Position numbers and translations under genes: made by a program. The notes under the pieces were generated by a model. That model worked only from the letters and a program-made list of their open reading frames with translations, was not told the origin of the DNA and ran no database searches. Positions 1-64,000 of a stretch of 64,000 nt of DNA are shown one piece after another. This DNA is from an uncultured Dehalococcoidia bacterium. Its GTDB lineage: Bacteria > Chloroflexota > Dehalococcoidia > Lucifugimonadales > UBA1123. How positions within the stretch are numbered: the stretch's first letter is position 1; the number at the start of each line of letters is the position of its first letter. The stretch lies in NCBI GenBank assembly GCA_958296105.1, contig OY282441.1:469800-533799 (forward strand), in the 5' to 3' direction.

Positions 1-1
1 A

Positions 2-124
2 GACGAGCTGGAACTCATGATAGCCGCCTACTACGAGGCGCGAGGCTGGAACGAAGACGGCACGATACCCGCGTCCAAGCTGGCAGAGATGAACTTGGAT
101 CGGCTGTGGACAACTGCTAGCTGA
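2..124 (+). CDS. aldehyde:ferredoxin oxidoreductase family, C-terminal end (partial)
   Basis: The reading frame is open from the window edge and gives 40 residues before TGA. The tail contains AAYYEARGWNEDG followed by a short helix and LDRLW. This matches the C-terminus typical of tungsten/molybdenum aldehyde:ferredoxin oxidoreductases (YYxxRGWdxxG near the end of domain 3). The catalytic pterin-binding part lies outside the window, so activity cannot be judged. The gene reads toward the formate dehydrogenase genes 2.4 kb downstream, another Mo/W-pterin enzyme, which fits a shared metabolic region. The family call rests only on this tail motif. Confidence 0.7.
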   Translation, partial: DELELMIAAYYEARGWNEDGTIPASKLAEMNLDRLWTTAS

Positions 125-509
125 TCTGGCTCTATGTTGCGAAATACTCTGTTTTACGGTTTCTGTTAGATTGTATATCGGGCTGACAAACCGCTGTTCT
201 GCGCCTGCATGGATGCAATAGCTCGCGCGTCGCCTTCGGCAGCCTCTCCCTCCATCAGCTCTATCTGCGCGGCTGCGAGTCGTGGAAGCGCGCAAGCGTC
301 CGCTCGCCAAGCACAGATAGACCCCAGCGCTGACTGTGCAGATGTTGAGCGCTGTGATGCCTTCGATGTCCACACGTCGAAAGCGACCGCGCAATGCTCA
401 TGTCTTCGAGGTCGTTGCAAACATAGCCGCCGGCTGAAGTGGGGCTGTAAACTTCAGCGCCCTGCTTGGCGGCGTGCAGGAGACCCGATGCCTCAGATGG
501 GATTGAAGG
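125..509. other. intergenic stretch, no convincing gene
   Basis: About 385 bases between the aldehyde oxidoreductase stop and the first Uma2 stop. Short open frames exist on both strands (an 84-codon minus-strand frame at 166-420 is the longest), but none has a recognisable motif or a good ribosome binding site. From about 446 the sequence is already part of the long direct repeat that contains the Uma2 gene. Confidence 0.5.
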
Positions 510-1313
510 CTAAGGTCGCTGTTCCTTCAGCCGCCTCAGCAGGTCCTGAATCCGTAGTCTTTCAGCAGCTTCCGACTCGGCTCTGGCTCGCATCTCGGAG
601 AGTTCTGACCGCGCTGCGGTAAGCGCTGTTTCGACTGCGTCGGCTCTGGCTTCGGCTGCGTCGGCTCTGGCTTCGGCTGCCATGCGCTGCGTCTCGGATT
701 CATGGTGTTCGCGCAGATACTCTCGCTCCACCGGATCGTAGAAGCGCAGATTGCCTTCGATCCAGCACAGGTAGAGTCCCAGCGCGGGGCTGTATCCCCT
801 GATCTCCCCGTTCGGCAGGTCGATAAGCTCCGTCTCCATGTATTCGCCGTCCACCAGAAGGTATCCAGTCAGCGGCTTTCGATAGAACCGCCCGCCCGTG
901 TGGTCGAACAGCCAGTATTCTGGGATTCCGAACGCCTCGTACACGCGCGGCTTGTATCTGTAATCGCGTCTGGCGGTGGATATGGACGCGACTTCCAGAA
1001 CCCAGTCCGGCGGCTTGCCGACTTCGCTGATGACGTAGTTCCGCGCCTCCCTGATGTCTTCGGCATCTACGTCGAAGGTCACGAGGCAATCGGGGGCGAG
1101 ACGGTTTCTCCATTCGCTTGGAGACTCGTATATGTAGCCTTCACCGCCGACAAGGACGCGGGGGTCGTCTTGGTAACGTGTCTTGAGCGTCGATCTAACG
1201 CTGGTGTTGTACGGCTCTTGGTTCATGTCGAGCATCTTGGGCGGCACGGGCAGGATGGTGTAACCCTTGCGCCGTCCGCTGAGTGTGGGCTGCGCCGCTG
1301 CTCTGGCAGTCAT
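510..1313 (-). CDS. Uma2/DUF820 family protein, copy A
   Basis: A 267-residue protein of the Uma2 family (DUF820, PD-(D/E)XK nuclease-like fold, common in Cyanobacteria and Chloroflexota; biological role unsettled). The core is visible: LAPDCLVTFDVD, then PDWVLEVASIST with the acidic pair expected of the fold, RDYRYKPRVYEAFGIPEYWLFD, and a beta-rich end. The last roughly 55 residues form an Ala/Glu/Arg-rich coiled coil with repeated EARADA blocks. The ATG at 1313 is preferred because GAGG sits 6 nt upstream; the frame stays open to a start at 1358. The gene is almost identical to copy B just upstream on the same strand, apart from 14 extra coiled-coil residues. Confidence 0.82.
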   Translation of the reverse strand: MTARAAAQPTLSGRRKGYTILPVPPKMLDMNQEPYNTSVRSTLKTRYQDDPRVLVGGEGYIYESPSEWRNRLAPDCLVTFDVDAEDIREARNYVISEVGKPPDWVLEVASISTARRDYRYKPRVYEAFGIPEYWLFDHTGGRFYRKPLTGYLLVDGEYMETELIDLPNGEIRGYSPALGLYLCWIEGNLRFYDPVEREYLREHHESETQRMAAEARADAAEARADAVETALTAARSELSEMRARAESEAAERLRIQDLLRRLKEQRP

Positions 1314-1480
1314 CGAGGACCTCGCGCCGTTCGGTGGAGTGTGAAGATGATACCACAACTCGGCTTTCGAGGATGGGCGAGACTCACCTCGTAAGCGTTC
1401 CGCTGACGGCGCAGATGTAAACTTCAGCGCCCTGCTTGATGGCGTGGAGGAGACCCGATGGCACCAGATGGGATCGAAGG

Positions 1481-2242
1481 CTAAGGTCGCTGTTCCTTCA
1501 GCCGCCTCAGCAGATCCTGAAGCCGTAGTCTTTCAGCGGCTTCCGCCTCGGCTCTGGCTCGCATCTCGGAGAGCTCTGACCGCGCTGCGGCAAGTGCTGT
1601 TTCGGCTGCTATGCGCTGCGTCTCGGATTCATGGTGTTCGCGCAGATACTCTCGCTCCACCGGATCGTAGAAGCGCAGATTGCCTTCGATCCAGCACAGG
1701 TAGAGTCCCAGCGCGGGGCTGTATCCCCTGATCTCCCCGTTCGGCAGGTCGATAAGCTCCGTCTCCATGTATTCGCCGTCCACCAGAAGGTATCCAGTCA
1801 GCGGCTTTCGATAGAACCGCCCGCCCGTGTGGTCGAACAGCCAGTATTCTGGGATTCCGAACGCCTCGTACACGCGAGGCTTGTATCTGTAGTCGCGTCT
1901 GGCGGTGGATATGGACGCGACTTCCAGAACCCAGTCCGGCGGCTTGCCGACTTCGCTGATGACGTAGTTCCGCGCCTCCCTGATGTTTTCGGCATCTACG
2001 TCGAAGGTCACGAGGCAATCGGGGGCGAGACGGTTTCTCCATTCGCTTGGAGACTCGTATATGTAGCCTTCACCGCCGACAAGGACGCGGGGGTCGCCTC
2101 GGTAACGTGTCTTGAGCGTCGATCTAACGCTGGTGTTGTACGGCTCTTGGTTCATGTCGAGCATCTTGGGCGGCACGGGCAGGATGGTGTAACCCTTGCG
2201 CCGTCCGCTGAGTGTGGGCTGCGCCGCTGCTCTGGCAGTCAT
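1481..2242 (-). CDS. Uma2/DUF820 family protein, copy B
   Basis: A 253-residue near-duplicate of the gene immediately downstream, with the same Uma2 core (PDCLVTFDVDAEN, PDWVLEVASIST, YEAFGIPEYWLFD). Differences are few (for example RGD instead of QDD near residue 50) plus loss of the EARADAAEARADAV stretch in the C-terminal coiled coil. The start was chosen by homology with copy A and the same GAGG-6 nt-ATG arrangement; the frame is open upstream to 2653 without further family similarity. The two genes are co-directional and could be co-transcribed. Molecular function is unknown; a nuclease is only suggested by the family fold. Confidence 0.82.
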   Translation of the reverse strand: MTARAAAQPTLSGRRKGYTILPVPPKMLDMNQEPYNTSVRSTLKTRYRGDPRVLVGGEGYIYESPSEWRNRLAPDCLVTFDVDAENIREARNYVISEVGKPPDWVLEVASISTARRDYRYKPRVYEAFGIPEYWLFDHTGGRFYRKPLTGYLLVDGEYMETELIDLPNGEIRGYSPALGLYLCWIEGNLRFYDPVEREYLREHHESETQRIAAETALAAARSELSEMRARAEAEAAERLRLQDLLRRLKEQRP

Positions 2243-2509
2243 CGAGGACCTCGCGCCGTTCGGTGGAGTACGAAGATGATACCACAACTCGGCTTTCGAG
2301 GATGGGCGAGACTCACCCCGTAAGCGTTCCGCTGACGGCGCATCGGGGGCTTTGTGATTCTCTTGACGACTCGGAGACAGGCGGCGGGTCTCTGAAAGTC
2401 TGCAACCTCCCCGACTACGCGCTTGCGGCGCGGCTGAGAGAAAGTGATAGAATTTGGTGGAAGACTTCGCAGCGATGGCGTACATGAACATTCCTGACAA
2501 GGGGGTAGC

Positions 2510-2980
2510 TTGATTACCGACAAGAACTCTCTGCGGGCGGCCTTGCGAGAGAAATTCCCCAGAGACCACGGCCAGCTTCTTCCCGCGCTGCACTTCCTTC
2601 AGCACGAGTTTGGATACCTGCCGGATTGGGGCATGGAGGTGGTGGGCTGGCATCTGGGGATTCCGTCCTCGGAGGTGTACGGCTCGGCAACGTCTTACAC
2701 GGAGCTGCGAGTCGGCCGGACTGGGAAGACTATCGTCCGGGTATGCACTGCGCTGAGCTGCGAGTCGGCAGGCTCGGCAGGCATACTGGCCGCGCTCAGC
2801 GAGGAGTTGAATATATCTCCGGGAAGCACCTCGGAAGATGGGCGATTCACCCTAGAGGAGGCGCCGTGCGGCTTCCTGTGCGCCATGGCGCCAGCTGTCG
2901 AAATAGGAGGGCGTTGGCGCGGACGGCTGGATGTCCAGTCCGCTGTACAGCTGGTGAGAGCGGAGGTCGCAGATGCCTGA
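2510..2980 (+). CDS. NAD-dependent formate dehydrogenase, 24-kDa (NuoE/FdsG-like) subunit
   Basis: A 156-residue thioredoxin-like [2Fe-2S] subunit of the kind that passes electrons between the flavin subunit and the iron-sulfur chain in NAD-linked dehydrogenases. The four cluster ligands are visible as C79, C84, C120 and C124 (CX4C, then CX3C), the canonical NuoE spacing. An N-terminal helical region (LLPALHFLQHEFGYLPD) also matches the family. The start is TTG behind a G-rich AAGGGGG. The gene overlaps the next one by 8 nt, indicating translational coupling. The downstream molybdopterin subunit, and not a Nuo operon, makes formate dehydrogenase the likely complex; a hydrogenase diaphorase is the alternative. 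Confidence 0.85.
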   Translation: MITDKNSLRAALREKFPRDHGQLLPALHFLQHEFGYLPDWGMEVVGWHLGIPSSEVYGSATSYTELRVGRTGKTIVRVCTALSCESAGSAGILAALSEELNISPGSTSEDGRFTLEEAPCGFLCAMAPAVEIGGRWRGRLDVQSAVQLVRAEVADA

Positions 2981-4565
2981 CCCATCTTCAATATCTCGAT
3001 ATGAAGATATATCGAACTCCGCGCGGGGTCGTATCGCAGCCTCGCACAGGGGGAAGAGGCGAGTCATAGTCCAAGTGGGCCACTGCGGGGCGTCTGTTGG
3101 GGCTGCCGATATCGTTCCCGCCATATCGGAGCGCTTTGGCGATGCCGTATCCGTAACAGTCAGCGGATGCGACGGGGGCTGCTTCGCTGCGCCGACTGTG
3201 CTGGTCGAGACACCGGGGGCGGACTGCGTTCGGATAGAGCGCGTCTCGTCCAGTGACCTCGATCCCCTGGCCGATGCGCTCGCTTCGGACTCTCCAAGCG
3301 GCGCGCCGACAGAGTCCGAAGCGTTCATCGCCTCTCAGCATCGGATAGCCCTAGATGGATGTGGAACGCTGGATGCGGAGTCGATAGACGGCTATCTGGT
3401 CGGTGGCGGCTACTCCGCTTTGGCGCGAGCGCTCGACGCGGGCGAGGATTGGGTCATCCAAGAGATGAAAAACTCGCGGCTCAGAGGTCGGGGCGGCGCC
3501 TACTTCCCCGCTGGTCTGAAGTGGGAGTCCGCGAGGGGGTTCGCGTCCGCCCAGCGGTACATGATCGCGAACTGCGAGGAGGGGGAGCCCGGGCTGTTCA
3601 AGGATCGCCACCTGATGGAGGGCGTGCCGCACCGCGTCATCGAAGGCGCGCTGATCGGAGCGTTCGCCACTGGCGCGAGCAAGGTCGTCTTCTACATCAA
3701 CGCGGAGGCGAATGTTTCAGCGGCGCGCATGGAGGCGGCGATCCAACAGGCTGAGGATATTGGCCTGATCGGAGAAGGCGTTCTCGGCTCGGCCTTCGAC
3801 GTCTCCGCTGAGATCAGGCGCGGGGCCGGAGGCTACGTTTGCGGAGACGAGACGACTTTGCTGAACACGCTGGAGGGGTATCGGCGCGAACCGAGGCTCA
3901 AACCCCCCTTCCCTACCGAGTCGGGCCTGTGGGGACAGCCGACGGTGATCAACAACGCCGAGACGCTGGCGAGTGTCCCGTTCATAGTGAACGAGGGCGC
4001 GGACGAGTTCGCGGCCATCGGGGACGGCCAAGACACGGGCACCAAGATAATCAATCTAAGCGGCTCGGTGCGCAGACCGGGGCTGATCGAAGTTCCGTTC
4101 GGGGCGACTCTGCGCGAGATCGTCCACGGCGCTGGAGGCGGCCCGCCGCACGGACGCGCGCTGAAGATGGTCGGAGTCGGAGGCCCTTCGAGCGGGGCGC
4201 TTCCCGCTTCGATGCTGGACACTCCGATCAAGCCTGGATATCTTCACGAGTCGGGCGTCATGCTCGGCGCGGGCGGCGTGATAGCGATTGACGATTCGAT
4301 GAGCGCGCGGGCGGTCGTGCGCAATCTCGCGCGGTACAACGCCAACGAGTCGTGCGGCAAGTGTACGCCCTGCCGAGAGGGGACGCCGAGAATGGTGGAG
4401 ATGCTGGACGCGCTGGCCGACGGTCGCGCCTCGTCTTCCGACGTGGACGAGCTGACCAAGCTGGCGCGGCTGGTGAACGCGGCTTCTCTGTGCGGACTCG
4501 GACAGGCGGCGGGAAATCCCGTGCTGAGCGGGCTGCACTTCTTCGGTGAGGAGCTGGCTGAATAG
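2973..4565 (+). CDS. NAD-dependent formate dehydrogenase, flavin (NuoF/FdsB-like) subunit
   Basis: A 530-residue NADH/FMN-binding subunit. Residues about 30-105 form a thioredoxin-like N-terminal domain with C38, C66 and C70. Next come the NADH-binding glycine loop GRGGAYFPAGLKW (about 172-184) and the FMN-region NCEEGEPGLFKDRH (about 200-212). An SLBB-type segment follows, and then the [4Fe-4S] ligands C461, C464 and C467 (ESCGKCTPCREGT) with C507 in SLCGLGQ. All ligands are present, so it should be functional. The N-terminal fusion is typical of soluble diaphorase/Hyd/Fds subunits, unlike complex I NuoF. The ATG lies inside the end of the preceding gene. The catalytic subunit is 2.8 kb downstream, separated by unrelated genes. 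Confidence 0.9.
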   Translation: MPDPSSISRYEDISNSARGRIAASHRGKRRVIVQVGHCGASVGAADIVPAISERFGDAVSVTVSGCDGGCFAAPTVLVETPGADCVRIERVSSSDLDPLADALASDSPSGAPTESEAFIASQHRIALDGCGTLDAESIDGYLVGGGYSALARALDAGEDWVIQEMKNSRLRGRGGAYFPAGLKWESARGFASAQRYMIANCEEGEPGLFKDRHLMEGVPHRVIEGALIGAFATGASKVVFYINAEANVSAARMEAAIQQAEDIGLIGEGVLGSAFDVSAEIRRGAGGYVCGDETTLLNTLEGYRREPRLKPPFPTESGLWGQPTVINNAETLASVPFIVNEGADEFAAIGDGQDTGTKIINLSGSVRRPGLIEVPFGATLREIVHGAGGGPPHGRALKMVGVGGPSSGALPASMLDTPIKPGYLHESGVMLGAGGVIAIDDSMSARAVVRNLARYNANESCGKCTPCREGTPRMVEMLDALADGRASSSDVDELTKLARLVNAASLCGLGQAAGNPVLSGLHFFGEELAE

Positions 4566-4625
4566 GGTAATCACATTAAGAGGGAATATAATATATGGAG
4601 CGTGCGAATAGCCGGCTCATAGTGA

Positions 4626-4772
4626 AGCAAGACTGCGAGAAAATCGTGGTCGCACCTCCTATATATAGAGGAGTACAACGAGCTGCCAGAAGACCCGAAC
4701 GATTTGGCGACCACAGTCGAGCTAAGGGACGAATCGAGAAAGTCTGTCGAAATCTTGCTGGAAGCCAATTGA
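4626..4772 (+). pseudogene. possible gene remnant (48 codons, no start)
   Basis: Between the flavin subunit and the YbjN-like cluster there is a start-less open stretch ending at TGA 4770-4772. It encodes an acidic tail (LLYIEEYNELPEDPND, later VELRDESRKSVEIL) that looks compositionally like real protein. No start codon with a ribosome site precedes it and the frame is closed upstream by TGA at 4623. It may be the 3' end of a decayed gene. No family is recognised. Confidence 0.25.
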
Positions 4773-4840
4773 TGGATTATCATTATTGAGTAACGGATAC
4801 CGATGTCCGTGCGGGCAATGAATATGAAAGGACTCCGAAC

Positions 4841-5302
4841 ATGGTGACCGAGCTATTGGAACGCATAGTCATACCGTGCTTAGATGAGCACTACGTGATG
4901 ATCTGTTCGACTCTGCGCCGTGACGTGGTGGAGATCGGACTTTCGACTGACGAGGGAGATTATCGAGTTCGAATCGCAGATCTCGAACTCGAAGAACCGC
5001 TGCTCCAGTTCGGCGTGGCGCCCGTGGCAAGATTCCCCGAAAATCGGGCAGCCTACGCACTGACTATGTGCAACAAGATCAACCGGCTTGCAGTAGGCAA
5101 GTTTGCTGTCGACGAAGATGGGGACGTAATCTACACCTTGGAATGTCCTATCAGCCACAGCGCCCAACCGGACGACGTCTGGCGAATGCTGACGTTCGTC
5201 AGAACGAACGTCAGCAAATTCTATCCTGTCATCATGGCGGTGCGCTGGACGGACGCTACGGTCGAGCAGGCGTTGGAGAGCCAGAACAATGGAGGTCCCT
5301 GA
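4841..5302 (+). CDS. YbjN-like protein, copy 1 (C-terminally truncated by a nonsense codon)
   Basis: A 153-residue protein resembling the YbjN / type III secretion chaperone-like fold. It has a short beta-rich N-terminal half and then ALTMCNKINRLAVGKFAVDE, followed by the helix PDDVWRMLTFVRTNVSKFYPV. Compared with copies 2 and 3, a GGA glycine codon has become TGA at 5300-5302. The lost tail (SPILSDEEIRRLMEG ... DDSEE) is still intact in frame to 5380, so the mutation is recent. Start ATG lies 8 nt after GAAAGGA. Function is unknown; related proteins bind partner proteins as chaperones or regulators. The fold assignment is by pattern only. Confidence 0.7.
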   Translation: MVTELLERIVIPCLDEHYVMICSTLRRDVVEIGLSTDEGDYRVRIADLELEEPLLQFGVAPVARFPENRAAYALTMCNKINRLAVGKFAVDEDGDVIYTLECPISHSAQPDDVWRMLTFVRTNVSKFYPVIMAVRWTDATVEQALESQNNGGP

Positions 5303-5471
5303 TCTCCCATCCTCTCGGACGAGGAGATTCGCAGGTTGATGGAGGGAGACGGAGCGGAGAGAGACGATTCGGAGGAGTGAGACGGATTCTCGGACGACCG
5401 CGCGCATGAGAAAAAATCCACGTAATGCATACCGATGTCGGTGCGTGCAATCAATATGAAAGGACTCGAAC

Positions 5472-6008
5472 ATGGTGACCGAGCTATTGGAACGCATAGT
5501 CATACGGTGCTTAGATGAGCACTCCTTGACCTATTCGATTCTGCGCCATAACGTGGTGGAGATCGGACTTTCGACTGACGAGGGAAATTATCGAGCTCTA
5601 ATCGCAGATCACGAATTCGAAGAACCGTTGCTCCAGTTCGGTGTGACGCCCGTGGCAAGATTCCCCGAAAATCAGGTAGCCTACGCACTGATTATGTGCA
5701 ACAAGATCAACCGGCTTGCAGTAGGCAAGTTTGCTGTCCACGAAGATGGGGCTGTATGCTACTACTTGGAATATCCTATCAGCGACAGTGCGCAACCGGA
5801 CGACGTCTTGCGAATGCTGTCGTTCGCCACAAAGACCTTGGACAAATTCTATCCCGCCATCATGACGGTGCGCTGGGCGAACGCTACGGTCGAGCAAGCG
5901 TTGGAGCGCCAGGACGATGGAGGTCCCGGAACTCCCATCCTCTCGGACGAGCAGATTCGCAGGTTGCTGGAGGGAAACGGAGCGGAGAGAGACGATTCGG
6001 AGGAGTGA
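5472..6008 (+). CDS. YbjN-like protein, copy 2 (full length)
   Basis: A 178-residue intact paralogue in the triplicated array. It has the same architecture: an N-terminal alpha/beta part, the central MCNKINRLAVGKFAVHEDG motif, the helix DDVLRMLSFATKTLDKFYP, and a conserved acidic C-terminal peptide (PILSDEQIRRLLEG, ending DDSEE) that may be a separate binding tail. No signal peptide or membrane segment, so cytoplasmic. Ribosome site GAAAGGA precedes the ATG. YbjN-like domains are linked to stress or motility regulation in enterobacteria and to secretion chaperones; neither role is indicated by the neighbours here. Confidence 0.75.
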   Translation: MVTELLERIVIRCLDEHSLTYSILRHNVVEIGLSTDEGNYRALIADHEFEEPLLQFGVTPVARFPENQVAYALIMCNKINRLAVGKFAVHEDGAVCYYLEYPISDSAQPDDVLRMLSFATKTLDKFYPAIMTVRWANATVEQALERQDDGGPGTPILSDEQIRRLLEGNGAERDDSEE

Positions 6009-6101
6009 GACGGCTTCTCGGACGAGACCGCGCGCATGAGAGAAAATTCACGTAACGCATACCGATGTCGGTGCGTGCAATCAATATGAGAGGACTCGAA
6101 C

Positions 6102-6614
6102 ATGGCGACCGAGCTATTGGAACGCATAATCATACGGCACTTCGATGAGCAGTCCGTAACCTATTCTACTCTGCGCCATGACGTGGTGGAGATCAGACTT
6201 CCGCCGTCTATCGGGGGATATCATCTTCAAATCGTAGATCACGAGTTTTCGGAACCGTTGATCGAGTTCGGTGTGACGTACATGGTAAGATTCCCCGAGA
6301 ATCAGGTACCCTACGCCCTTACTATGTGCAACAAGATCAACCGGCTTGCAGTAGGGAAGTTTTCTGTCGGCGAAGATGGGGATGTAAGCTACTCCTTGGA
6401 TTGGCCTGTCAGCGACAGCGCGCAACCGGACGACGTCAGACGAATGCTGACGTTCGTTACAATGATCGTGAGCAAATTCTATCCCGTCATCATGAGGGTG
6501 CGCTGGGCGAACGCTACGGTCGAACAGGCGTTGGAGCGCCAGGACAATGGAGGTATCCTCTCGGACGAGCAGATTCGCAAATGGATGCTGGAGGGAGACG
6601 ATTCGGAGGAGTGA
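6102..6614 (+). CDS. YbjN-like protein, copy 3 (divergent)
   Basis: A 170-residue paralogue with the same core (MCNKINRLAVGKFSVGEDG, DDVRRMLTFVTMIVSKFYPV, VEQALERQD). The N-terminal half differs more (LPPSIGGYHLQIVDHEFSEPLI) and the C-terminal linker is shorter, keeping ILSDEQI and the DDSEE end. The accumulation of amino-acid changes while the frame and core are preserved suggests it is under selection. Start and ribosome site are the same as in copy 2 (GAGAGGACT, ATG). Role unknown. Confidence 0.73.
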   Translation: MATELLERIIIRHFDEQSVTYSTLRHDVVEIRLPPSIGGYHLQIVDHEFSEPLIEFGVTYMVRFPENQVPYALTMCNKINRLAVGKFSVGEDGDVSYSLDWPVSDSAQPDDVRRMLTFVTMIVSKFYPVIMRVRWANATVEQALERQDNGGILSDEQIRKWMLEGDDSEE

Positions 6615-6719
6615 GACGGCTTCTCGGGCGACCGTGCGCGCATGAGAGAAAATTCACGAGCGAGGGCATGAAATCCATAGTCAGCGATACGCCGCACAAG
6701 TATATCTCAATGACTGACG

Positions 6720-7067
6720 TTACGCAGTCTTGAGTAGTTGGAGTTCGTCGAAGGCGTGGCGGAGTGCTATATGCGGGTTCCAAGCGCGAAGTGATTCATT
6801 CAGGGTCTCACGCTGAGCAATTCCAGCCGACAGGCCGAGTAGATGGATATGAAGAAGTGGTCGCTCTGCGTCCGCACCGTCTTCGCAGGCGACCCAGCAA
6901 GTGCGGCGTTGGATCAGAACCGGAAAGTCCAGACCCCTCAACCGGACGCGCGCAGCCTCTCCTTCCGGCAGCTCCAGCGTGTCTATCCGATGGGAGTCTT
7001 CCGACAGTTTCGCTTCATAGCTCGATGCCGCTCCCCTATTGGATTCGAGCGCGATTATGAACTCCAT
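6720..7067 (-). CDS. hypothetical protein (115 aa), opposite strand to its neighbours
   Basis: An open frame of 115 codons whose ATG at 7067 follows AAGGAG with a 3-nt spacer, which is short but acceptable. The protein starts MEFIIALESNRG, is beta-rich in the middle (VRLRGLDFPVLIQRRTCWV) and ends with a helix (HAFDELQLLKTA). The frame stays open upstream to 7223, without clear protein character. It does not resemble a family I can name. It lies antiparallel between the YbjN-like genes and the formate dehydrogenase catalytic subunit, so it does not belong to that operon. Confidence 0.5.
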   Translation of the reverse strand: MEFIIALESNRGAASSYEAKLSEDSHRIDTLELPEGEAARVRLRGLDFPVLIQRRTCWVACEDGADAERPLLHIHLLGLSAGIAQRETLNESLRAWNPHIALRHAFDELQLLKTA

Positions 7068-7288
7068 GTTCTCCTTGGACGAGAACCCAGTTGTATGCCA
7101 GAACATGGCGATACTCCAGCCCGTTGTTCTCGCATACTCTGAGCATTCGACGCATCGGCTCGTTCTTGGTGGTCTCGCTCCTGCGCTCGAGTCGCCCTGT
7201 GGCTCCGTCTGTGAGCTAGACACGAACTCGGCAGATAGTCGCTACACAGTTCCAGCAACTCTCTGTTCATCGCTCAAGGGCAGCATCT

Positions 7289-7370
7289 GCTTCAAGTTTG
7301 TGCGTAAGGTCTATATATAAGGAGGGCCGCTTCAGTTTGTGCGTAAGGTCAGCTATATATAAGGAGGGCC
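7289..7370 (+). promoter_or_regulatory. duplicated leader with two Shine-Dalgarno sequences before the formate dehydrogenase catalytic gene
   Basis: Two tandem near-identical units of 40 and 42 bp (7289-7328 and 7329-7370). Each reads gcttca(a)gtttgtgcgtaag, then a TATATATAAGGAGGGCC end. The second AAGGAGG is 6 nt before the ATG at 7374; the first has no start codon at the right distance. Each unit also contains a tiny frame GTG-CGT-AAG-GTC...TAA whose stop overlaps the Shine-Dalgarno, which could act as a leader peptide. The TATATATA stretch may serve as a -10 element. Confidence 0.7.
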
Positions 7371-7373
7371 CCC

Positions 7374-10118
7374 ATGCCAATCACTCTTTCGATCAACGGC
7401 AAGAAGGTCACGGTCGGCGACGGGGCGAGTGTGCTGGACGCGATCAACCAGTCCGGGACGTACATATCGCAGCTGTGCAAGGACCCGGACATGAAGCCCA
7501 TCGGCGCGTGCCGAACCTGTCTGGTGGAGATAGACGGCGTGAGGGGCTTCCCAGCTTCATGCTCGGCGCCGGCGACGGACGGGATGGCGGTGGCGACAGA
7601 GACCGAAGCCGCCAGAGAGATTCGGCGCGGTGTCTTGGATCTGACCCTGGCGATGTTTCCGCAGAACGGCGAATCGAGCCGAGACTACCGGGAGCTGTCC
7701 ATAGCCGCCAAGCACCACGGAATCGACGCTCCGCGCTGGGAGGGCAGGCAGCGCCAGCCGGTCGACGACTCCAACCCGGTGTTCGATATCGCCATGGACT
7801 CGTGCATCATGTGCGGGCGGTGCGCGCAGGCGTGTCAGGACGGACACCAGTTCATCGGCGCCATAGACGTTCTCGGCGCTGGAACGGATGCGAGGATCGG
7901 CGCGTTCATGGACATGCCGCTCGTGGATTCGATATGCACTACGTGCGGCTCCTGCCTAGCCTCGTGTCCGACCGGCGCGATCCGGGTAAAGTCCGCCCTG
8001 CCCGACCCTGTGCGGACTGTCTCCACCACCTGCCCGTACTGCGGCGTCGGCTGCGGGATACAGGCGAAGATCGACGGCAGCGACCGGATAATCGAGATAC
8101 TGGACGATCCGGACAACCAATCCTCGCTCGGTATGCTGTGCGTGAAGGGGCGGTTCGGATTCTCGTTCGTGAACCACCCCGACCGGATAGCGAAGCCGAT
8201 GATCCGTAAGGACGGCGAGCTATCGCCCGTGGAGTGGGACGAGGCTCTGGACTACGTGGCCGAAAGGCTGATCGAGTACAGGGGCGACGCCTTCGGCACG
8301 CTGGCATCCGCCAAAGCCACCAACGAGGACGGCTACATCCAGCAGAAGTTTGCGCGGCTGGTGATGCAGAGCAACCACATAGACCACTGCACGCGGCTGT
8401 GCCACTCGCCTTCGGTCGAAGCGATGCTGACCGCGCTCGGCAGCGGCGCAACCTCGAATTCGTACATAGACTACGAGGAGGCGGGCTGCCTCGTCATAAT
8501 CGGATCGGACGCCAACTCGAACCACCCTGTGGCCGCGTCCAGAATGCGGCGCGCCGTGGTGGAGCGGGGCGCAAAGCTAATCGTCATCAATCCGCGCCGA
8601 ATCGAGATGTGCGACTACGCGGACCTGTGGCTGAGGCCGCGCCCGGGCACCGACGTGGCTCTGCTAAACGCGATGGCGAAGGTCATAGTGGAGGAGGGCC
8701 TGGCCAACTCCGACTTCGTCGATGGGCGCACCGAGGGGTATGACGAGTGGTGGGAGACGGTCGAGAAGTACGGACTGGGCTACTCGGAGAGTATCACCGG
8801 CATTCCCGCGGCGGACATCGCCGAGGCCGCGCGCATATACGCCAAGCCGCCGTTCAGCGGCTCGTGCCTGATCTGGGGCATGGGCATCACACAGCACACG
8901 ATGGGAACTGCCAACGCGCATGGGCTGCTCAATCTCGCGCTCGTGGCCGGGCAGCTGGGACGTCCCGGATCGGGCATATCGCCGCTGCGCGGACAGAACA
9001 ACGTGCAGGGGTGCGGAGACGCCGGCTGTCTGCCCGACTCGCTCCCGGGATACCAGACAATCGGCGGCGACTCGCTCTCCAAGTTTCAGCAGGCGTGGAG
9101 CGGCCAGCCCCTGCCGCTCGACCCCGGACTTGTCATCACCGACATGGTGGAGGCGATAGACGACGGGCGACTCAGGGCGATGTACGTCACGGGAGAGAAT
9201 CCGCTGCTGAGCGAGCCGGACCTCAGCCACGCGGAGGAGACGTTCAGGAAGCTCGACTTCCTGGTGGTTCAGGACATCTTCACGCACGAGACGGCGCAGA
9301 TAGCGGACGTGGTTCTGCCAGCCACGTCGTTCGCCGAGAAGGACGGCACGTTCACCAACAGCGAGCGCCGCGTCCAGCGCGTTCGCAAGGCGGTAGAGCC
9401 TGTGGGAGACAGCAGACCGGATTGGGAGATAATCGGCGAGGTGGCGCGGCGCGTCAGCTCGAAGCTGGGGCTGGGGCTGGAACACGAATTCGACTACTCG
9501 CACCCATCCGAGATATTCGACGAGATGGCCTCTCTGACGCCGATCATCGCGGGAATATCATACGAGCGGCTGGAGAGGGAGGGCGGCATACAGTGGCCCT
9601 GCCCGGACGCCGACCATCCCGGCACGCGCTTCCTGTACGAGAACGACTTCCCGCGCGGGCCGCGCGCTAAGTTCCTGGGCTTCGACCAGGGGCCGGCGGC
9701 GGACGAGATACCCTCGGATCGCTTCCCGCTCATACTGAACACCGGGCGCACCCTGTACCACTGGCACGGCGGCACCATCACCACGCGCGCGGTCAGCCTG
9801 CTCGCTCGCTCGCCAGAGCTGACCGTCTCCATGAATCCAGACGATGGCGACAAGTACGGAATCGAGGATGGGGAGTGGATCAGGGTGCGCTCCAGACGCG
9901 GCGATCTGGAAGGCCGCGCTATGTATACGGAGGGCCAGCGCGCCGGCGAGATATTCGTCCCGTTCACCAAGCTCCAGGATCACGCTGCCAACTACTTGAC
10001 GAACTCCGCGCTGGATCCGAACTCGCGCATTCCAGAGTACAAGGTCTGCGCGGTCAGGGTGGACAGAGTTGGAGAGGACAGAGGCGTTTCAAGACGCCCA
10101 TCTCCAGCCGGAGCGTGA
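7374..10118 (+). CDS. NAD-dependent formate dehydrogenase, molybdopterin catalytic (FdhA/FdsA-like) subunit
   Basis: A 914-residue enzyme that oxidises formate to CO2 (or the reverse) at a bis-pterin Mo/W site. N-terminal NuoG-like part: [2Fe-2S] ligands C35, C46, C49 and C63. Next are two [4Fe-4S] motifs (C144-C147-C150-C154 and C188-C191-C194-C198), then the oxidoreductase [4Fe-4S] set C220, C223, C227 and C256. The active-site loop DHCTRLCHSPSV has cysteine C343 (codon TGC, 8400-8402) where selenoenzymes carry Sec, followed by H344. The C-terminal molybdopterin-dinucleotide-binding barrel (TGRTLYHWHGGTITTR) is present. Length and domains are complete for soluble NAD-linked enzymes. It should pair with the two subunits upstream. 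AAGGAGG gives a strong start. Confidence 0.93.
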   Translation: MPITLSINGKKVTVGDGASVLDAINQSGTYISQLCKDPDMKPIGACRTCLVEIDGVRGFPASCSAPATDGMAVATETEAAREIRRGVLDLTLAMFPQNGESSRDYRELSIAAKHHGIDAPRWEGRQRQPVDDSNPVFDIAMDSCIMCGRCAQACQDGHQFIGAIDVLGAGTDARIGAFMDMPLVDSICTTCGSCLASCPTGAIRVKSALPDPVRTVSTTCPYCGVGCGIQAKIDGSDRIIEILDDPDNQSSLGMLCVKGRFGFSFVNHPDRIAKPMIRKDGELSPVEWDEALDYVAERLIEYRGDAFGTLASAKATNEDGYIQQKFARLVMQSNHIDHCTRLCHSPSVEAMLTALGSGATSNSYIDYEEAGCLVIIGSDANSNHPVAASRMRRAVVERGAKLIVINPRRIEMCDYADLWLRPRPGTDVALLNAMAKVIVEEGLANSDFVDGRTEGYDEWWETVEKYGLGYSESITGIPAADIAEAARIYAKPPFSGSCLIWGMGITQHTMGTANAHGLLNLALVAGQLGRPGSGISPLRGQNNVQGCGDAGCLPDSLPGYQTIGGDSLSKFQQAWSGQPLPLDPGLVITDMVEAIDDGRLRAMYVTGENPLLSEPDLSHAEETFRKLDFLVVQDIFTHETAQIADVVLPATSFAEKDGTFTNSERRVQRVRKAVEPVGDSRPDWEIIGEVARRVSSKLGLGLEHEFDYSHPSEIFDEMASLTPIIAGISYERLEREGGIQWPCPDADHPGTRFLYENDFPRGPRAKFLGFDQGPAADEIPSDRFPLILNTGRTLYHWHGGTITTRAVSLLARSPELTVSMNPDDGDKYGIEDGEWIRVRSRRGDLEGRAMYTEGQRAGEIFVPFTKLQDHAANYLTNSALDPNSRIPEYKVCAVRVDRVGEDRGVSRRPSPAGA

Positions 10119-10188
10119 GCTTCCCGTCGTTCCAACGTGGATCCCGACCCCGACGAAGGCAACAGACCACCAGAAGGACATACGCCGA

Positions 10189-10815
10189 ATGACTACAGAG
10201 CTATCCCGAATTCCCAGACCGCAGGCGGACAGGTTCTCGGGCAAGAAGAAGCTGTTCTTGGTGCCGAACTACGTCTTGCCCCCCGGAGCGACGGAAGATG
10301 GGCGGGAGCTGGTCGCCAGATACTGGTCGGAGGTCAGAGACTCGGTCTCCAGCTTGGAGCGCTCGCTGGGCGCAGTCTCCAGAGTGTATCACGAGCTGAT
10401 CTGCGTGGATGGGGAGGACGGCCTGGCGCAGATCGAGGCGATGAACCCCAACGGCTGCCCGTTCATCAGGGCCATGTGCCAGTCGTCCGCGTCTCTGTAC
10501 GCGCTCGAAGACGCGGAGCTGGTCGCTGAGCATACGGACTGGCAGAGGGTCCTGTCGCTCGGCCCCGCCAGCCAGAAGGTGTTTTCGATGGCGCTGGACG
10601 GCTATCAGACGACCCTCGCGGCGAGATTCGAGGCCATAGGCGAGCGAATAGCGGATGAGATCGAGGAGGGCGAATCGGCGGCGCTGTTCATCCGTGAGGA
10701 TCACCGCATACAGTTTTCGGGCGGTGTCCAAGTGTTCTTCGTCGCGCCGCCGTCTCTGGACGCGCTGAAGAGATGGCTGGACGGCTTCTTCTCACAGCCA
10801 GCCTCCGGCGAATAG
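10189..10815 (+). CDS. conserved-looking hypothetical protein next to formate dehydrogenase (208 aa)
   Basis: A soluble 208-residue protein with no signal or membrane segment. The ATG at 10189 is preceded by AGAAGGA about 10 nt away; the frame is open further upstream into the end of the catalytic subunit, but without protein character. Visible features are the N-terminal KKKLFLVPNYVLPPG, a long helical middle and a C-terminal FSGGVQVFFVAPPSLDALKRW. It starts 71 nt after the catalytic subunit on the same strand, so it is probably in that transcription unit. It could be a maturation or partner protein, but no motif for cofactor insertion (FdhD-like) is visible. Family not recognised. Confidence 0.7.
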   Translation: MTTELSRIPRPQADRFSGKKKLFLVPNYVLPPGATEDGRELVARYWSEVRDSVSSLERSLGAVSRVYHELICVDGEDGLAQIEAMNPNGCPFIRAMCQSSASLYALEDAELVAEHTDWQRVLSLGPASQKVFSMALDGYQTTLAARFEAIGERIADEIEEGESAALFIREDHRIQFSGGVQVFFVAPPSLDALKRWLDGFFSQPASGE

Positions 10816-10976
10816 CTGCCGCGCGCCTCCGACGTGTACGAAACCGCGACAAGCTGCTTGGGGGCTATGCAGACGTCGGACGTTGTGTTGAAATGGGGTA
10901 GCGCTCTTCTGCGCGCGCCGTATCCGTATACCGTATACATACTGTTAGACTGCACTGCCCAAAAGGAAGTCTCGAT
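10816..10976 (+). promoter_or_regulatory. upstream region of the dehydratase gene
   Basis: A 161-bp gap holding a GTATAC-rich stretch (CCGTATCCGTATACCGTATA at about 10919-10938) that resembles the GTATAC motifs of the repeat mosaic at 20.6-23.6 kb. It is followed by CATACTGTTAGA and a ribosome site AAAAGGAAG 7-8 nt before the ATG. A promoter is likely here, but no clean -35/-10 pair can be named. Confidence 0.35.
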
Positions 10977-12668
10977 ATGACGACAAGCGCCCCTCGACTG
11001 CGAAGCTCGGAGTGGTTCGATACGCCGGAGCTTTACGGCTGGCTGAGGAAAGCCGCGTTCATGGCCGAGGGCTACGGACCGGAGGCTTACGACGGCAAGC
11101 CGATTATTGGAATCTGCAACTCGTGGAGCGAACTTACGCACTGCAACGCCCACCTGCGCGGCTTGGCCGAGGCGGTCAAGCGCGGCGTGTGGCAGGCGGG
11201 CGGTTTTCCGATGGAGTTTCCGGTCATGTCTCTGGGCGAGTACAACATGCGCCCGACCACGATGCTGTTCCGCAACCTGATGAGCATGGAGGTCGAGGAG
11301 TCGATCCGCGCGAACCCGCTGGACGGCGTAGTTCTTCTCGGCGGCTGTGACAAGACGACTCCGGCGATGCTGATGGGCGCGGCATCGGCGGACATCCCCG
11401 CGATCATGGTGACGGGCGGCCCGCAGCTCAACGCCAGCTGGCGCGGGGAGACGCTCGGCTCCTGTACAGACTGTCGCCGCTACGAGGTGGAGCTGCGCGC
11501 GGGACGCATTACGCAGGAAGACTGGTCAGACCTTCAGACGTGCATCGTGCGCAGCCCGGGCCACTGCATGGTGATGGGTACGGCGTCCACTATGGCGGCG
11601 GTGTCCGAGGCGATGGGCATAGCGCTGCCGGGCAACGGCGCGATCCCCGCCGCCGACTCGCGCAGGCTGCGTCTGTCCGAGCTTGCGGGACGGCAGATCG
11701 TCAGCTTGGTCAGGGACGATCTGCGCCCCTCTCGCGTCCTGACGCCGCAGGCGTTCGAGAACGGAATCCGCACACTGCACGCGATGGGCGGCTCGACCAA
11801 CGCTGTCATCCACCTAACCGCAATCGCCGGACGGCTGGGCATAGACCTGCCGGGTTCTCTGTTCGACGCGCTCTCCAGAAGCACACCGTTCATCCTCAAT
11901 CTGAAGCCGTCCGGCGAGTACCTGATGGAGGATTTCTTCTACGCCGGCGGAGTCGGCGCGCTGCTGAGGGAGATCTCTCCCCTGCTCCACACCGAGCAGA
12001 TGACCGTCACCGGGCAGACGCTCGGCGAGAACATCGGCGGCGCGGTCAACCACAACGCGGACGTGATACGCGGTATAGAGAGTCCGATGAACGCGGAGGG
12101 GGGGCTGGCGGTCTTGAACGGCTCGCTCGCTCCGACCGGGGCGCTGATCAAGCCTACGGCGGCCTCGGAGTCTCTGATGACCCACGAGGGGCGCGCGGTG
12201 GTGTTCGAGGATCACGACGACCTGTTCGAGCGAATAGACGACCCGGATCTGGACGTTACGCCTCGGGACGTTCTGGTGATGCGCTCCAGCGGGCCTATCG
12301 GCGGGCCCGGGATGCCGGAGTGGGGCTTCCTGCCGCTGCCGAAGAAGCTGCTCGTGGGCGGGGTTCGGGACATGGTGCGGCTGAGCGACGCGCGAATGAG
12401 CGGCACGGCGTTCGGGACGGTGGCTGTCCACGTGACGCCTGAGTCTGCGGCTGGCGGCCCGCTGGCGGCGGTCAGGAACGGAGACCGAATCAAGCTGGAC
12501 GTGCCGAACCGCAGGCTCGACCTGCTGGTGGAAGACCGCGAGGTCGAGCGCCGCCTGTCGGAGTCGCCGCCCGCCCGTCCGATCCACAAACGCGGCTACG
12601 CCGCGATGTACGCGCGCCACGTAATGCAGGCGGATAGGGGATGCGACTTCGACTTCCTGCTGGGGTGA
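10977..12668 (+). CDS. IlvD/Edd family dehydratase, pentonate (arabinonate/xylonate) dehydratase-like
   Basis: A 563-residue iron-sulfur dehydratase. The three [2Fe-2S] ligands C56, C124 and C197 have exactly the 68/73-residue spacing known from Rhizobium L-arabinonate dehydratase. CDK (C124-K126) supplies the carbamylated lysine, and the DARMSGTA loop (serine about 475) the catalytic base. This matches sugar-acid dehydratases better than biosynthetic IlvD. They convert aldonic acids to 2-keto-3-deoxy acids. The nearby minus-strand aldolase, alcohol dehydrogenase and aldo/keto reductase would fit downstream steps of such a pathway, though they are not in the same operon. A biosynthetic dihydroxy-acid dehydratase remains possible. 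ATG is preceded by AAGGAAG. Confidence 0.85.
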   Translation: MTTSAPRLRSSEWFDTPELYGWLRKAAFMAEGYGPEAYDGKPIIGICNSWSELTHCNAHLRGLAEAVKRGVWQAGGFPMEFPVMSLGEYNMRPTTMLFRNLMSMEVEESIRANPLDGVVLLGGCDKTTPAMLMGAASADIPAIMVTGGPQLNASWRGETLGSCTDCRRYEVELRAGRITQEDWSDLQTCIVRSPGHCMVMGTASTMAAVSEAMGIALPGNGAIPAADSRRLRLSELAGRQIVSLVRDDLRPSRVLTPQAFENGIRTLHAMGGSTNAVIHLTAIAGRLGIDLPGSLFDALSRSTPFILNLKPSGEYLMEDFFYAGGVGALLREISPLLHTEQMTVTGQTLGENIGGAVNHNADVIRGIESPMNAEGGLAVLNGSLAPTGALIKPTAASESLMTHEGRAVVFEDHDDLFERIDDPDLDVTPRDVLVMRSSGPIGGPGMPEWGFLPLPKKLLVGGVRDMVRLSDARMSGTAFGTVAVHVTPESAAGGPLAAVRNGDRIKLDVPNRRLDLLVEDREVERRLSESPPARPIHKRGYAAMYARHVMQADRGCDFDFLLG

Positions 12669-12671
12669 GGT

Positions 12672-12908
12672 TTCTGTAAGCCATACGGCCGTTGGCAACG
12701 GTCGATTCGACCAGTACGGCTTTGGCATCGGCGGGCAGATCACAGCCGCGCTCGTCATACATCTCGACAGCGGCGGCCACGCTCTGGAAGATGCTGAGTA
12801 TTTTGCCGAGAGTGTCGCCCTAGGTCTGCATCCGGGCAGCGCGGGGATTTCGCCATGTACTTCTTCGGACGGGCCGCGCATGACGCAGGGCAGTTTGTAC
12901 GACTTCAA
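12672..12908 (-). pseudogene. frameshifted HicB-like antitoxin remnant
   Basis: Reading the minus strand from a TTG at 12908 gives LKSYKLPCVMRGP, then VHGEIPALPGC, the hallmark of HicB (..v..PdlpGc.t.GdTleEA). Directly after PGC the frame is broken. In the +1 frame the expected continuation appears: GDTLGKILSIFQSVAAAVEM, then DLPADAKAVLV. A TAG lies at the junction. The restored product would be about 75 residues and runs into the dehydratase stop without a clear end. It is a dead copy of an RNase-H-fold antitoxin; an intact HicB-like gene lies 250 bp away on the other strand. Confidence 0.6.
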
Positions 12909-13151
12909 TTGCCCATAGCTCCTCTGATGGCATCAGCTTGACTGTATCAGTGCATCAGACCCCGTTCGCTTTTCTGGTGTCCCGCGTGTAGGGGCGATAT
13001 TCCTGTTGCTATGGTCTATGACCTCTTGTAGGCTGAATTTATGGAGGTCAATCAGCTTCTGACTCGGTTCAGAGGGTTTGGATGCGCGTTCCACTTCGCA
13101 CAGCATCCGAAAGGGGTTGGTCGCAAACGACAAGAGCCGGGAGGTAAAACA
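12909..13151. other. gap upstream of the HicB-like gene, no hicA found
   Basis: About 240 bases. The frame of the HicB-like gene is open back to an ATG at 13041, but the added residues look unlike either HicA or HicB. I looked for the short HicA double-stranded-RNA-binding-fold toxin (GWxxxRxxGSH.....H motif) on both strands and did not find it. Confidence 0.4.
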
Positions 13152-13538
13152 GTGCTGGCATATCCTATATTTCTCGAAGAAGACGAAGGTGCTCTGACGG
13201 TCACTTCGCCGGACTTTCCGGAGTTGGCCACGTTTGGAGTCGACCGCGAAGACGCTACCGCGCGAGCCGCGGACGCGCTGGAAGAGGTGATAGACGCGCG
13301 CATAGACGAGTACGAGGATATACCTCCGCCTTCGATGGGCAGCCAGACGACCGCGCTGCCGCCTCTCCTCGAGGCGAAGGTGATGGTATACAGAGAGATG
13401 CGCAGACAGGGCATGGGGAAGTCCGAGATGGCGCGCAGGCTCGGCTTGGCCTCGCCTCACGCGGAGCGCGCGCTGTACGTGCAGACAGAATCGCGCCTGG
13501 ATCCGATCGCCGCGCTGGAGAGAATCGTAGGCCACTAG
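13152..13538 (+). CDS. HicB family antitoxin-like protein
   Basis: A 128-residue protein starting at GTG 13152, 6 nt after GGGAGG. The N-terminal half is a HicB RNase-H-like fold: LAYPIFLEEDEGALTVTSPD, then FPELATFGVDREDATARAAD and a helix ALEEVIDARIDEY. The C-terminal half has a helix-turn-helix (VMVYREMRRQGMGKSEMARR) as in DNA-binding HicB antitoxins. HicB normally neutralises the HicA mRNA interferase and represses its own operon. No hicA was found on either side, so this may be an orphan antitoxin or a stand-alone regulator. An upstream in-frame ATG at 13041 is less likely as the start. Confidence 0.75.
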   Translation: MLAYPIFLEEDEGALTVTSPDFPELATFGVDREDATARAADALEEVIDARIDEYEDIPPPSMGSQTTALPPLLEAKVMVYREMRRQGMGKSEMARRLGLASPHAERALYVQTESRLDPIAALERIVGH

Positions 13539-13640
13539 CTCGTCATTCGCCGCAAGCCGCCCATCGACGAGACTGGCACGTCCCCGAGGGGCGGCTCTTC
13601 ATTTTTCAGTCCTAACGACCCGGGTGGGCGAAGGGGACGG

Positions 13641-14591
13641 TCAGCCGGTAACCACTGCTCTGATCTCCTCGCGTTCCGCGGGTGTCATCTGCCAGTCCGC
13701 TGCTGCTGCGTTCTCTTCCATCTCTTCAGGGCGGCGGGTTCCCACGAGCGCCACGGAGACTGTCGGCTCCGAGGCGACCCACGCCAGCGCGAGCTGGGCT
13801 ACGGTCAGACCCCTGTCCGCTGCCATCTCCTTGAGTACGTCCACCTTCGCAAGGTTGTCGAGGAAGGTCTGGCCCTGGAAGATGGGCTGGCCGAACGCCG
13901 TCAGACTGCGCCGCCAGTCGTCATCCTCGAATGTGGTCTCCGGCGTCATCGCGCCTGTCAGCAGGCCGTGTGCCAGCGATCCGTATGCCATGACGCCCAT
14001 GCCGTTCTCTTTGCAGAATGGGATGATCTCGGGCTCGGGGCGGAAGTCGAACAGGTGGTAGCCGACCTGATTGGTGACTATGGGAAAGACATCGAGGCAC
14101 TCTGCCATCTGCTGCGGGCTGAAGTTGCTGACGCCGCCGAAGCGTATCTTGCCCTGTCGCTGGAAGTCGGCGAACGCCTCCATCGGCTCCGACATCGGCC
14201 TGGACTCGTCCGGCCAGTGGACGAGGTAGAGATCGAGGTAGTCGGTTTGGAGGCGTTCCAAGCTCTCGGTCAACGACTTCTCGAGCGACTCGCGGGAGCT
14301 GTTGCGGTTGCGTGGTCCGCCTGTCCCGTCCCAAGGGATGCCGCCTTTGCTGACTAGGATGATGCGGTCGCGTCTGCCTTCGATGGCTCTGCCCAGCAGC
14401 TTCTCGCCCTCACCCCAGCCGTAGACGGCGGCGGTGTCGAACAGCGTCACGCCGAGGTCCATCGAGCGATGGATGGCTCTTATCACCTGATCTTCGTCGA
14501 AAGAGCCGTAGTGGCCCCGTCCCATCGGCCAGCCGCCGAAGCCCACCACCGAAGTCTCGAGGTCTGAGTTTCCGAATTTTCTGTACTGCAT
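13641..14591 (-). CDS. aldo/keto reductase
   Basis: A 316-residue NADPH-dependent (beta/alpha)8-barrel oxidoreductase. Counting from the upstream GTG, the catalytic tetrad is visible as D57, Y62, K87 and H130 (LFDTAAVYG, ILVSKGG, YLVHWP). The NADP-binding end VALVGTRRPEEMEENAAAAD is also present. The ATG at 14591 has GAGGG 7 nt upstream and gives the usual start MQYRKFGNSDLETSVVGFGG; a GTG five codons earlier is the alternative. It is the last gene of a minus-strand series with an alcohol dehydrogenase and an HpcH/HpaI aldolase, suggesting carbohydrate or aldehyde metabolism. The substrate cannot be inferred. Confidence 0.9.
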   Translation of the reverse strand: MQYRKFGNSDLETSVVGFGGWPMGRGHYGSFDEDQVIRAIHRSMDLGVTLFDTAAVYGWGEGEKLLGRAIEGRRDRIILVSKGGIPWDGTGGPRNRNSSRESLEKSLTESLERLQTDYLDLYLVHWPDESRPMSEPMEAFADFQRQGKIRFGGVSNFSPQQMAECLDVFPIVTNQVGYHLFDFRPEPEIIPFCKENGMGVMAYGSLAHGLLTGAMTPETTFEDDDWRRSLTAFGQPIFQGQTFLDNLAKVDVLKEMAADRGLTVAQLALAWVASEPTVSVALVGTRRPEEMEENAAAADWQMTPAEREEIRAVVTG

Positions 14592-14611
14592 TGGGTTCAC
14601 CCTCACTCCAG

Positions 14612-14735
14612 CCCTCTCCCATCTAGGGAGAGGGGGTCAGCTGGTTTCTATGCTCAAGTTCTGGTGTAACTCAACTATGCTGGCGGTCCCGATGTGATCT
14701 TGAGAGGGGGTCAGCTGGCTTCGATGCTCAGTTTT
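14612..14735. repeat. hairpin plus short direct repeat between two minus-strand genes
   Basis: A perfect 9-bp stem CCCTCTCCC / GGGAGAGGG with a 5-nt loop at 14612-14634. The right arm and following bases (GAGAGGGGGTCAGCTGG) recur about 76 bp further on at about 14702-14718, reaching toward the alcohol dehydrogenase stop codon. The hairpin could attenuate or process the transcript between the dehydrogenase and the aldo/keto reductase; it lacks a U-tract on the minus strand. CTCTCCC/GGGAGAG palindromes resemble dispersed intergenic repeats. Confidence 0.55.
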
Positions 14736-15768
14736 GGTGTATCTGGACTTTTACCGAACCGCTGTTCTTGTCGTAGGCGGTCTCGAATGCGCTCTGGATG
14801 TCTTCGAGTGTGTAGCGGTGTGTAACCATCTTCTCGATTCCGGTGCCGCCGGCGGCGATCATGTCGATTGCCAGCTCGTAGTCGTGCCTGCCGTCCAAGA
14901 CGCTGTAGCAGGACGAGAAGACGATTGCCTGCTCCCTGAGCATGGGCGTGAGGAAGTCGAACTCGAACGGTCTTCGGAATCCGCCTACTATCACGATGCG
15001 CCCCTGCTTGCGCGTGACCTCGACGGCTTGCGCGGCAGTCGCGGACTGGTGGCCGCCGACCGTCTCGATGGTCATGTCCGCGCCGCGTCCGTCGGTGGCC
15101 TCGTGCAGGGCGTCGAGGAAGTCCGGGCCGCTGTCCGAGTGAACCTCGTCAGCGCCGAGAAGTCTTGCCATATCCGCCTGCTGCTCGTATCGCGCGGTGG
15201 CGATGACCCTGCCCGCGCCGAGTCCCTTCGCGGCGACGATGGACGTGAGGCCGATGTTGCCGCTGCCGAGAACCGCCACCACTTCCCCGCCCTGCATCTG
15301 TCCGCGGCGCACGCCGTGGATGGATACGGCGAGCGGCTCGACGAGCGCGGCCTGCTCCCATGACAGATCGCCGACGTCGTAGCAGCCGATGGCCTTGCGC
15401 CTGATGTACTCTGCGAATCCGCCGCCCCACGAGGGCGCTTGGGCGCGGCACTGTATGAACTGTCCCTGCCGACAGTACCAGCAGGTGGCGCATGCGCGCC
15501 CGTGTCCGATGATCTCCACGGCGACGGGCTGCCCCATCAGAGCCGAGTCCACGCCCTCTCCCACTTCGACTATCTCCCCCGCGACCTCGTGGCCTGCGGG
15601 GAGCTGGTCGGGCTCAGTCTTGTCGACGTTCATCTGAAGGTCGGATCCGCAGACTCCGACCGAGCGGACGCGGACGATCACGTCGCCCGTGCCTGTCTCC
15701 GGCTTGGGCAGCTCCCTGACCTCCATGCGACCGCTGCCGTCGAAGAACGCGCCTTGCATCGTTGCCAT
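14728..15768 (-). CDS. zinc-dependent alcohol/polyol dehydrogenase
   Basis: A 346-residue medium-chain dehydrogenase. Catalytic zinc ligands C40 (GVCGSD), H60-E61 (AGHE) and probably E144. Structural-zinc cysteines C93, C96, C99 and C107. The NAD(P)-binding glycine motif is GSGNIG (168-173). The order and spacing match threonine/sorbitol/alcohol dehydrogenases. The start ATG follows AGGAG by 9 nt. It lies 23 bp downstream of the aldolase gene on the same strand, so the two are likely co-transcribed and may act on the same substrate series. Specificity is unknown. Confidence 0.92.
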   Translation of the reverse strand: MATMQGAFFDGSGRMEVRELPKPETGTGDVIVRVRSVGVCGSDLQMNVDKTEPDQLPAGHEVAGEIVEVGEGVDSALMGQPVAVEIIGHGRACATCWYCRQGQFIQCRAQAPSWGGGFAEYIRRKAIGCYDVGDLSWEQAALVEPLAVSIHGVRRGQMQGGEVVAVLGSGNIGLTSIVAAKGLGAGRVIATARYEQQADMARLLGADEVHSDSGPDFLDALHEATDGRGADMTIETVGGHQSATAAQAVEVTRKQGRIVIVGGFRRPFEFDFLTPMLREQAIVFSSCYSVLDGRHDYELAIDMIAAGGTGIEKMVTHRYTLEDIQSAFETAYDKNSGSVKVQIHQN

Positions 15769-15791
15769 GTTCTGTTGCTCCTGTGGTGAAC

Positions 15792-16538
15792 TCAGGTGTT
15801 GGATTCCAGATATGCCCTTGCGCCGCTGAGGATGATTTCGGGCAGTCCGATGGCGGATGAGATGTCGTAGGACATCTTGCGTCCGGCGGCGTGGATGCGC
15901 TCGGCGACGCTTGCCTCGGCTGCCTTGACGTCAGGGTGGTCTGGCTGGCCGGGCAGCCCCATGGACTGCGCCAGATCGTTGGATCCCCAGGCGAAGGCGT
16001 CTATGCCATCGACTGCCAGTATCTCGTCGAGGTTCTCGAACGCGGTCGCCGTCTCGAGTTGGGCCTGCACCAGCATCTCTTTGTTGGCAAGCTCCATGTA
16101 TTCGGTGCGCTGAAGGCCGGGCTGGTCCAGCAGGCCGCCGTCGTTGTAGAAAGTTCCCCTGCCGCCGCCCCAACTTCTCTGGCCCTCGGGGACGAAGCGG
16201 CAAGCGTCCACCAGCTGCTTGGCCTGCTCCGCCGTCTCGACGTGTGGACCAAGCACTCCAATGACGCCCCTGTCGAGGAACAGGTTGATGGTGGAGGACA
16301 TCAGGTTAGGCACTCTGGCGGTGACTGTCAGCCCGTATCCGTCGGCGACTCTCACCATAGCGTCTATGGATTCGGGGGAGAACAGGCCGTGTTCGCCGTC
16401 GAGGTTTACGTAGTCGAATCCGCCGAGCATACCGACAAGCTCGATGGCTTCGGCAGACGGATAGACGAGGCCAAGCCCAAGTCCGACCTTCCCTTCCCGG
16501 TTCTTTGCGAGGATGTTGTTCGTTCGCACTCTTGGCAT
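15792..16538 (-). CDS. HpcH/HpaI family class II aldolase (copy 1)
   Basis: A 248-residue metal-dependent aldolase of the 2,4-dihydroxyhept-2-enedioate (HpaI) / 2-keto-3-deoxy-sugar-acid type. The catalytic base is H50 in LDGEHG and the substrate-binding arginine R75. The metal ligands E162 (QLET) and D188 (SNDLAQSMG) are separated by 26 residues, as in HpaI. Such enzymes cleave 2-keto-3-deoxy acids to pyruvate and an aldehyde. The partner alcohol dehydrogenase follows at once, consistent with reducing the released aldehyde. Start ATG lies behind TAGGAGAGG. A second family member lies at 61.8-62.6 kb. Confidence 0.9.
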   Translation of the reverse strand: MPRVRTNNILAKNREGKVGLGLGLVYPSAEAIELVGMLGGFDYVNLDGEHGLFSPESIDAMVRVADGYGLTVTARVPNLMSSTINLFLDRGVIGVLGPHVETAEQAKQLVDACRFVPEGQRSWGGGRGTFYNDGGLLDQPGLQRTEYMELANKEMLVQAQLETATAFENLDEILAVDGIDAFAWGSNDLAQSMGLPGQPDHPDVKAAEASVAERIHAAGRKMSYDISSAIGLPEIILSGARAYLESNT

Positions 16539-16638
16539 GTTGCGCCTCTCCTAGATGTTGATTTTGGTGTGCGCGAGCGCGCCGCGAAATCCGCTCGCGC
16601 TGACGGTCGAAGTCTAACAGAGTAGATTGCGTCCGCAG

Positions 16639-17127
16639 TTACTCGTCCAGACTTGGCGGCGGCTCGTCGAATTTTTCGCCCTTGCGCTCTGCCGCCAAGC
16701 GGCGCTCGTTCCACTCACGTATCAGAACGCTGAGCTCTGCGATGACCTCGGCGCGCCCTTCGGCGTGTCCTCTAGCGAGAGCTTCTTGAGTCGCTCCCAC
16801 CTTCGCTTCGGCTATCGCTTCTGCGAGTCTGCGGGCTTCGCGCCTCTTTAGCCAGTTTTCCAAGTATGTTCCGAGAACCATGGTGTTCTTCCCCAAGTCC
16901 ACTGCCAAGTAGCATAGCAGAGCTGACGCTATGCCAACTGTCACGATTCCTGTGAAGATTCCCAATATCGTATCGTGTACGCTGTCTCCAGACCGCACGG
17001 CGATATGATACCAGATTACGTATGCCACTCCGATTGTACACACTGCGTCAAACAGTATGACGTAGGCGGCAAGCCACTCTGAAGGTACGCTCCAGATGGG
17101 CTGCCTCGGCGGGTCTTGGACGTTCAT
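16639..17127 (-). CDS. small two-helix membrane protein with coiled-coil tail, copy 1
   Basis: A 162-residue protein. Two hydrophobic helices (about 19-43 and 52-76) are followed by a cytoplasmic basic/acidic coiled coil (LENWLKRREARRLAEAIAEA) and an EGR-type repeat (ARGHAEGRAEVIAEL). It ends in an acidic, Pro-rich tail. The ATG at 17127 overlaps the TGA of a hydrolase fragment (ATGA), an arrangement copied from the intact locus upstream. No enzymatic motif. The family is unknown; the EGR/EGH four-residue repeat is common in tails of DUF-type proteins in cyanobacteria and Chloroflexota. Confidence 0.72.
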   Translation of the reverse strand: MNVQDPPRQPIWSVPSEWLAAYVILFDAVCTIGVAYVIWYHIAVRSGDSVHDTILGIFTGIVTVGIASALLCYLAVDLGKNTMVLGTYLENWLKRREARRLAEAIAEAKVGATQEALARGHAEGRAEVIAELSVLIREWNERRLAAERKGEKFDEPPPSLDE

Positions 17128-17262
17128 CGCTCCCTCATCGGAGGCATCACGTCTTCGATCCATGGAACCAGGTCGGACATGACGTCTTGGTTGATCTCGT
17201 GTCCCATGTGGTACTCGCTGTAGGTCGGAGTGTAGCCTTCGGACTCTAGGAATCTGCGTCGA
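17124..17262 (-). pseudogene. C-terminal fragment of the alpha/beta hydrolase, left by duplication
   Basis: About 45 codons beginning RRFLESEGYTPTYSEYHMGH and ending at the same MPPMRER stop as the complete hydrolase gene at 17805-18500. Only the end of the catalytic domain is present, including the active-site histidine region, so it cannot be functional. No start codon or ribosome site belongs to it. It keeps the ATGA overlap with the following membrane-protein gene. Confidence 0.88.
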
Positions 17263-17283
17263 CTGCATCCGCGGTCTTCGCAG

Positions 17284-17808
17284 TTACTCGTCCAGACTTG
17301 GCGGCGGCTCGTCGAATTTTTCGCCCTTGCGCTCTGCCGCCAGACGGCGCTCGTTCCACTCACGTATCAGAACGCTGAGCTCTGCGATGACCTCGGCGCG
17401 CCCTTCGGCGTGTCCTTTGACACGACCTTCGACACGCCCTTCGGCACGACCTTCGGTATGCCCTTCGGCGTGTCCTCTAGCGAGACCTTCGGCTATCGCT
17501 TCGGCGAGTCTGCGGGCTTCGCGCCTCTTTAGCCAGTTTTCCAAGTATGTTCCGAGAACCATGGTGTTCTTCCCCAAGTCCACTGTCAAGTAGCAGAGCA
17601 GAGCTGACGCTATGCCGACTGTCACGATTCCTGTGAAGATTCCCAATATCGTATCGTGTACGCTGTCGCCAGACCGCACGGCGATATGATACCAGATTAC
17701 GTATGCCACTCCGATTGTACACACTGTGTCAAACAGTATGACGTAGGCGGCAAGCCACTCTGAAGGTACGCTCCAGATAGGCTGCCTTGGCGGGTCTTGG
17801 ACGTTCAT
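17284..17808 (-). CDS. small two-helix membrane protein with expanded EGR repeat, copy 2
   Basis: A 174-residue paralogue of the gene downstream, almost identical in the membrane helices and tail. Where copy 1 has a single ARGHAEGRAE, this one reads GHAEGHTEGRAEGRVEGR and on (VKGHAEGRAE), a four-residue motif expanded to about seven units. The ATG (17808) overlaps the hydrolase TGA by the ATGA arrangement, so translation is probably coupled to the hydrolase. This is therefore the ancestral gene arrangement. Function unknown. Confidence 0.75.
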   Translation of the reverse strand: MNVQDPPRQPIWSVPSEWLAAYVILFDTVCTIGVAYVIWYHIAVRSGDSVHDTILGIFTGIVTVGIASALLCYLTVDLGKNTMVLGTYLENWLKRREARRLAEAIAEGLARGHAEGHTEGRAEGRVEGRVKGHAEGRAEVIAELSVLIREWNERRLAAERKGEKFDEPPPSLDE

Positions 17809-18500
17809 CGCTCCCTCATCGGAGGCATCACGTCTTTGATCCATGGAACCAGGTCGGACATGACGTCTTGGTTGATCTCGTGTCCCATGTGGTACTCCTT
17901 ATAGGTCGGAGTGTAGCCTTCGGACTCGAGGAATCTGCGCGAGTCGCGGGCGTCGCGCACGCCGATCATGGCGTCCTGCGCGCCGTGGGCGACGAAGATC
18001 GGCTGGTCTCGATGCTCCGGGAGCATCTGGGACAGCAGATCGGGAGCGGGAACCCTGCCGCTCAGTATCACCAAGCCCGCGAACGTCTCCGGTCTGGGGA
18101 GTCCGAAGCGGTAGGTCATCATGCCGCCTTGCGAGAAGCCGCCAAGCACTGCCCCGCCCTCGGTGATTCCGTGTCGCTCGGCGACCTCGTCGAAGAATCC
18201 GCCGAGCAGCTCCTCGGCGCGCTGGGCGTCAGCGTCAGATTCGCCCTGCCCGGGACGGGTCCAAGCATATCCCATCATGCCCGGCCCTATCTGCATGGGG
18301 ATGGGGGCATTCGGGAACAGGTACACGTAGCCCGTCCGGTCTATCGCCGGGGCCAGGCCGGCGAGGTCGGTCATGCTGGCGCCGAACCCGTGTAACAGTA
18401 CGATGAACGGGTATTCGAGAGTGTGGTCGTAGCCGTCAGGCTCTATAATAATGTAGGTGAGAGAGTTGCCGTCGATCTGTCGTGCTTGCAAGGTTGCCAT
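17805..18500 (-). CDS. alpha/beta hydrolase (phospholipase/carboxylesterase type)
   Basis: A 231-residue serine hydrolase. The oxyanion loop LLHGFGAS is followed by the nucleophile elbow GGFSQGG, an acid region (HGAQDAMIG) and the catalytic histidine in YHMGHEI. GFSQGG and GHE place it among bacterial carboxylesterases/lysophospholipases related to acyl-protein thioesterase. The start used is the ATG at 18500 (MATLQARQ), directly behind AAAAGGGG; the frame is open to a TTG at 18575. It is coupled to the membrane protein downstream. Substrate unknown. Confidence 0.87.
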   Translation of the reverse strand: MATLQARQIDGNSLTYIIIEPDGYDHTLEYPFIVLLHGFGASMTDLAGLAPAIDRTGYVYLFPNAPIPMQIGPGMMGYAWTRPGQGESDADAQRAEELLGGFFDEVAERHGITEGGAVLGGFSQGGMMTYRFGLPRPETFAGLVILSGRVPAPDLLSQMLPEHRDQPIFVAHGAQDAMIGVRDARDSRRFLESEGYTPTYKEYHMGHEINQDVMSDLVPWIKDVMPPMRER

Positions 18501-18657
18501 CCCCTTTTGGCGGATAGGGTAATACCGCCTCACCGCTTTGGCAATAGCCGACTTGAAGGCAGGCACTGTTAGCAATTAGAATCCGAGACAGGCGAGGGCG
18601 GCCGGGATCCGGCGCGCTCGTATCTCCCAACCATGCGCTAGAGGTGCCGAACACAGC

Positions 18658-19389
18658 ATGAGCAGACTGACTGATTTGATTACGAAGATGGGACGCCAAT
18701 CGCCTCAGCCCATGGGATTCGGCGCGCTCGCGGGAGCGGCCAAGCCGTCGCCGACTATCGCGCTCATTGGCCGCTCGACTGCGGCGGAGGCGTCGAGTCG
18801 GCTGGACGCCGTGGATCAGAGCCTGCTGGATGCCGTGCTTCTGGATTGGAACGGCGCGGATCCGTCAGACTGCGCCGCCGCGCTCGAAGGGCTGATCTGG
18901 GGCGCTGCTTCGGACGGTCTGGACGATCAGGACGTCGAGGCGCTGATCGCGGCGGGCTGTGATTTCTTCGTACTGGATCCGACCACCGCTCCCGGATCCA
19001 TCGTCAGCAACGTGAACGGGGCGAAGATCGTGGCGCTGTCGCAGCCTGTGGACAGGGAGACGGCGGCGGCGCTGAGGGCGCTCGGGATGGACGGCACGCT
19101 GAATACGTCCGGCGTGGGTTCGGGAGATATACGCTTCGGCGACCTCGTGGATCTGCACAGAGTCAGCGCGGCGGCCGGCGGGCTGATGCTGGTGGAGGTG
19201 TCCGAAGGTCTGTCGGCGGCGAAGCTGACGACGCTGCGCGACGCAGGGGTCGACGGGGTGGTCTCCCCTCTCGCGGATGCGGAGACGATCGCGGAGCTGG
19301 GCGGGAACATCAGGGAGATGACGCCGCGCCAGCGGCCGGAGGCGGGAAACTTGCGCAGTCTTCAAGCCGCGGCTCCGCGCTCGGACTGA
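18658..19389 (+). CDS. hypothetical protein, TIM-barrel-like (243 aa)
   Basis: A 243-residue soluble protein with regular beta/alpha alternation: TIALIGRSTA, LLDAVLLDWN, VEALIAAGCDFFVLDPTTAP, AKIVALSQPVD, LMLVEVSEG and AGVDGVVSPLAD. This pattern resembles a phosphate-binding TIM barrel, but no catalytic signature is visible. GAGGTG lies 12 nt before the ATG. It is divergent from the alpha/beta hydrolase (158 bp between the starts). It is not a family I can name; it looks like a real conserved gene from codon use and composition. Confidence 0.7.
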   Translation: MSRLTDLITKMGRQSPQPMGFGALAGAAKPSPTIALIGRSTAAEASSRLDAVDQSLLDAVLLDWNGADPSDCAAALEGLIWGAASDGLDDQDVEALIAAGCDFFVLDPTTAPGSIVSNVNGAKIVALSQPVDRETAAALRALGMDGTLNTSGVGSGDIRFGDLVDLHRVSAAAGGLMLVEVSEGLSAAKLTTLRDAGVDGVVSPLADAETIAELGGNIREMTPRQRPEAGNLRSLQAAAPRSD

Positions 19390-19422
19390 CCGACAGCCGA
19401 ACCTTCCCGATCATCGCATCTC

Positions 19423-19640
19423 GGACAAAACAACGCGAACGCATTCTAACGCGCAACGGCGGGTAGGTCACTATCCGGACAAGACAACGCGAACGCGGCG
19501 ACGAGCGAACGCATTCTAACGCGCAACGGCGGGCAGGTCACTACTCGGACAAAACAACGCGAACGCGGCGGCGAGCGAGCGCATTCTAACGCGCAACCGG
19601 CGGGTAAGTCACTACTCGGACAAGACAACGCGAGCGTGAT
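19423..19640. repeat. tandem repeats of about 54-72 bp (three full units plus a partial)
   Basis: Units start CGGACAA(A/G)ACAACGCGAACG, continue CATTCTAACGCGCAACGGCG and end GTCACTA(C/T). Unit 1 (about 54 bp) lacks the internal GGCGACGAGCG segment that units 2 and 3 (about 71 bp) carry. A fourth partial unit ends near 19640. They lie between the convergent TIM-barrel-like and metallophosphoesterase genes. The remaining 19641-19872 contains nothing recognisable. Confidence 0.85.
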
Positions 19641-19872
19641 GGCGGGGATGGCGTACTCTCCGGCCGACCACGCATCCTGAGAAGTAGACATAAGCGATGA
19701 GCAAATCTCGACTGTGGGGCAAGAGCATCGGCTCGCAGATGACGGGCAGAAGCGGCTGAGTGGCAGCGGTCTCAGGATCGGAACGAAGCATGTTCATCTT
19801 TCACTGCCCTTTCCAAAATCGTCGGCGTCGGCGCGCGGATGTTCAGAGCGGATGGCGCGGGGCGCAATTCCT

Positions 19873-20607
19873 CTATCTGCCGTAAGATAGGCGCTCGCTG
19901 AGGAAATCGGGCAGGCTGTGCGCGCGCATCTTCTCCTGCGTCGCGCTCACGTCGTACTCGACGCGATAGTGGGCAAGGGCTTCGGCTTCCGAGTCGTAGA
20001 TGGCGTATGCCGCTCTAGGGTCGCCATCGCGCGGCTGGCCTAGTCCGCCGGGGTTGATGATTAGGCGCTCGTCTCGCAAGTCGTATGGGACGCCGTATCT
20101 GGGCGTGTCGAAGGCGATGTCTCCGTCGTCATTCATGCGGCAGAGGAATGGCAGGTGGGAGTGTCCGACTAGGCAGCGGTAGGTGTCGAAGTAGTTGAAG
20201 CTGGCGCGGGCGGCTCGGGGGGATGTCACATACTCCCAAACTGGGTCTCGCGGGCTGCCGTGAACGAGTGTGAACTCCTCGATTTCGAGTTTCAGGGGCT
20301 GGGCGCGGAGGAACTCGCGCCGCTCATCGTCCAGCATAGTGGCAGTCCACTGGTTGGCTGCGGCCGCTATTGGGTTGAAATGCTCCAAGCTCAACTCGCC
20401 CACAGCCGCCAGATCGTGGTTTCCAGCTACTGCGCGGTGGGGGCGGCGTCTGAGCAGGTCTATCACGGCGGCGGGGTCTGGGCCGTAGCCGACCAGATCG
20501 CCGAGTGACCACATCTCATCGAAGCCGCCGTGTCGCTGGGCGTCGTCCATGACGCTCTGGAACGCTTCGAGGTTGCTGTGGACGTCTGATACTATGAGGG
20601 TCTTCAC
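19873..20607 (-). CDS. metallophosphoesterase (calcineurin-like)
   Basis: A 244-residue enzyme with the full dinuclear-metal signature: D8-x-H10 (VSDVHSN), GDLVGYG, GNHD, the histidine in TLVHGSP and GHSH. It belongs to the YfcE/MPPED-like class that hydrolyses phosphodiesters or phosphomonoesters; the physiological substrate is unknown. The start is GTG (20607). Its 5' end faces the repeat mosaic, which begins about 20 bp upstream, so its promoter must lie in or next to repetitive DNA. Confidence 0.9.
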   Translation of the reverse strand: MKTLIVSDVHSNLEAFQSVMDDAQRHGGFDEMWSLGDLVGYGPDPAAVIDLLRRRPHRAVAGNHDLAAVGELSLEHFNPIAAAANQWTATMLDDERREFLRAQPLKLEIEEFTLVHGSPRDPVWEYVTSPRAARASFNYFDTYRCLVGHSHLPFLCRMNDDGDIAFDTPRYGVPYDLRDERLIINPGGLGQPRDGDPRAAYAIYDSEAEALAHYRVEYDVSATQEKMRAHSLPDFLSERLSYGR

Positions 20608-20628
20608 CTGTCGCCTCGCCGTATCTGG

Positions 20629-23580
20629 TTGTGCTACCTGTATACAATGTATACGGTGTGCGGTGTGCTGCCTATATATAATGTATACGGGTGTACATTG
20701 TATACAGGCAACTGCGCGGTAAAGGATACATGGCAGGGTCGTTCTCGAACGACCGCTACCGATTTGGGGGGTCGATCTGCCACCGCCGCGAACGGGCTGC
20801 GCTCACGACATCGGGCAATGTATACGGGTATACATTGTATACGAGGGGCCGCGCAGTAAAGGATACATGGCAGGGTCGTTCTCGAACGACCGCTACCGAT
20901 TTGGGGGGTCGATCTGCCGCCGCCGCGAACGGGCTGCGCTCACGCGAACGGGCATCCCAGACCGAAGGGCATCGTACACGACATCGGGCTGCGCTCACGA
21001 TAACGAGCATCCCAGACGCGAACGGGCAATGTATACGGGTATACCTTGTATACAGAGGCCGCGCAGTCGAGGATACAGGGCAGGGTCGTTCTCGAACGAC
21101 CGCTACCGATTTGGGGGTGGGTCCGCCACCGCCGCGAGAAGGGGTTGGATCTGCCGTTGCCGTGCAGGGGGTCGTTCTCGAACGACCGCTACCGATTTGG
21201 GGTGGGTCTGCCGCCGCCGCGAAGGGGTTGGATCTGCCGTTGCCGTGCAGGGGGTCGTTCTCGAACGACCGCTACCGATTTGGGGGGTCGATCTGCCACC
21301 GCCGCGAACGGGCTGCGCTCTCGACATCGGGCAATGTATACGGGTATACCTTGTATACAAGGGGCCGCGCAGTCGAGGATACAGGGCAGGGTCGTTCTCG
21401 AACGACCGCTACCGATTTGGGGGGTCGATCTGCCACCGCCGCCAAGGGGCTGCACTCTCGACATCGGGCAATGTATACGGGTATACCTTGTATACGGGGG
21501 CCGCGCAGTCGAGGATACAGGGCAGGGTCGTTCTCGAACGACCGCTACCGATTTAGGGGGTGGGTCTGCCGCCGCCGCGAAGGGGTTGGATCTGCCGTTG
21601 CCGTGCAGGGGGTCGTCCTCGAACGACCGCTACCGATTTGGGGGGTCGATCTGCCGCCGCCGCGAAGGGGCTGCGCTCACGCGAACGGGCATCCCAGACC
21701 GAAGGGCATCTCGTACACGACATCGGGCTGGCTCACGACAGCGGGCTGCCTCTCGACAGCGGACAGTACAGACCGAACGGGCAATGTATACGGGTATACA
21801 TTGTATACAGGGGCCGCGCAGTCGAGGATACATGGCAGGGTCGTTCTCGAACGACCGCTACGGATTGGGGGGTGGGATCTGCCACCGCCGCGATCTGGCT
21901 GCGCTCTCGACATCGGGCAATGTATACGGGTATACATTGTATACAGGGTCCGTGCAGTCGAGGATACATGGCAGGGTCGTTCTCGAACGACCGCTACGGA
22001 TTGGGGGGTCGATCTGCCGCCGCCGCGAAGGGGCTGCGCACACGCGAACGGGCATCCCAGACGCGAAGGGTCGTCGCACACGCGAACGGGCAATGTATAC
22101 GGGTATACATTGTATACAAGGGGCCGCGCAGTCGAGGATACATGGCAGGGTCGTTCTCGAACGACCGCTACCGGATTTGGGGGGTCGATCTGCCGTTGCC
22201 GTGCAGGGGGTCGTTCTCGAACGACCGCTACCGATTTGGGGGGTCGATCTGCCGCCGCCGCGAACGGGCTGCGCACACGACATCGGGCATCCCAGACCGA
22301 AGGGCATCGTACACGACATCGGGCTGGCTCTCGACATCGGGCTGCGCTCTCGACATCGGGCATCCTCACGACATCGGGCTGGCTCTCGACATCGGGCTGC
22401 GCTCTCGACATCGGGCTGGCTCTCGACATCGGGCTGCGCTCTCGACATCGGGCTGCGCTCTCGACATCGGGCTGCGCTCTCGACATCGGGCTGCGCTCTC
22501 GACATCGGACAGTACAGACCGAACGGGCAATGTATACGGGTATACCTTGTATACAGGGGCCGCGCAGTCTAGGATACATGGCAGGGGCGTCCTCAAACGA
22601 CCGCTACGGATTTGGGGGGGGGCGATCTGCCGCCGCCGCGAAGGGGCTGCGCTCACGCGAACGGGCATCCCAGACCGAAGGACATCGTACTCGACATCGG
22701 GCATCCTCTCGACATCGGGCTGGCTCTCGACATCGGGCATCCTCACGACATCGGGCATCGTACTCGACATCGGGCATCGTACTCGACATCGGGCATCCTC
22801 TCGACATTGGGCTGCGCTCTCGACATCGGGCATCCTCACGACATTGGGCTGCGCTCTCGACATCGGGCTGCGCTCTCGACATCGGGCAATGTATACGGGT
22901 ATATCTTGTATACAGGGGCCGCGCAGTCGAGGATACATGGCAGGGGCGTCCTCGAACGACCGCTACGGATTTGGGGGGTCGATCTGCCGCCGCCGCGAAG
23001 GGGCTGCGCACACGCGAACGGGCATCCCAGACCGAAGGGCATCGTACACGACATCGGGCTGGCTCTCGACAGCGGGCATCCTCTCGACATCGGCATCCTC
23101 TCGACATCGGGCTGCGCTCTTGACATCGGACAGTACAGACCGAACGGGCAATGTATACGGGTATGCCTTGTATACAGGACAGGGGCCGCGCAGTCGAGGA
23201 TACATGGCAGGGGCGTCCTCGAACGAACGACCGATTTGGGGGGTCGATCTGCCGCCGCCGCGAAGGGGCATCCTCTCGACATCGGGCATCCTCTCGACAG
23301 CGGCATCCTCTCGACAGCGGGCATCCCAGACCGAAGGGCATCGTACACGACAGCGGGCTGCGCTCTCGACAGCGGGCTGCGCTCTCGACAGCGGGCTGCG
23401 CTCTCGACAGCGGGCTGCGCTCTCGACAGCGGGATGGCGCTGTGCGGGGGGGGGTTGGCGAACGTCCGCTGCCTATTGGGGGGTGGGCTGCCGTCGCCGT
23501 GTAGGGGTGCCGCCGTGCAGAGGGGCGTTCTCGAACGACTGCTACGGATATCGGGGGGTGACGTGCAGGGGTTGGCACCC
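20629..23580. repeat. mosaic of nested direct and inverted repeats, about 3 kb
   Basis: Almost the whole interval is built from three interleaved modules. Module A is a GTATAC hairpin (aatgtatacgggtatacatt, two 9-bp arms around GG, sometimes with one arm changed to CCTT), followed by TGTATAC, about ten copies. Module B is about 95 bp starting CCGCGCAGTCGAGGATAC, with GTCGTTC-TC-GAACGAC (7-bp stem) and a GTCGATCTGCCGCCGCCG end, about 16 copies, several shortened or variant. Module C is runs of 18-19 bp units of type GGCTGCGCTCTCGACATCG, up to five in a row at about 22430-22505, changing to CGACAGCG variants after 23250. Long open frames exist on both strands only because the repeats lack stops. 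Confidence 0.93.
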
Positions 23581-24120
23581 AAAATGGCGGGAATATGGGA
23601 TTTTGGGGTTGCGCTAATCGGAACTGACCTTTACAATCTGATTCCCTGTTGGAGGATATTAGCTCGGATCGTATGGGAGTGTGAATTGGTCAATGGGTGC
23701 AGGTGTACGAGCGTGGCTTCCGCCACGCTGTCAAGCCTCTACAGTGCAGGTAAGACCGGCGCAACTGGTCAAACCTGTTGTTTTCCCCTACGCGCCTATG
23801 TCCGTTCCCAAATCTCGTTCACACATCGGACATTCTCTTTCTCCCCTCTCTGCCTCTCTGCTCGCCCCCGACAGATACAGACCCTCGACTCAGTCGAACC
23901 TGTTTTCCGTCAGGGCGCATCAAATACAAAGAGATGAACTCCATCGACGGTCAATCCGTATCTCTTAACAGTCCGTGGTCATCTTTGGGTGGATTCGTCC
24001 GGGTTGGCTTGCTACAGACTGGGACTATCCTAATGTCCCCCACGACTGTTCAACTTCGTAAGTCCTGGCATACGATGAAATGTCAACACAACCTAAGATT
24101 GGCTGTGGGAGAGTTTGCGC
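23581..24120. other. unique leader region before the 20-bp array and the giant gene
   Basis: Some 540 bases with lower GC than the surroundings and no convincing gene. An 8-bp perfect hairpin AGCGTGGC-TTCC-GCCACGCT lies at 23710-23729 without a U-tract. A weak promoter candidate, TTCAAC (24049-24054), 16 bp, TACGAT (24071-24076), sits just before the array. An open frame from 23778 runs through the array and stops at 24531-24533, overlapping the giant gene's ATG. Its sequence before the array (FSPTRLCPFPNLVHTSDILF) has no recognisable domain. Confidence 0.45.
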
Positions 24121-24500
24121 GGCGTCCTCTCAATGGACGCGGCGTCCTCTCAATGGACGCGGCGTCCTCTCAATGGACGCGGCGTCCTCTCAATGGACGC
24201 GGCGTCCTCTCAATGGACGCGGCGTCCTCTCAATGGACGCGGCGTCCTCTCAATGGACGCGGCGTCCTCTCAATGGACGCGGCGTCCTCTCAATGGACGC
24301 GGCGTCCTCTCAATGGACGCGGCGTCCTCTCAATGGACGCGGCGTCCTCTCAATGGACGCGGCGTCCTCTCAATGGACGCGGCGTCCTCTCAATGGACGC
24401 GGCGTCCTCTCAATGGACGCGGCGTCCTCTCAATGGACGCGGCGTCCTCTCAATGGACGCGGCGTCCTCTCAATGGACGCGGCGTCCTCTCAATGGACGC
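24121..24500. repeat. 19 perfect tandem copies of a 20-bp hairpin-forming unit (VNTR)
   Basis: The unit ggcgtcctctcaatggacgc is repeated exactly 19 times with no substitution. Inside each unit GCGTCC and GGACGC are inverted repeats around a TCTCAAT loop, so RNA or single-stranded DNA could form a chain of hairpins. The unit is not a multiple of three and has no stop codon in any forward frame. The array ends 29 bp before the ATG of the 7139-codon gene and would lie in its leader. There are no spacers, so it is not a CRISPR array. Confidence 0.98.
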
Positions 24501-24529
24501 GGCAAAGCTCGCAGTGCTAAAGGCGTGAT

Positions 24530-27500
24530 ATGATCAGCAATGCTGACCGTCTGATGAGATTCGTAGTTCTGGGCGCAGCCGTATTCGCGGTGGCGCTAAT
24601 GGCCGGCTTGCTTTCGCATCCCACGATCGCATCGACCGATGGGTCCGGGGGGTCGGCGACCAGTACGCCGCCTGTTCAGCCGCCGTCCGGCGGCGAGTCC
24701 CAGAACGGCGCTCCGCCGGATCAGTCGCCAGCTGACCCTGACGACGGCGGCGAGTCCACGAGCGACACGCCCACACCCACGCCACCAGACGACGGCGACG
24801 GCGACACGCCTACGCCTTCTCCTACTAACGGCGATCAAAACGCGCCTACGCCTACGCCTGACAACGGCGACACGCCTACGCCTACGCCTACAGACAACGG
24901 CGACGAGTCCACGAGCGACACGCCCACGCCTACTAACGGCGATCAAAACGGCGCAACGCCCACGCCTACGCCTACAGACAACGGCGACACGCCTACGCCT
25001 TCTCCTACTCCTGACAACGGCGATCAAAACGCGCCTACGCCTACGCCTGAGAACAGCGACACGCCCACGCCTACTACTAACGGCGATCAAAACGGCGCAA
25101 CGCCCACGCCTACGCCTACTCCTACGCCAACAGACAACGGCGACGGCGACACGCCTACGCCTTCTCCTACTCCTGACAACGGCGATCAAAACGCGCCTAC
25201 GCCTACGCCTGAGAACAGCGACACGCCTACTCCTACTAACGGCGAACAAAACGGCGCTACGCCCACGCCTACGCCTACTCCTGACAACGGCGACGGCGCA
25301 ACGCCCACGCCTACGCCCACGCCTGACAATGGCGACGCGCCTACGCCCTCGCCTACTCCTGACAATGGCGACACGCCTACGCCCACTCCTGACAATGGCG
25401 ACACGCCTACGCCCACGCCGTCTGACAACGCCACCAGCACGCCGTCTGCTCAGACGCCAGACGACGGGGGCGAGAACGGCGGGACGCCTACGCCTACGCC
25501 TGCTGACGACGGGGGCGAGAACGGCGGGACGCCTACGCCCACGCCTACGCCCACGCCTGACAATGGCGACACGCCTACGCCCACGCCAACAGACAACGCT
25601 ACCAGCACGCCGTCTACTCAGCCGTCAGATACTGACGACGGGAACGCATCCAGCACGGCGCCGCTCTGGTTCGACGGGACGGTGGGGACGCAAACCTATA
25701 CGGTGGGGCAAGTGGTCAACGTGACGCTTCCCGCCGCATCGGGCGGGGACGCGCCTCTGAGCTACCGACTGGAACCGGATCTGCCAGATGGTCTGTCGTT
25801 CGACTCCGACGCTCTGACTATATCCGGCTCTCCTAGCGAGGGCAGCAGCGCGACGGTCTACGAACTGATCGCAACCGACGCAGGGGGGGATTCTACGTCT
25901 CTGCAATTCATCGTAGAAGTCTACGAGGCTGTGAGCCAACAGGCGGCGGCCACGGTCAGCGGCGTGAGTATCACATCCACAGCAACCGCTCAGCAAGACT
26001 CGATGGCGTACTACGGGGCGAGCGATAATATCACCGTCGAAGTGACATTCAGCGGAACGGTTGCGGTCACAGGATCGCCTCAGCTCGCTATCACTGTCGG
26101 CTCGCGCACTCGCCAAGCGGCACACCTCACCACCTCCGGCTCCACAATCACCTTCCGATACGCGGTCAGCAGCGCGGACCGGGATGCGGACGGCATCAGC
26201 ATCGCCGCCAACGCGCTTGCGCTGAACGGCGGATCCATACAGTCGGGCGGCGTGGACGTCGCCCTGGGTCTCGGCAGCCACGCTCTGGAGGCGCAGACGA
26301 GCCACAAGGTGAACGGCGGGGGGGCGTCCTTCGACGGGGTGGCATCGCCTGCCTATACCTTCGAGATAGGGACCAGAGGAGAGGTCACGCTGCCGGAAGC
26401 CGACGGCGCGGCAGAGAATTGCTGGATGGCTCGGTCGGGTGATCAAACCCTCCGCGAACGCTGCCCCTATGAGATCGCCTCCACGCCGAGCCTGCCGAGC
26501 GGCTTGATATTCAATCGAGTATTCCACAGTATCGAAGGGACGCCGTCCTCCGCGATGGCTACCACTACCTACACTCTGATCGCCAACAGCGCGTCGGGAA
26601 GCGACACGCTGACGTTCACGATTCGGGTAGTGCAGCCGGAGGCGACGGTCAGCGGCGTGAGCGTCATATCCACGCCGACCGCGCGGCGAGGCGCGAACGT
26701 GTACTACGGGGCGAACGAGAACATAGACGTGGACGTGACCTTCAGCGGAACGGTTGCGGTCACAGGGTCACCTCAGCTCGCTATCACTGTCGGCTCGCGC
26801 ACTCGCCAAGCGGCTTACCGCTCTATCTCCGGCTCCACGGTCAGCTTCCGATACGCGGTCAGCAGCGCGGACCGGGATGCGGACGGCATCAGCATCGCCG
26901 CCAACGCGCTTACGCTGAACGGCGGATCCATACAGTCGGGCGGGGTCGATGTCGCTCTGGGTCTCGGCAGCCACGCTCTGGGGGCGCAGACGAGCCACAA
27001 GGTGAACGGCGGGGGGGCATCCTTCGACGGGGTGGCATCGCCTGCCTACACCTTCGTGACAGGGACATCCAAAACGGTTTTTCTGCCGATGGCCGCCGGC
27101 GCGGAAAGGCAATGCACATTCGACAGGTCCACGGATCCCCCTACCAGCACCTGTACGGCCCCCTACGAGCTAGCCTCCACGCCGAGCCTGCCGAGCGGCA
27201 TTTCCTTCATCCCTGTCACCCGCTCGGTATGGGGGGTGGCGTCCTCCGAGATGGCTACCACTACCTACACTCTGATCGCCAGCAGCCCGCAGGGCAGCGA
27301 CACGCTGACGTTCACGATTCGGGTAGAGCATCCGCTGGCGACGGTCACAGGGGTTAGCATAACGTCCAGCCCCGCCAGCAGCGCGTCCGGCTACGCGGCG
27401 GACGAGAATATAGACGTGGACGTCACATTCAGCCTGCCGCTGAGTGTTACGGGAACGCCTCAGCTTGCGCTGGGCATTGGGGCGAACACGCGGCAGGCGG

Positions 27501-30500
27501 ATATGAGATCCGCGTCCGGCTCGACGCTCAGCTTCAGATATCAAGTGACCAACGATGACGTGGACGCTGACGGCATCAGCATCGGCGCGGACGCGCTTAC
27601 GCTGAACGGCGGAGAGATAAGCGCGACGAGCGGCGGACGAGCGGCGGCGCTGGGGCTGGGGACTCATGCGGTTTCCAACTCCGCCAGCCACTCGGTGAAC
27701 GACTCCGCGCCATCCTTCGGGAGCGCGACGATCGAAGACTTGAGTATCGAAAAGGACGGCGCGATCACGCCGGTCGTACTGCCCACAGCCACAGGCGGCG
27801 ACGGCTCTCTGAGCTACACGCTTACGCCTTCGACGATGCCGACGGGGATGACGTGGACGGCGTCCACGCGCGCGATAGCGGGGACGCCAACGGCGGCGGC
27901 GGCGGCGCAGGCGTACACGTGGACGGCAACGGACGGGGACGGGGACTCGGCAAGCCTGAGCTTCAACTTGAGTGTGACCGACCCGCAAGGCCCCGCGCCG
28001 AGCGGCGTTTCCATCCACCGCGAACTCACGCAGCCCACCACGCCCAATCACTACGTGACTGGGGATACCATAACGGTAACAATCGAGTATTCTGGCCAAA
28101 AAGTGGTCCTGGATACGAGCGGGGGAACGCCTTATCTGAATCTGGTGATCGGGGACAAGACGCGCAGGGCGAGCTACAACGCGAGTGTATCCAACGCAAA
28201 GCTCAGCGGCCTGCTCCCCACCAGCACGTATTATTATCTCTGCTTCCAGTACGTGGTTCAGGCGGACGACCTCGACCGGGACGGGATAGCGATTGCCGGG
28301 GACGCGCTGCGTCTGAACGGGGCAACGCTGCGCACGGTGAACAGCCCCATCGAGGACGCCAAGCTGCACCTGGGGACTTACGCGGTAGTGAGCGGCGACG
28401 CGGAGAGCGCGAGGGCGCAGGTGAACGACGCCGCGCCGTCCTTCGGGAGCGCGACTGTCGAAGACATGCCGCTGGAAAAGGACGTGGCGATCACGCCCGC
28501 AACGCTGCCCACAGCCACAGGCGGGGACGGCTCGCTGAGCTATACGCTCACGCCAACGACGATGCCGACGGGGATGACGTGGACGGCTTCCACGCGCACG
28601 ATAGCGGGGACGCCAACGGCTGTTACTGCATCGCAGACGTACACGTGGAAGGCGACGGACGCCGACGGGGACGCGGCGCAGCTGACCTTCGATATAAGTG
28701 TGACCGACCCCACTGGGCCGGCGGTGTCGAGTGTGTACTCCTATACTGGCGCCGATCCCTCCAAGACGAATTACGTTACGGGGGAAACCTTAACCGTAAC
28801 CGTCGAGTACGAGCTGGGAGGCCAAACATTGGTCTTGGATACGGCGGGGGGGACGCCGTATATCAATCTGGTGATCGGGGACAAGACGCGCAGGGCGATC
28901 TACAACGCGAGCGCATCCAACACAAAGAACGCGGGCAACGGAGTCAGACTCTACCACTACCTATGCTTCGAGTACACAGTTCAGGCGGACGACTTCGACG
29001 GGGACGGGGCAACGGCTGCCCGGGACGCGCTGCGTCTGAACGGAGCCACGCTGCGCACGAATGCCGCGCCCATCGTGGACGCCAAGCTGGACCTGGGGCG
29101 TTTCGCCATGGTGAGCGGCAGCTTGCAGAGCAGGAAGGCGCAGGTTAACGACTCTGCGCCATCCTTCGGGAGCGCGACGGTCGCGGACATACTGGCGGAA
29201 AAGGACGGCGCGATCACGCCGGTAGTGCTGCCCACTGCCACGGGCGACGGCTCTATAAGCTATGCGCTTGCGCCAACGACGATGCCGACGGGGATGACGT
29301 GGACGGCTTCCACGCGCACGATAGCGGGGACTCCGACGGCTTCGACGACCGCATCCTACACGTGGACGGCGACGGACGCCGACGGGGACACCACGCAGCT
29401 GAGCTTCACGATACGTGTGACTGAGCGCACGGGGCCGGGGGTGGGCAACGTGTACTTCAACGTCCCCGGCTACCCTGCCAAGAATTACGTGACCGGGGAA
29501 ACCATAACCGTAACCGTCGTGTACGAGTTCCAGAGTCGTGGTCAAGGAATGGTCTTGGATGCGAGCGGGGGGACGCCGTATCTGAATCTGGTCATCGGGG
29601 ACAAGACGCGCAGGGCGATCTACAACGCCAGCGCATCCGACGCAAAGAACGCTACCAGCCGCCCCGAGCTCCAGCTCCATCACGAACTTTGCTTCCAGTA
29701 CGTGGTTCAGGCGGACGACTTCGACGGGGACGGGATAGCGATTGGCGCGGACGCGCTGCGTCTGAACGGTGCCACGCTGCGCACGCGAACCGCTCCCATC
29801 TTGGACGCCAAGCAGAACCTGGGGCGTTTCGCCTTCGAGAGCGGCATCCAAGAGAGCCTGAAGGCGCGGGTCAACGACACCTCGCCCACCTTCGGGAGCG
29901 CGACGATAGACAGCAAGCTCTATGACGTCAACGGAGCCACAACTCCCTTCGCGCTGCCCAGCGCCACAGGCGGGGACGGCTCGGTCAGCTACACGCTGAC
30001 GCCTTCGACGATGCCGGCGGGTATGACCTGGACGGCTTCCACGCGCACGATAGCGGGGACGCCGACGGCTGTTACGGCGGCGCAGACGTACACATGGAAG
30101 GCGACGGACGGGGACGGGGACACGGCGCAGCTGACCTTCAGCGTGGAGGTGTGGAACCCGAGCGGCCCGGCGGTCGACGCCGTCTTTAGGTACCGAACGC
30201 ACCAGGACGGTCAGGGCGACACGGAACAGTACAACTACACGGTCGGCGAGACCCTTCGGGTGACGGTTCGCTATCCTGAAGCCGTTACCGTTACCGGAAC
30301 GCCCCAGCTCACGCTCGTCATGGAAGACAAGCGGGTCAAAGCCAATTACGACGCCGCTAACTCCTTCTTGTCCGGATATGTGGTGTTCTCATATGCCATT
30401 GGGTCGGACGACTGGGACGGTGACGGGATAGCGGTTCCGGTGGACGCGCTGCGGCTGAACGGCGGGACGATTCGCACGAGCGGCGGGCTGGACGTCAAGC

Positions 30501-33500
30501 TCAACTTGGGGTCTCACGCCATCGTGAGCGGGGACGCCAACAGCGGGATGATGCGTGTCAGGGACACGATGCCGAGATCCGGCCCGGTTCCGAGCAGCGT
30601 CAAGATACCGCTGAACAAGCAGGTCAACGTGACGCTGGCGGCGGGGCTGACAGGGGATTCGCCGTTCTTCTTCACGATATCTCCGGATCTGCCCGAGGGC
30701 CTGAGTTTGGGAAGGCTGGACGAGGCTACGAACACGGTCATCGCGGATACGCCCAATCTGATTGGGCAGACCAGCGAGGTCGTTACCGACAAGACTTACT
30801 GGTTTCGCGTGCAGGACCGGGACGGGGACGAATCTCTACTGGGTCGCATCCTCCTGACTACGGCGGAGGCGGCGGCGGTGGACGAGGTGGAGATACTCTC
30901 CAGCCCATACGCGAACAGCACCTACGGGGCGGGAGAGTCGATAGAGGTTGCGGTGGGGTTCGACCGCACGATCACGGGGGTGGACTATTTTAGGACGACG
31001 CTTTCCATCGAGGTTGGGGACGACACCCGCTACGCCGTATACCGCGGGTTCGCCTCCGGCGGACGGCTGCTGTACCAGTACATCGTTCGGGCGGACGACG
31101 ACGACGATGGCGGCATCAGCATCGAGGCGGGGGCGCTGAAGCTGAACGGGGGCGCCATCCGGGACAGAGATACCGGAGTGGACGCGGTCCTGGATCTAGG
31201 GACGCACGCCATAGCCAACGACTCGTCGCACAAGGTGGACGGCTCGGTGGCTACGCCCATGGCGGTCGAATCTGTATCCGTAATAAGCTCGCCCGCGAGC
31301 GCGGACGGGTACGACGTGGGCGAGGTGATCGAGGCGAAGGTCGTCTTCTCCAAGCCGATCGGGGTTACGGGGTCTCCGCAGCTGCGCCTGACCATCGGGA
31401 GCGCGCAGCGACAGGCGACGGCGCAGAGCCTGCACGGGGTCAGTGGGGACAACCTCGTGTTCGACTACACGGTGACGACGCAGGACAAGGACGCGGACGG
31501 CATCAGCATCTTGGACACGCTGGACTCGGACGGGAACGTCACGACCAACGCGCTGACGCTGAACGGCGGGACTATCAAAGCTCGGGTGCGCAGTACGCTG
31601 GGCGCGGACGCTCCGCGCGCGCTGGGAACGCGCGCCATCTCCAACGCATCGGCGCACAAGGTGTATACGCCGCCGCGCGTGACGGAGGTATCCATAATCT
31701 CCGACCCCGGGGCGAACGGCACCTACGACGCCTACGAGAGCATCACAGTACAGCTTACCTTCAGCGAGAACACGAGTGTTAGCGGCATCCCGCAGCTGGG
31801 GCTGACCATCGGGGCGAACACGCGGCAGGCGGAAGTGACTGTCAACCTCCCAGACAATGGGCGGCAGCATCTCTACCAGTACACGGTGACTGCGAGCGAC
31901 GAGGACAGCGACGGCATAAGTATCGGGGCGGACGCGCTGAATCTGCCGTCTAGGGTGTATATTCGCGCCACCTCCGACAGTGAGGACGCGGTTCTTTCGC
32001 TGGGCAGCCACGCGATAGAGAACGACTCGGCGCACACGGTGGGGAACACCGCGCCGACGCTGGACAGGATACAGTCTCAGCACTACACGGTTGGGACGGC
32101 GGTCGACTTCGCTCTGCCGAGAGCGAGCGGGGGCAACGCGCCGCTGACGTATGAGCTTTCGCCGGCGACGATGCCCGCCGGTCTGACGCTGGCGACCTCG
32201 ACGACTGCGACATCTACGATAACGGGGACGCCTACGTCTGTGACGGGGACGACTTCCTACACGTGGAGCGTTACGGACGTGGACGGGGACACGGCGCAGG
32301 CTGGGTTCGGCATAACGGTTGCGGCGGCGAACGCGCCGAAGGTGGCGGACGTGCGCTTCTTTAGAGGTCCGCGCTCGGGTTCGGGCAACACCTATGACGG
32401 CGGCAGCTGGATATTCGTGGACGTGCAGTTCGACCAAGAAGTGAAAAGGATCTATTCGCGCCAGGACGGGAACACGCGGCTCGCGCTGGAGATCGGCGAC
32501 AAGACGGTTCAGATGACTCCCACGGCAGGTGGGGGCTATGCCATTGACTGCTCGAACGCGGAAGGCGGCACAGTCCGATGCGCAACAGTCTGGACGACTT
32601 TGCGCTTCGAGTACCAAGTGCAGGCGGACGACGTGGACGCGGACGGGGTGAGCATCCTGAGCGGGGCGCTGACGCTGGACGGGGTGACTGTGCGCGACCG
32701 CGCCACGAACGCCATAGACGCATCCCTGGGGCTGGGCAGCCACACGATCATCAACGACGTGATGCACAAGGTGGCTGGAAACGTAAACCTTCAGCCCAGA
32801 GTGTCGAGCGTGGAGCTGGAGGGGCCACAGGCTGCGCCTCCGGCCGGCGGCTACAAGACGGGCGACACCATATCCATATACGTTGGCTTCGATGAAAACA
32901 TCACGCTGAGCGGGGGGAACCCGTCTCTGGCGCTGAAGGTGGGCAGCCAGACGAGGCAAGCCGCCTTCGATTCGGTATCGAGGCCTGCGGGGGCGGCTTC
33001 CGACGCTCCGTACAGCAAGCTGAAGTTCACCTACACGTTCCAGACGTCGGACGTCGACTCGGACGGAATCAGCATCGTGGACAGGCTGGACGTTTACGGG
33101 AACGTCCAAGAACACGCGCTGACGCTGCCGAGCGGGGCTACGATCGTGGACTCGGGCGGACAGAGCGCGATCTTGTATCTGGGGACTCACGGCATCGTGA
33201 ACGACTCGGATTTCCGGGTGTCTTCGCCGCCGAAGATTACGGCGGTGAGCGTGGTCTCGCCACCGGTCCAGAGGGGGACGTACACCTATCCGTTCCATAT
33301 AACGATAGCGATAGACTACGATCAGGCGGTGACGTTCACGCCGGTTTCCACCAGCACGGGGATGCGGCTGACGGTGGGGATGGATTCGGGCGACGTGGAC
33401 TTCCATCCGGGGGGCGGCGCGAGGCTTATGACCAACCGCATCTCGTTCGCGCACAACGTGATGCCTTCGGACGCGGACGCGGACGGGATAAGCCTAGCCG

Positions 33501-36500
33501 CGAACGCGCTGAATCTGATGGGCGGGACGCTGCGGGACGCGCAGGGTGAAGACGCGCAGACAGACCTGACGGGGTTCACGTTCACGAACAAGGCGGACGC
33601 GAAGGTGGACGGGACGAAAGCCTACTTCTGGCCCGAATTCGCCAGCGCCACGCTGACGGTCTCCAACCCGGTGGTTGGGAGGCATATCTCGATTGGTATG
33701 CCCTCGACGGGCGGGGACGATCCGGAGTCTTGGAGCGTCTCCCCTGCCCTGCCTGCGGGTCTGAGCATGAACGCCGCCAACGGCGTCATATCGGGAACGC
33801 CCACGCAGGAGACGCCGCTGACGGAGTATACGGTTACGGTGGAGGACGCCTACGGCGTCCCCGAAAACGGACGGGGCGGCTACGACCACGAGAACGGCGA
33901 TACCGCCAGCGCAACGTTCCGGATGCAGGTTACGGGGTCTAGGCCGGTGGTGAGCGGGGTTAGCTTCGTCAGCGCGCCTCAGCAGGGGGACACATACGGG
34001 GCGAGCGAGGAGATCGCGGTCGGGGTGACCTTCGACATGGGCGTATCGGTTCAGGGTGTTCCTGAGCTGGCGCTGAAGATAGGGAGCGCCACGCGCCAAG
34101 CGGTCTACTCCTACAGCTCGCAAGACACGCGCACGATCTACTTCCGCTACACGGCGCAGGCTTCGGACGTGGACACGGACGGGGTCAGCATAGAGGCGGG
34201 GGCGCTGAGCGTGGGGAGCGGCGCGGCGATTTGGAGCGCGAGCGGGCATGAGGCGGTGACTGCGCTGGGCGTCCACACGACGGCGGACGACAGCAGCCAC
34301 AAGGTGAACGGGGCGACGAGCCGCGCGCCGACGGTTACGGGCGTCAGCGTGGTATCGGAGCCGGCGTGGGAAGACACGTACAATCTTGGGGAAGAGATAG
34401 AGGTAGAAGTCGAGTTCAGCCACGCGGTGATCGTTTCCGGCGCTCCCACGCTGGGCATGACTATCGGCAGCGCGACGCGCCAAGCGTCCTACGGGCAGGC
34501 TGGGGTCAGCCCGCGCTACCACTACTTCCGCTACACGGTGCAGGCGTCGGACGTGGACACGGACGGCTTCCAGACTACGGTGAACGGGCTGAACGTTCCG
34601 TCTGGCTCGCACATACGCAGCGCGGCAGGCACGGACGCGCTGAACGGGATTCTAAGCACGGCTCAGCAGCTCTCATCGAGCGGGATAAACGGCGGCGTGA
34701 ACCGCGCGGCGTTCGTGAAGGATCTGAGGATAACTTCGTATCCGGCGGATGGGAAAGCCTACAAGCTGGGGGAGACGATCACGGCGCAGGTGAGGTTCAG
34801 CAAGCCGGTTACGGTTGGCCTAACTCCGAGGCTCAGCATACGGATGACCAGCGGCATTGGCAGCGGGGGGGCGAGCTACATGGGGAGCGCGCGCGCTCAG
34901 GAGCCGGTCGGTCCTTCACAGGCTCACCACTACTGGGTGGAGTTCGACTACACGGTGCAGAGCTACGCCAACATCGCGGACGACTACGACGCCGACGGCA
35001 TCAGCATCAGTGAGGTCTACTTCAGCGGCAGTGGCGTATGGTTCTCGCCGCTGGTTCTGGGCTTCGGCTCGATAGTCACCGGCACTATCGTTGGCGCTGA
35101 GGACGGGGGCGTGGCGGCGAATACGCACGTGCGCTTGACGGAGAGGGTCTACGATACGGGTACGAGCCAGTGGGTCGACCGCCTTACGGATCACTCGCTG
35201 CGCAACCATCTGCCGCACAGGGTGGACGGGCGTCAGCCGCGCGTTGCGAGCTTGGAGATCCATGGGCAGCCTGCCAACTTCAACGCTTGCAACAACCCCG
35301 ACAACCTGCCGCTGTCGAGTGTCCAAGCCGCCGTCTGCGATGCGATCCCGGGGGCGCGGGATCAAGCCGCGTACTACGCGGGGGAGACGATAAACGTGCT
35401 GGCTACGTTCAGCCAGCCTGTGCGCGTGACCAGCGCGAGCGTGCCGCTGACGATGGCGAACGGGACGGTGACTGCCAACTCGTGGTCTTACTACCAGCCC
35501 ACGAGCAACAACTACACGAAGATACTGATTGGGTACACGGTGCAAGCTACCGACATGGACGCGAACGGGATCAGCGTTTCGGCGAACGCGCTGAGCGGCG
35601 ACATAGGCAGCCGCGCAGCGGGCAACCCGGCTGTGCTGACGCACGCGGGGCTGCGCGACCAGCTGCGCCACGCCGTTCTCAAGAGGGCGAACCTGCCTGC
35701 CTACACGCGATCCACCGTAATAAAGAGCCAGCCGTACAACGCCGCGAGCGGCTACGACGCGGACGAGTACATAAGGGTTGGCGTGATGTTCGACGAGGCG
35801 GTGGACGTTGCGGGCAGCCCGCAGCTGTCGCTCCAAATCGGGAGCGTGGCTCGGACTGCCAGTTACACGGGCGGCAGCGGCTCTACGCTGAATTTCCGCT
35901 ATCTGGTGCAGTCGGGCGACGTGGACACGGACGGGATAAGCCTTCCTGCGAACGCTCTGTCTCTGAACGGCGGGTCGATTACGACGCGGCGCAACAGGAT
36001 GGCGGCGAACATCGGGAGCGGGGCGACGACGGCATACGCCGGTCACAAGGTGAACGGGGCGCAGAACGGCGCGCCCAACATCAGCGGCGTGGTCATCCAG
36101 TCGACGCCGATAGTGGGCAACACATACGGGGCCGCGGAGACGGTGGAGGTGGAGGTATTCTTCCACAAGCGGATCGCGGTCAGCGGCTCAGCGAGGGGCG
36201 ATCAGCCGCAGCTGACGCTGACGGTGGGCAGCGCGACGACGACGGCGGCGCACCACGAGACGGGCGAGCAGTCGATCAGCTTCCGCTACCGGGTGGAGAC
36301 GGACGACCGCGATGCGAACGGGGTCTCGGTGGGCGCGAGCGCGCTCGGTCTGAACGGCGGGACGATCCAAAGCCGCAGCGGTGTGGACGCGAGCCTAGCG
36401 CTGGGCAGCCACGCGATAACGGACGACGGCAGCCACCTAGTGGACGGGCGCATCGCCAACGTGCCGAGCTTCGCCGCGATTGCGAGCAAGGGCCTGTTCG

Positions 36501-39500
36501 TCAACCGCGCCATATCCGAAACCCTGCCTGCCGCCAGCGGAGGGCGCGGCAGCAAGACCTACTCGCTATCGCCGGCGCTGCCCTCGGGGCTGTCGTTCAA
36601 CAACACCACGCGGACCATATCCGGGAGGGTGACGGAGAGCGCGCTGCGGACGCAGTACACGCTGACGGCGCGGGACGCTCACGGCGTGACGGGCAGCGTC
36701 AGCTTCGACATAACGATAAGCCTGAGCCTGATTCCAACCTTCGGCTCTCAGACGATAGCGGACAAGAGCTGGACCAGAGCGGGGAGAATAACCGAGTTCA
36801 CGCTGCCCACCGCCACAAGCGGCGACGGGACGCTCGTCTACACCATCTCGCCGCCGTTCCAGCGCGGCGTAACCCTCTCGACCACGGCTCCGTACACCGT
36901 GAGCGGCGTTCCCGCCGGCGGCATGTCGCGCACCCTGTACACGTGGACGGCAACGGACGCCGACGGCGAGACGGACTCGCTGACCTTCCACATCACCACA
37001 GAATCCCCCGGCGTCAATACTCCCTTCTTCGGCACCAAGGAGATAGCCGACCAGAGCTGGCTGCAGAACCGGCAGATAATACCCACACATGACGAGGACT
37101 GGCAAGTACCACCCGAAAACGATCCCTCGAGTTGGAACTGGTGGTACAACACCAGGATATTCCTCCCCACTGTGGACGGCGGCGGATATGACAGCGGTGA
37201 TCCGGACAGGTACTACGACAGCAAGGTCCAGTACACGCTCTCCCCTGCCCTTCCCGACGGCGTAACCCTGGCAACGACGACCCGCTCACAACTGAGGGTC
37301 CTACCCGAGGTAGGCGCTGGTCAGATCAGCGGGACGCCCACCGTCGCCATGGCGCGGACGCTGTACACGTGGACGGCGACCGCGCCGGACGAGGACAGCG
37401 CGTCCCTGTCCTTCTACCTCACGGTGGCTCCGGACCTGATGCCCTACTTCACCGTGCAGATAGACGACAAGCGCTGGACTCGGGGCAAGCAGATAACGGG
37501 GTTCACGCTGCCGGAGGCGAGCAGCGGTGACGGGACGCTGAGCTACGCGCTGACGCCTGCGCTTCCTGCGGGGGTGACGCTGGACGCCGCCACGCGCGCG
37601 GTGAGCGGGACGCCCACGGCATCGACGACGAGTACGCTGTACACGTGGACGGCGACGGACGCGGACGGAGACACGGGGAGCGTGACGTTCAGCATCGAGG
37701 TTGGCGAGCCGCCGAGCTTCGGCAGCCAGACGATAGCGGACAAGAGCTGGGAGGAAGACGAGCGGATAGCGACGTTCGATCTGCCGCAAGCGAGCGGCGG
37801 GTACGGGACGCTGAGCTACGCGATCAGCCCGGCGCTGCCGTCTGGGGTGACGCGCTCCGCCACGTCCACGTTCGCGGTGAGCGGGACGCCGACGTATCCG
37901 CAGTCAGCGCGACAGTACACGTGGACCGTGACGGACGAGGACGGGGACACGGCAAGCCTGACGTTCGACATCGCAGTCGACGGGGAGCCGAGCTTCGGTG
38001 ATCAGACCATAGCGGAGCAGCTGTGGACGCAGCGGCGAACGATAACGGCGCTCACGCTGCCGAGCGCGAGCGGGGGCAACGGGACGCTGACGTACATGAT
38101 GGAGCCGGGGCCGCCCAACGGAATGACGCTCAGCGACAGCCACCGTCTGAGCGGCGCGCCCTCGTTCCACCAAGCGAGACGGTCATACGAATGGATAGCG
38201 ACGGACGAGGACGGGGACACGGCTAGGCTCACGTTCTACGTGACGATAGCGGAGGACGTAGCGCCAACGTTCGGGACGCAGACGATAGCGGACAAGAGCT
38301 GGACGCAGCGGCAAGCGATAACGGGCTTCACGCTGCCCGCCGCAACGAGCGGCAACGGGGCGCTGACGTACAGCATCAGCCCGGCGCTTCCGGCAGGGGT
38401 GAGCAAGAACGCCAGCCGCGAAGTGAGCGGAACGCCGACGGGTCATCAGACCGCCACTACCTACACGTGGACGGCGACGGACACGGACGGGGATACGGCA
38501 AGCCTGACGTTCACAATCACGATAGCGGAAGACCTGACGCCATCGTTCTCGACGACGATAGCCAACCAAGCGTGGACGCAGAACCAGCAGATAACGGCGC
38601 TCACGCTGCCGAGCGCGACGGGCGGAGACGGCAGCCTGACCTACGCGCTCAGCCCAACGCTTCCGGCAGGGGTGACGAAGAACGCAAGCCAGCGCATCAG
38701 CGGAACGCCGACGGGTCATCAGACCGCCACCACGTACACGTGGAAGGCGACGGACGCTGACGGGGACTCGGCAAGCCTGACGTTCACGATAGCGATAGCG
38801 GAAGACCTAAAGCCGACGTTCTCGGCGACGATAAGCAACCAAAGCTGGACGCAGAACCAGCAGATAACGGCGCTCGACCTGCCCAGCGCAACGGGCGGGG
38901 ACGGCACGCTGACGTACAACATCAGCCCGGCACTGCCGGCAGGGGTGAACAAGAACGCAAGCCACCGCGTGAGCGGAACGCCGACGGGTCATCAAGCCGC
39001 GACTACCTACACGTGGACGGCGACGGACGCGGATGGGGACGAAGCAAGCCTGACCTTCACAATCACGATAGCGGAAGACCTAGAGCCGACGTTCTCGACG
39101 ACGATCGCCAACCAGAACTGGACGCAACGCCAAGCGATAACGGCGTTCAACCTGCCCAGCGCCAGCGGCGGGGACGGCAGCCTGACGTATACGATCAGCC
39201 CGGCACTGCCCACCGGCGTGAGCAAGAGCAACAGCCACGAAGTGAGCGGAACGCCGACGGGTCATCAGACCGCGACGACCTACACGTGGAAGGCGACGGA
39301 CACGGACGGGGACGCGGCGCAGCTGACCTTCACGATAGCGATAGCGGAAGACCTAGCGCCATCGTTCGGGGCGCAGACCATCGGGAACAAGTCGTGGAAG
39401 CAGTACGATCAGATAAGCGCGTTCGACCTGCCGACGGCAACGGGCGGGGACGGCAGCCTGACGTACAGCATCAGACCCGCGCTTCCGGCAGGGGTGACGA

Positions 39501-42500
39501 AGAGCGCAAGCCAGCGCATCAGCGGAACGCCGAGCGTGAAGCTGGCAAGCACGGAATACACGTGGACGGCGAGGGACGCGGACGGGGACACGGCAAGCCT
39601 GACGTTCGACATCGCAATCGACGGGGTGCCGAGGTTCCATACTGCCGTCACCGTCAACGACAAGACATGGACGCAGCGCGAGCAGATAGCCGAGACGACC
39701 CACTATCTCCCCTCCGCTTACGGCGGGGACGGTGAGCTTACCTACGCGCTGTCTCCGGCTCTTCCCAGCGGCGTAACCCACACACCCACGAGACGCTCGC
39801 TAATGGAATCGCTGCCCGAAGCCAAGAGAGTCTTCAGCGGCACGCCGAGTGTGAAGCTGGCGCGGACGCTGTACACGTGGAAGGTGACGGACGCGGACGG
39901 GGACTCGGCAAGCCTGACGTTCTACATCAGCGTTGACGGCGTGCCTTCGTTCTCGACGCCCATAGCCAACCAGAACTGGACGCAGCGCCAAGCGATAAGC
40001 GCGCTCACGCTGCCGAGCGCCAACGGCGGAGACGGGACGCTGAGCTACGCGCTCGACCCTGCGCTGCCCGACGGCGTGGCAACCACAACCACGTTCGCAG
40101 TGAGCGGCACGCCGACGAGCGACCAAGCCGCGACCACGTACACGTGGACGGCGACGGACGCGGACGGGGACACGGCAAGCCTGACCTTCACGATAGCGAT
40201 AGCCGAAGACCTAACCCCAACGTTCTCGGAGACCATAGCCAACCAAGCGTGGACGCAGAACAAGCAGATAACGGCGCTCACGCTGCCCACCGCCAACGGC
40301 GGAGACGGCACGCTGAGCTACGCGATCAGCCCAACACTGCCGGCAGGGGTGACGAAGGACGCAAGCCACCGCATCAGCGGCACGCCGACGAGTCACCAAG
40401 CCGAAACCACCTACACGTGGAAGGCGACGGACGCGGACGGGGACGCGGCCCAGCTGACCTTCACGATAGCGATAGCGGAAGACCTAGCGCCGACGTTCTC
40501 GACGACCATAAGCAACAAGAGCTGGACGCAGAACCAGCAGATAACGGCGTTCACGCTGCCGAGCGCGAGCGGCGGAGACGGCAGCCTGAGCTACGCGATC
40601 AGCCCAACGCTTCCGGCAGGGGTGACGAAGGACGCAAGCCAGCGCATCAGCGGCACGCCGACGAGTCACCAGACCGCGACCACGTACACGTGGAAGGCGA
40701 CGGACGCGGATGGGGACGCGGCAAGCCTGACCTTCACGATAGCCATAGCGAGGGACAACGCGCCGTCGTTCTTGACGGCCATAGCCAACCAGAACTGGAC
40801 GCAGCGGCAAGCGATAACGGCGTTCACGCTGCCCAGCGCAACGGGCGGAGACGGGACGCTGAGCTACGCGCTCGACCCTGCGCTGCCGGCAGGGGTGACG
40901 AAGAGCGATAGCCACCGCATCAGCGGCACGCCGACGGGTCATCAGACCGAAACCACGTACACGTGGAAGGCGACGGACGCGGACGGGGACGCGGCGCAGC
41001 TGACCTTCACGATAGCGATAGCAGAAGACCTAGCGCCGACGTTCTCGGCGACCATAGCCAACCAAGACTGGACGCAGAACAAGCAGATAACGGCGCTCAC
41101 GCTGCCCACCGCCAACGGCGGAGACGGGACGCTGAGCTACGCGCTCAGCCCAACACTGCCGGCAGGGGTGACGAAGAGCGATAGCCACCGCATCAGCGGC
41201 ACGCCGACGAGTCACCAGACCGAAACCACGTACACGTGGAAGGCGACGGACGCGGACGGGGACGAAGCAAGCCTGACCTTCACGATAGCGATAGCGGAAG
41301 ACCTAGCGCCGACGTTCGGGGCGGCGACCATAGCCAACCAAGCGTGGACGCAGAACAAGCAGATAACGGCGCTCACACTGCCGACGGCAACGGGCGGAGA
41401 CACACCGCTGACGTACAGCATCAGCCCTACGCTTCCGGCAGGGGTGACGAAGAGCGCAAGCCACGAAGTGAGCGGAACGCCGAGCGGTCACCAGACCGCG
41501 ACCACGTACACGTGGAAAGCAACCGACGCGGACGGGGACGCGGCGCAGCTGACCTTCACGATCACCATAACCAAGGACCTCGCGCCATCGTTCGGATCGG
41601 CAACCATAGCCAACCAGAGCTGGACGCAGCGGCAAGCGATAACGGCGTTCACGCTGCCGAGCGCAACGGGCGGAGACGGGACGCTGAGCTACGCGCTCGA
41701 CCCTGCGCTGCCCGCAGGCGTAACCCGCGCGACCACTACTCCGTTCACCGTGAGCGGCACGCCGACGGGTCACCAGACCGCGACCACGTACACGTGGACG
41801 GCGACGGACGATGACGGGGACAAGGCGGAACTGACCTTCACGATCACGATAGCCGAAGACCTAGCGCCATCGTTCGGGGCGGCGACCATAGCCGACAAGT
41901 CTTGGACACAGCGCCAAGAGATAACCGCGTTCACGCTGCCTCTGGCAACCGGCGGAGACGGCACGCTGAACTACGCGCTCAGCCCGGCACTGCCCAGCGG
42001 CGTAGCGCGCGCGACCACGACCCCGTATCGCATGGTGAGCGGCACGCCGAGCGTGAAGCTGGCGAGTACGGAGTACACGTGGACGGTGGAGGACGCGGAC
42101 GGGGACACGGCAAGCCTGACCTTCGACATCGCAGTTGACGGTATCCCAACCTTCGGCGATCAGACCATCAGTAACAAGCTGTTCCAGAAGGACGTTGAAA
42201 TAGATGCCTTCAACCTGCCGATGGCGACCGGCGGCGACGGCGACCTAACCTACGAACTCAGAGGAGACGATCTTCCCCCCGGCTTGACCGGCGCGACCAC
42301 GACCCCGTACCGCGTGAGTGGTACGCCGACCGAGTCGACCCCCTACAGAGTTTCCCTGAGTTACACCTGGACTGCTAGGGACGCCGATGGCGACGAGGCA
42401 GAAGAGCTAACCTTCACGATACAGGTGCTCGAACTCTCGTCCCCGCCGCCAATGCCTCGTGATCCGGATGCGACGAAAGGGGAGCTGCTCTTCCCAGGGT

Positions 42501-45500
42501 CGATGGTAACCGACAAGTCATGGAAGCAATATGAGCGGATAACCGTGTTCGACCTGCCTCTGGCAACGGGCGGCGGAGACTTGCCGCTGACCTACGGGCT
42601 GAGTCCCGCGCTGCCCGACGGCGTACAAGTGGCAACCACCACCGACGCCTTCAGGGTTAGCGGCACTCCCAGCGTGGCGATGTCAAGAACGCCATACAGG
42701 TGGACTGTGACCAACGGCAGAGGAGAGGTATCGCAAGAATTCCACATCACGGTTGACGGCGTGCCGACGTTCTCGACGACCATCGGGGACAAGTCTTGGA
42801 CGCAGCGCCAAGCGATAACCGGGTTCACACTGCCCAGCGCAGACGGCGGAGACGGGGAGCTGACCTACTCGCTCAGCCCGGCGCTTCCGGCCGGCGTGAG
42901 CAAGGATGACAACCACCGCGTGACAGGCACGCCGACGGGTCATCAGACCGCCACCACCTACACGTGGACGGCGACTGACGGGGACAGCACGGACAGCGAC
43001 ACGGCAAGCCTGACGTTCAAGATCGCAGTTGACGGCATCCCGTCGTTCTCGACGACCATAGCCAACAAGACGTGGACGCAGAACAAGGCGATCACGGGCT
43101 TCACGCTGCCCACCGCAGACGGCGGAGACGGCACGCTGACCTACTCGATCAGCCCTACCCTGCCGGCAGGGGTGACGAAGAGCGCAAGCCACCGCATCAG
43201 CGGAACGCCGACGGGTCACCAAGCCGCCACTACCTACACGTGGAAGGCGACGGACACGGACGGGGACGCGGTGGAGCAGACCTTCACGATAACGATAGCC
43301 GAGGACCTCGCGCCATCGTTCGGGGCGGCGACCATTGGGAACAAGTCTTGGACGCAGCGCCAAGCGATAACCGCGTTCACACTGCCCAGCGCAACGGGCG
43401 GAGACGGCGAGCTGACCTACACGCTCAGCCCCGATCTGCCCAGCGGCGTAACCCGCGCGACCACGACGCCGTACCTCATGGTGAGCGGCACGCCGAGCGT
43501 GAAGTGGGAAAGCACGGAGTACACGTGGACGGCGACGGATACGGACGGCGACACGGTAAGCCGGACTTTCAACATCACGGTTGACGGCATCCCGTCGTTC
43601 TCGACGACCATAGCCAACCAGACGTGGACGCAGAACAAGGCGATCACGGGCTTCACGCTGCCCACCGCAGACGGCGGAGACGGCACGCTGACCTACTCGA
43701 TCAGCCCGGCGCTTCCGGCCGGCGTGAGCAAGAACGCCAGCCACCGCGTGACAGGCACGCCGACGGTCCATCAGACCGCGACCAGCTACACGTGGACGGC
43801 GACGGACGGGGACGACACGGACAGCGACACGGCAAGCCTGACCTTCACGATAACGATAGCCGAGGACCTCGCGCCATCGTTCTCGGAGACCATCGACGAC
43901 CAGTCTTGGAGGCAATATGACGAGATAACCGCGTTCACGCTGCCCAGCGCAACGGGCGGGGACGGGGAGCTGACGTACACGCTCAGCCCCGATCTGCCCA
44001 GCGGCGTAACCCGCGCGACCACGACTCCGTACCTCATGGTGAGCGGCACGCCGAGCGTGAATCTGGGAAGCACGGTGTACACGTGGACGGCGACGGATAC
44101 GGACGGCGACACGGTAAGCCTGACGTTCGACATCGCAGTTGACGGCGTGCCGAGCTTCGGCAGCCAGACGATAGAGGGCAAGTCCTGGACGCAGAACGAG
44201 GCGATCACGGGCTTCACGCTGCCTGCCGCAACGGGCGGAGATACCCCGCTGACCTACACGCTCAGCCCGGCGCTGCCCAACGGCGTAGCAACCACTACCA
44301 CGTTCGCCGTGAGCGGCATTCCGACGGTCCATCAGACCGCGACCAGCTACACGTGGAAGGCGACGGACGCGGACGGGGACGCGGCGCAGCTTACATTCAG
44401 CATCGAGGTGGCAATCGCGGATCCCAGAGACCCGGTAACCGGTCCCAGCTTCGGATCCCAGACCATAGCCGACAAGTCTTGGACGCAGAACACGGCGATA
44501 GCCGCGTTCACGCTGCCCAGCGCAACGGGCGGAGACGGCGAGCTGACGTACACGCTCAGCCCCAGGCTGCCCAGCGGCGTAGCAACCACTACCACGTTCG
44601 CCGTGAGCGGCACGCCGACCGGGTGGCAGAATGCGACCGCATACACTTGGACGGCGACGGACACGGTCGGGGAGACGGCAAGCCTGACGTTCAGCATAAC
44701 CGTGGCCAAGGGCGGCGGCGGCGGCGGTGGTGGCGGTGGCGGTGGCGGCGGTGGCGGTGGCGGCAGCAAGCCGCCCCGAGTCGCGCCGCTGAGCTTCGGC
44801 TCGGAGACGATCAGAGACCAGAACTGGACGGAGGATCAGCAGGTGCCAACGCTCAGGCTGCCCACCGCAACCGGCGGTCGGGGCAAGATCAGCTACGCTC
44901 TCAGCCCCGCGCTGCCCACCGGCGTGAGGACGAACGCCAGCCACGAGGTGAGCGGCACGCCCAGAATAAGGAAGGCGCAGACGCAATACACGTGGAGGGC
45001 GACGGACGCTGACGACAACACGGCGCAGCTGACCTTCAAGATAACCGTAGCGCCGAACCTGTCCCCATGGTTCTCGGCGACCATCTCCAACAAGACTTGG
45101 ACGCGGAACAGCCAGATAGCGGCGTTCACGCTGCCCACGGCGAACGGCGGAAACGGCGAGCTGACGTACACGCTCAGCCCGGCGCTGCCCAACGGCGTGA
45201 GCAAGGACAGCAGCCGCGAGGTGAGCGGCGCGCCGAGGGGCAGTCATGCCGCGACCAGCTACACGTGGAAGGCGACGGACGCCGACGGCGACACGGCTCA
45301 GCTGACCTTCACGATAACCGTAGTGAACCCGACGACGACTCCCACCACGCCGGAGAGGCCGCTTACCGTGCCGAAGAAACCGCTTCCCGTGATCGTGCCT
45401 CCTGCGGATGGAGCGCGTCATCCGATCCGCGCGCCCGCTGTCGAGCAGACGGCAACGCCAACTCCAACTCCAACTCCAACGCCGGAACCGGCCGCGCCGA

Positions 45501-45949
45501 CGCCGACTCCCACGCCGGAGCCGACGGCAACGCCCACGCCAACGCCAACGCCAACGCCGGAGACGGCAACGCCGACTCCCACGCCGGAGCCGACGGCAAC
45601 GCCCACGCCAACGCCAACGCCGGGGCTAACTGCTCCGACGGCCACGCCGGAGACGGCAACGCCCACGCCAACGCCAACGGCGACGGCAACGCCAACGCCA
45701 ACGCCGGAACCGGCGACGCCGACGCCGACTCCCACGCCAACGCCGGTCGCTCTGGCGTCCACGCTGATGCTGGAGCTGACCGCGCCAACGCCAACGCCGG
45801 AGCCGGTGCAGCTGTCCGCGGTGGACGGAGGCTCCAGCCCGAACTTGTGGTTCTTGCTGGGGCTGCTGTCCGTAGTCGGCACGGCGACGGGGCTGGCCGT
45901 CAAGTTCCGCGAGCATCTCGGGATCGGGAGGTATCTAGTGGGGTTCTAG
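24530..45949 (+). CDS. giant repetitive surface protein / putative adhesin (7139 aa)
   Basis: One uninterrupted frame of 21.4 kb. Residues 1-36 form a signal/anchor segment ([15 protein letters not shown]). Residues 38-378 are a low-complexity Thr/Pro linker ([10 protein letters not shown] type). Residues about 379-4060 alternate Ig-like He_PIG-type modules (LPAGLSF...TISGTP...[11 protein letters not shown]) with 19 SwmB-like modules ([29 protein letters not shown]). From about 4064 come 30 tandem Ig-like modules of about 85-120 residues, marked by (N/D)(Q/K)x[12 protein letters not shown] and [14 protein letters not shown]; the DxDGD loops suggest calcium binding. An 18-glycine run (6728-6745) precedes the last two. 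A second TPTP linker (about 6950-7100) leads to a membrane helix (7105-7124) and a short basic tail. Export and cell-wall/membrane display are inferred; the ligand is unknown. AAAGG precedes the ATG. Confidence 0.9.
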
Positions 45950-45973
45950 GCTGGACAGCCTCCCCGAAATCGC

Positions 45974-45995
45974 CCCCCGCCTTCAAGGGCGGGGG
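45974..45995 (+). terminator. GC-rich hairpin after the giant gene
   Basis: CCCCCGCC and GGCGGGGG form a perfect 8-bp stem around TTCAAG, 25 bp after the stop codon. Only a short CAGTTAGG follows, so a true intrinsic terminator with a U-tract is not proven. The CCCGCCTTCAAGGGCGGG hairpin also resembles subterminal hairpins of IS200/IS605-type elements, and it abuts the small inverted-repeat element. Confidence 0.55.
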
Positions 45996-45996
45996 C

Positions 45997-46075
45997 AGTT
46001 AGGACTTACGCGGCTGAACGTGGAGACATATCGCAGGGCTGGCCTGTGAAATTGCTCCCAGCTGCGTAAGTCCAT
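45997..46075. mobile_element. small inverted-repeat element (MITE-like), no transposase
   Basis: GGACTTACGC at 46002-46011 and GCGTAAGTCC at 46064-46073 are perfect inverted copies 52 bp apart. With the flanking GGCTG/CAGCT bases the arms match over about 15 bp with one mismatch. The left arm recurs, extended to 23 bp, at 51185-51207 in front of selA. AGTTAGGACTTACGC resembles end sequences seen in insertion-sequence remnants. No open reading frame fits inside. Confidence 0.55.
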
Positions 46076-46080
46076 ATAAT
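46052..46080 (+). promoter_or_regulatory. candidate sigma-70-type promoter for tsaE-tsaB-ndk
   Basis: TTGCTC (46052-46057), a 17-bp spacer and a perfect TATAAT (46075-46080) precede tsaE by 62 bp. The right arm of the small inverted-repeat element forms most of the spacer, so the promoter seems to be supplied by, or to overlap, that element. Confidence 0.5.
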
Positions 46081-46142
46081 ATACGGGTGTCCGGCGCGTT
46101 CCGAACGGCGCTGGGCGACAATCTCTTCGTCAAGGGCGTTCG

Positions 46143-46631
46143 ATGCGCGCCTGCCTGCGCTCTACCTCAGTTGAATACACGCGAGAGCTGGGCCGCGTCA
46201 TGGGTGCCAGCGCGAAGCCGGGAGACGTCTTCCTCCTCTGCGGAGGGCTGGGCGCGGGCAAGACTATGCTCACGCAAGGCATCCTGTGGGGGCTCGGCTC
46301 GGAGGAGTTCGCGCGGAGTCCTACGTTCGTGCTGGTGAACGAGTACCACGCGCGGCTGACGGTCTATCACATGGACCTCTACCGCCTCGACTCTTTCGAC
46401 GATCTGGACGGGCTCGGGCTGGACGACTACCTCTTCGGGGATGGGCTGTGCGTCATAGAGTGGGCGGACAAAGCCGAGGGGTACTTCCCCACCGACCACG
46501 TGGACGTATCCATATCCGCAGTGTCGGACACGGAGCGCATCTTCAGCGTAAGCTCGTCAGCGGATGAGAGATCTCAGCTGATCCAAGCGGTCGTGGACTT
46601 CGGGAGGCTGCACGCGGATGAACACAGATAG
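46143..46631 (+). CDS. tsaE: tRNA threonylcarbamoyladenosine biosynthesis ATPase TsaE
   Basis: A 162-residue P-loop ATPase needed for t6A37 modification of ANN-decoding tRNAs together with TsaB, TsaC and TsaD. Walker A is GGLGAGKT (34-41). The family block RSPTFVLVNEY, the MDLYRLDSFDDL region and CVIEWADKAEGYFP follow in the expected order. The ATG at 46143 is preceded by AAGGG 6 nt away. tsaB follows on the same strand, a common pairing. tsaD and tsaC are not in the window. Confidence 0.93.
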   Translation: MRACLRSTSVEYTRELGRVMGASAKPGDVFLLCGGLGAGKTMLTQGILWGLGSEEFARSPTFVLVNEYHARLTVYHMDLYRLDSFDDLDGLGLDDYLFGDGLCVIEWADKAEGYFPTDHVDVSISAVSDTERIFSVSSSADERSQLIQAVVDFGRLHADEHR

Positions 46632-46735
46632 ACGGGATGAATCCGGAGATCGAGTGCAGTTCGCGCCAAAGTATCCCGCGCGTTCTGTATATCCGCCGTA
46701 TCCGAGCTAATCGAGAGGGTTTTGCGAAAATCAAG

Positions 46736-47419
46736 GTGGAGCTTCAGATAGACACTTCGACCAGATACGCCTCTGTGGGCATCTCCTCAGACGGCGCGTC
46801 CATAGTCGAAATCGGCTGGCGCTCTGAGCGCAACCACTCCATGGAGCTGGTCCCCGCCATCAACAGGGCGTTCGCGCAGGCGAGGCGCGGAGTCGAAGAC
46901 CTCGACAGTGTGCTGGTGGCGTCTGGGCCCGGCGGATTCAGCGCGCTCAGAGTCGGGATGAGTACGGCTAAAGCCATCGCCTCCACGCGCTCGATTCCTC
47001 TGGTGGCGGTGGGAACGCTGGATCTGGAGATCGAGCCTTTCGAGGGGATGGGCGCGCGGGTCTGCGCGCTGATCAGCGCCGGGCGCAACCGTCTGTACGT
47101 GGGCGTGAAAGACCCTGCGGACACGGTGGTCAAGGTCGATCTCCAACAGACTGCCGAATTCTTGGGCGGTCTTTCGCCGAGTACGATCTACTGCGGGGAG
47201 GCCGCGCCGGACTTGGCGGCTGAGATGAGCGCGCGGCTCGGCGGGTCGTTTCGGGCGTCGCTCTCCGCGCCGCCGTCGAGACGCGCGTCGGCGCTGGCGC
47301 GACTCGGGTATCGGAAGCTACAGGCCGGCGAGACTGCCGACCCCGCCACGGTCGAGCCGCTCTATCTCAGAAGCTCGCAGGTCAGCGCGGCGGCGCGGCG
47401 GTGGGGCGTTCGTCAGTGA
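46736..47419 (+). CDS. tsaB: tRNA threonylcarbamoyladenosine biosynthesis protein TsaB
   Basis: A 227-residue ASKHA-fold scaffold/peptidase-like partner of TsaD. The start of the fold is clear as [14 protein letters not shown], followed by [20 protein letters not shown], the TsaB/TsaD signature, and [14 protein letters not shown]-type strands. The GTG at 46736 is chosen because it places the fold's first strand at the N-terminus, as in homologues; an in-frame ATG at 46637 would add 33 atypical residues. The gene lies 104 bp after tsaE and overlaps the region just before ndk. Confidence 0.88.
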
Positions 47420-47460
47420 GCGATCTTCAACCACATCCAATAGAAACGAGAGGCGGATAC

Positions 47461-47910
47461 GTGGAAACAACCCTTGTGCTGCTCAAGCCGGACGCCGTTC
47501 AGAGAGGGCTGGTCGGAGAGATTACGGGAAGGCTGGAGAGGACCGGACTGAAGATAGTCGGCATGAAGCTGATGAGCGTGACGGAGGATCTGGCGAATCG
47601 GCACTACGGCGAACACGCGGGGAAGCCGTTCTTCGAATGGCTGGTCTCGTTCATCACGTCAGGGCCGATAGTGGCGATGGCTCTGGAAGGCGACAACGCG
47701 GTCGCCATAGTCAGAAAGACGATGGGAGCCACGAATCCGGTGGACTCTGCGCCGGGGTCCATACGGGGCGACTTCGGCGCGGACATCGGCAGGAACTTGG
47801 TTCACGGGTCGGACTCGCCCGAGTCGGCGGCGCGCGAGCTGGGGTTGTTCTTCGCTGAGGGAGAGCTGCTGAGCTACGTCAGGGCGACGGACGTCTGGAT
47901 TAGGGAATGA
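47461..47910 (+). CDS. ndk: nucleoside-diphosphate kinase
   Basis: A 149-residue enzyme that transfers the gamma phosphate between nucleoside triphosphates and diphosphates. The phosphohistidine is H115 in [12 protein letters not shown], the family signature. The N-terminal [19 protein letters not shown] and the [18 protein letters not shown] nucleotide-binding segment are intact. The GTG start at 47461 follows GAGGCGG, giving the standard length of about 150. The gene ends inside the convergent rsfS gene (11-bp overlap). Confidence 0.96.
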
Positions 47911-48262
47911 CGCGGAGCGGGCGCGCCTTGGGCCACACGGTCTCTAGGTCGTAGAACCCGCGCTGGCGCGGCGCCATGATGTGGACGAGGACGTCGCCGT
48001 AGTCCATCAGCACCCAGCCGCTCATGACGGTTCCCTCCACGTGATGGGGCGTCGCTCCCCTGCCCTTCATGCCGTCTTCCACCTCCTCCATCAGCGCGCG
48101 GAGATGGGGGGCGGAGTTGGCGGACATGATGACGAAGTAGTCCGCGAAGTCGCAGGCGCTGCGAACGTCCAGCAGGACGATGTTCGATGCGTGCATCGCG
48201 TCGGCTATGTCGAATGCTGCCTCTGCCCAATTTCTGGACTGTGTCAATGTCTGTTCGACCAT
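47900..48262 (-). CDS. rsfS: ribosomal silencing factor RsfS (Iojap family)
   Basis: A 120-residue protein that binds ribosomal protein uL14 and blocks subunit joining during starvation. The family pattern is complete: [58 protein letters not shown] and [10 protein letters not shown]. The ATG at 48262 is placed exactly 6 nt after a consensus -10 box, so the mRNA is probably leaderless. Its 3' end overlaps the end of ndk on the other strand. Confidence 0.94.
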
Positions 48263-48268
48263 ATGGAT

Positions 48269-48298
48269 ATTATATTGACTGCGTCATACGGCGGTCAA
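48269..48298 (-). promoter_or_regulatory. strong sigma-70-type promoter giving a leaderless rsfS mRNA
   Basis: On the minus strand TTGACC (48298-48293), an 18-bp spacer and a perfect TATAAT (48274-48269) are followed by ATCCAT and the rsfS ATG. A start site 6-7 nt after the -10 box would fall on the A of the start codon. No Shine-Dalgarno sequence fits between them. Confidence 0.75.
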
Positions 48299-48560
48299 TT
48301 GGCCTCGCATACGACGGCGGGGGCGGCGCGCATCCGGGGCCAATTGGTAGGGGATGCTCCAGAAGAAGAAGTGCGCCGCGCCTGCGCCCGGAGGCTACTT
48401 CCGCGTGAAACTTCGACTGAAGATCAAGACCCTAGCGGTACTAAACCGAGCCGAGGTGAATAACCGATGCTGTGCTAATGTGATTCACTATCCACCGATT
48501 TAACGGCATCATTCCTGAAATTCTTCTAGCGGGATCTCTCGTAGTCTGTGACCTGTATCA
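48299..48560. other. intergenic gap between rsfS and the TPTP-linker protein
   Basis: This gap lies upstream of rsfS and downstream of the large minus-strand gene. A plus-strand frame of 66 codons could start at an ATG (48263) overlapping the rsfS start in CATATG. It has no ribosome site and overlaps the rsfS promoter, so it is not called. GGCCAATTGG-type near-palindromes occur near 48340. No terminator is clear. Confidence 0.4.
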
Positions 48561-51170
48561 TCAGCTGCGGCTTGGCTTGGAGCGCCAATCAATGATGACC
48601 TGCCGAGCCGATTCCGAGTCTTCTTCTACAAGACGAAGCAACTCATACAACAATTCAACCTCCTGCTCGACGATGCCATCGGCAATCCACGGATAATCTA
48701 TTACCAGCCCTGCCAGCTCCGGATCCGCATGGTAGATTATGACCAAGCTAGAGATGGCATTCATTTCACGGTCATCCATGTCGTCAGCCAGCCACGAGTA
48801 GCCCAGCATCTGCCTGATTAGCTGCGGGTGCCCTGAAGCAATCATAGCCAGGGAGTTAGTCAACGCCTGTTCTAATTCCGTAATGTAGTCAGCAGTCCAA
48901 GAGTAGCCCAGTATCTGCCTGGACAGTTCTTCACCCTCCCTCGCAATGAGCGCAAGCGATAGGATGAATCCCCTTTCGGTCGAGGTCTCATCGTCTCTCA
49001 ACCATCTGTAGCTCAACGGATTCAGTCCCAACTCCTGTATGTAAGACTTATATCCCATGTTCACGATTTGCCGCGCCGATTCCAAATCTTCTGCGGCGAG
49101 GTTAGACAAACCTTGAATATTTCCGACCTCACCCCAAGTCACGCCATCAGCCACCCACTTGGAGCTTATGATTAGCCTGCGCAATCCAGGGTCGATCCAA
49201 GAAGTCCAGCGAAGAACAAGGTTAAGATTCCTCGCTTCGTCTTCTGTAATTCCGTCGGCGATCCAAGTCATTCTGGCGATTATGGCGACTAGGTCGGGGT
49301 CCAAGTTCCAAGGATCGAGGATCACTCCAATTTTAATAGGTGGAGGTACCGGAGTGGGAGTGCCTGTACTCATCGAAGCAGGATCGGCTTCGGAATCCAC
49401 AGTTTCGGAGCAGACATAGTTCAGATGATGCTTTTCAAAGTATATAAACGGCACTCCAGTGCGCTGTAATTTGCAACGCTCGGGGATGCGCTCAAACACA
49501 TGATCTTCCAAGTTCGCGTTGAACTCAATCGCGGCGAACCCGAAATTTCGATGGATGTAAAGATCGAAGGCGGGTAGAAATACTCCGTGTACTGACGCGC
49601 GCCGATTGTTGTAATCGGGGATTAAGAATGCCTGCAAGTCAGCATCATCTATAGACGAATTGAACGAAACTTCCCATCTGTGCCTTGCGGCGGGCATGTT
49701 CAACGCTCGGAACAGGTTCCTGTATCGGAGCGCCCTGTCGTGTCCCCCCGATTCTCTCACCAAGAACGTTGCCCATGTCGGCACACTAAACGACAGGTAA
49801 GAAGAGGTAGCAGATGGCGGAAATATCTTCACAAAAAATGGGTACCGGCTTCCCCCATCTCCAGCGAAATGGACGTACCGATTGCGGTCCCAGTCCACTA
49901 TCCCCTTTACGGCTTCGAGACACTGCTCTAGCCCTCTGCCATCCTCCGGCTGCCACCCACTCGCGCGCATCGCGTGAGTGAACGGACTCAAGACCTCTCC
50001 CGGTCGAATTAGGACTTCCGAACCCCTCGCACCCCCCCTGCTCCCATACCCCAAAAGCTTATTGGTGAGGAGCGCGGAGCTTACGAAGTTTTCGCTGATT
50101 ATATCGTGTATGTACTTTGAAGGAGGCATATATATCACACCAAGCGCCAACAACTCCTCTTCCGAGAAGTCGCGCAGGTCGCACGGGCTGAGCGCGTCCG
50201 CCTGTACCACTGCGTGATGAGTCAGGTCCAGCAGTTTCATTCGCTGAAACTGCGCGAGACGATCATGAGCACCAGCGTAGTCCCTCGGATCGTAAGCCAT
50301 CTGTCCCTTGCAGTAGAGGCAGGTTCCCGGGAAGACTCCAAAGTCGTCCAGCGCCCTCGTCATCTCGGCGCCTTCGGCTCTAGGGTCTGACGGGTCGGCG
50401 GTGACGTCGTGGACGGTGGTGTATGGGTCGTAGAAGGTCAGCATGAAGAGTAACGCCTGAACTTCGTTGGCATCCAGGGCTTCCAGCTCCCAAGCCTCGT
50501 AGAAGGGTGGGAGTCCGAAAACGCTCTGAGCGCGATCCAGCGCTCGCAGCTCACGCTGGGACAACTCGCCGTCCGCCAAGAACGCCTTGTCGCCTGCCGT
50601 CTCAGGCGCAGGGCGCAGGACAGCCTGCCGAAGTTTCGGGTGGTAGCCCTCGAGTCTGATGAGTACGGGGTCCGGCGTAGCCGTTGGGGTGGGAGTGGGC
50701 GTATGGGTGGGAGTGGGAACGGGCGTCAGTGTCGGCGTGGGCGTGGGAGTGGGCGACGGCGTAGGCGTTGGGGTGAGTGTCGAAGTCGGAGTGGGAGTAG
50801 GGGTATGGGTAGGCGTGGGAACGGGCGTCAGTGTCGGCGTGGGAGTAGGCGACGGTGTCGGGGTTGGGGTAAGTGTCGAAGTCGGAGTGGGAGTAGGGGT
50901 ATGGGTGGGAGTGGGAACGGGCGTCAGTGTCGCCGTTGGAGTGGGAGTAGGTGACGGTGTTGGGGTGGGGGTGAGTGTCGCTGTGGGAATCGTCGTGGGC
51001 ATTCTGGCAGCTGTGGGGGTGGGTGTGACCGTACTCAGCGCGGTGGGAAGCGCCTGAACAGCCACAACTGCCGTAGGAGAACCGCCGCCGAATCCGCTAT
51101 CCCGAACACAGCCCACACTCAGCGCAGCCACCACCGCTCCCACCCAGATATAGACTCCGAAGCGTCTCAA
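48561..51170 (-). CDS. exported protein with TPTP linker and C-terminal helical repeats (unknown function)
   Basis: An 869-residue protein if TTG 51170 is the start (GAGG 6 nt upstream). Residues 1-21 are a hydrophobic signal segment ending SVGC, an imperfect lipobox, so a lipoprotein is possible. About residues 30-175 form a low-complexity linker of [13 protein letters not shown] type, like that of the giant protein. A globular central domain (about 180-560) follows, with scattered cysteines ([15 protein letters not shown]) and no recognised catalytic motif. The C-terminal 270 residues hold about six degenerate helical repeats around (S/P)WxADGIxxxE...L..DPEL. The frame continues upstream to 51665, antisense to selA, but that part lacks protein character. 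Probably anchored on the outer face of the cell. Confidence 0.75.
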
Positions 51171-51184
51171 GTCTATCCTCGCTA

Positions 51185-51207
51185 AGTTAGGACTTACGCT
51201 GTTGAAC
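51185..51207 (+). repeat. second copy of the inverted-repeat element's arm
   Basis: A 23-bp stretch starting AGTTAGGACTTACGC and ending GTTGAAC repeats the left arm at 45997-46019 with two mismatches. Here no inverted partner was found nearby. It lies 15 bp upstream of the TTG start of the TPTP-linker protein, on the other side of which selA begins, so it may be the scar of an excised or degenerate element. Confidence 0.6.
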
Positions 51208-51230
51208 TGTTGCGGATGATATAGGATAAT
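51202..51230 (+). promoter_or_regulatory. candidate promoter for selA
   Basis: TTGAAC (51202-51207), 17 bp, GATAAT (51225-51230) on the plus strand, about 175 bp before the selA start. The -35 box is the last part of the 23-bp element-arm repeat, similar to the situation in front of tsaE. Confidence 0.4.
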
Positions 51231-51404
51231 CCCAATCCTCAGCAAGCAAGTTAGACGAACCAACTCAAATGCGATGGCCACGACTACATACAAGAGTGAG
51301 GATACGGGAGTGCGAGCGTTCACAGTCACACAGTCGACGTCCCACCAAGGGGGGTGCGATTCTCTGGCGCATGTTGGCTTGCAGGCGCGGGGGTGGGAAA
51401 CGGA

Positions 51405-52775
51405 ATGACGTCTAGATTCAGGGCGATACCGGCGGTCAACGAGGTTCTCGCTGATCCGAGAGTCGTCGAGCTGATGGGCAGATACTCGCGCGACGCCATC
51501 GTAGAGGTGGCGCGCGAGGAGCTGGGCGCGGCGCGCTCGGCGGTGGGCGCGGGCGCGGATCCCCCTACCCTTCCGGAGCTGGCGCAGTCGGTGGCTCGGA
51601 GCGCGGCGGCGCGCTGGGCGCCGTGGCCTCGCCGAGTCGTCAACGCCACAGGGGTCGTACTGCACACGAACCTAGGGCGCGCTCCGCTGAGCGAAGACAG
51701 TCTGAAGGCGGTCGCCATAGCCGCGTCCGGGTACAGCAACCTAGAACTCGACCTGAGAGACGGGAAGCGCGGGTCGAGGCAGGCGCGCATCTCGGATCTG
51801 GTCTGCCAAGCCACAGGCGCAGAGGCTGCGCTGGTGGTGAACAACAACGCATCCGCGCTCATGCTCGGGCTGGCGGCGGTGGCGGCGGGCAAGGAGGTAA
51901 TAGTCTCGCGCGGCGAGGCGGTGGAGATCGGGGGCGGGTTCAGGATTCCGGACGTGCTGCGCCAGAGTGGGGCGAGTCTGGTCGAGGTCGGGACGACCAA
52001 TCGCACATACGCCAAGGACTTCGAAGACGCAATCGGCGAGAACACGGGCGCGATCCTGTCGGTCCACGCATCGAACTTCCGCGTAGTGGGGTTCACGCAT
52101 TCGCCCGCCATAGGCGAGCTGGCTGCGGTGGGAAGGCGCGCAGGGGTGCCGGTGATGCACGATCTGGGCAGCGGCTGCCTGCTGGACACGCGCCCGTATG
52201 GGCTGGCGCACGAGCCGATGCCTCAGCAGAGTGCTGCCGCAGGCGTCACGCTGGGGTTCTTCTCCGGGGACAAGCTGCTGGGGGGGCCGCAGGCGGGAAT
52301 CATCATCGGCGGGCGCGAGTGGGTGGCGAAGGTGGCGCGGCATCCGCTGGCTAGGGCGGTGCGGATCGACAAGCTGAGCATGGCGGCGCTTTCGGCTACG
52401 CTACTGCACTACATTCACGGGGAGGCGGAGCGGAAGGTGCCGGTCTGGCGGATGATATCGGCGCCGGTGGACGAGCTGCGAAGGCGGGCTGCCGGGTGGC
52501 TGGCAGCGGCGGGAGCGTGGGCGGCGGTGGTGGACACGAGATCGGCAATAGGCGGCGGAAGCCTGCCGGGAGAGACGCAGGAGTCGGCGGCGCTGCGGAT
52601 AGACTGCGCCGCGCTGGGAATATCGCCGGGCGAGACGCTGGCGCGGCTTCGGGGTTTCGACCCGCCCATCGTGGGCAGAATAGAGGCGGAGTCCGCGCTG
52701 CTGGATCCGAGAACGATCTTGCCGGAGCAGGACGAGGCGATCATGGGGGCATTGAGGGCGCTTCGGAACGGCTAG
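51405..52775 (+). CDS. selA: L-seryl-tRNA(Sec) selenium transferase
   Basis: A 456-residue PLP enzyme that converts Ser-tRNA(Sec) to Sec-tRNA(Sec) using selenophosphate. The N-terminal tRNA-binding region ([16 protein letters not shown]) is followed by [19 protein letters not shown] and [16 protein letters not shown]. The PLP lysine is K290 in [17 protein letters not shown] 51405 gives the usual N-terminus; an ATG 17 codons earlier is less likely. selB, selC and selD are not in the window, and the formate dehydrogenase here uses cysteine, so the selenoproteins served must be encoded elsewhere. Confidence 0.95.
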
Positions 52776-53195
52776 GGGGCGGTTCTCGAAACGCGCCTAC
52801 GCGATACGTACACGGGATGGACAGAATGCGGCGGGCGCAAGGAACGGATGGGGGCGGTTCTCGAACTGCGCCTACGCGACGCGCACAGGATGGACAGGAG
52901 TCCCCCGCGAGGGCAGGAACGGCTAAAGGCGGTTCTCGAAACGCGCCTACGCGCACAGGATGACGGGATGCGGTGGGCGCAAGGAACGGATGGGGGCGGT
53001 TCTCAAACTGCGCCTACGCGACGCGCACAGGATGGACAAGGCGCGGCGGGCGCAAGAACGGCCAAGGGCGGTTCTCGAAACGCGCCTATGCGACGCGCAC
53101 GGGATAGACAGAATGCGGCGGGCGCAAGAACGGCCAAGGGCGGTTCTCGAAACGCGCCTATGCGACGCGCAGAGGATGGACAGGATGGCTGAGGT
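52776..53195. repeat. six tandem repeats of about 66-76 bp between selA and rarA
   Basis: Each unit begins GGCGGTTCTCGAA(A/C) followed by (C/T)GCGCCTACGCGACGCGCA, then GGATGGACA, then GCGGGCGCAAG-AACGG. Starts are near 52778, 52852, 52928, 52994, 53067 and 53139. The last two units are nearly identical; the third is shorter. Frames stay open through the array on both strands but carry no protein character. The GTTCTCGAA core is shared with module B of the mosaic at 20.6-23.6 kb. Confidence 0.92.
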
Positions 53196-53204
53196 TCGGA
53201 GAAG

Positions 53205-54524
53205 GTGACGCTGTTCGATCACGGCAGGGAGCGGCGTCTGCGTCACAGCGCGCCGCTGGCGGAGCGGATGCGCCCTCGCGGGTTCGACGAGTTCGTTGGA
53301 CAAGAGCATATCGTGGGACCGGAGACGGTGCTGAGAAGGTCGATCGACGCGGGCCACGTGCCTTCTATGGTGCTGTGGGGGCCGCCGGGCTGCGGCAAGA
53401 CCACGCTGGCCGCGCTGATCGCGCATCTGGTGGACGCGCATTTCGAACGGCTGAGCGCGGTGGCGTCGGGTGTGGCGGATCTGCGCCGCGTGGTGTCGGA
53501 GGCGAGGGATCGGCTGGGCATGAACGGCGTGAGGTCGATACTGTTCATAGACGAGATACACAGGTTCAGCAAGTCTCAGCAAGACGTCATCCTGCCGCAC
53601 GTGGAGGATGGCACGGTCACGCTGATCGGCGCGACTACGGAGAATCCGTCTTTCGAGGTGATCTCTCCCCTGCTCTCCCGCGCCAGAGTCTATACTCTGC
53701 GCCAGCTGACGGACGAGCAGATGCGGCGGACGCTCGACGCCGCGATGGGGGACGCGGAGCGCGGGCTGGCGCGCGGCAGTCCCGTACTAGACGAGGACGC
53801 GGCGGCGGCGCTGATCGCGCTCAGCGGCGGTGACGCGCGCGTCGCGCTCAACACGCTGGAGCTGGCGGTGAACGGATCCAAGCGCGACGGCGACGGGAAC
53901 GCGCGGGTTACGGTCGAAGTCGTAGAGGACGCCGTACAGCGCAGATCCACGCTGTACGACCGATCTGGCGATCAGCACTACGACACGATCTCTGCTTTCA
54001 TAAAGTCGGTGAGGGCGTCTGATCCGGACGCGGCGGTGTACTGGCTGGCGCGGATGCTGCACGCGGGGGAAGATCCTATGTTCGTGGCGCGGCGGCTGGT
54101 GATCCTAGCGGCGGAGGACGTGGGGCTTGCAGACCCGCGCGCGCTGCTGGTGGCGGTGGCGGCTCAGCAGGCTGTCCATCTGATCGGGATGCCCGAAGGA
54201 CGGATACCGCTGTCGGAAGCGGCTATCTACTTGGCCTGCGCGCCCAAGAGCAACAGGGCATACGCCGCGATCGGCGAGGCGATGGGCGACGTGGAGCGCG
54301 GCGCGAACGAGCCGGTGCCTCTGCACCTGCGGAACGCGGTCACGGGGCTGATGCGCGGCATGGGGTACGGGCGCGGCTACGAGTACGCGCACGACCACGA
54401 GGGCGGCTTCACGCCGACCGAGAATCTGCCGGACGGGCTGAAGGGGCGGAAGTACTATGCGCCGTCCGAGCAGGGATACGAAGGCGAGATCGGCGAGCGG
54501 ATGAAGGGATGGTGGGGAGATTAG
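53205..54524 (+). CDS. rarA: replication-associated recombination protein A (MgsA/RarA AAA+ ATPase)
   Basis: A 439-residue AAA+ ATPase of the RarA/MgsA/WRNIP1 family, acting at stalled replication forks. The N-terminal APLAERMRPRGFDEFVGQEH is followed by Walker A GPPGCGKT (59-66), Walker B ILFIDEIHRF (112-121), the sensor-1 segment LIGATTENPSFE and the arginine-finger region SRARVYTL. The C-terminal tetramerisation domain (YWLARML, AAEDVGLADPRAL) is present. The GTG start has GGAGAAG directly before it. The coding 3' end was partly duplicated downstream. Confidence 0.95.
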   Translation: MTLFDHGRERRLRHSAPLAERMRPRGFDEFVGQEHIVGPETVLRRSIDAGHVPSMVLWGPPGCGKTTLAALIAHLVDAHFERLSAVASGVADLRRVVSEARDRLGMNGVRSILFIDEIHRFSKSQQDVILPHVEDGTVTLIGATTENPSFEVISPLLSRARVYTLRQLTDEQMRRTLDAAMGDAERGLARGSPVLDEDAAAALIALSGGDARVALNTLELAVNGSKRDGDGNARVTVEVVEDAVQRRSTLYDRSGDQHYDTISAFIKSVRASDPDAAVYWLARMLHAGEDPMFVARRLVILAAEDVGLADPRALLVAVAAQQAVHLIGMPEGRIPLSEAAIYLACAPKSNRAYAAIGEAMGDVERGANEPVPLHLRNAVTGLMRGMGYGRGYEYAHDHEGGFTPTENLPDGLKGRKYYAPSEQGYEGEIGERMKGWWGD

Positions 54525-54680
54525 CAGTCGGCCGCCAGTGGACTCCGAGCGGCGGCGGTGATATGCGCCGTCAGAGCAAGGATACGAAGGCGAGATTGGC
54601 AACCGGCCGCCAGTGGACTCCGAGGGGCGGCGGTGATATGCGCCGTCAGAGCAAGGATACGAAGGCGAGATTGGCGAGCG
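54460..54680. repeat. partial duplications of the rarA 3' end
   Basis: The final rarA segment (TATGCGCCGTCCGAGCAGGG, then ATACGAAGGCGAGATCGGC) reappears twice after the stop codon, near 54560 and 54635. These copies read ATATGCGCCGTCAGAGCAAG, then GATACGAAGGCGAGATTGGC. Each is linked by a GGCCGCCAGTGGACTCCGAG block, giving a repeat period of about 76 bp. The copies are out of frame with rarA and non-coding. Confidence 0.9.
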
Positions 54681-54694
54681 GCTGAAGGGGGAGA

Positions 54695-55936
54695 CTAACG
54701 GCCGGCCGGCAGTGGCAGGCTGTCGGAGCGGCTCAATCGTCTGGCGTATCTGGTGAGCGCCAAGCCTGTCAGTATCACTATCGCAGCACCCGCGCCGACT
54801 GCGAACGGGGCTCCGATCAGCGAGGCGATCAGGCCGGTGTGGAAGCCGGTCATTCCGGACATCCCCCACATCATCGCCTGAAAGCTCAGCACTCTGCCGC
54901 GCATCCGTCTATCTACTCCGGACTGCATTATGGTGTCCGCGGCGGTCTCGTACAGGGAGGTCGCCGCGCCGGTGAGCGCGAACAGCGCGAGCGACAAGGG
55001 CAGCGAGCGCGAGATGGAGAACATAAACAGAAAGCATCCGAACGCGAGCAGTCCGCCGACCATGAGCCATCCCTTGTGCCTGAAGTCGCCCACTGAGGAC
55101 AGAGCCAGCGCGGTGACGGCGGCGCCCGCGCTTGCGGCGGCGAGCAGCATTCCCAGCGCGGCGGCGCGCTCGCCCAGCACGTCTCTTACTATTACCGGAA
55201 GCATCGGCTCTACGGACCAGCCGAACAGCTCGCTGACGAGGATCGCGCCCAGCACGGTTCGCGTCAGCGGATTCCTCAGCGTGTAGGCGACGCCGGATTT
55301 GAGCTCGTCCAGCGGCGAGAGTCGTCCTCCATCCGTGTCGGGCGTGTCGGGCGCTGCTGCTGCGCTCGGCGTGTTCACGAGGCTCATTAGTGCCAGGAAC
55401 AGCGCGTCTCCGGCGAGGATCACGAGGTACGCCCAGCCGATGCCGGCGCCGTCTATGACGGGGCCGATGGACAGCGGAACGGCGACGCCGACGGCGGTCA
55501 TCGAGGCTACTCGCGCGGCGGTGGCGGTGAGCAGATTTTCCCGTCCGACGATGTCCATTGTGAGCGTCTTCATGCCCGGGATGCGCGCGGCATCTGCGGT
55601 TCCAGCGCAGACGGCGAACGCGATTACGTGCCAGAGCTGGACGGAATCGGTGAAGACGAGCGCGGCGAGGATGGCGGCGGTGGCTCCTCTCAGCGCAGAC
55701 GCCGCCCTGACGACGTCCTTCTTGCGGAAGCGGTCGACCAGCACGCCGCCCCAAGGTGCGAACACGGTCATTGCCACGCCGCCGGCGCCGGCGGTCGCGC
55801 CTACCCAGAACGGCGAATCGGTGACCTGAAGGGCAAGCCAGCCGTGAACTGTGATGTAGGCGATCAGGCTCACGTCGCCGAATGCGCCGGCTGTCCAGAA
55901 CAGCCTGAAGTGGGGATTTCGCAGAATCAGCAGCAT
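54695..55936 (-). CDS. MFS transporter (EntS/DHA3-like)
   Basis: A 413-residue polytopic membrane protein with about 11-12 hydrophobic helices and a central loop rich in polar residues (about 195-215). MFS motif A appears between helices 2 and 3 as GGVLVDRFRKKDVV. The N-terminus FRLFWTAGAFGDVSLIAYIT resembles MFS_3/DHA3 exporters. It probably effluxes a small molecule; the substrate is unknown. It is convergent with rarA. The ATG at 55936 has only a weak ribosome site. Confidence 0.88.
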   Translation of the reverse strand: MLLILRNPHFRLFWTAGAFGDVSLIAYITVHGWLALQVTDSPFWVGATAGAGGVAMTVFAPWGGVLVDRFRKKDVVRAASALRGATAAILAALVFTDSVQLWHVIAFAVCAGTADAARIPGMKTLTMDIVGRENLLTATAARVASMTAVGVAVPLSIGPVIDGAGIGWAYLVILAGDALFLALMSLVNTPSAAAAPDTPDTDGGRLSPLDELKSGVAYTLRNPLTRTVLGAILVSELFGWSVEPMLPVIVRDVLGERAAALGMLLAAASAGAAVTALALSSVGDFRHKGWLMVGGLLAFGCFLFMFSISRSLPLSLALFALTGAATSLYETAADTIMQSGVDRRMRGRVLSFQAMMWGMSGMTGFHTGLIASLIGAPFAVGAGAAIVILTGLALTRYARRLSRSDSLPLPAGR

Positions 55937-56442
55937 GGGATCGCAGCCAGTATGCGCAGACGGCGCGGGGATATGAAGTCGGGGGGGCTTTCCGTGAAAG
56001 GCTCACTCTCGCCCCGTTCGCCGATATCGAGAACAGGCGAGGACAGCCCCTGTATATGCGGGTCACTCTTGCCCCCATCCGATCCTGTCAGGTCGAAGTG
56101 TTCGCGGATGGCTGGCAGCCGCCTGCCGCCGAGCGTCAAGAAGCGGGGGATGCTCCGTCGGCGCGATCCATGAGCCGCTGGCAGTCGTCGAATATGCCGA
56201 GACGGTGAACGCTGCCGCTGCGAAACCAGCCTAACGCCGCTCCGTACTCGGCGATGAGAAAGTGGAGTGTCGCGGAATCTCTGGCCACGGACGAAACGCG
56301 GTCTCGAAGTCCGAGAGCGCCATTGGGATTCACGAAGAGATACGCTTCCGAGCAGGCGCTGAGGCCGCGCTTCCAATGCTTCGACTTGTGGATTCCAGCG
56401 GTCGAGGGAGCGCAATGGGTTCGCATTGGGAGCTTTCGATTC
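55937..56442. other. intergenic region with possible gene remnants
   Basis: About 500 bases upstream of the MFS gene and downstream of the threonine aldolase. A 96-codon minus-strand frame (56136-56426) includes SEAYLFVNPNGALGLRDRVS and LHFLIAEYGAALGWFRSG, which look protein-like. A second minus frame nearer the MFS gene gives DPHIQGLSSPVLDIGERG. Neither has a good start or a known domain, so both may be remnants or dispersed intergenic repeats. Confidence 0.35.
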
Positions 56443-57471
56443 TCACACGGCGAACACTTCCCGCACCTGTTCGAGTGTGTAGTCTATGTCGGATTCGGTG
56501 ATGCCGTAGTGGGTGACGTAGCGCCAGCGGCTGGTACCGCCGCCGCCCTTGACGCCGCGCTCGACTAGCTGGCGATGGAGGTCCTGCCAGTCGTCTCGCT
56601 GGATTTCGAAGAACACGAGGTTGGTTGGCAGGGAGTCCGGGTCTATGTCTATGCCTGGGATTTCTGCCAGCCCTTCGGCGAGCTTTCGCGCGTTGGCGTG
56701 GTCTTCGGCTAGGCGTTCGACCATCGTATCCAGAGCGACTATGCCGGCGGCGGCTATGACGCCGACCTGTCTCATGCTGCCTCCGACCATCTTGCGCCAG
56801 CGCCGCGCCTCCTGGATGTAGTCGGCGTCTCCCACGATGATGGAGCCGATTGGGCAGCTGAGACCCTTCGACAGGCAGAAGGTGAGGGAGTCGGCGTCTC
56901 GCGCCAGCTCGGAGGCGGGGGCTTCGAGCGCCACGGCTGCATTGAATATGCGCGCGCCGTCGACGTGAAGCGCGATGTTCGTCTCGCGCGCCACTGCGGA
57001 TATTGCCTGCATGTCGTCCTGGGTGAGGGCTGCGCCGCCACAGGCGTTCTGAGTGTTTTCGAGGCAGACGGCGGCTGTTCGGGGCATGTGGGGGTCGTTC
57101 GGGCGAACTGCTGCTCTCACGTCTTCGGGGTCGAGCATCCCCCTGTCGTCGTTGGGGACGGTGTGGAACGATACTCCGCCGAGCGCGGACGCGCCGCCGG
57201 CTTCGCTTCTGAAGATGTGCGCCTTGCTGCCAAGAATGATCTCGTCGCCGCGCTGGGCGTGGGCGAGGACGGATACGAGGTTTCCCATAGTGCCGCTGGC
57301 GACGAATACGGCTGCCTCTTTGCCGAGTCTCTCGGCTGCCTTCGCCTCGAGCGCGTTGAGCGTCGGGTCTTCGCCGTATACGTCGTCCCCAAGCTCAGCC
57401 TCGTACATTGCCATTCGCATCTCGGGCGATGGGTGTGTAACCGTGTCGCTGCGCAGATCGACAACTCGCAT
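56443..57471 (-). CDS. ltaE: low-specificity L-threonine aldolase
   Basis: A 342-residue fold-type I PLP enzyme cleaving L-threonine/allo-threonine to glycine and acetaldehyde. The N-terminus VVDLRSDTVTHPSPEMR and DDVYGEDPT are diagnostic. The PLP-stacking histidine is H85 (GSKAHIF), HVDGARIFNAA holds the aspartate/arginine pair, and the Schiff-base lysine is K202 in CLSKGLSCPIGS. TTAGGAG lies about 11 nt before the ATG. Single gene; no operon partner. Confidence 0.94.
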   Translation of the reverse strand: MRVVDLRSDTVTHPSPEMRMAMYEAELGDDVYGEDPTLNALEAKAAERLGKEAAVFVASGTMGNLVSVLAHAQRGDEIILGSKAHIFRSEAGGASALGGVSFHTVPNDDRGMLDPEDVRAAVRPNDPHMPRTAAVCLENTQNACGGAALTQDDMQAISAVARETNIALHVDGARIFNAAVALEAPASELARDADSLTFCLSKGLSCPIGSIIVGDADYIQEARRWRKMVGGSMRQVGVIAAAGIVALDTMVERLAEDHANARKLAEGLAEIPGIDIDPDSLPTNLVFFEIQRDDWQDLHRQLVERGVKGGGGTSRWRYVTHYGITESDIDYTLEQVREVFAV

Positions 57472-57797
57472 GGTTCAGTGGCTCCTAAATATGGATATGG
57501 GCTTTCGACGTCAAGGCGTTCGCGTGAAAGCAAGCCGTCGCGCGTCTCTCGGAGATTGTACATTTCTATGGGAGGGATTGATAGGGGTCATGGCGACTGG
57601 CGCTATTGCGCCTGCGAGCAGATTTCGGTCTCAGCCAAGCGAGCAGTCCAACGCTGGCTCAGCTGATGGCGTCCGTCGTTCCTGAGTGCGGGGTACTGGC
57701 AGATGCCGCTTGTCTGTGGGCGGGCGTCTTGTCAAACTGCGAGTGGGTAGCCTAGACTTTGGGGGACGGTGGACGGCGCAGGCTATGGGGATGGACT
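57472..57797. promoter_or_regulatory. divergent promoter region between ltaE and the hydrolase pair
   Basis: A 326-bp gap between divergent genes, so promoters for both must lie here. No clear -35/-10 pair was found. A short AT-rich block (TCCTAAATATGGATATGG) lies just upstream of ltaE. Confidence 0.35.
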
Positions 57798-58448
57798 GTG
57801 AGCGGCGAGCGCGAGTTTTTGGAGATCGACAGCGGCGGCCTTCGACTGGAGGCGGTCTTGCATCTGCCCTCGATTGGGAAGGGCAAGGCTCCCGGCGTGG
57901 TGGTGTGTCATCCGCATCCGAGATACGGCGGCGACATGGAGAGTGGCGTAGTGGTCGGGGTGTGCGAGGCGCTGACTGGCAGCGGCTTCGCTGCGCTGAG
58001 GTTCAATTTTCGCGGCGTAGGGATGAGTGAGGGATCGTTCGACTGGGGCGGAGGAGAGACGGACGACGCCGAATCGGCTATGGAGACTCTGTCGCTGCGC
58101 GATGAGGTGGACGGAAGCCGCATCGGAATCGCCGGATACAGCTTCGGCGCGGCGGTGGCTCTTCAGGCGGCGATGTGGTCGGGGATGGCGCAGGCGGTGG
58201 CGTCCATCGCGTGTCCGGCTGCGCATCTCAGGGAGTTCAGCGGAATGGAGATACTCCAGCCCAAGCTGTTCGTGCTGGGAGACAGTGACCACGACTTCCC
58301 CGAGGGGCAGTTCAGGTTCCTGTCGAAACGCTTCTCCGACCCGCGCGAGTACGAGGTGATTCAGGGCGCGGACCACTTCTTCAGAGGTCGAGAGGCGGCG
58401 GTGGGACGTATGAGCGCGGATTTCTTCACGAAGTGGCTCAAGCGCTGA
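57798..58448 (+). CDS. alpha/beta hydrolase, paralogue 1
   Basis: A 216-residue hydrolase of the dienelactone-hydrolase/CocE-like short type. Strand and oxyanion region GVVVCHPHPRYGGDMESGVV, then LRFNFRGVGMSEG, nucleophile elbow GYSFGA, the acid region VLGDSDHDFPEG and catalytic histidine GADHFFRG. GTG at 57798 (behind GGGGATGG) gives a normal N-terminus; an upstream in-frame start at 57759 is possible. It is followed 10 bp later by a paralogue, so the pair is an operon and an old tandem duplication. Substrate unknown. Confidence 0.85.
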   Translation: MSGEREFLEIDSGGLRLEAVLHLPSIGKGKAPGVVVCHPHPRYGGDMESGVVVGVCEALTGSGFAALRFNFRGVGMSEGSFDWGGGETDDAESAMETLSLRDEVDGSRIGIAGYSFGAAVALQAAMWSGMAQAVASIACPAAHLREFSGMEILQPKLFVLGDSDHDFPEGQFRFLSKRFSDPREYEVIQGADHFFRGREAAVGRMSADFFTKWLKR

Positions 58449-58458
58449 GGCCGTAGCA

Positions 58459-59100
58459 GTGGGACAGTCGGCAATCGCGTTCTACAGCAAGAAGATCGAG
58501 CTGGAAGGGGTGGTTTCGTTTCCTGCGGACGCGGGGGCGAAGTCCGCTCCCGGCGTGGCGGTGTGCCACCCGCACCCCGCGCTTGGCGGCAGTATGAGCG
58601 ATCCGGTGGTGATGTCGGTGTGCCGCGCCGCGGATGCGCAGGGAATGGTCACGCTGAGGTTCAACTTCAGGGGAGTCGGCGGCAGCCAAGGGGAGTTTTC
58701 GAACGGACAGCGGGAGCATGAGGACGTCAAGTCGGCGCTGGACGTCTTGCGCCACTGGCCCACAGTCAATCGCGGCAGGATGGGCCTGGTGGGCTACTCG
58801 GTGGGGGCGACGATCATCTTGGACGGGTACAGGCACATGAGGCGCGCGGCTGCCGTGGCGCTGATCGCGCCCACGCTGGCGGCTCTGCGAAGCAGGCGGT
58901 TCGGCAAAGACAAGCGGCCTAGGCTGGTCATCGCCGGCTCCGCCGACCGAGTGGCGCCCTCTCTCGACATCCAGAGGGTTCTGGACGGCTGCCGGGGACC
59001 TGTGCAGTTCCACGAGATTCAGGGGGCGGACCACTCGATGCGCGGGCATCAGGGCGAGGTCGGAGAGGTCACGGCGGATTTTCTCATCCGAAATCTCTAG
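58459..59100 (+). CDS. alpha/beta hydrolase, paralogue 2
   Basis: A 213-residue paralogue of the preceding gene with the same landmarks: GVAVCHPHPALGGSMSDPVV, LRFNFRGVGGSQGEF, nucleophile elbow GYSVGA, IAGSADRVAP and catalytic histidine GADHSMRGHQGEVG. Sequence identity to paralogue 1 is moderate, so the duplication is far older than the near-identical ones elsewhere in the window. The start is GTG at 58459. The two proteins may act on related esters or form a heteromer; this is inference. Confidence 0.85.
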   Translation: MGQSAIAFYSKKIELEGVVSFPADAGAKSAPGVAVCHPHPALGGSMSDPVVMSVCRAADAQGMVTLRFNFRGVGGSQGEFSNGQREHEDVKSALDVLRHWPTVNRGRMGLVGYSVGATIILDGYRHMRRAAAVALIAPTLAALRSRRFGKDKRPRLVIAGSADRVAPSLDIQRVLDGCRGPVQFHEIQGADHSMRGHQGEVGEVTADFLIRNL

Positions 59101-59145
59101 CGCCGGCGGTCGGTATATATATAGTGTATACAGCAGGAGTCTAAA

Positions 59146-60567
59146 GTGTCAGAATCACAGGGGTTCAGGTCGGAGAGGGACTCGATGGGCGAGTTCGAGG
59201 TTCCCATAGACGCCTACTACGGCGCGAACACGATGCGCGCGCGGCTGAATTTCCCGATCAGCGATCTGCGCTTCGGCAGGTCTTTCATCGAGGCGATAGC
59301 GTCCATCAAGCTGGCGGCGGCTCAGGTCAACCGCGAGCTGGGCGCGCTGGACGCGGAGACGTCGGGCGCGATAGTGGGCGCGGCGCGCGAGGTGGCAGGG
59401 GGCAAGCTCGACGATCAGTTCGTGGTGGACATATTTCAGACAGGCTCCGGCACGTCTACCAACATGAACGCCAACGAGGTGATCTCGAACCGCGCCATCG
59501 AGATGCTGGGCGGCGTCAAGGGGTCCAGGGAGCCGGTGCATCCGAACGACCACGTGAACATGGGTCAGTCTTCCAACGACGTGATTCCGACTGCCATACA
59601 CATCGCCGCGCTGAGGGCGATTCGAGACGATCTGACGCCCGCGCTGAGCGAGCTTCGAGCAGAGCTGGAGGCGAAGGCGGAAGAGTTCATGCCGGTTCTC
59701 AAGACTGGCAGGACGCATCTTCAGGACGCGACGCCGATTCGTCTTGGGCAGGAGTTCGCGGGCTACGCGGGGCAGGTGGAGCGCGGGCTGGAGCGGCTGC
59801 GCGCGGCCGAGGCGGAGCTGTCGGAGGTCGCGCTGGGCGGGACGGCGGTTGGAACAGGGGTGAACGTTCACCCCGAGTTCGCGGGGCGGGTGTGCGCGCG
59901 CCTGTCGGAGATGATCGGCGCGCCTGTCAGGGAGACGTCCAACCACTTTCAGGCGCAGAGCGCGCTGGACAACATCGTGGCGGCGAGCGGGGCGCTGAAG
60001 ACGGTGGCGGTGAGCCTAATGAAGATAGCCAACGACATCCGCTGGCTCGGATCGGGGCCGCGCGCCGGGATCGGCGAGATCGTGCTGCCCGAGGTTCAGC
60101 CGGGAAGCTCGATCATGCCGGGCAAGGTGAACCCGGTCATACCGGAGTCGGTCTGTCAGGCGGCGGCGCAGGTGATCGGCAACGACGCCACCGTCGCGGT
60201 GGCTGGGCAGTCAGGCAACTTCGAGATCAACGTCATGATGCCGGTGGCGGCGTACAATCTGCTTCAGTCCATAGACCTGCTGGCGGCGTCTGCGCGCAAT
60301 CTGGCGCGGCAGTGCGTGAACGGGCTGGAAGCCACGTCCGCAGGCCCGGACATGGTGGAGCGGGGGCTTGCCATAGTGACGACTCTGGTTCCGCGCATAG
60401 GCTACGACGCGGCGGCGGACATCGCCAAGGAGGCGCAGGCGACGGGGCAGACGGTGAAGCAGGTCGCGCTGGTCAGGACGGGGCTGTCTTCCGAGGAGCT
60501 AGACGAGATACTCGACCCGTCCGGCATGACGGAGCCGGGGCTTGGGTCCGGCGTGGCGGTGGGGTGA
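59146..60567 (+). CDS. fumC: class II fumarate hydratase
   Basis: A 473-residue fumarase interconverting fumarate and L-malate in the TCA cycle. The superfamily signature GSSIMPGKVNP lies at 320-330 with the catalytic serine. QTGSGTSTNMNANEV, HPNDHVNMGQSSND and GRTHLQDATP, which carry the other active-site residues, are all intact. These features separate it from aspartase and adenylosuccinate lyase. GTG start with AGGAG 7 nt upstream. A TATATATATAGTGTATAC stretch directly before the ribosome site may serve as promoter. Confidence 0.95.
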   Translation: MSESQGFRSERDSMGEFEVPIDAYYGANTMRARLNFPISDLRFGRSFIEAIASIKLAAAQVNRELGALDAETSGAIVGAAREVAGGKLDDQFVVDIFQTGSGTSTNMNANEVISNRAIEMLGGVKGSREPVHPNDHVNMGQSSNDVIPTAIHIAALRAIRDDLTPALSELRAELEAKAEEFMPVLKTGRTHLQDATPIRLGQEFAGYAGQVERGLERLRAAEAELSEVALGGTAVGTGVNVHPEFAGRVCARLSEMIGAPVRETSNHFQAQSALDNIVAASGALKTVAVSLMKIANDIRWLGSGPRAGIGEIVLPEVQPGSSIMPGKVNPVIPESVCQAAAQVIGNDATVAVAGQSGNFEINVMMPVAAYNLLQSIDLLAASARNLARQCVNGLEATSAGPDMVERGLAIVTTLVPRIGYDAAADIAKEAQATGQTVKQVALVRTGLSSEELDEILDPSGMTEPGLGSGVAVG

Positions 60568-60570
60568 AGC

Positions 60571-61812
60571 CTACCCCTGCCGCAGCAGCTCTTCAGCCAA
60601 AGCGCGCTCCTCTGCGCGGGTGGAGACTTCGCCGTCCAGCAGTGAGTAGCGCAGTCGTTTCAGGATGCGCCCCACCTGCGGGCCGTGTCGCGCGCCCATT
60701 GCGATCAGGTCGTCTCCGCTCAGGTGGGGGCGCACGTGGCGGCGCAGCGCGAGGTAGTCGGATATCCGATGGCGCGAGGTCGGAGACGCCGCGAGCGTGG
60801 CGGCGCGCAGGGCGGTCAGGCTCAGGGGATCGAGCGCGCTCGCAAGCTGGCTGTTGGGCAGCGCCGCCAGATTCGGCTGTAGTCTCGCCAGTCGCGCAGA
60901 ATCTCGAATCGCGCGGCTGGCGGACGAGCTGGGATTCAGTCTCGCCACGATCCCGACGGCGTCGGAGTCGGACGCTCCGAAGCTCAGGATGGCGTATGCG
61001 ACGCAGGCGCGATCCTGCGAGGTCATGCCGCGCGTCTCGGCGCTGAACCGCTTCCACGCGCGCGCGTCGTATCTCAGGGCGGGGTGGATGGCGCGAATGC
61101 CGCCCCAGTCGCTCAGCAGTCGGAGGGCGCGCGACGCCGCGCCGTCCTCGCCGAACACGCGCTCCAGCTCGTTGCGGACGCGCGCGGGGGACAGCCTATC
61201 CATGAAGCGGAGCGATTCGAGAAGTATGCTCTGCGTGTCCGCGCACAGCTCCAAGCCGAGACGCGCGGCGTACCTCGCCGCTCTGAGGATGCGCGTTGGG
61301 TCGTCCCGGAAGCTGTGTTCGTGGAGAATGCGCAGGCGGCGGCGTTCGACGTCCGCCAGTCCGCCGAGCGGGTCTATGAGGTCTCCCCACGTGGCGGCGG
61401 CGAGAGATATGGCCATTGCGTTGACGGAGAAGTCGCGTCTTGCCAGATCCTGGCGGAGGTCGCCTCTTCGGACGACTGGCAGACTGCCGGGGGCGGGGTA
61501 GCTCTCCGATCTGGACATAGCCAAGTCTACGGACATGCCGCAGATTTCGAGCTTGGCAGTGCCGAAGCGGGAGCGTTTGGACAGCTCGCCGCCGGTGAGC
61601 GATGCGATGCGCTCGAATATGGCGGCGTCCGCTCCGAGCAGGGAGACATCCAAGTCGGTGATGGCGGAGCGCGACATCAGAATGTCTCTGACCGATCCGC
61701 CGACTAGGTGCGGGGCGGCGCCGGCGGACTCGGCTGCGGAGGCGGTGGCGCGCAGCGCGGCGAGCGCATTCGGGGCGATGCGCGCCGCGATCAGGTCGGC
61801 TAGGTCGTTCAC
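60571..61812 (-). CDS. CCA tRNA nucleotidyltransferase / poly(A) polymerase family protein
   Basis: A 413-residue class II nucleotidyltransferase. The catalytic head shows HLVGGSVRDILM and DLDVSLLG (metal-binding aspartates). Next are the RRDFSVNAMAISL motif and the neck segment ILHEHSFRDDPTRILRAARY. The C-terminal helical tail has no obvious HD domain. It adds CCA or A residues to RNA 3' ends; which one cannot be decided here. The GTG start at 61812 shares its first base with the TAG stop of the upstream aldolase (TAGTG), so translation is coupled. It is convergent with fumC, with only 3 bp between the stops. Confidence 0.88.
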   Translation of the reverse strand: MNDLADLIAARIAPNALAALRATASAAESAGAAPHLVGGSVRDILMSRSAITDLDVSLLGADAAIFERIASLTGGELSKRSRFGTAKLEICGMSVDLAMSRSESYPAPGSLPVVRRGDLRQDLARRDFSVNAMAISLAAATWGDLIDPLGGLADVERRRLRILHEHSFRDDPTRILRAARYAARLGLELCADTQSILLESLRFMDRLSPARVRNELERVFGEDGAASRALRLLSDWGGIRAIHPALRYDARAWKRFSAETRGMTSQDRACVAYAILSFGASDSDAVGIVARLNPSSSASRAIRDSARLARLQPNLAALPNSQLASALDPLSLTALRAATLAASPTSRHRISDYLALRRHVRPHLSGDDLIAMGARHGPQVGRILKRLRYSLLDGEVSTRAEERALAEELLRQG

Positions 61813-62561
61813 TATTGGGACGCGGCGGCGACCTTTGCCTGAAATTCCTGCGCGCCGGCGGCGACCCATGCAGGCCATCCGGTCATCATAAACTTGACGC
61901 CGCGCTGGATGTACGCCTCGACGTTGGCGTCGGAGGCGAGCGCGCCGGGGGTTCTGCCAGACGCGGCGATCTTGTCCAGTGCGCCGTCGATCGTGGCGAC
62001 GACTTCGGGGTGGGAGAGCTGGCCGATGTATCCCATGGACTGAGCGAGGTCGCTGGGCGCGACGAAGAAGACGTCTATGTGGTCTACGGTCAGTATCTCG
62101 TCCAAGTTGTCGACTGCGACGATGTCTTCGATGAGGACGACGAGCAGGCTCTGATCGTTGGCTTCGGCGAAGTAGTTTTCCACTCCGTAGCTCTGGCGGC
62201 TGCCGAACATGCCGCGCTCGCCGATTGGGGCGAACTTGCCCGCGCCAACCACCGCTTCCGCCTCCTCCCTGCTGTTGACGTGGGGGACGACTACTCCCTG
62301 CGCGCCCACGTCCAAAGTGCGGTATATGACGCCGGGGACGTTCTGGTTGACTCGGACTACGGACGTCATGCCCCAGATGTCTGCGGCGCGGGTGAGATCG
62401 GGGATGTCCTTGTAGTCCACGGGGCCATGCTCGCCCTCGATCCATACGCCATCGAAGCCGAGAGGGCCGAGAGAGTCCACTATATCGGGGGTCATGTGTC
62501 CAGACAGGACTACGGATACTTCGCCGCGATTCAGCTTTGCCTTTACTCTGTTTTCTCTCAT
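61812..62561 (-). CDS. HpcH/HpaI family class II aldolase (copy 2)
   Basis: A 249-residue aldolase homologous to, but clearly diverged from, the one at 15.8-16.5 kb. H45 (IEGEHG), R70, metal ligands E145 and D171 (26 residues apart) and the APSDLAQSMG end of the active site are intact. The numbering is as in HpaI for H45/R70. The ATG at 62561 fits the family N-terminus; the frame is open to 63434, antisense to the NUDIX gene. The stop overlaps the start of the nucleotidyltransferase gene, an odd partner for a catabolic aldolase. Confidence 0.88.
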   Translation of the reverse strand: MRENRVKAKLNRGEVSVVLSGHMTPDIVDSLGPLGFDGVWIEGEHGPVDYKDIPDLTRAADIWGMTSVVRVNQNVPGVIYRTLDVGAQGVVVPHVNSREEAEAVVGAGKFAPIGERGMFGSRQSYGVENYFAEANDQSLLVVLIEDIVAVDNLDEILTVDHIDVFFVAPSDLAQSMGYIGQLSHPEVVATIDGALDKIAASGRTPGALASDANVEAYIQRGVKFMMTGWPAWVAAGAQEFQAKVAAASQ

Positions 62562-62828
62562 GGACGCCAACGCGCCACCCCCTCGTGTCCTGTGCGGTAC
62601 TGGTTCAAAGGGCATTATAGGTTTGGGCGCGGCTGGGGTCAATCGAGGGGGAGCGGGTATGTCTATCCTCACCCTGAACAATCTCCCGGCGAGGGGGCTG
62701 GCAGGGGTCCGGGGGAAGTGGCGCGGGCGGCGGCGTCTGTGTACAAGGCGTTTGGGGAAGCGGCGCGGCGGCGCGGGCGGCGGCGTCTGTATACATATAC
62801 AGTCCGAGCGCGCCAAGCGCGATTGGCG
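62562..62828. repeat. divergent intergenic region with a 50-bp direct repeat and GTATAC motif
   Basis: The block GGCGCGGGCGGCGGCGTCTG occurs at 62720-62739 and again at 62770-62789, followed by TGTGTACAAG and by TGTATACATATACAG respectively. The second copy resembles the GTATAC module of the 20.6-kb mosaic. This 279-bp gap separates the divergent aldolase and NUDIX genes and must contain the aldolase promoter, which was not identified. Confidence 0.7.
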
Positions 62829-62834
62829 TATAAT
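62829..62834 (+). promoter_or_regulatory. -10 box placing the NUDIX mRNA start at its ATG (leaderless)
   Basis: A perfect TATAAT is followed by TGCACC and the ATG at 62841, the same 6-nt distance as at rsfS. No Shine-Dalgarno sequence is present. No good -35 box is seen 16-18 bp upstream. Confidence 0.5.
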
Positions 62835-62840
62835 TGCACC

Positions 62841-63332
62841 ATGCCATCGGACAACACATACTGCCACAGGTGCGGGGGGCGACTGTGCCGCGCGCACGTG
62901 GCGGGCGCGGTTAGGCCGAAGTGCGGGGCGTGCGGGGCGGTGGTGTTTCTCGATCCCAAGCTGGCGGTGGTGGTGATCGCGTCTCTGGACTCGCGGATAC
63001 TTATGGTCAAGCGCGACATCGAGCCGATGATGGGGAGGTGGAGCTTCCCATCTGGCTACGTGGATCGCGGCGAGGTGGTGGAGGAAGCGGCGGCGCGCGA
63101 GGTGAGTGAGGAGACGAACGTGGAGGTGGAGTTGGACGGGCTGCTGGGGGTGTACTCGCGGCGCGGCGCGGACGTGATCTTGGTGGCATACGCGGCGACG
63201 GTGTCGGGGGGCTGCGCTATGGCGGGGGACGAGGCGCAGGCGGTGGGCTACTTCGAGGCGGACGATCTGCCGCCGCTGCCGTTTCCGAGCGACGAGCGGA
63301 TCATGGCGGACTGGCGAAGGCTCAGGGGCTAA
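62841..63332 (+). CDS. NUDIX hydrolase with N-terminal zinc ribbon
   Basis: A 163-residue protein. The zinc ribbon C8-C11...C28-C31 is followed by the Nudix box from G72 (GYVDRGEVVEEAAAREVSEE), which keeps all metal-binding Glu and Arg residues of GX5EX7REUXEEXGU, with N in place of the last G. NudC-like and ADP-ribose-type pyrophosphatases have this layout, but the NudC signature SQPWPFPxS is absent, so the nucleotide substrate is uncertain. Its stop overlaps that of the convergent HAD gene by a few bases. Confidence 0.9.
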   Translation: MPSDNTYCHRCGGRLCRAHVAGAVRPKCGACGAVVFLDPKLAVVVIASLDSRILMVKRDIEPMMGRWSFPSGYVDRGEVVEEAAAREVSEETNVEVELDGLLGVYSRRGADVILVAYAATVSGGCAMAGDEAQAVGYFEADDLPPLPFPSDERIMADWRRLRG

Positions 63333-64000
63333 CGGGCGGCTATCCGCAGCAGCGGCGGGATTTCCAAGACGGACTGGACGGCGTAGTCCGGGCTGTACGC
63401 CGCTATGCGCCACTCCCTGCCATGCCGCATCCACGCCGCGCGCATTCCGACTCCCTTCGCGCCGCCAATATCGGCGCTCGGATTGTCTCCGACGAACAGC
63501 GTCTCGGAGGCGTCAGCCCCGATCAGGCTCAGGGCGCGCTCGAATATGGCGGGGTCGGGCTTGCTGGCTCCGAACTCCCCGGACACGACGACGGCGTCCA
63601 CCAGACCATCCACGCCCGTGGAGCGAACTTTGGCGCGCTGCTCGAAGCCGCCGCCGTTGGTGACGACTCCCACCGGGACGCGCGCGCTTCTGAGGTCGCG
63701 CAGCATGGCTTCGGTTCGTGGGTCGAGGGCGACCATATCGGGCATCGCGGCGGCGTGCGCCTCGACAGCCGCCTCGACGCTGGGGAAGCAGCCATGCCAG
63801 ATGTCCAGCATCCTCTCGTAGACGTCCGTCAAACTGAGTGGCTCCGGGTACGGCTCGAACATGCGCGCGATGAACTCGCGCTCGGTCGCAGGGCGGGCGC
63901 GGGGCGGCAGCGTCCTGTACCAGTGGCCATAGAGGAGGATTACTGCCTTCCTCGTATCTATCAGCGTATCGTCTAGGTCGAAGAGAACTGCGGTTATGGG
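63329..64000 (-). CDS. HAD-superfamily hydrolase (partial, N-terminus outside the window)
   Basis: The frame is open to the window edge, giving 223 residues. The nucleophile motif is at the very start, AVLFDLDDTLIDT, so only a few residues are missing. Motif II is VGVVTNGGG, the motif III lysine lies in GASKPDPAIF and motif IV is FVGDNPSADIGGAKGVGMRA. A helical cap lies between motifs I and II (subfamily IA, YjjG/phosphoglycolate-phosphatase-like). Likely a small-molecule phosphatase; substrate unknown. Its 3' end overlaps the stop of the NUDIX gene on the other strand. Confidence 0.9.
   Translation of the reverse strand, partial: PITAVLFDLDDTLIDTRKAVILLYGHWYRTLPPRARPATEREFIARMFEPYPEPLSLTDVYERMLDIWHGCFPSVEAAVEAHAAAMPDMVALDPRTEAMLRDLRSARVPVGVVTNGGGFEQRAKVRSTGVDGLVDAVVVSGEFGASKPDPAIFERALSLIGADASETLFVGDNPSADIGGAKGVGMRAAWMRHGREWRIAAYSPDYAVQSVLEIPPLLRIAAR

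Follow-up and report, generated by a model that had tools for sequence, protein, structure and literature searches.

An uncultured Dehalococcoidia bacterium carries a perfect 20-bp tandem array, apparently amplified from a conserved leader, in front of a giant predicted surface-protein gene: a candidate contingency element

Introduction

Most phase-variable repeat tracts on record come from cultured animal pathogens and commensals. REP/BIME elements are a dispersed class of GC-rich palindromic units found between genes. In Haemophilus influenzae, the promoters of hmw1A and hmw2A contain 7-bp repeats in 9-28 copies across isolates, and more copies of these HMW adhesin repeats generally mean less transcript (PMC2424069). 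In Streptococcus gallolyticus, GCAGA repeats of pil1 and pil3 are located within a leader-peptide gene and are followed by a terminator hairpin (PMC3894217). Homopolymeric G/C tracts serve as contingency loci in Campylobacter (PMC8355987) and Neisseria (PMC5320596). Here we describe a locus from an uncultured Dehalococcoidia bacterium which resembles hmw1A and hmw2A in that a tandem array precedes a large, adhesin-like gene for a predicted surface protein.

Results

A perfect tandem array in front of a giant gene

The source genome is a single contig of 3,184,931 bases, of which positions 469800-533799 were analysed as one 64-kb stretch, called the window throughout. The features of the locus, in window coordinates, are as follows.

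24094-24099, forward strand: -10-like hexamer TAAGAT adjoining the conserved block (weak)
24100-24119, forward strand: conserved 5' leader block TGGCTGTGGGAGAGTTTGCG, also present in homologous genes; 5' of the array, with a 2-nt overlap
24118-24503, forward strand: tandem array, 19 copies of CGCGGCGTCCTCTCAATGGA plus CGCGGC (sequence, Tandem Repeats Finder, shuffles)
24498-24529, forward strand: conserved 3' leader part CGCGGCAAAGCTCGCAGTGCTAAAGGCGTGAT, reaching to the start codon (match to leader model R2)
24519-24523, forward strand: AAAGG, a likely Shine-Dalgarno sequence 6 nt ahead of the ATG, assigned from the sequence
24530-45949, forward strand: giant surface-protein gene, 7139 aa (domains; start and end homologous in relatives)

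Nineteen perfect copies of the 20-nt unit run head to tail from 24118 to 24497 on the forward strand, and a partial 6-nt copy, CGCGGC, completes the array up to 24503 for a total of 386 bp. Tandem Repeats Finder reported 19.3 copies with 100% match and no indels, and dinucleotide shuffles of the window yielded 0.01 unit matches at up to 3 mismatches. Near-perfect head-to-tail identity, as expected of a phase-variable VNTR, was observed (19 units, 100%). The genome is a MAG assembly, but it is one contig, and the array is short enough to be spanned by long reads. A preliminary description had reported a perfect array of 19 x 20 bp with GCGTCC/GGACGC inverted repeats, and both points were confirmed, the arms being found in each unit. 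Its coordinates (24121-24500) represent another register of the same array, and its distance of 29 bp to the ATG is correct in that register, corresponding to 26 nt between the partial copy and the ATG at 24530.

With up to 2 mismatches allowed, the 3.18-Mb genome contained no further occurrence of the array unit outside this locus, and the unit had no match in viral contigs (as an exact 26-mer) or in plasmids. We rejected a dispersed repeat or mobile element, the unit being confined to one locus, and also a CRISPR array, the units being contiguous and identical with no unique spacers between them. The form of the unit, an inverted repeat GCGTCC-N7-GGACGC recurring every 20 bp (about two helical turns), would suit an operator array, each palindrome being a binding site for a regulator and each further copy adding one more site. 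However, the genome has no other occurrence of the unit, and the arms are kept only partly in relatives, making an operator array very improbable.

No other perfect array of at least five copies was observed in 260 kb sampled evenly across the rest of the genome, so that the array is the only one of its kind in the window and this sample. The nearest comparable array in the same genome (L114 16757-17145) contains about 20 copies of a 17-bp unit that are 97% identical, and sits between reading frames without an evident hairpin. Within the window, a 2.7-kb field of imperfect tandem repeats (20690-23430) lies upstream of the giant gene and holds palindromes such as GGGTCGTTCTCGAACGACC and ATGTATACGGGTATACAT plus 19-bp CTCTCGACATCGGGCTGCG units. 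A 24-nt palindrome-containing word occurs 14 times in this field and once elsewhere in the genome. Closer to the array, about 100 bp (23969-24067) were 72% like an intergenic stretch near a hisS-like gene in another part of the genome (L024 1501-1607), with possible hairpins in both copies.

The giant gene and its homologues

The gene downstream of the array comprises 7139 codons (21.4 kb). Its product contains an N-terminal signal peptide followed by a long TP-rich stalk and many He_PIG (putative Ig) domains, and ends with a second TP-rich stretch and a transmembrane segment with a basic tail; this giant Ig-domain protein is probably surface-exposed. The start codon at 24530 is backed by homologous N-termini, and the array lies where a VNTR of this class would be expected, in a conserved leader and 26 nt before the ATG of a predicted surface-protein gene. 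Genes for TsaE (tsaE) and a TsaD-domain protein come after the giant gene.

With the first 52 residues as query, eight further genomes from this order of the Dehalococcoidia yielded ten homologous gene starts. Nine of these are in open frames of 6660-9728 codons, while the tenth (G203b) is a shorter tandem paralog. This shorter gene of G203 (L149; 1332 codons) has the same signal peptide and leader and is located directly behind the giant gene. The giant-gene start was absent from all three genomes of the same genus that were examined, and a class-wide sample contained no further true homologs beyond the order, the weak extra matches being short or out of context. As a protein query against genome contigs the low-complexity N-terminus gave no matches, and the protein matches in these contigs came from the first Ig-type domains used as query. 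Remoter proteins with the same domains were observed in MAGs labelled Gammaproteobacteria, Spirochaetia, Binatia and Nitrospirales (L047-L050, L052), and a spread of Ig-domain proteins between phyla is possible. A run of 18 G was noted immediately upstream of the called frame in L052. Judging from the type of MAG, the hosts may be sponges. Genes downstream of the giant gene vary between genomes, and the leader therefore seems to travel with the gene.

A conserved leader split by the array

The leader, aligned among relatives by hand-chosen segments, is conserved in most homologs from the start codon to about 75 nt upstream. It reads TGGCTGTGGGAGAGTCTGCG, followed by a unit-like CGGCGTCCTC...GGACGC and, leading up to the ATG, ...CGCAGTGTTAAAGGCGTG; a TAAAG-type sequence occupies the Shine-Dalgarno position in most homologous leaders. 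Four of eight leaders reach 4/6 matches to a -10-like hexamer (expected 1.3, P about 0.02; weak). The position of this hexamer by the conserved block hints that the C tracts described below may overlap or adjoin the promoter, and that the array may be part of the transcribed leader.

All ten homologous gene starts have an array-free leader, and the relatives possess the unit at most once. A leader model (R2) was built from seven relatives, with the window left out, and the whole 64-kb window was scanned with filters off. The two best matches in the window fall on the edges of the array, one at 24099-24145 (model 3-49, E 1.7e-7; 5' edge) and one at 24478-24532 (model 23-76, E 2.1e-8; 3' edge), with a third, weaker match inside the array. 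These edge matches overlap at model positions 23-49, which is one unit together with its CGCGGC end. Another leader model, with the window included, agreed with this genome-wide; in the genomes searched, each of its strong matches lay at a giant gene or the tandem paralog. Since the array separates the two halves of the leader, which share one unit, it is best read as a 20-nt slice of the leader amplified in tandem.

One relative may preserve the state from which this amplification began. In G230a, CGCGGCCTCCTCAGTATGAACGCGGC is located at -53 (compared with -52 in the window) and is identical at 21/26 positions to the unit with both its ends, a score equalled by 0/1000 shuffles. Two CGCGGC words also occur there, with a spacing of exactly 20 bp, where the window has its array. 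Unit matches in G203b (19/26) and G102 (18/26) were likewise far above shuffles; those in G016 and G199 were borderline, and in four of the ten relatives (G028, G203a, G230b, G200) the match was no better than chance. The G230 sequence is thus a likely starting state before duplication. An origin by microhomology at CGCGGC predicts an array of 19 x 20 + 6 nt, as was found. Taken with the perfect identity, the ten array-free leaders strongly support the recent expansion proposed in the preliminary description. Related loci do differ in repeat state, as VNTRs do, at the level of genera and families; with one genome of the species, what the comparison establishes is the array-free state.

Poly-C tracts before homologous genes

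Of the eleven leaders, six (L029, L030, L031, L033, L034, L036; from genomes G016, G028, G039, G102, G200 and G203) have a C tract of 14-21 nt ahead of the ATG. Five of these tracts start 85-103 nt before the ATG and one, in G039, 200 nt before it. Those in G016, G203a and G200 end just before the conserved block, and several relatives have a tract that stops just short of the TAAGAT-equivalent position. If every overlapping 14-mer counts as its own tract, six or more poly-C tracts in the 250 bp upstream would arise by chance with a probability of about 8e-13, or 7e-7 should intergenic DNA be ten times as rich in tracts. Judged by sequence, the tracts before the homologous giant genes are candidate homopolymer contingency loci. 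Other repeats were also seen in the leaders: in G199, 16 bp of the ribosome-binding segment are duplicated in tandem, and G016 has short direct repeats.

The other poly-C/G tracts in these genomes were located within reading frames or ahead of signal-peptide proteins. Examples in relatives include frames that, by eye only, resemble UDP-sugar dehydrogenase, sugar-transfer and membrane proteins (L124-L142). In the source genome, an in-frame C14 (L104 5988-6001) and C17 (L105 2246-2262) directly follow the lipobox of two lipoproteins, which appear by eye to be of beta-propeller type, and both genes are candidates for on/off phase variation. The idea of a contingency locus, put forward in the preliminary description, gains independent support from the poly-C tracts in the six leaders and in the lipoprotein genes. 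These six leaders are no proof that the 20-bp array acts alike, and its perfect identity also fits a single recent expansion without a role.

Leader RNA structure and reading frames

Another way in which the array might act is as a leader-RNA device, with stacked hairpins that stabilise the transcript, slow ribosomes or polymerase, or mask the ribosome site, the strength of the effect being set by copy number. The predicted folding of the array RNA is far beyond that of shuffles (z -14.4), and G199 and G039, alone among the relatives, have a strong single hairpin at this position. However, the strong fold of the array is expected because any 6-bp inverted repeat is here repeated, and the fold of a single-copy leader is unexceptional (z -1.6, best stem P 0.26). 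Leader folds of the relatives had a mean z of -0.65 (Fisher P 0.056). Across eight leaders, 78% of cells were paired, no more than in partner shuffles; one pair was altered on both sides compared with 0.9 in shuffles, and the covariation score was equalled by 68/500 shuffles. The predicted unpaired probability of AAAGG ranged from 0.03 to 0.21 over 0 to 20 copies, and an Rfam search of the window found no family reaching threshold.

Two specific forms of such a device were rejected: a conserved hairpin RNA, since covariation was absent and most relatives fold no better than their composition predicts, and a masking of the ribosome site by copy number, given that the predicted openness of AAAGG hardly changes. 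The hairpin as a working part, suggested in the preliminary description, was therefore not upheld, one unit folding like shuffles, and we consider a leader-RNA device as a whole improbable. The fold of one unit, the lack of covariation and the nearly constant predicted access to AAAGG together rank an effect of leader length before an effect of structure.

The unit of 20 bp is not a multiple of 3, and by attenuation of the pil1 type a change in copy number would shift a translated upstream frame. All three forward frames are indeed open through the array, ending between -12 and +4 around the start codon. Because they all end within about 13 nt of each other, a frame shift would alter little, and no upstream frame of fixed phase common to the relatives was found, the frame distance not being kept. 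No terminator-like site was observed between 24118 and 24530, and the array hairpins, which lack a T-run, are thus not intrinsic terminators. A terminator or attenuator reading was rejected for the absence of a T-run behind the array, and pil1-type attenuation is extremely improbable.

Discussion

We lean, by a modest preference, towards the array as a recent amplification of a 20-nt leader slice that acts as a copy-variable contingency element tuning the output of the giant gene. The first step, a leader without an array as in the relatives, of which a slice was later amplified, is strongly supported. The first duplication would likely have arisen by slipped-strand pairing at two CGCGGC words 20 bp apart, with later slippage or unequal recombination presumably bringing the array to 19 copies and keeping it uniform. 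Copy number would then differ among cells, altering the length of the leader and in turn the output of the giant gene. By analogy, the array may take the role apparently played by a poly-C tract in six of the homologous leaders. A graded effect, on transcript yield, transcript stability or the distance from promoter to ribosome site, would be more likely than a hairpin that hides the ribosome site.

The main rival is a neutral expansion: a direct repeat liable to slippage, in a part of the leader that tolerates change, would have reached 19 copies and become fixed through chance alone, with no regulatory function. The richness of the source genome in tandem repeats (the L114 array and the 2.7-kb field just upstream) is consistent with this, as are the restriction of the array to this genome and the near independence of predicted folding at the ribosome-binding site from copy number. 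Set against these are the position of the array, inside the conserved leader of a family whose leaders have poly-C tracts far above chance, and its standing as the sole perfect array of at least five copies in the window and the sampled 260 kb. On this evidence we regard a purely neutral origin as rather unlikely.

Placed beside the poly-C leaders, the array also suggests that the leader control region repeatedly evolves fast-mutating expression switches. A broader and more tentative proposal is that the leader is a dedicated mutable site, at which lineages install interchangeable length-variable elements that diversify expression of a 20-29 kb adhesin-like gene. The elements in question would be poly-C (six leaders), the 20-bp array (one) and the duplicated ribosome-binding segment (one).

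In these uncultured Dehalococcoidia, then, the leader of a giant adhesin-like gene has acquired repeat tracts time and again. The apparent pre-duplication state in G230, next to the 20-bp array, offers a rare before-and-after view of the birth of a VNTR. A literature search for phase variation in such symbionts found no paper, and the array provides a concrete population test of whether contingency loci operate in uncultured, possibly host-associated bacteria.

Among known systems, the array unit is GC-rich, palindromic and located between genes like REP/BIME elements, but differs from them in being confined to a single locus, head-to-tail, identical and derived from the local leader. As in pil1/pil3, repeats whose unit is not a multiple of 3 are placed between a promoter, here a putative one, and the first gene of a surface structure; unlike in pil1/pil3, neither a conserved leader peptide nor a terminator was found at the array. 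The difference from hmw1A/hmw2A lies in the 20-bp unit and in the placement of the array within a conserved leader, 26 nt from the ATG; the phylum is also different, no sequence relation is expected, and the array is known here from the sequence of one genome. The homopolymeric G/C-tract loci are matched by the six homologous leaders with 14-21 C before the same gene, whereas the window's own leader has the 20-bp unit instead.
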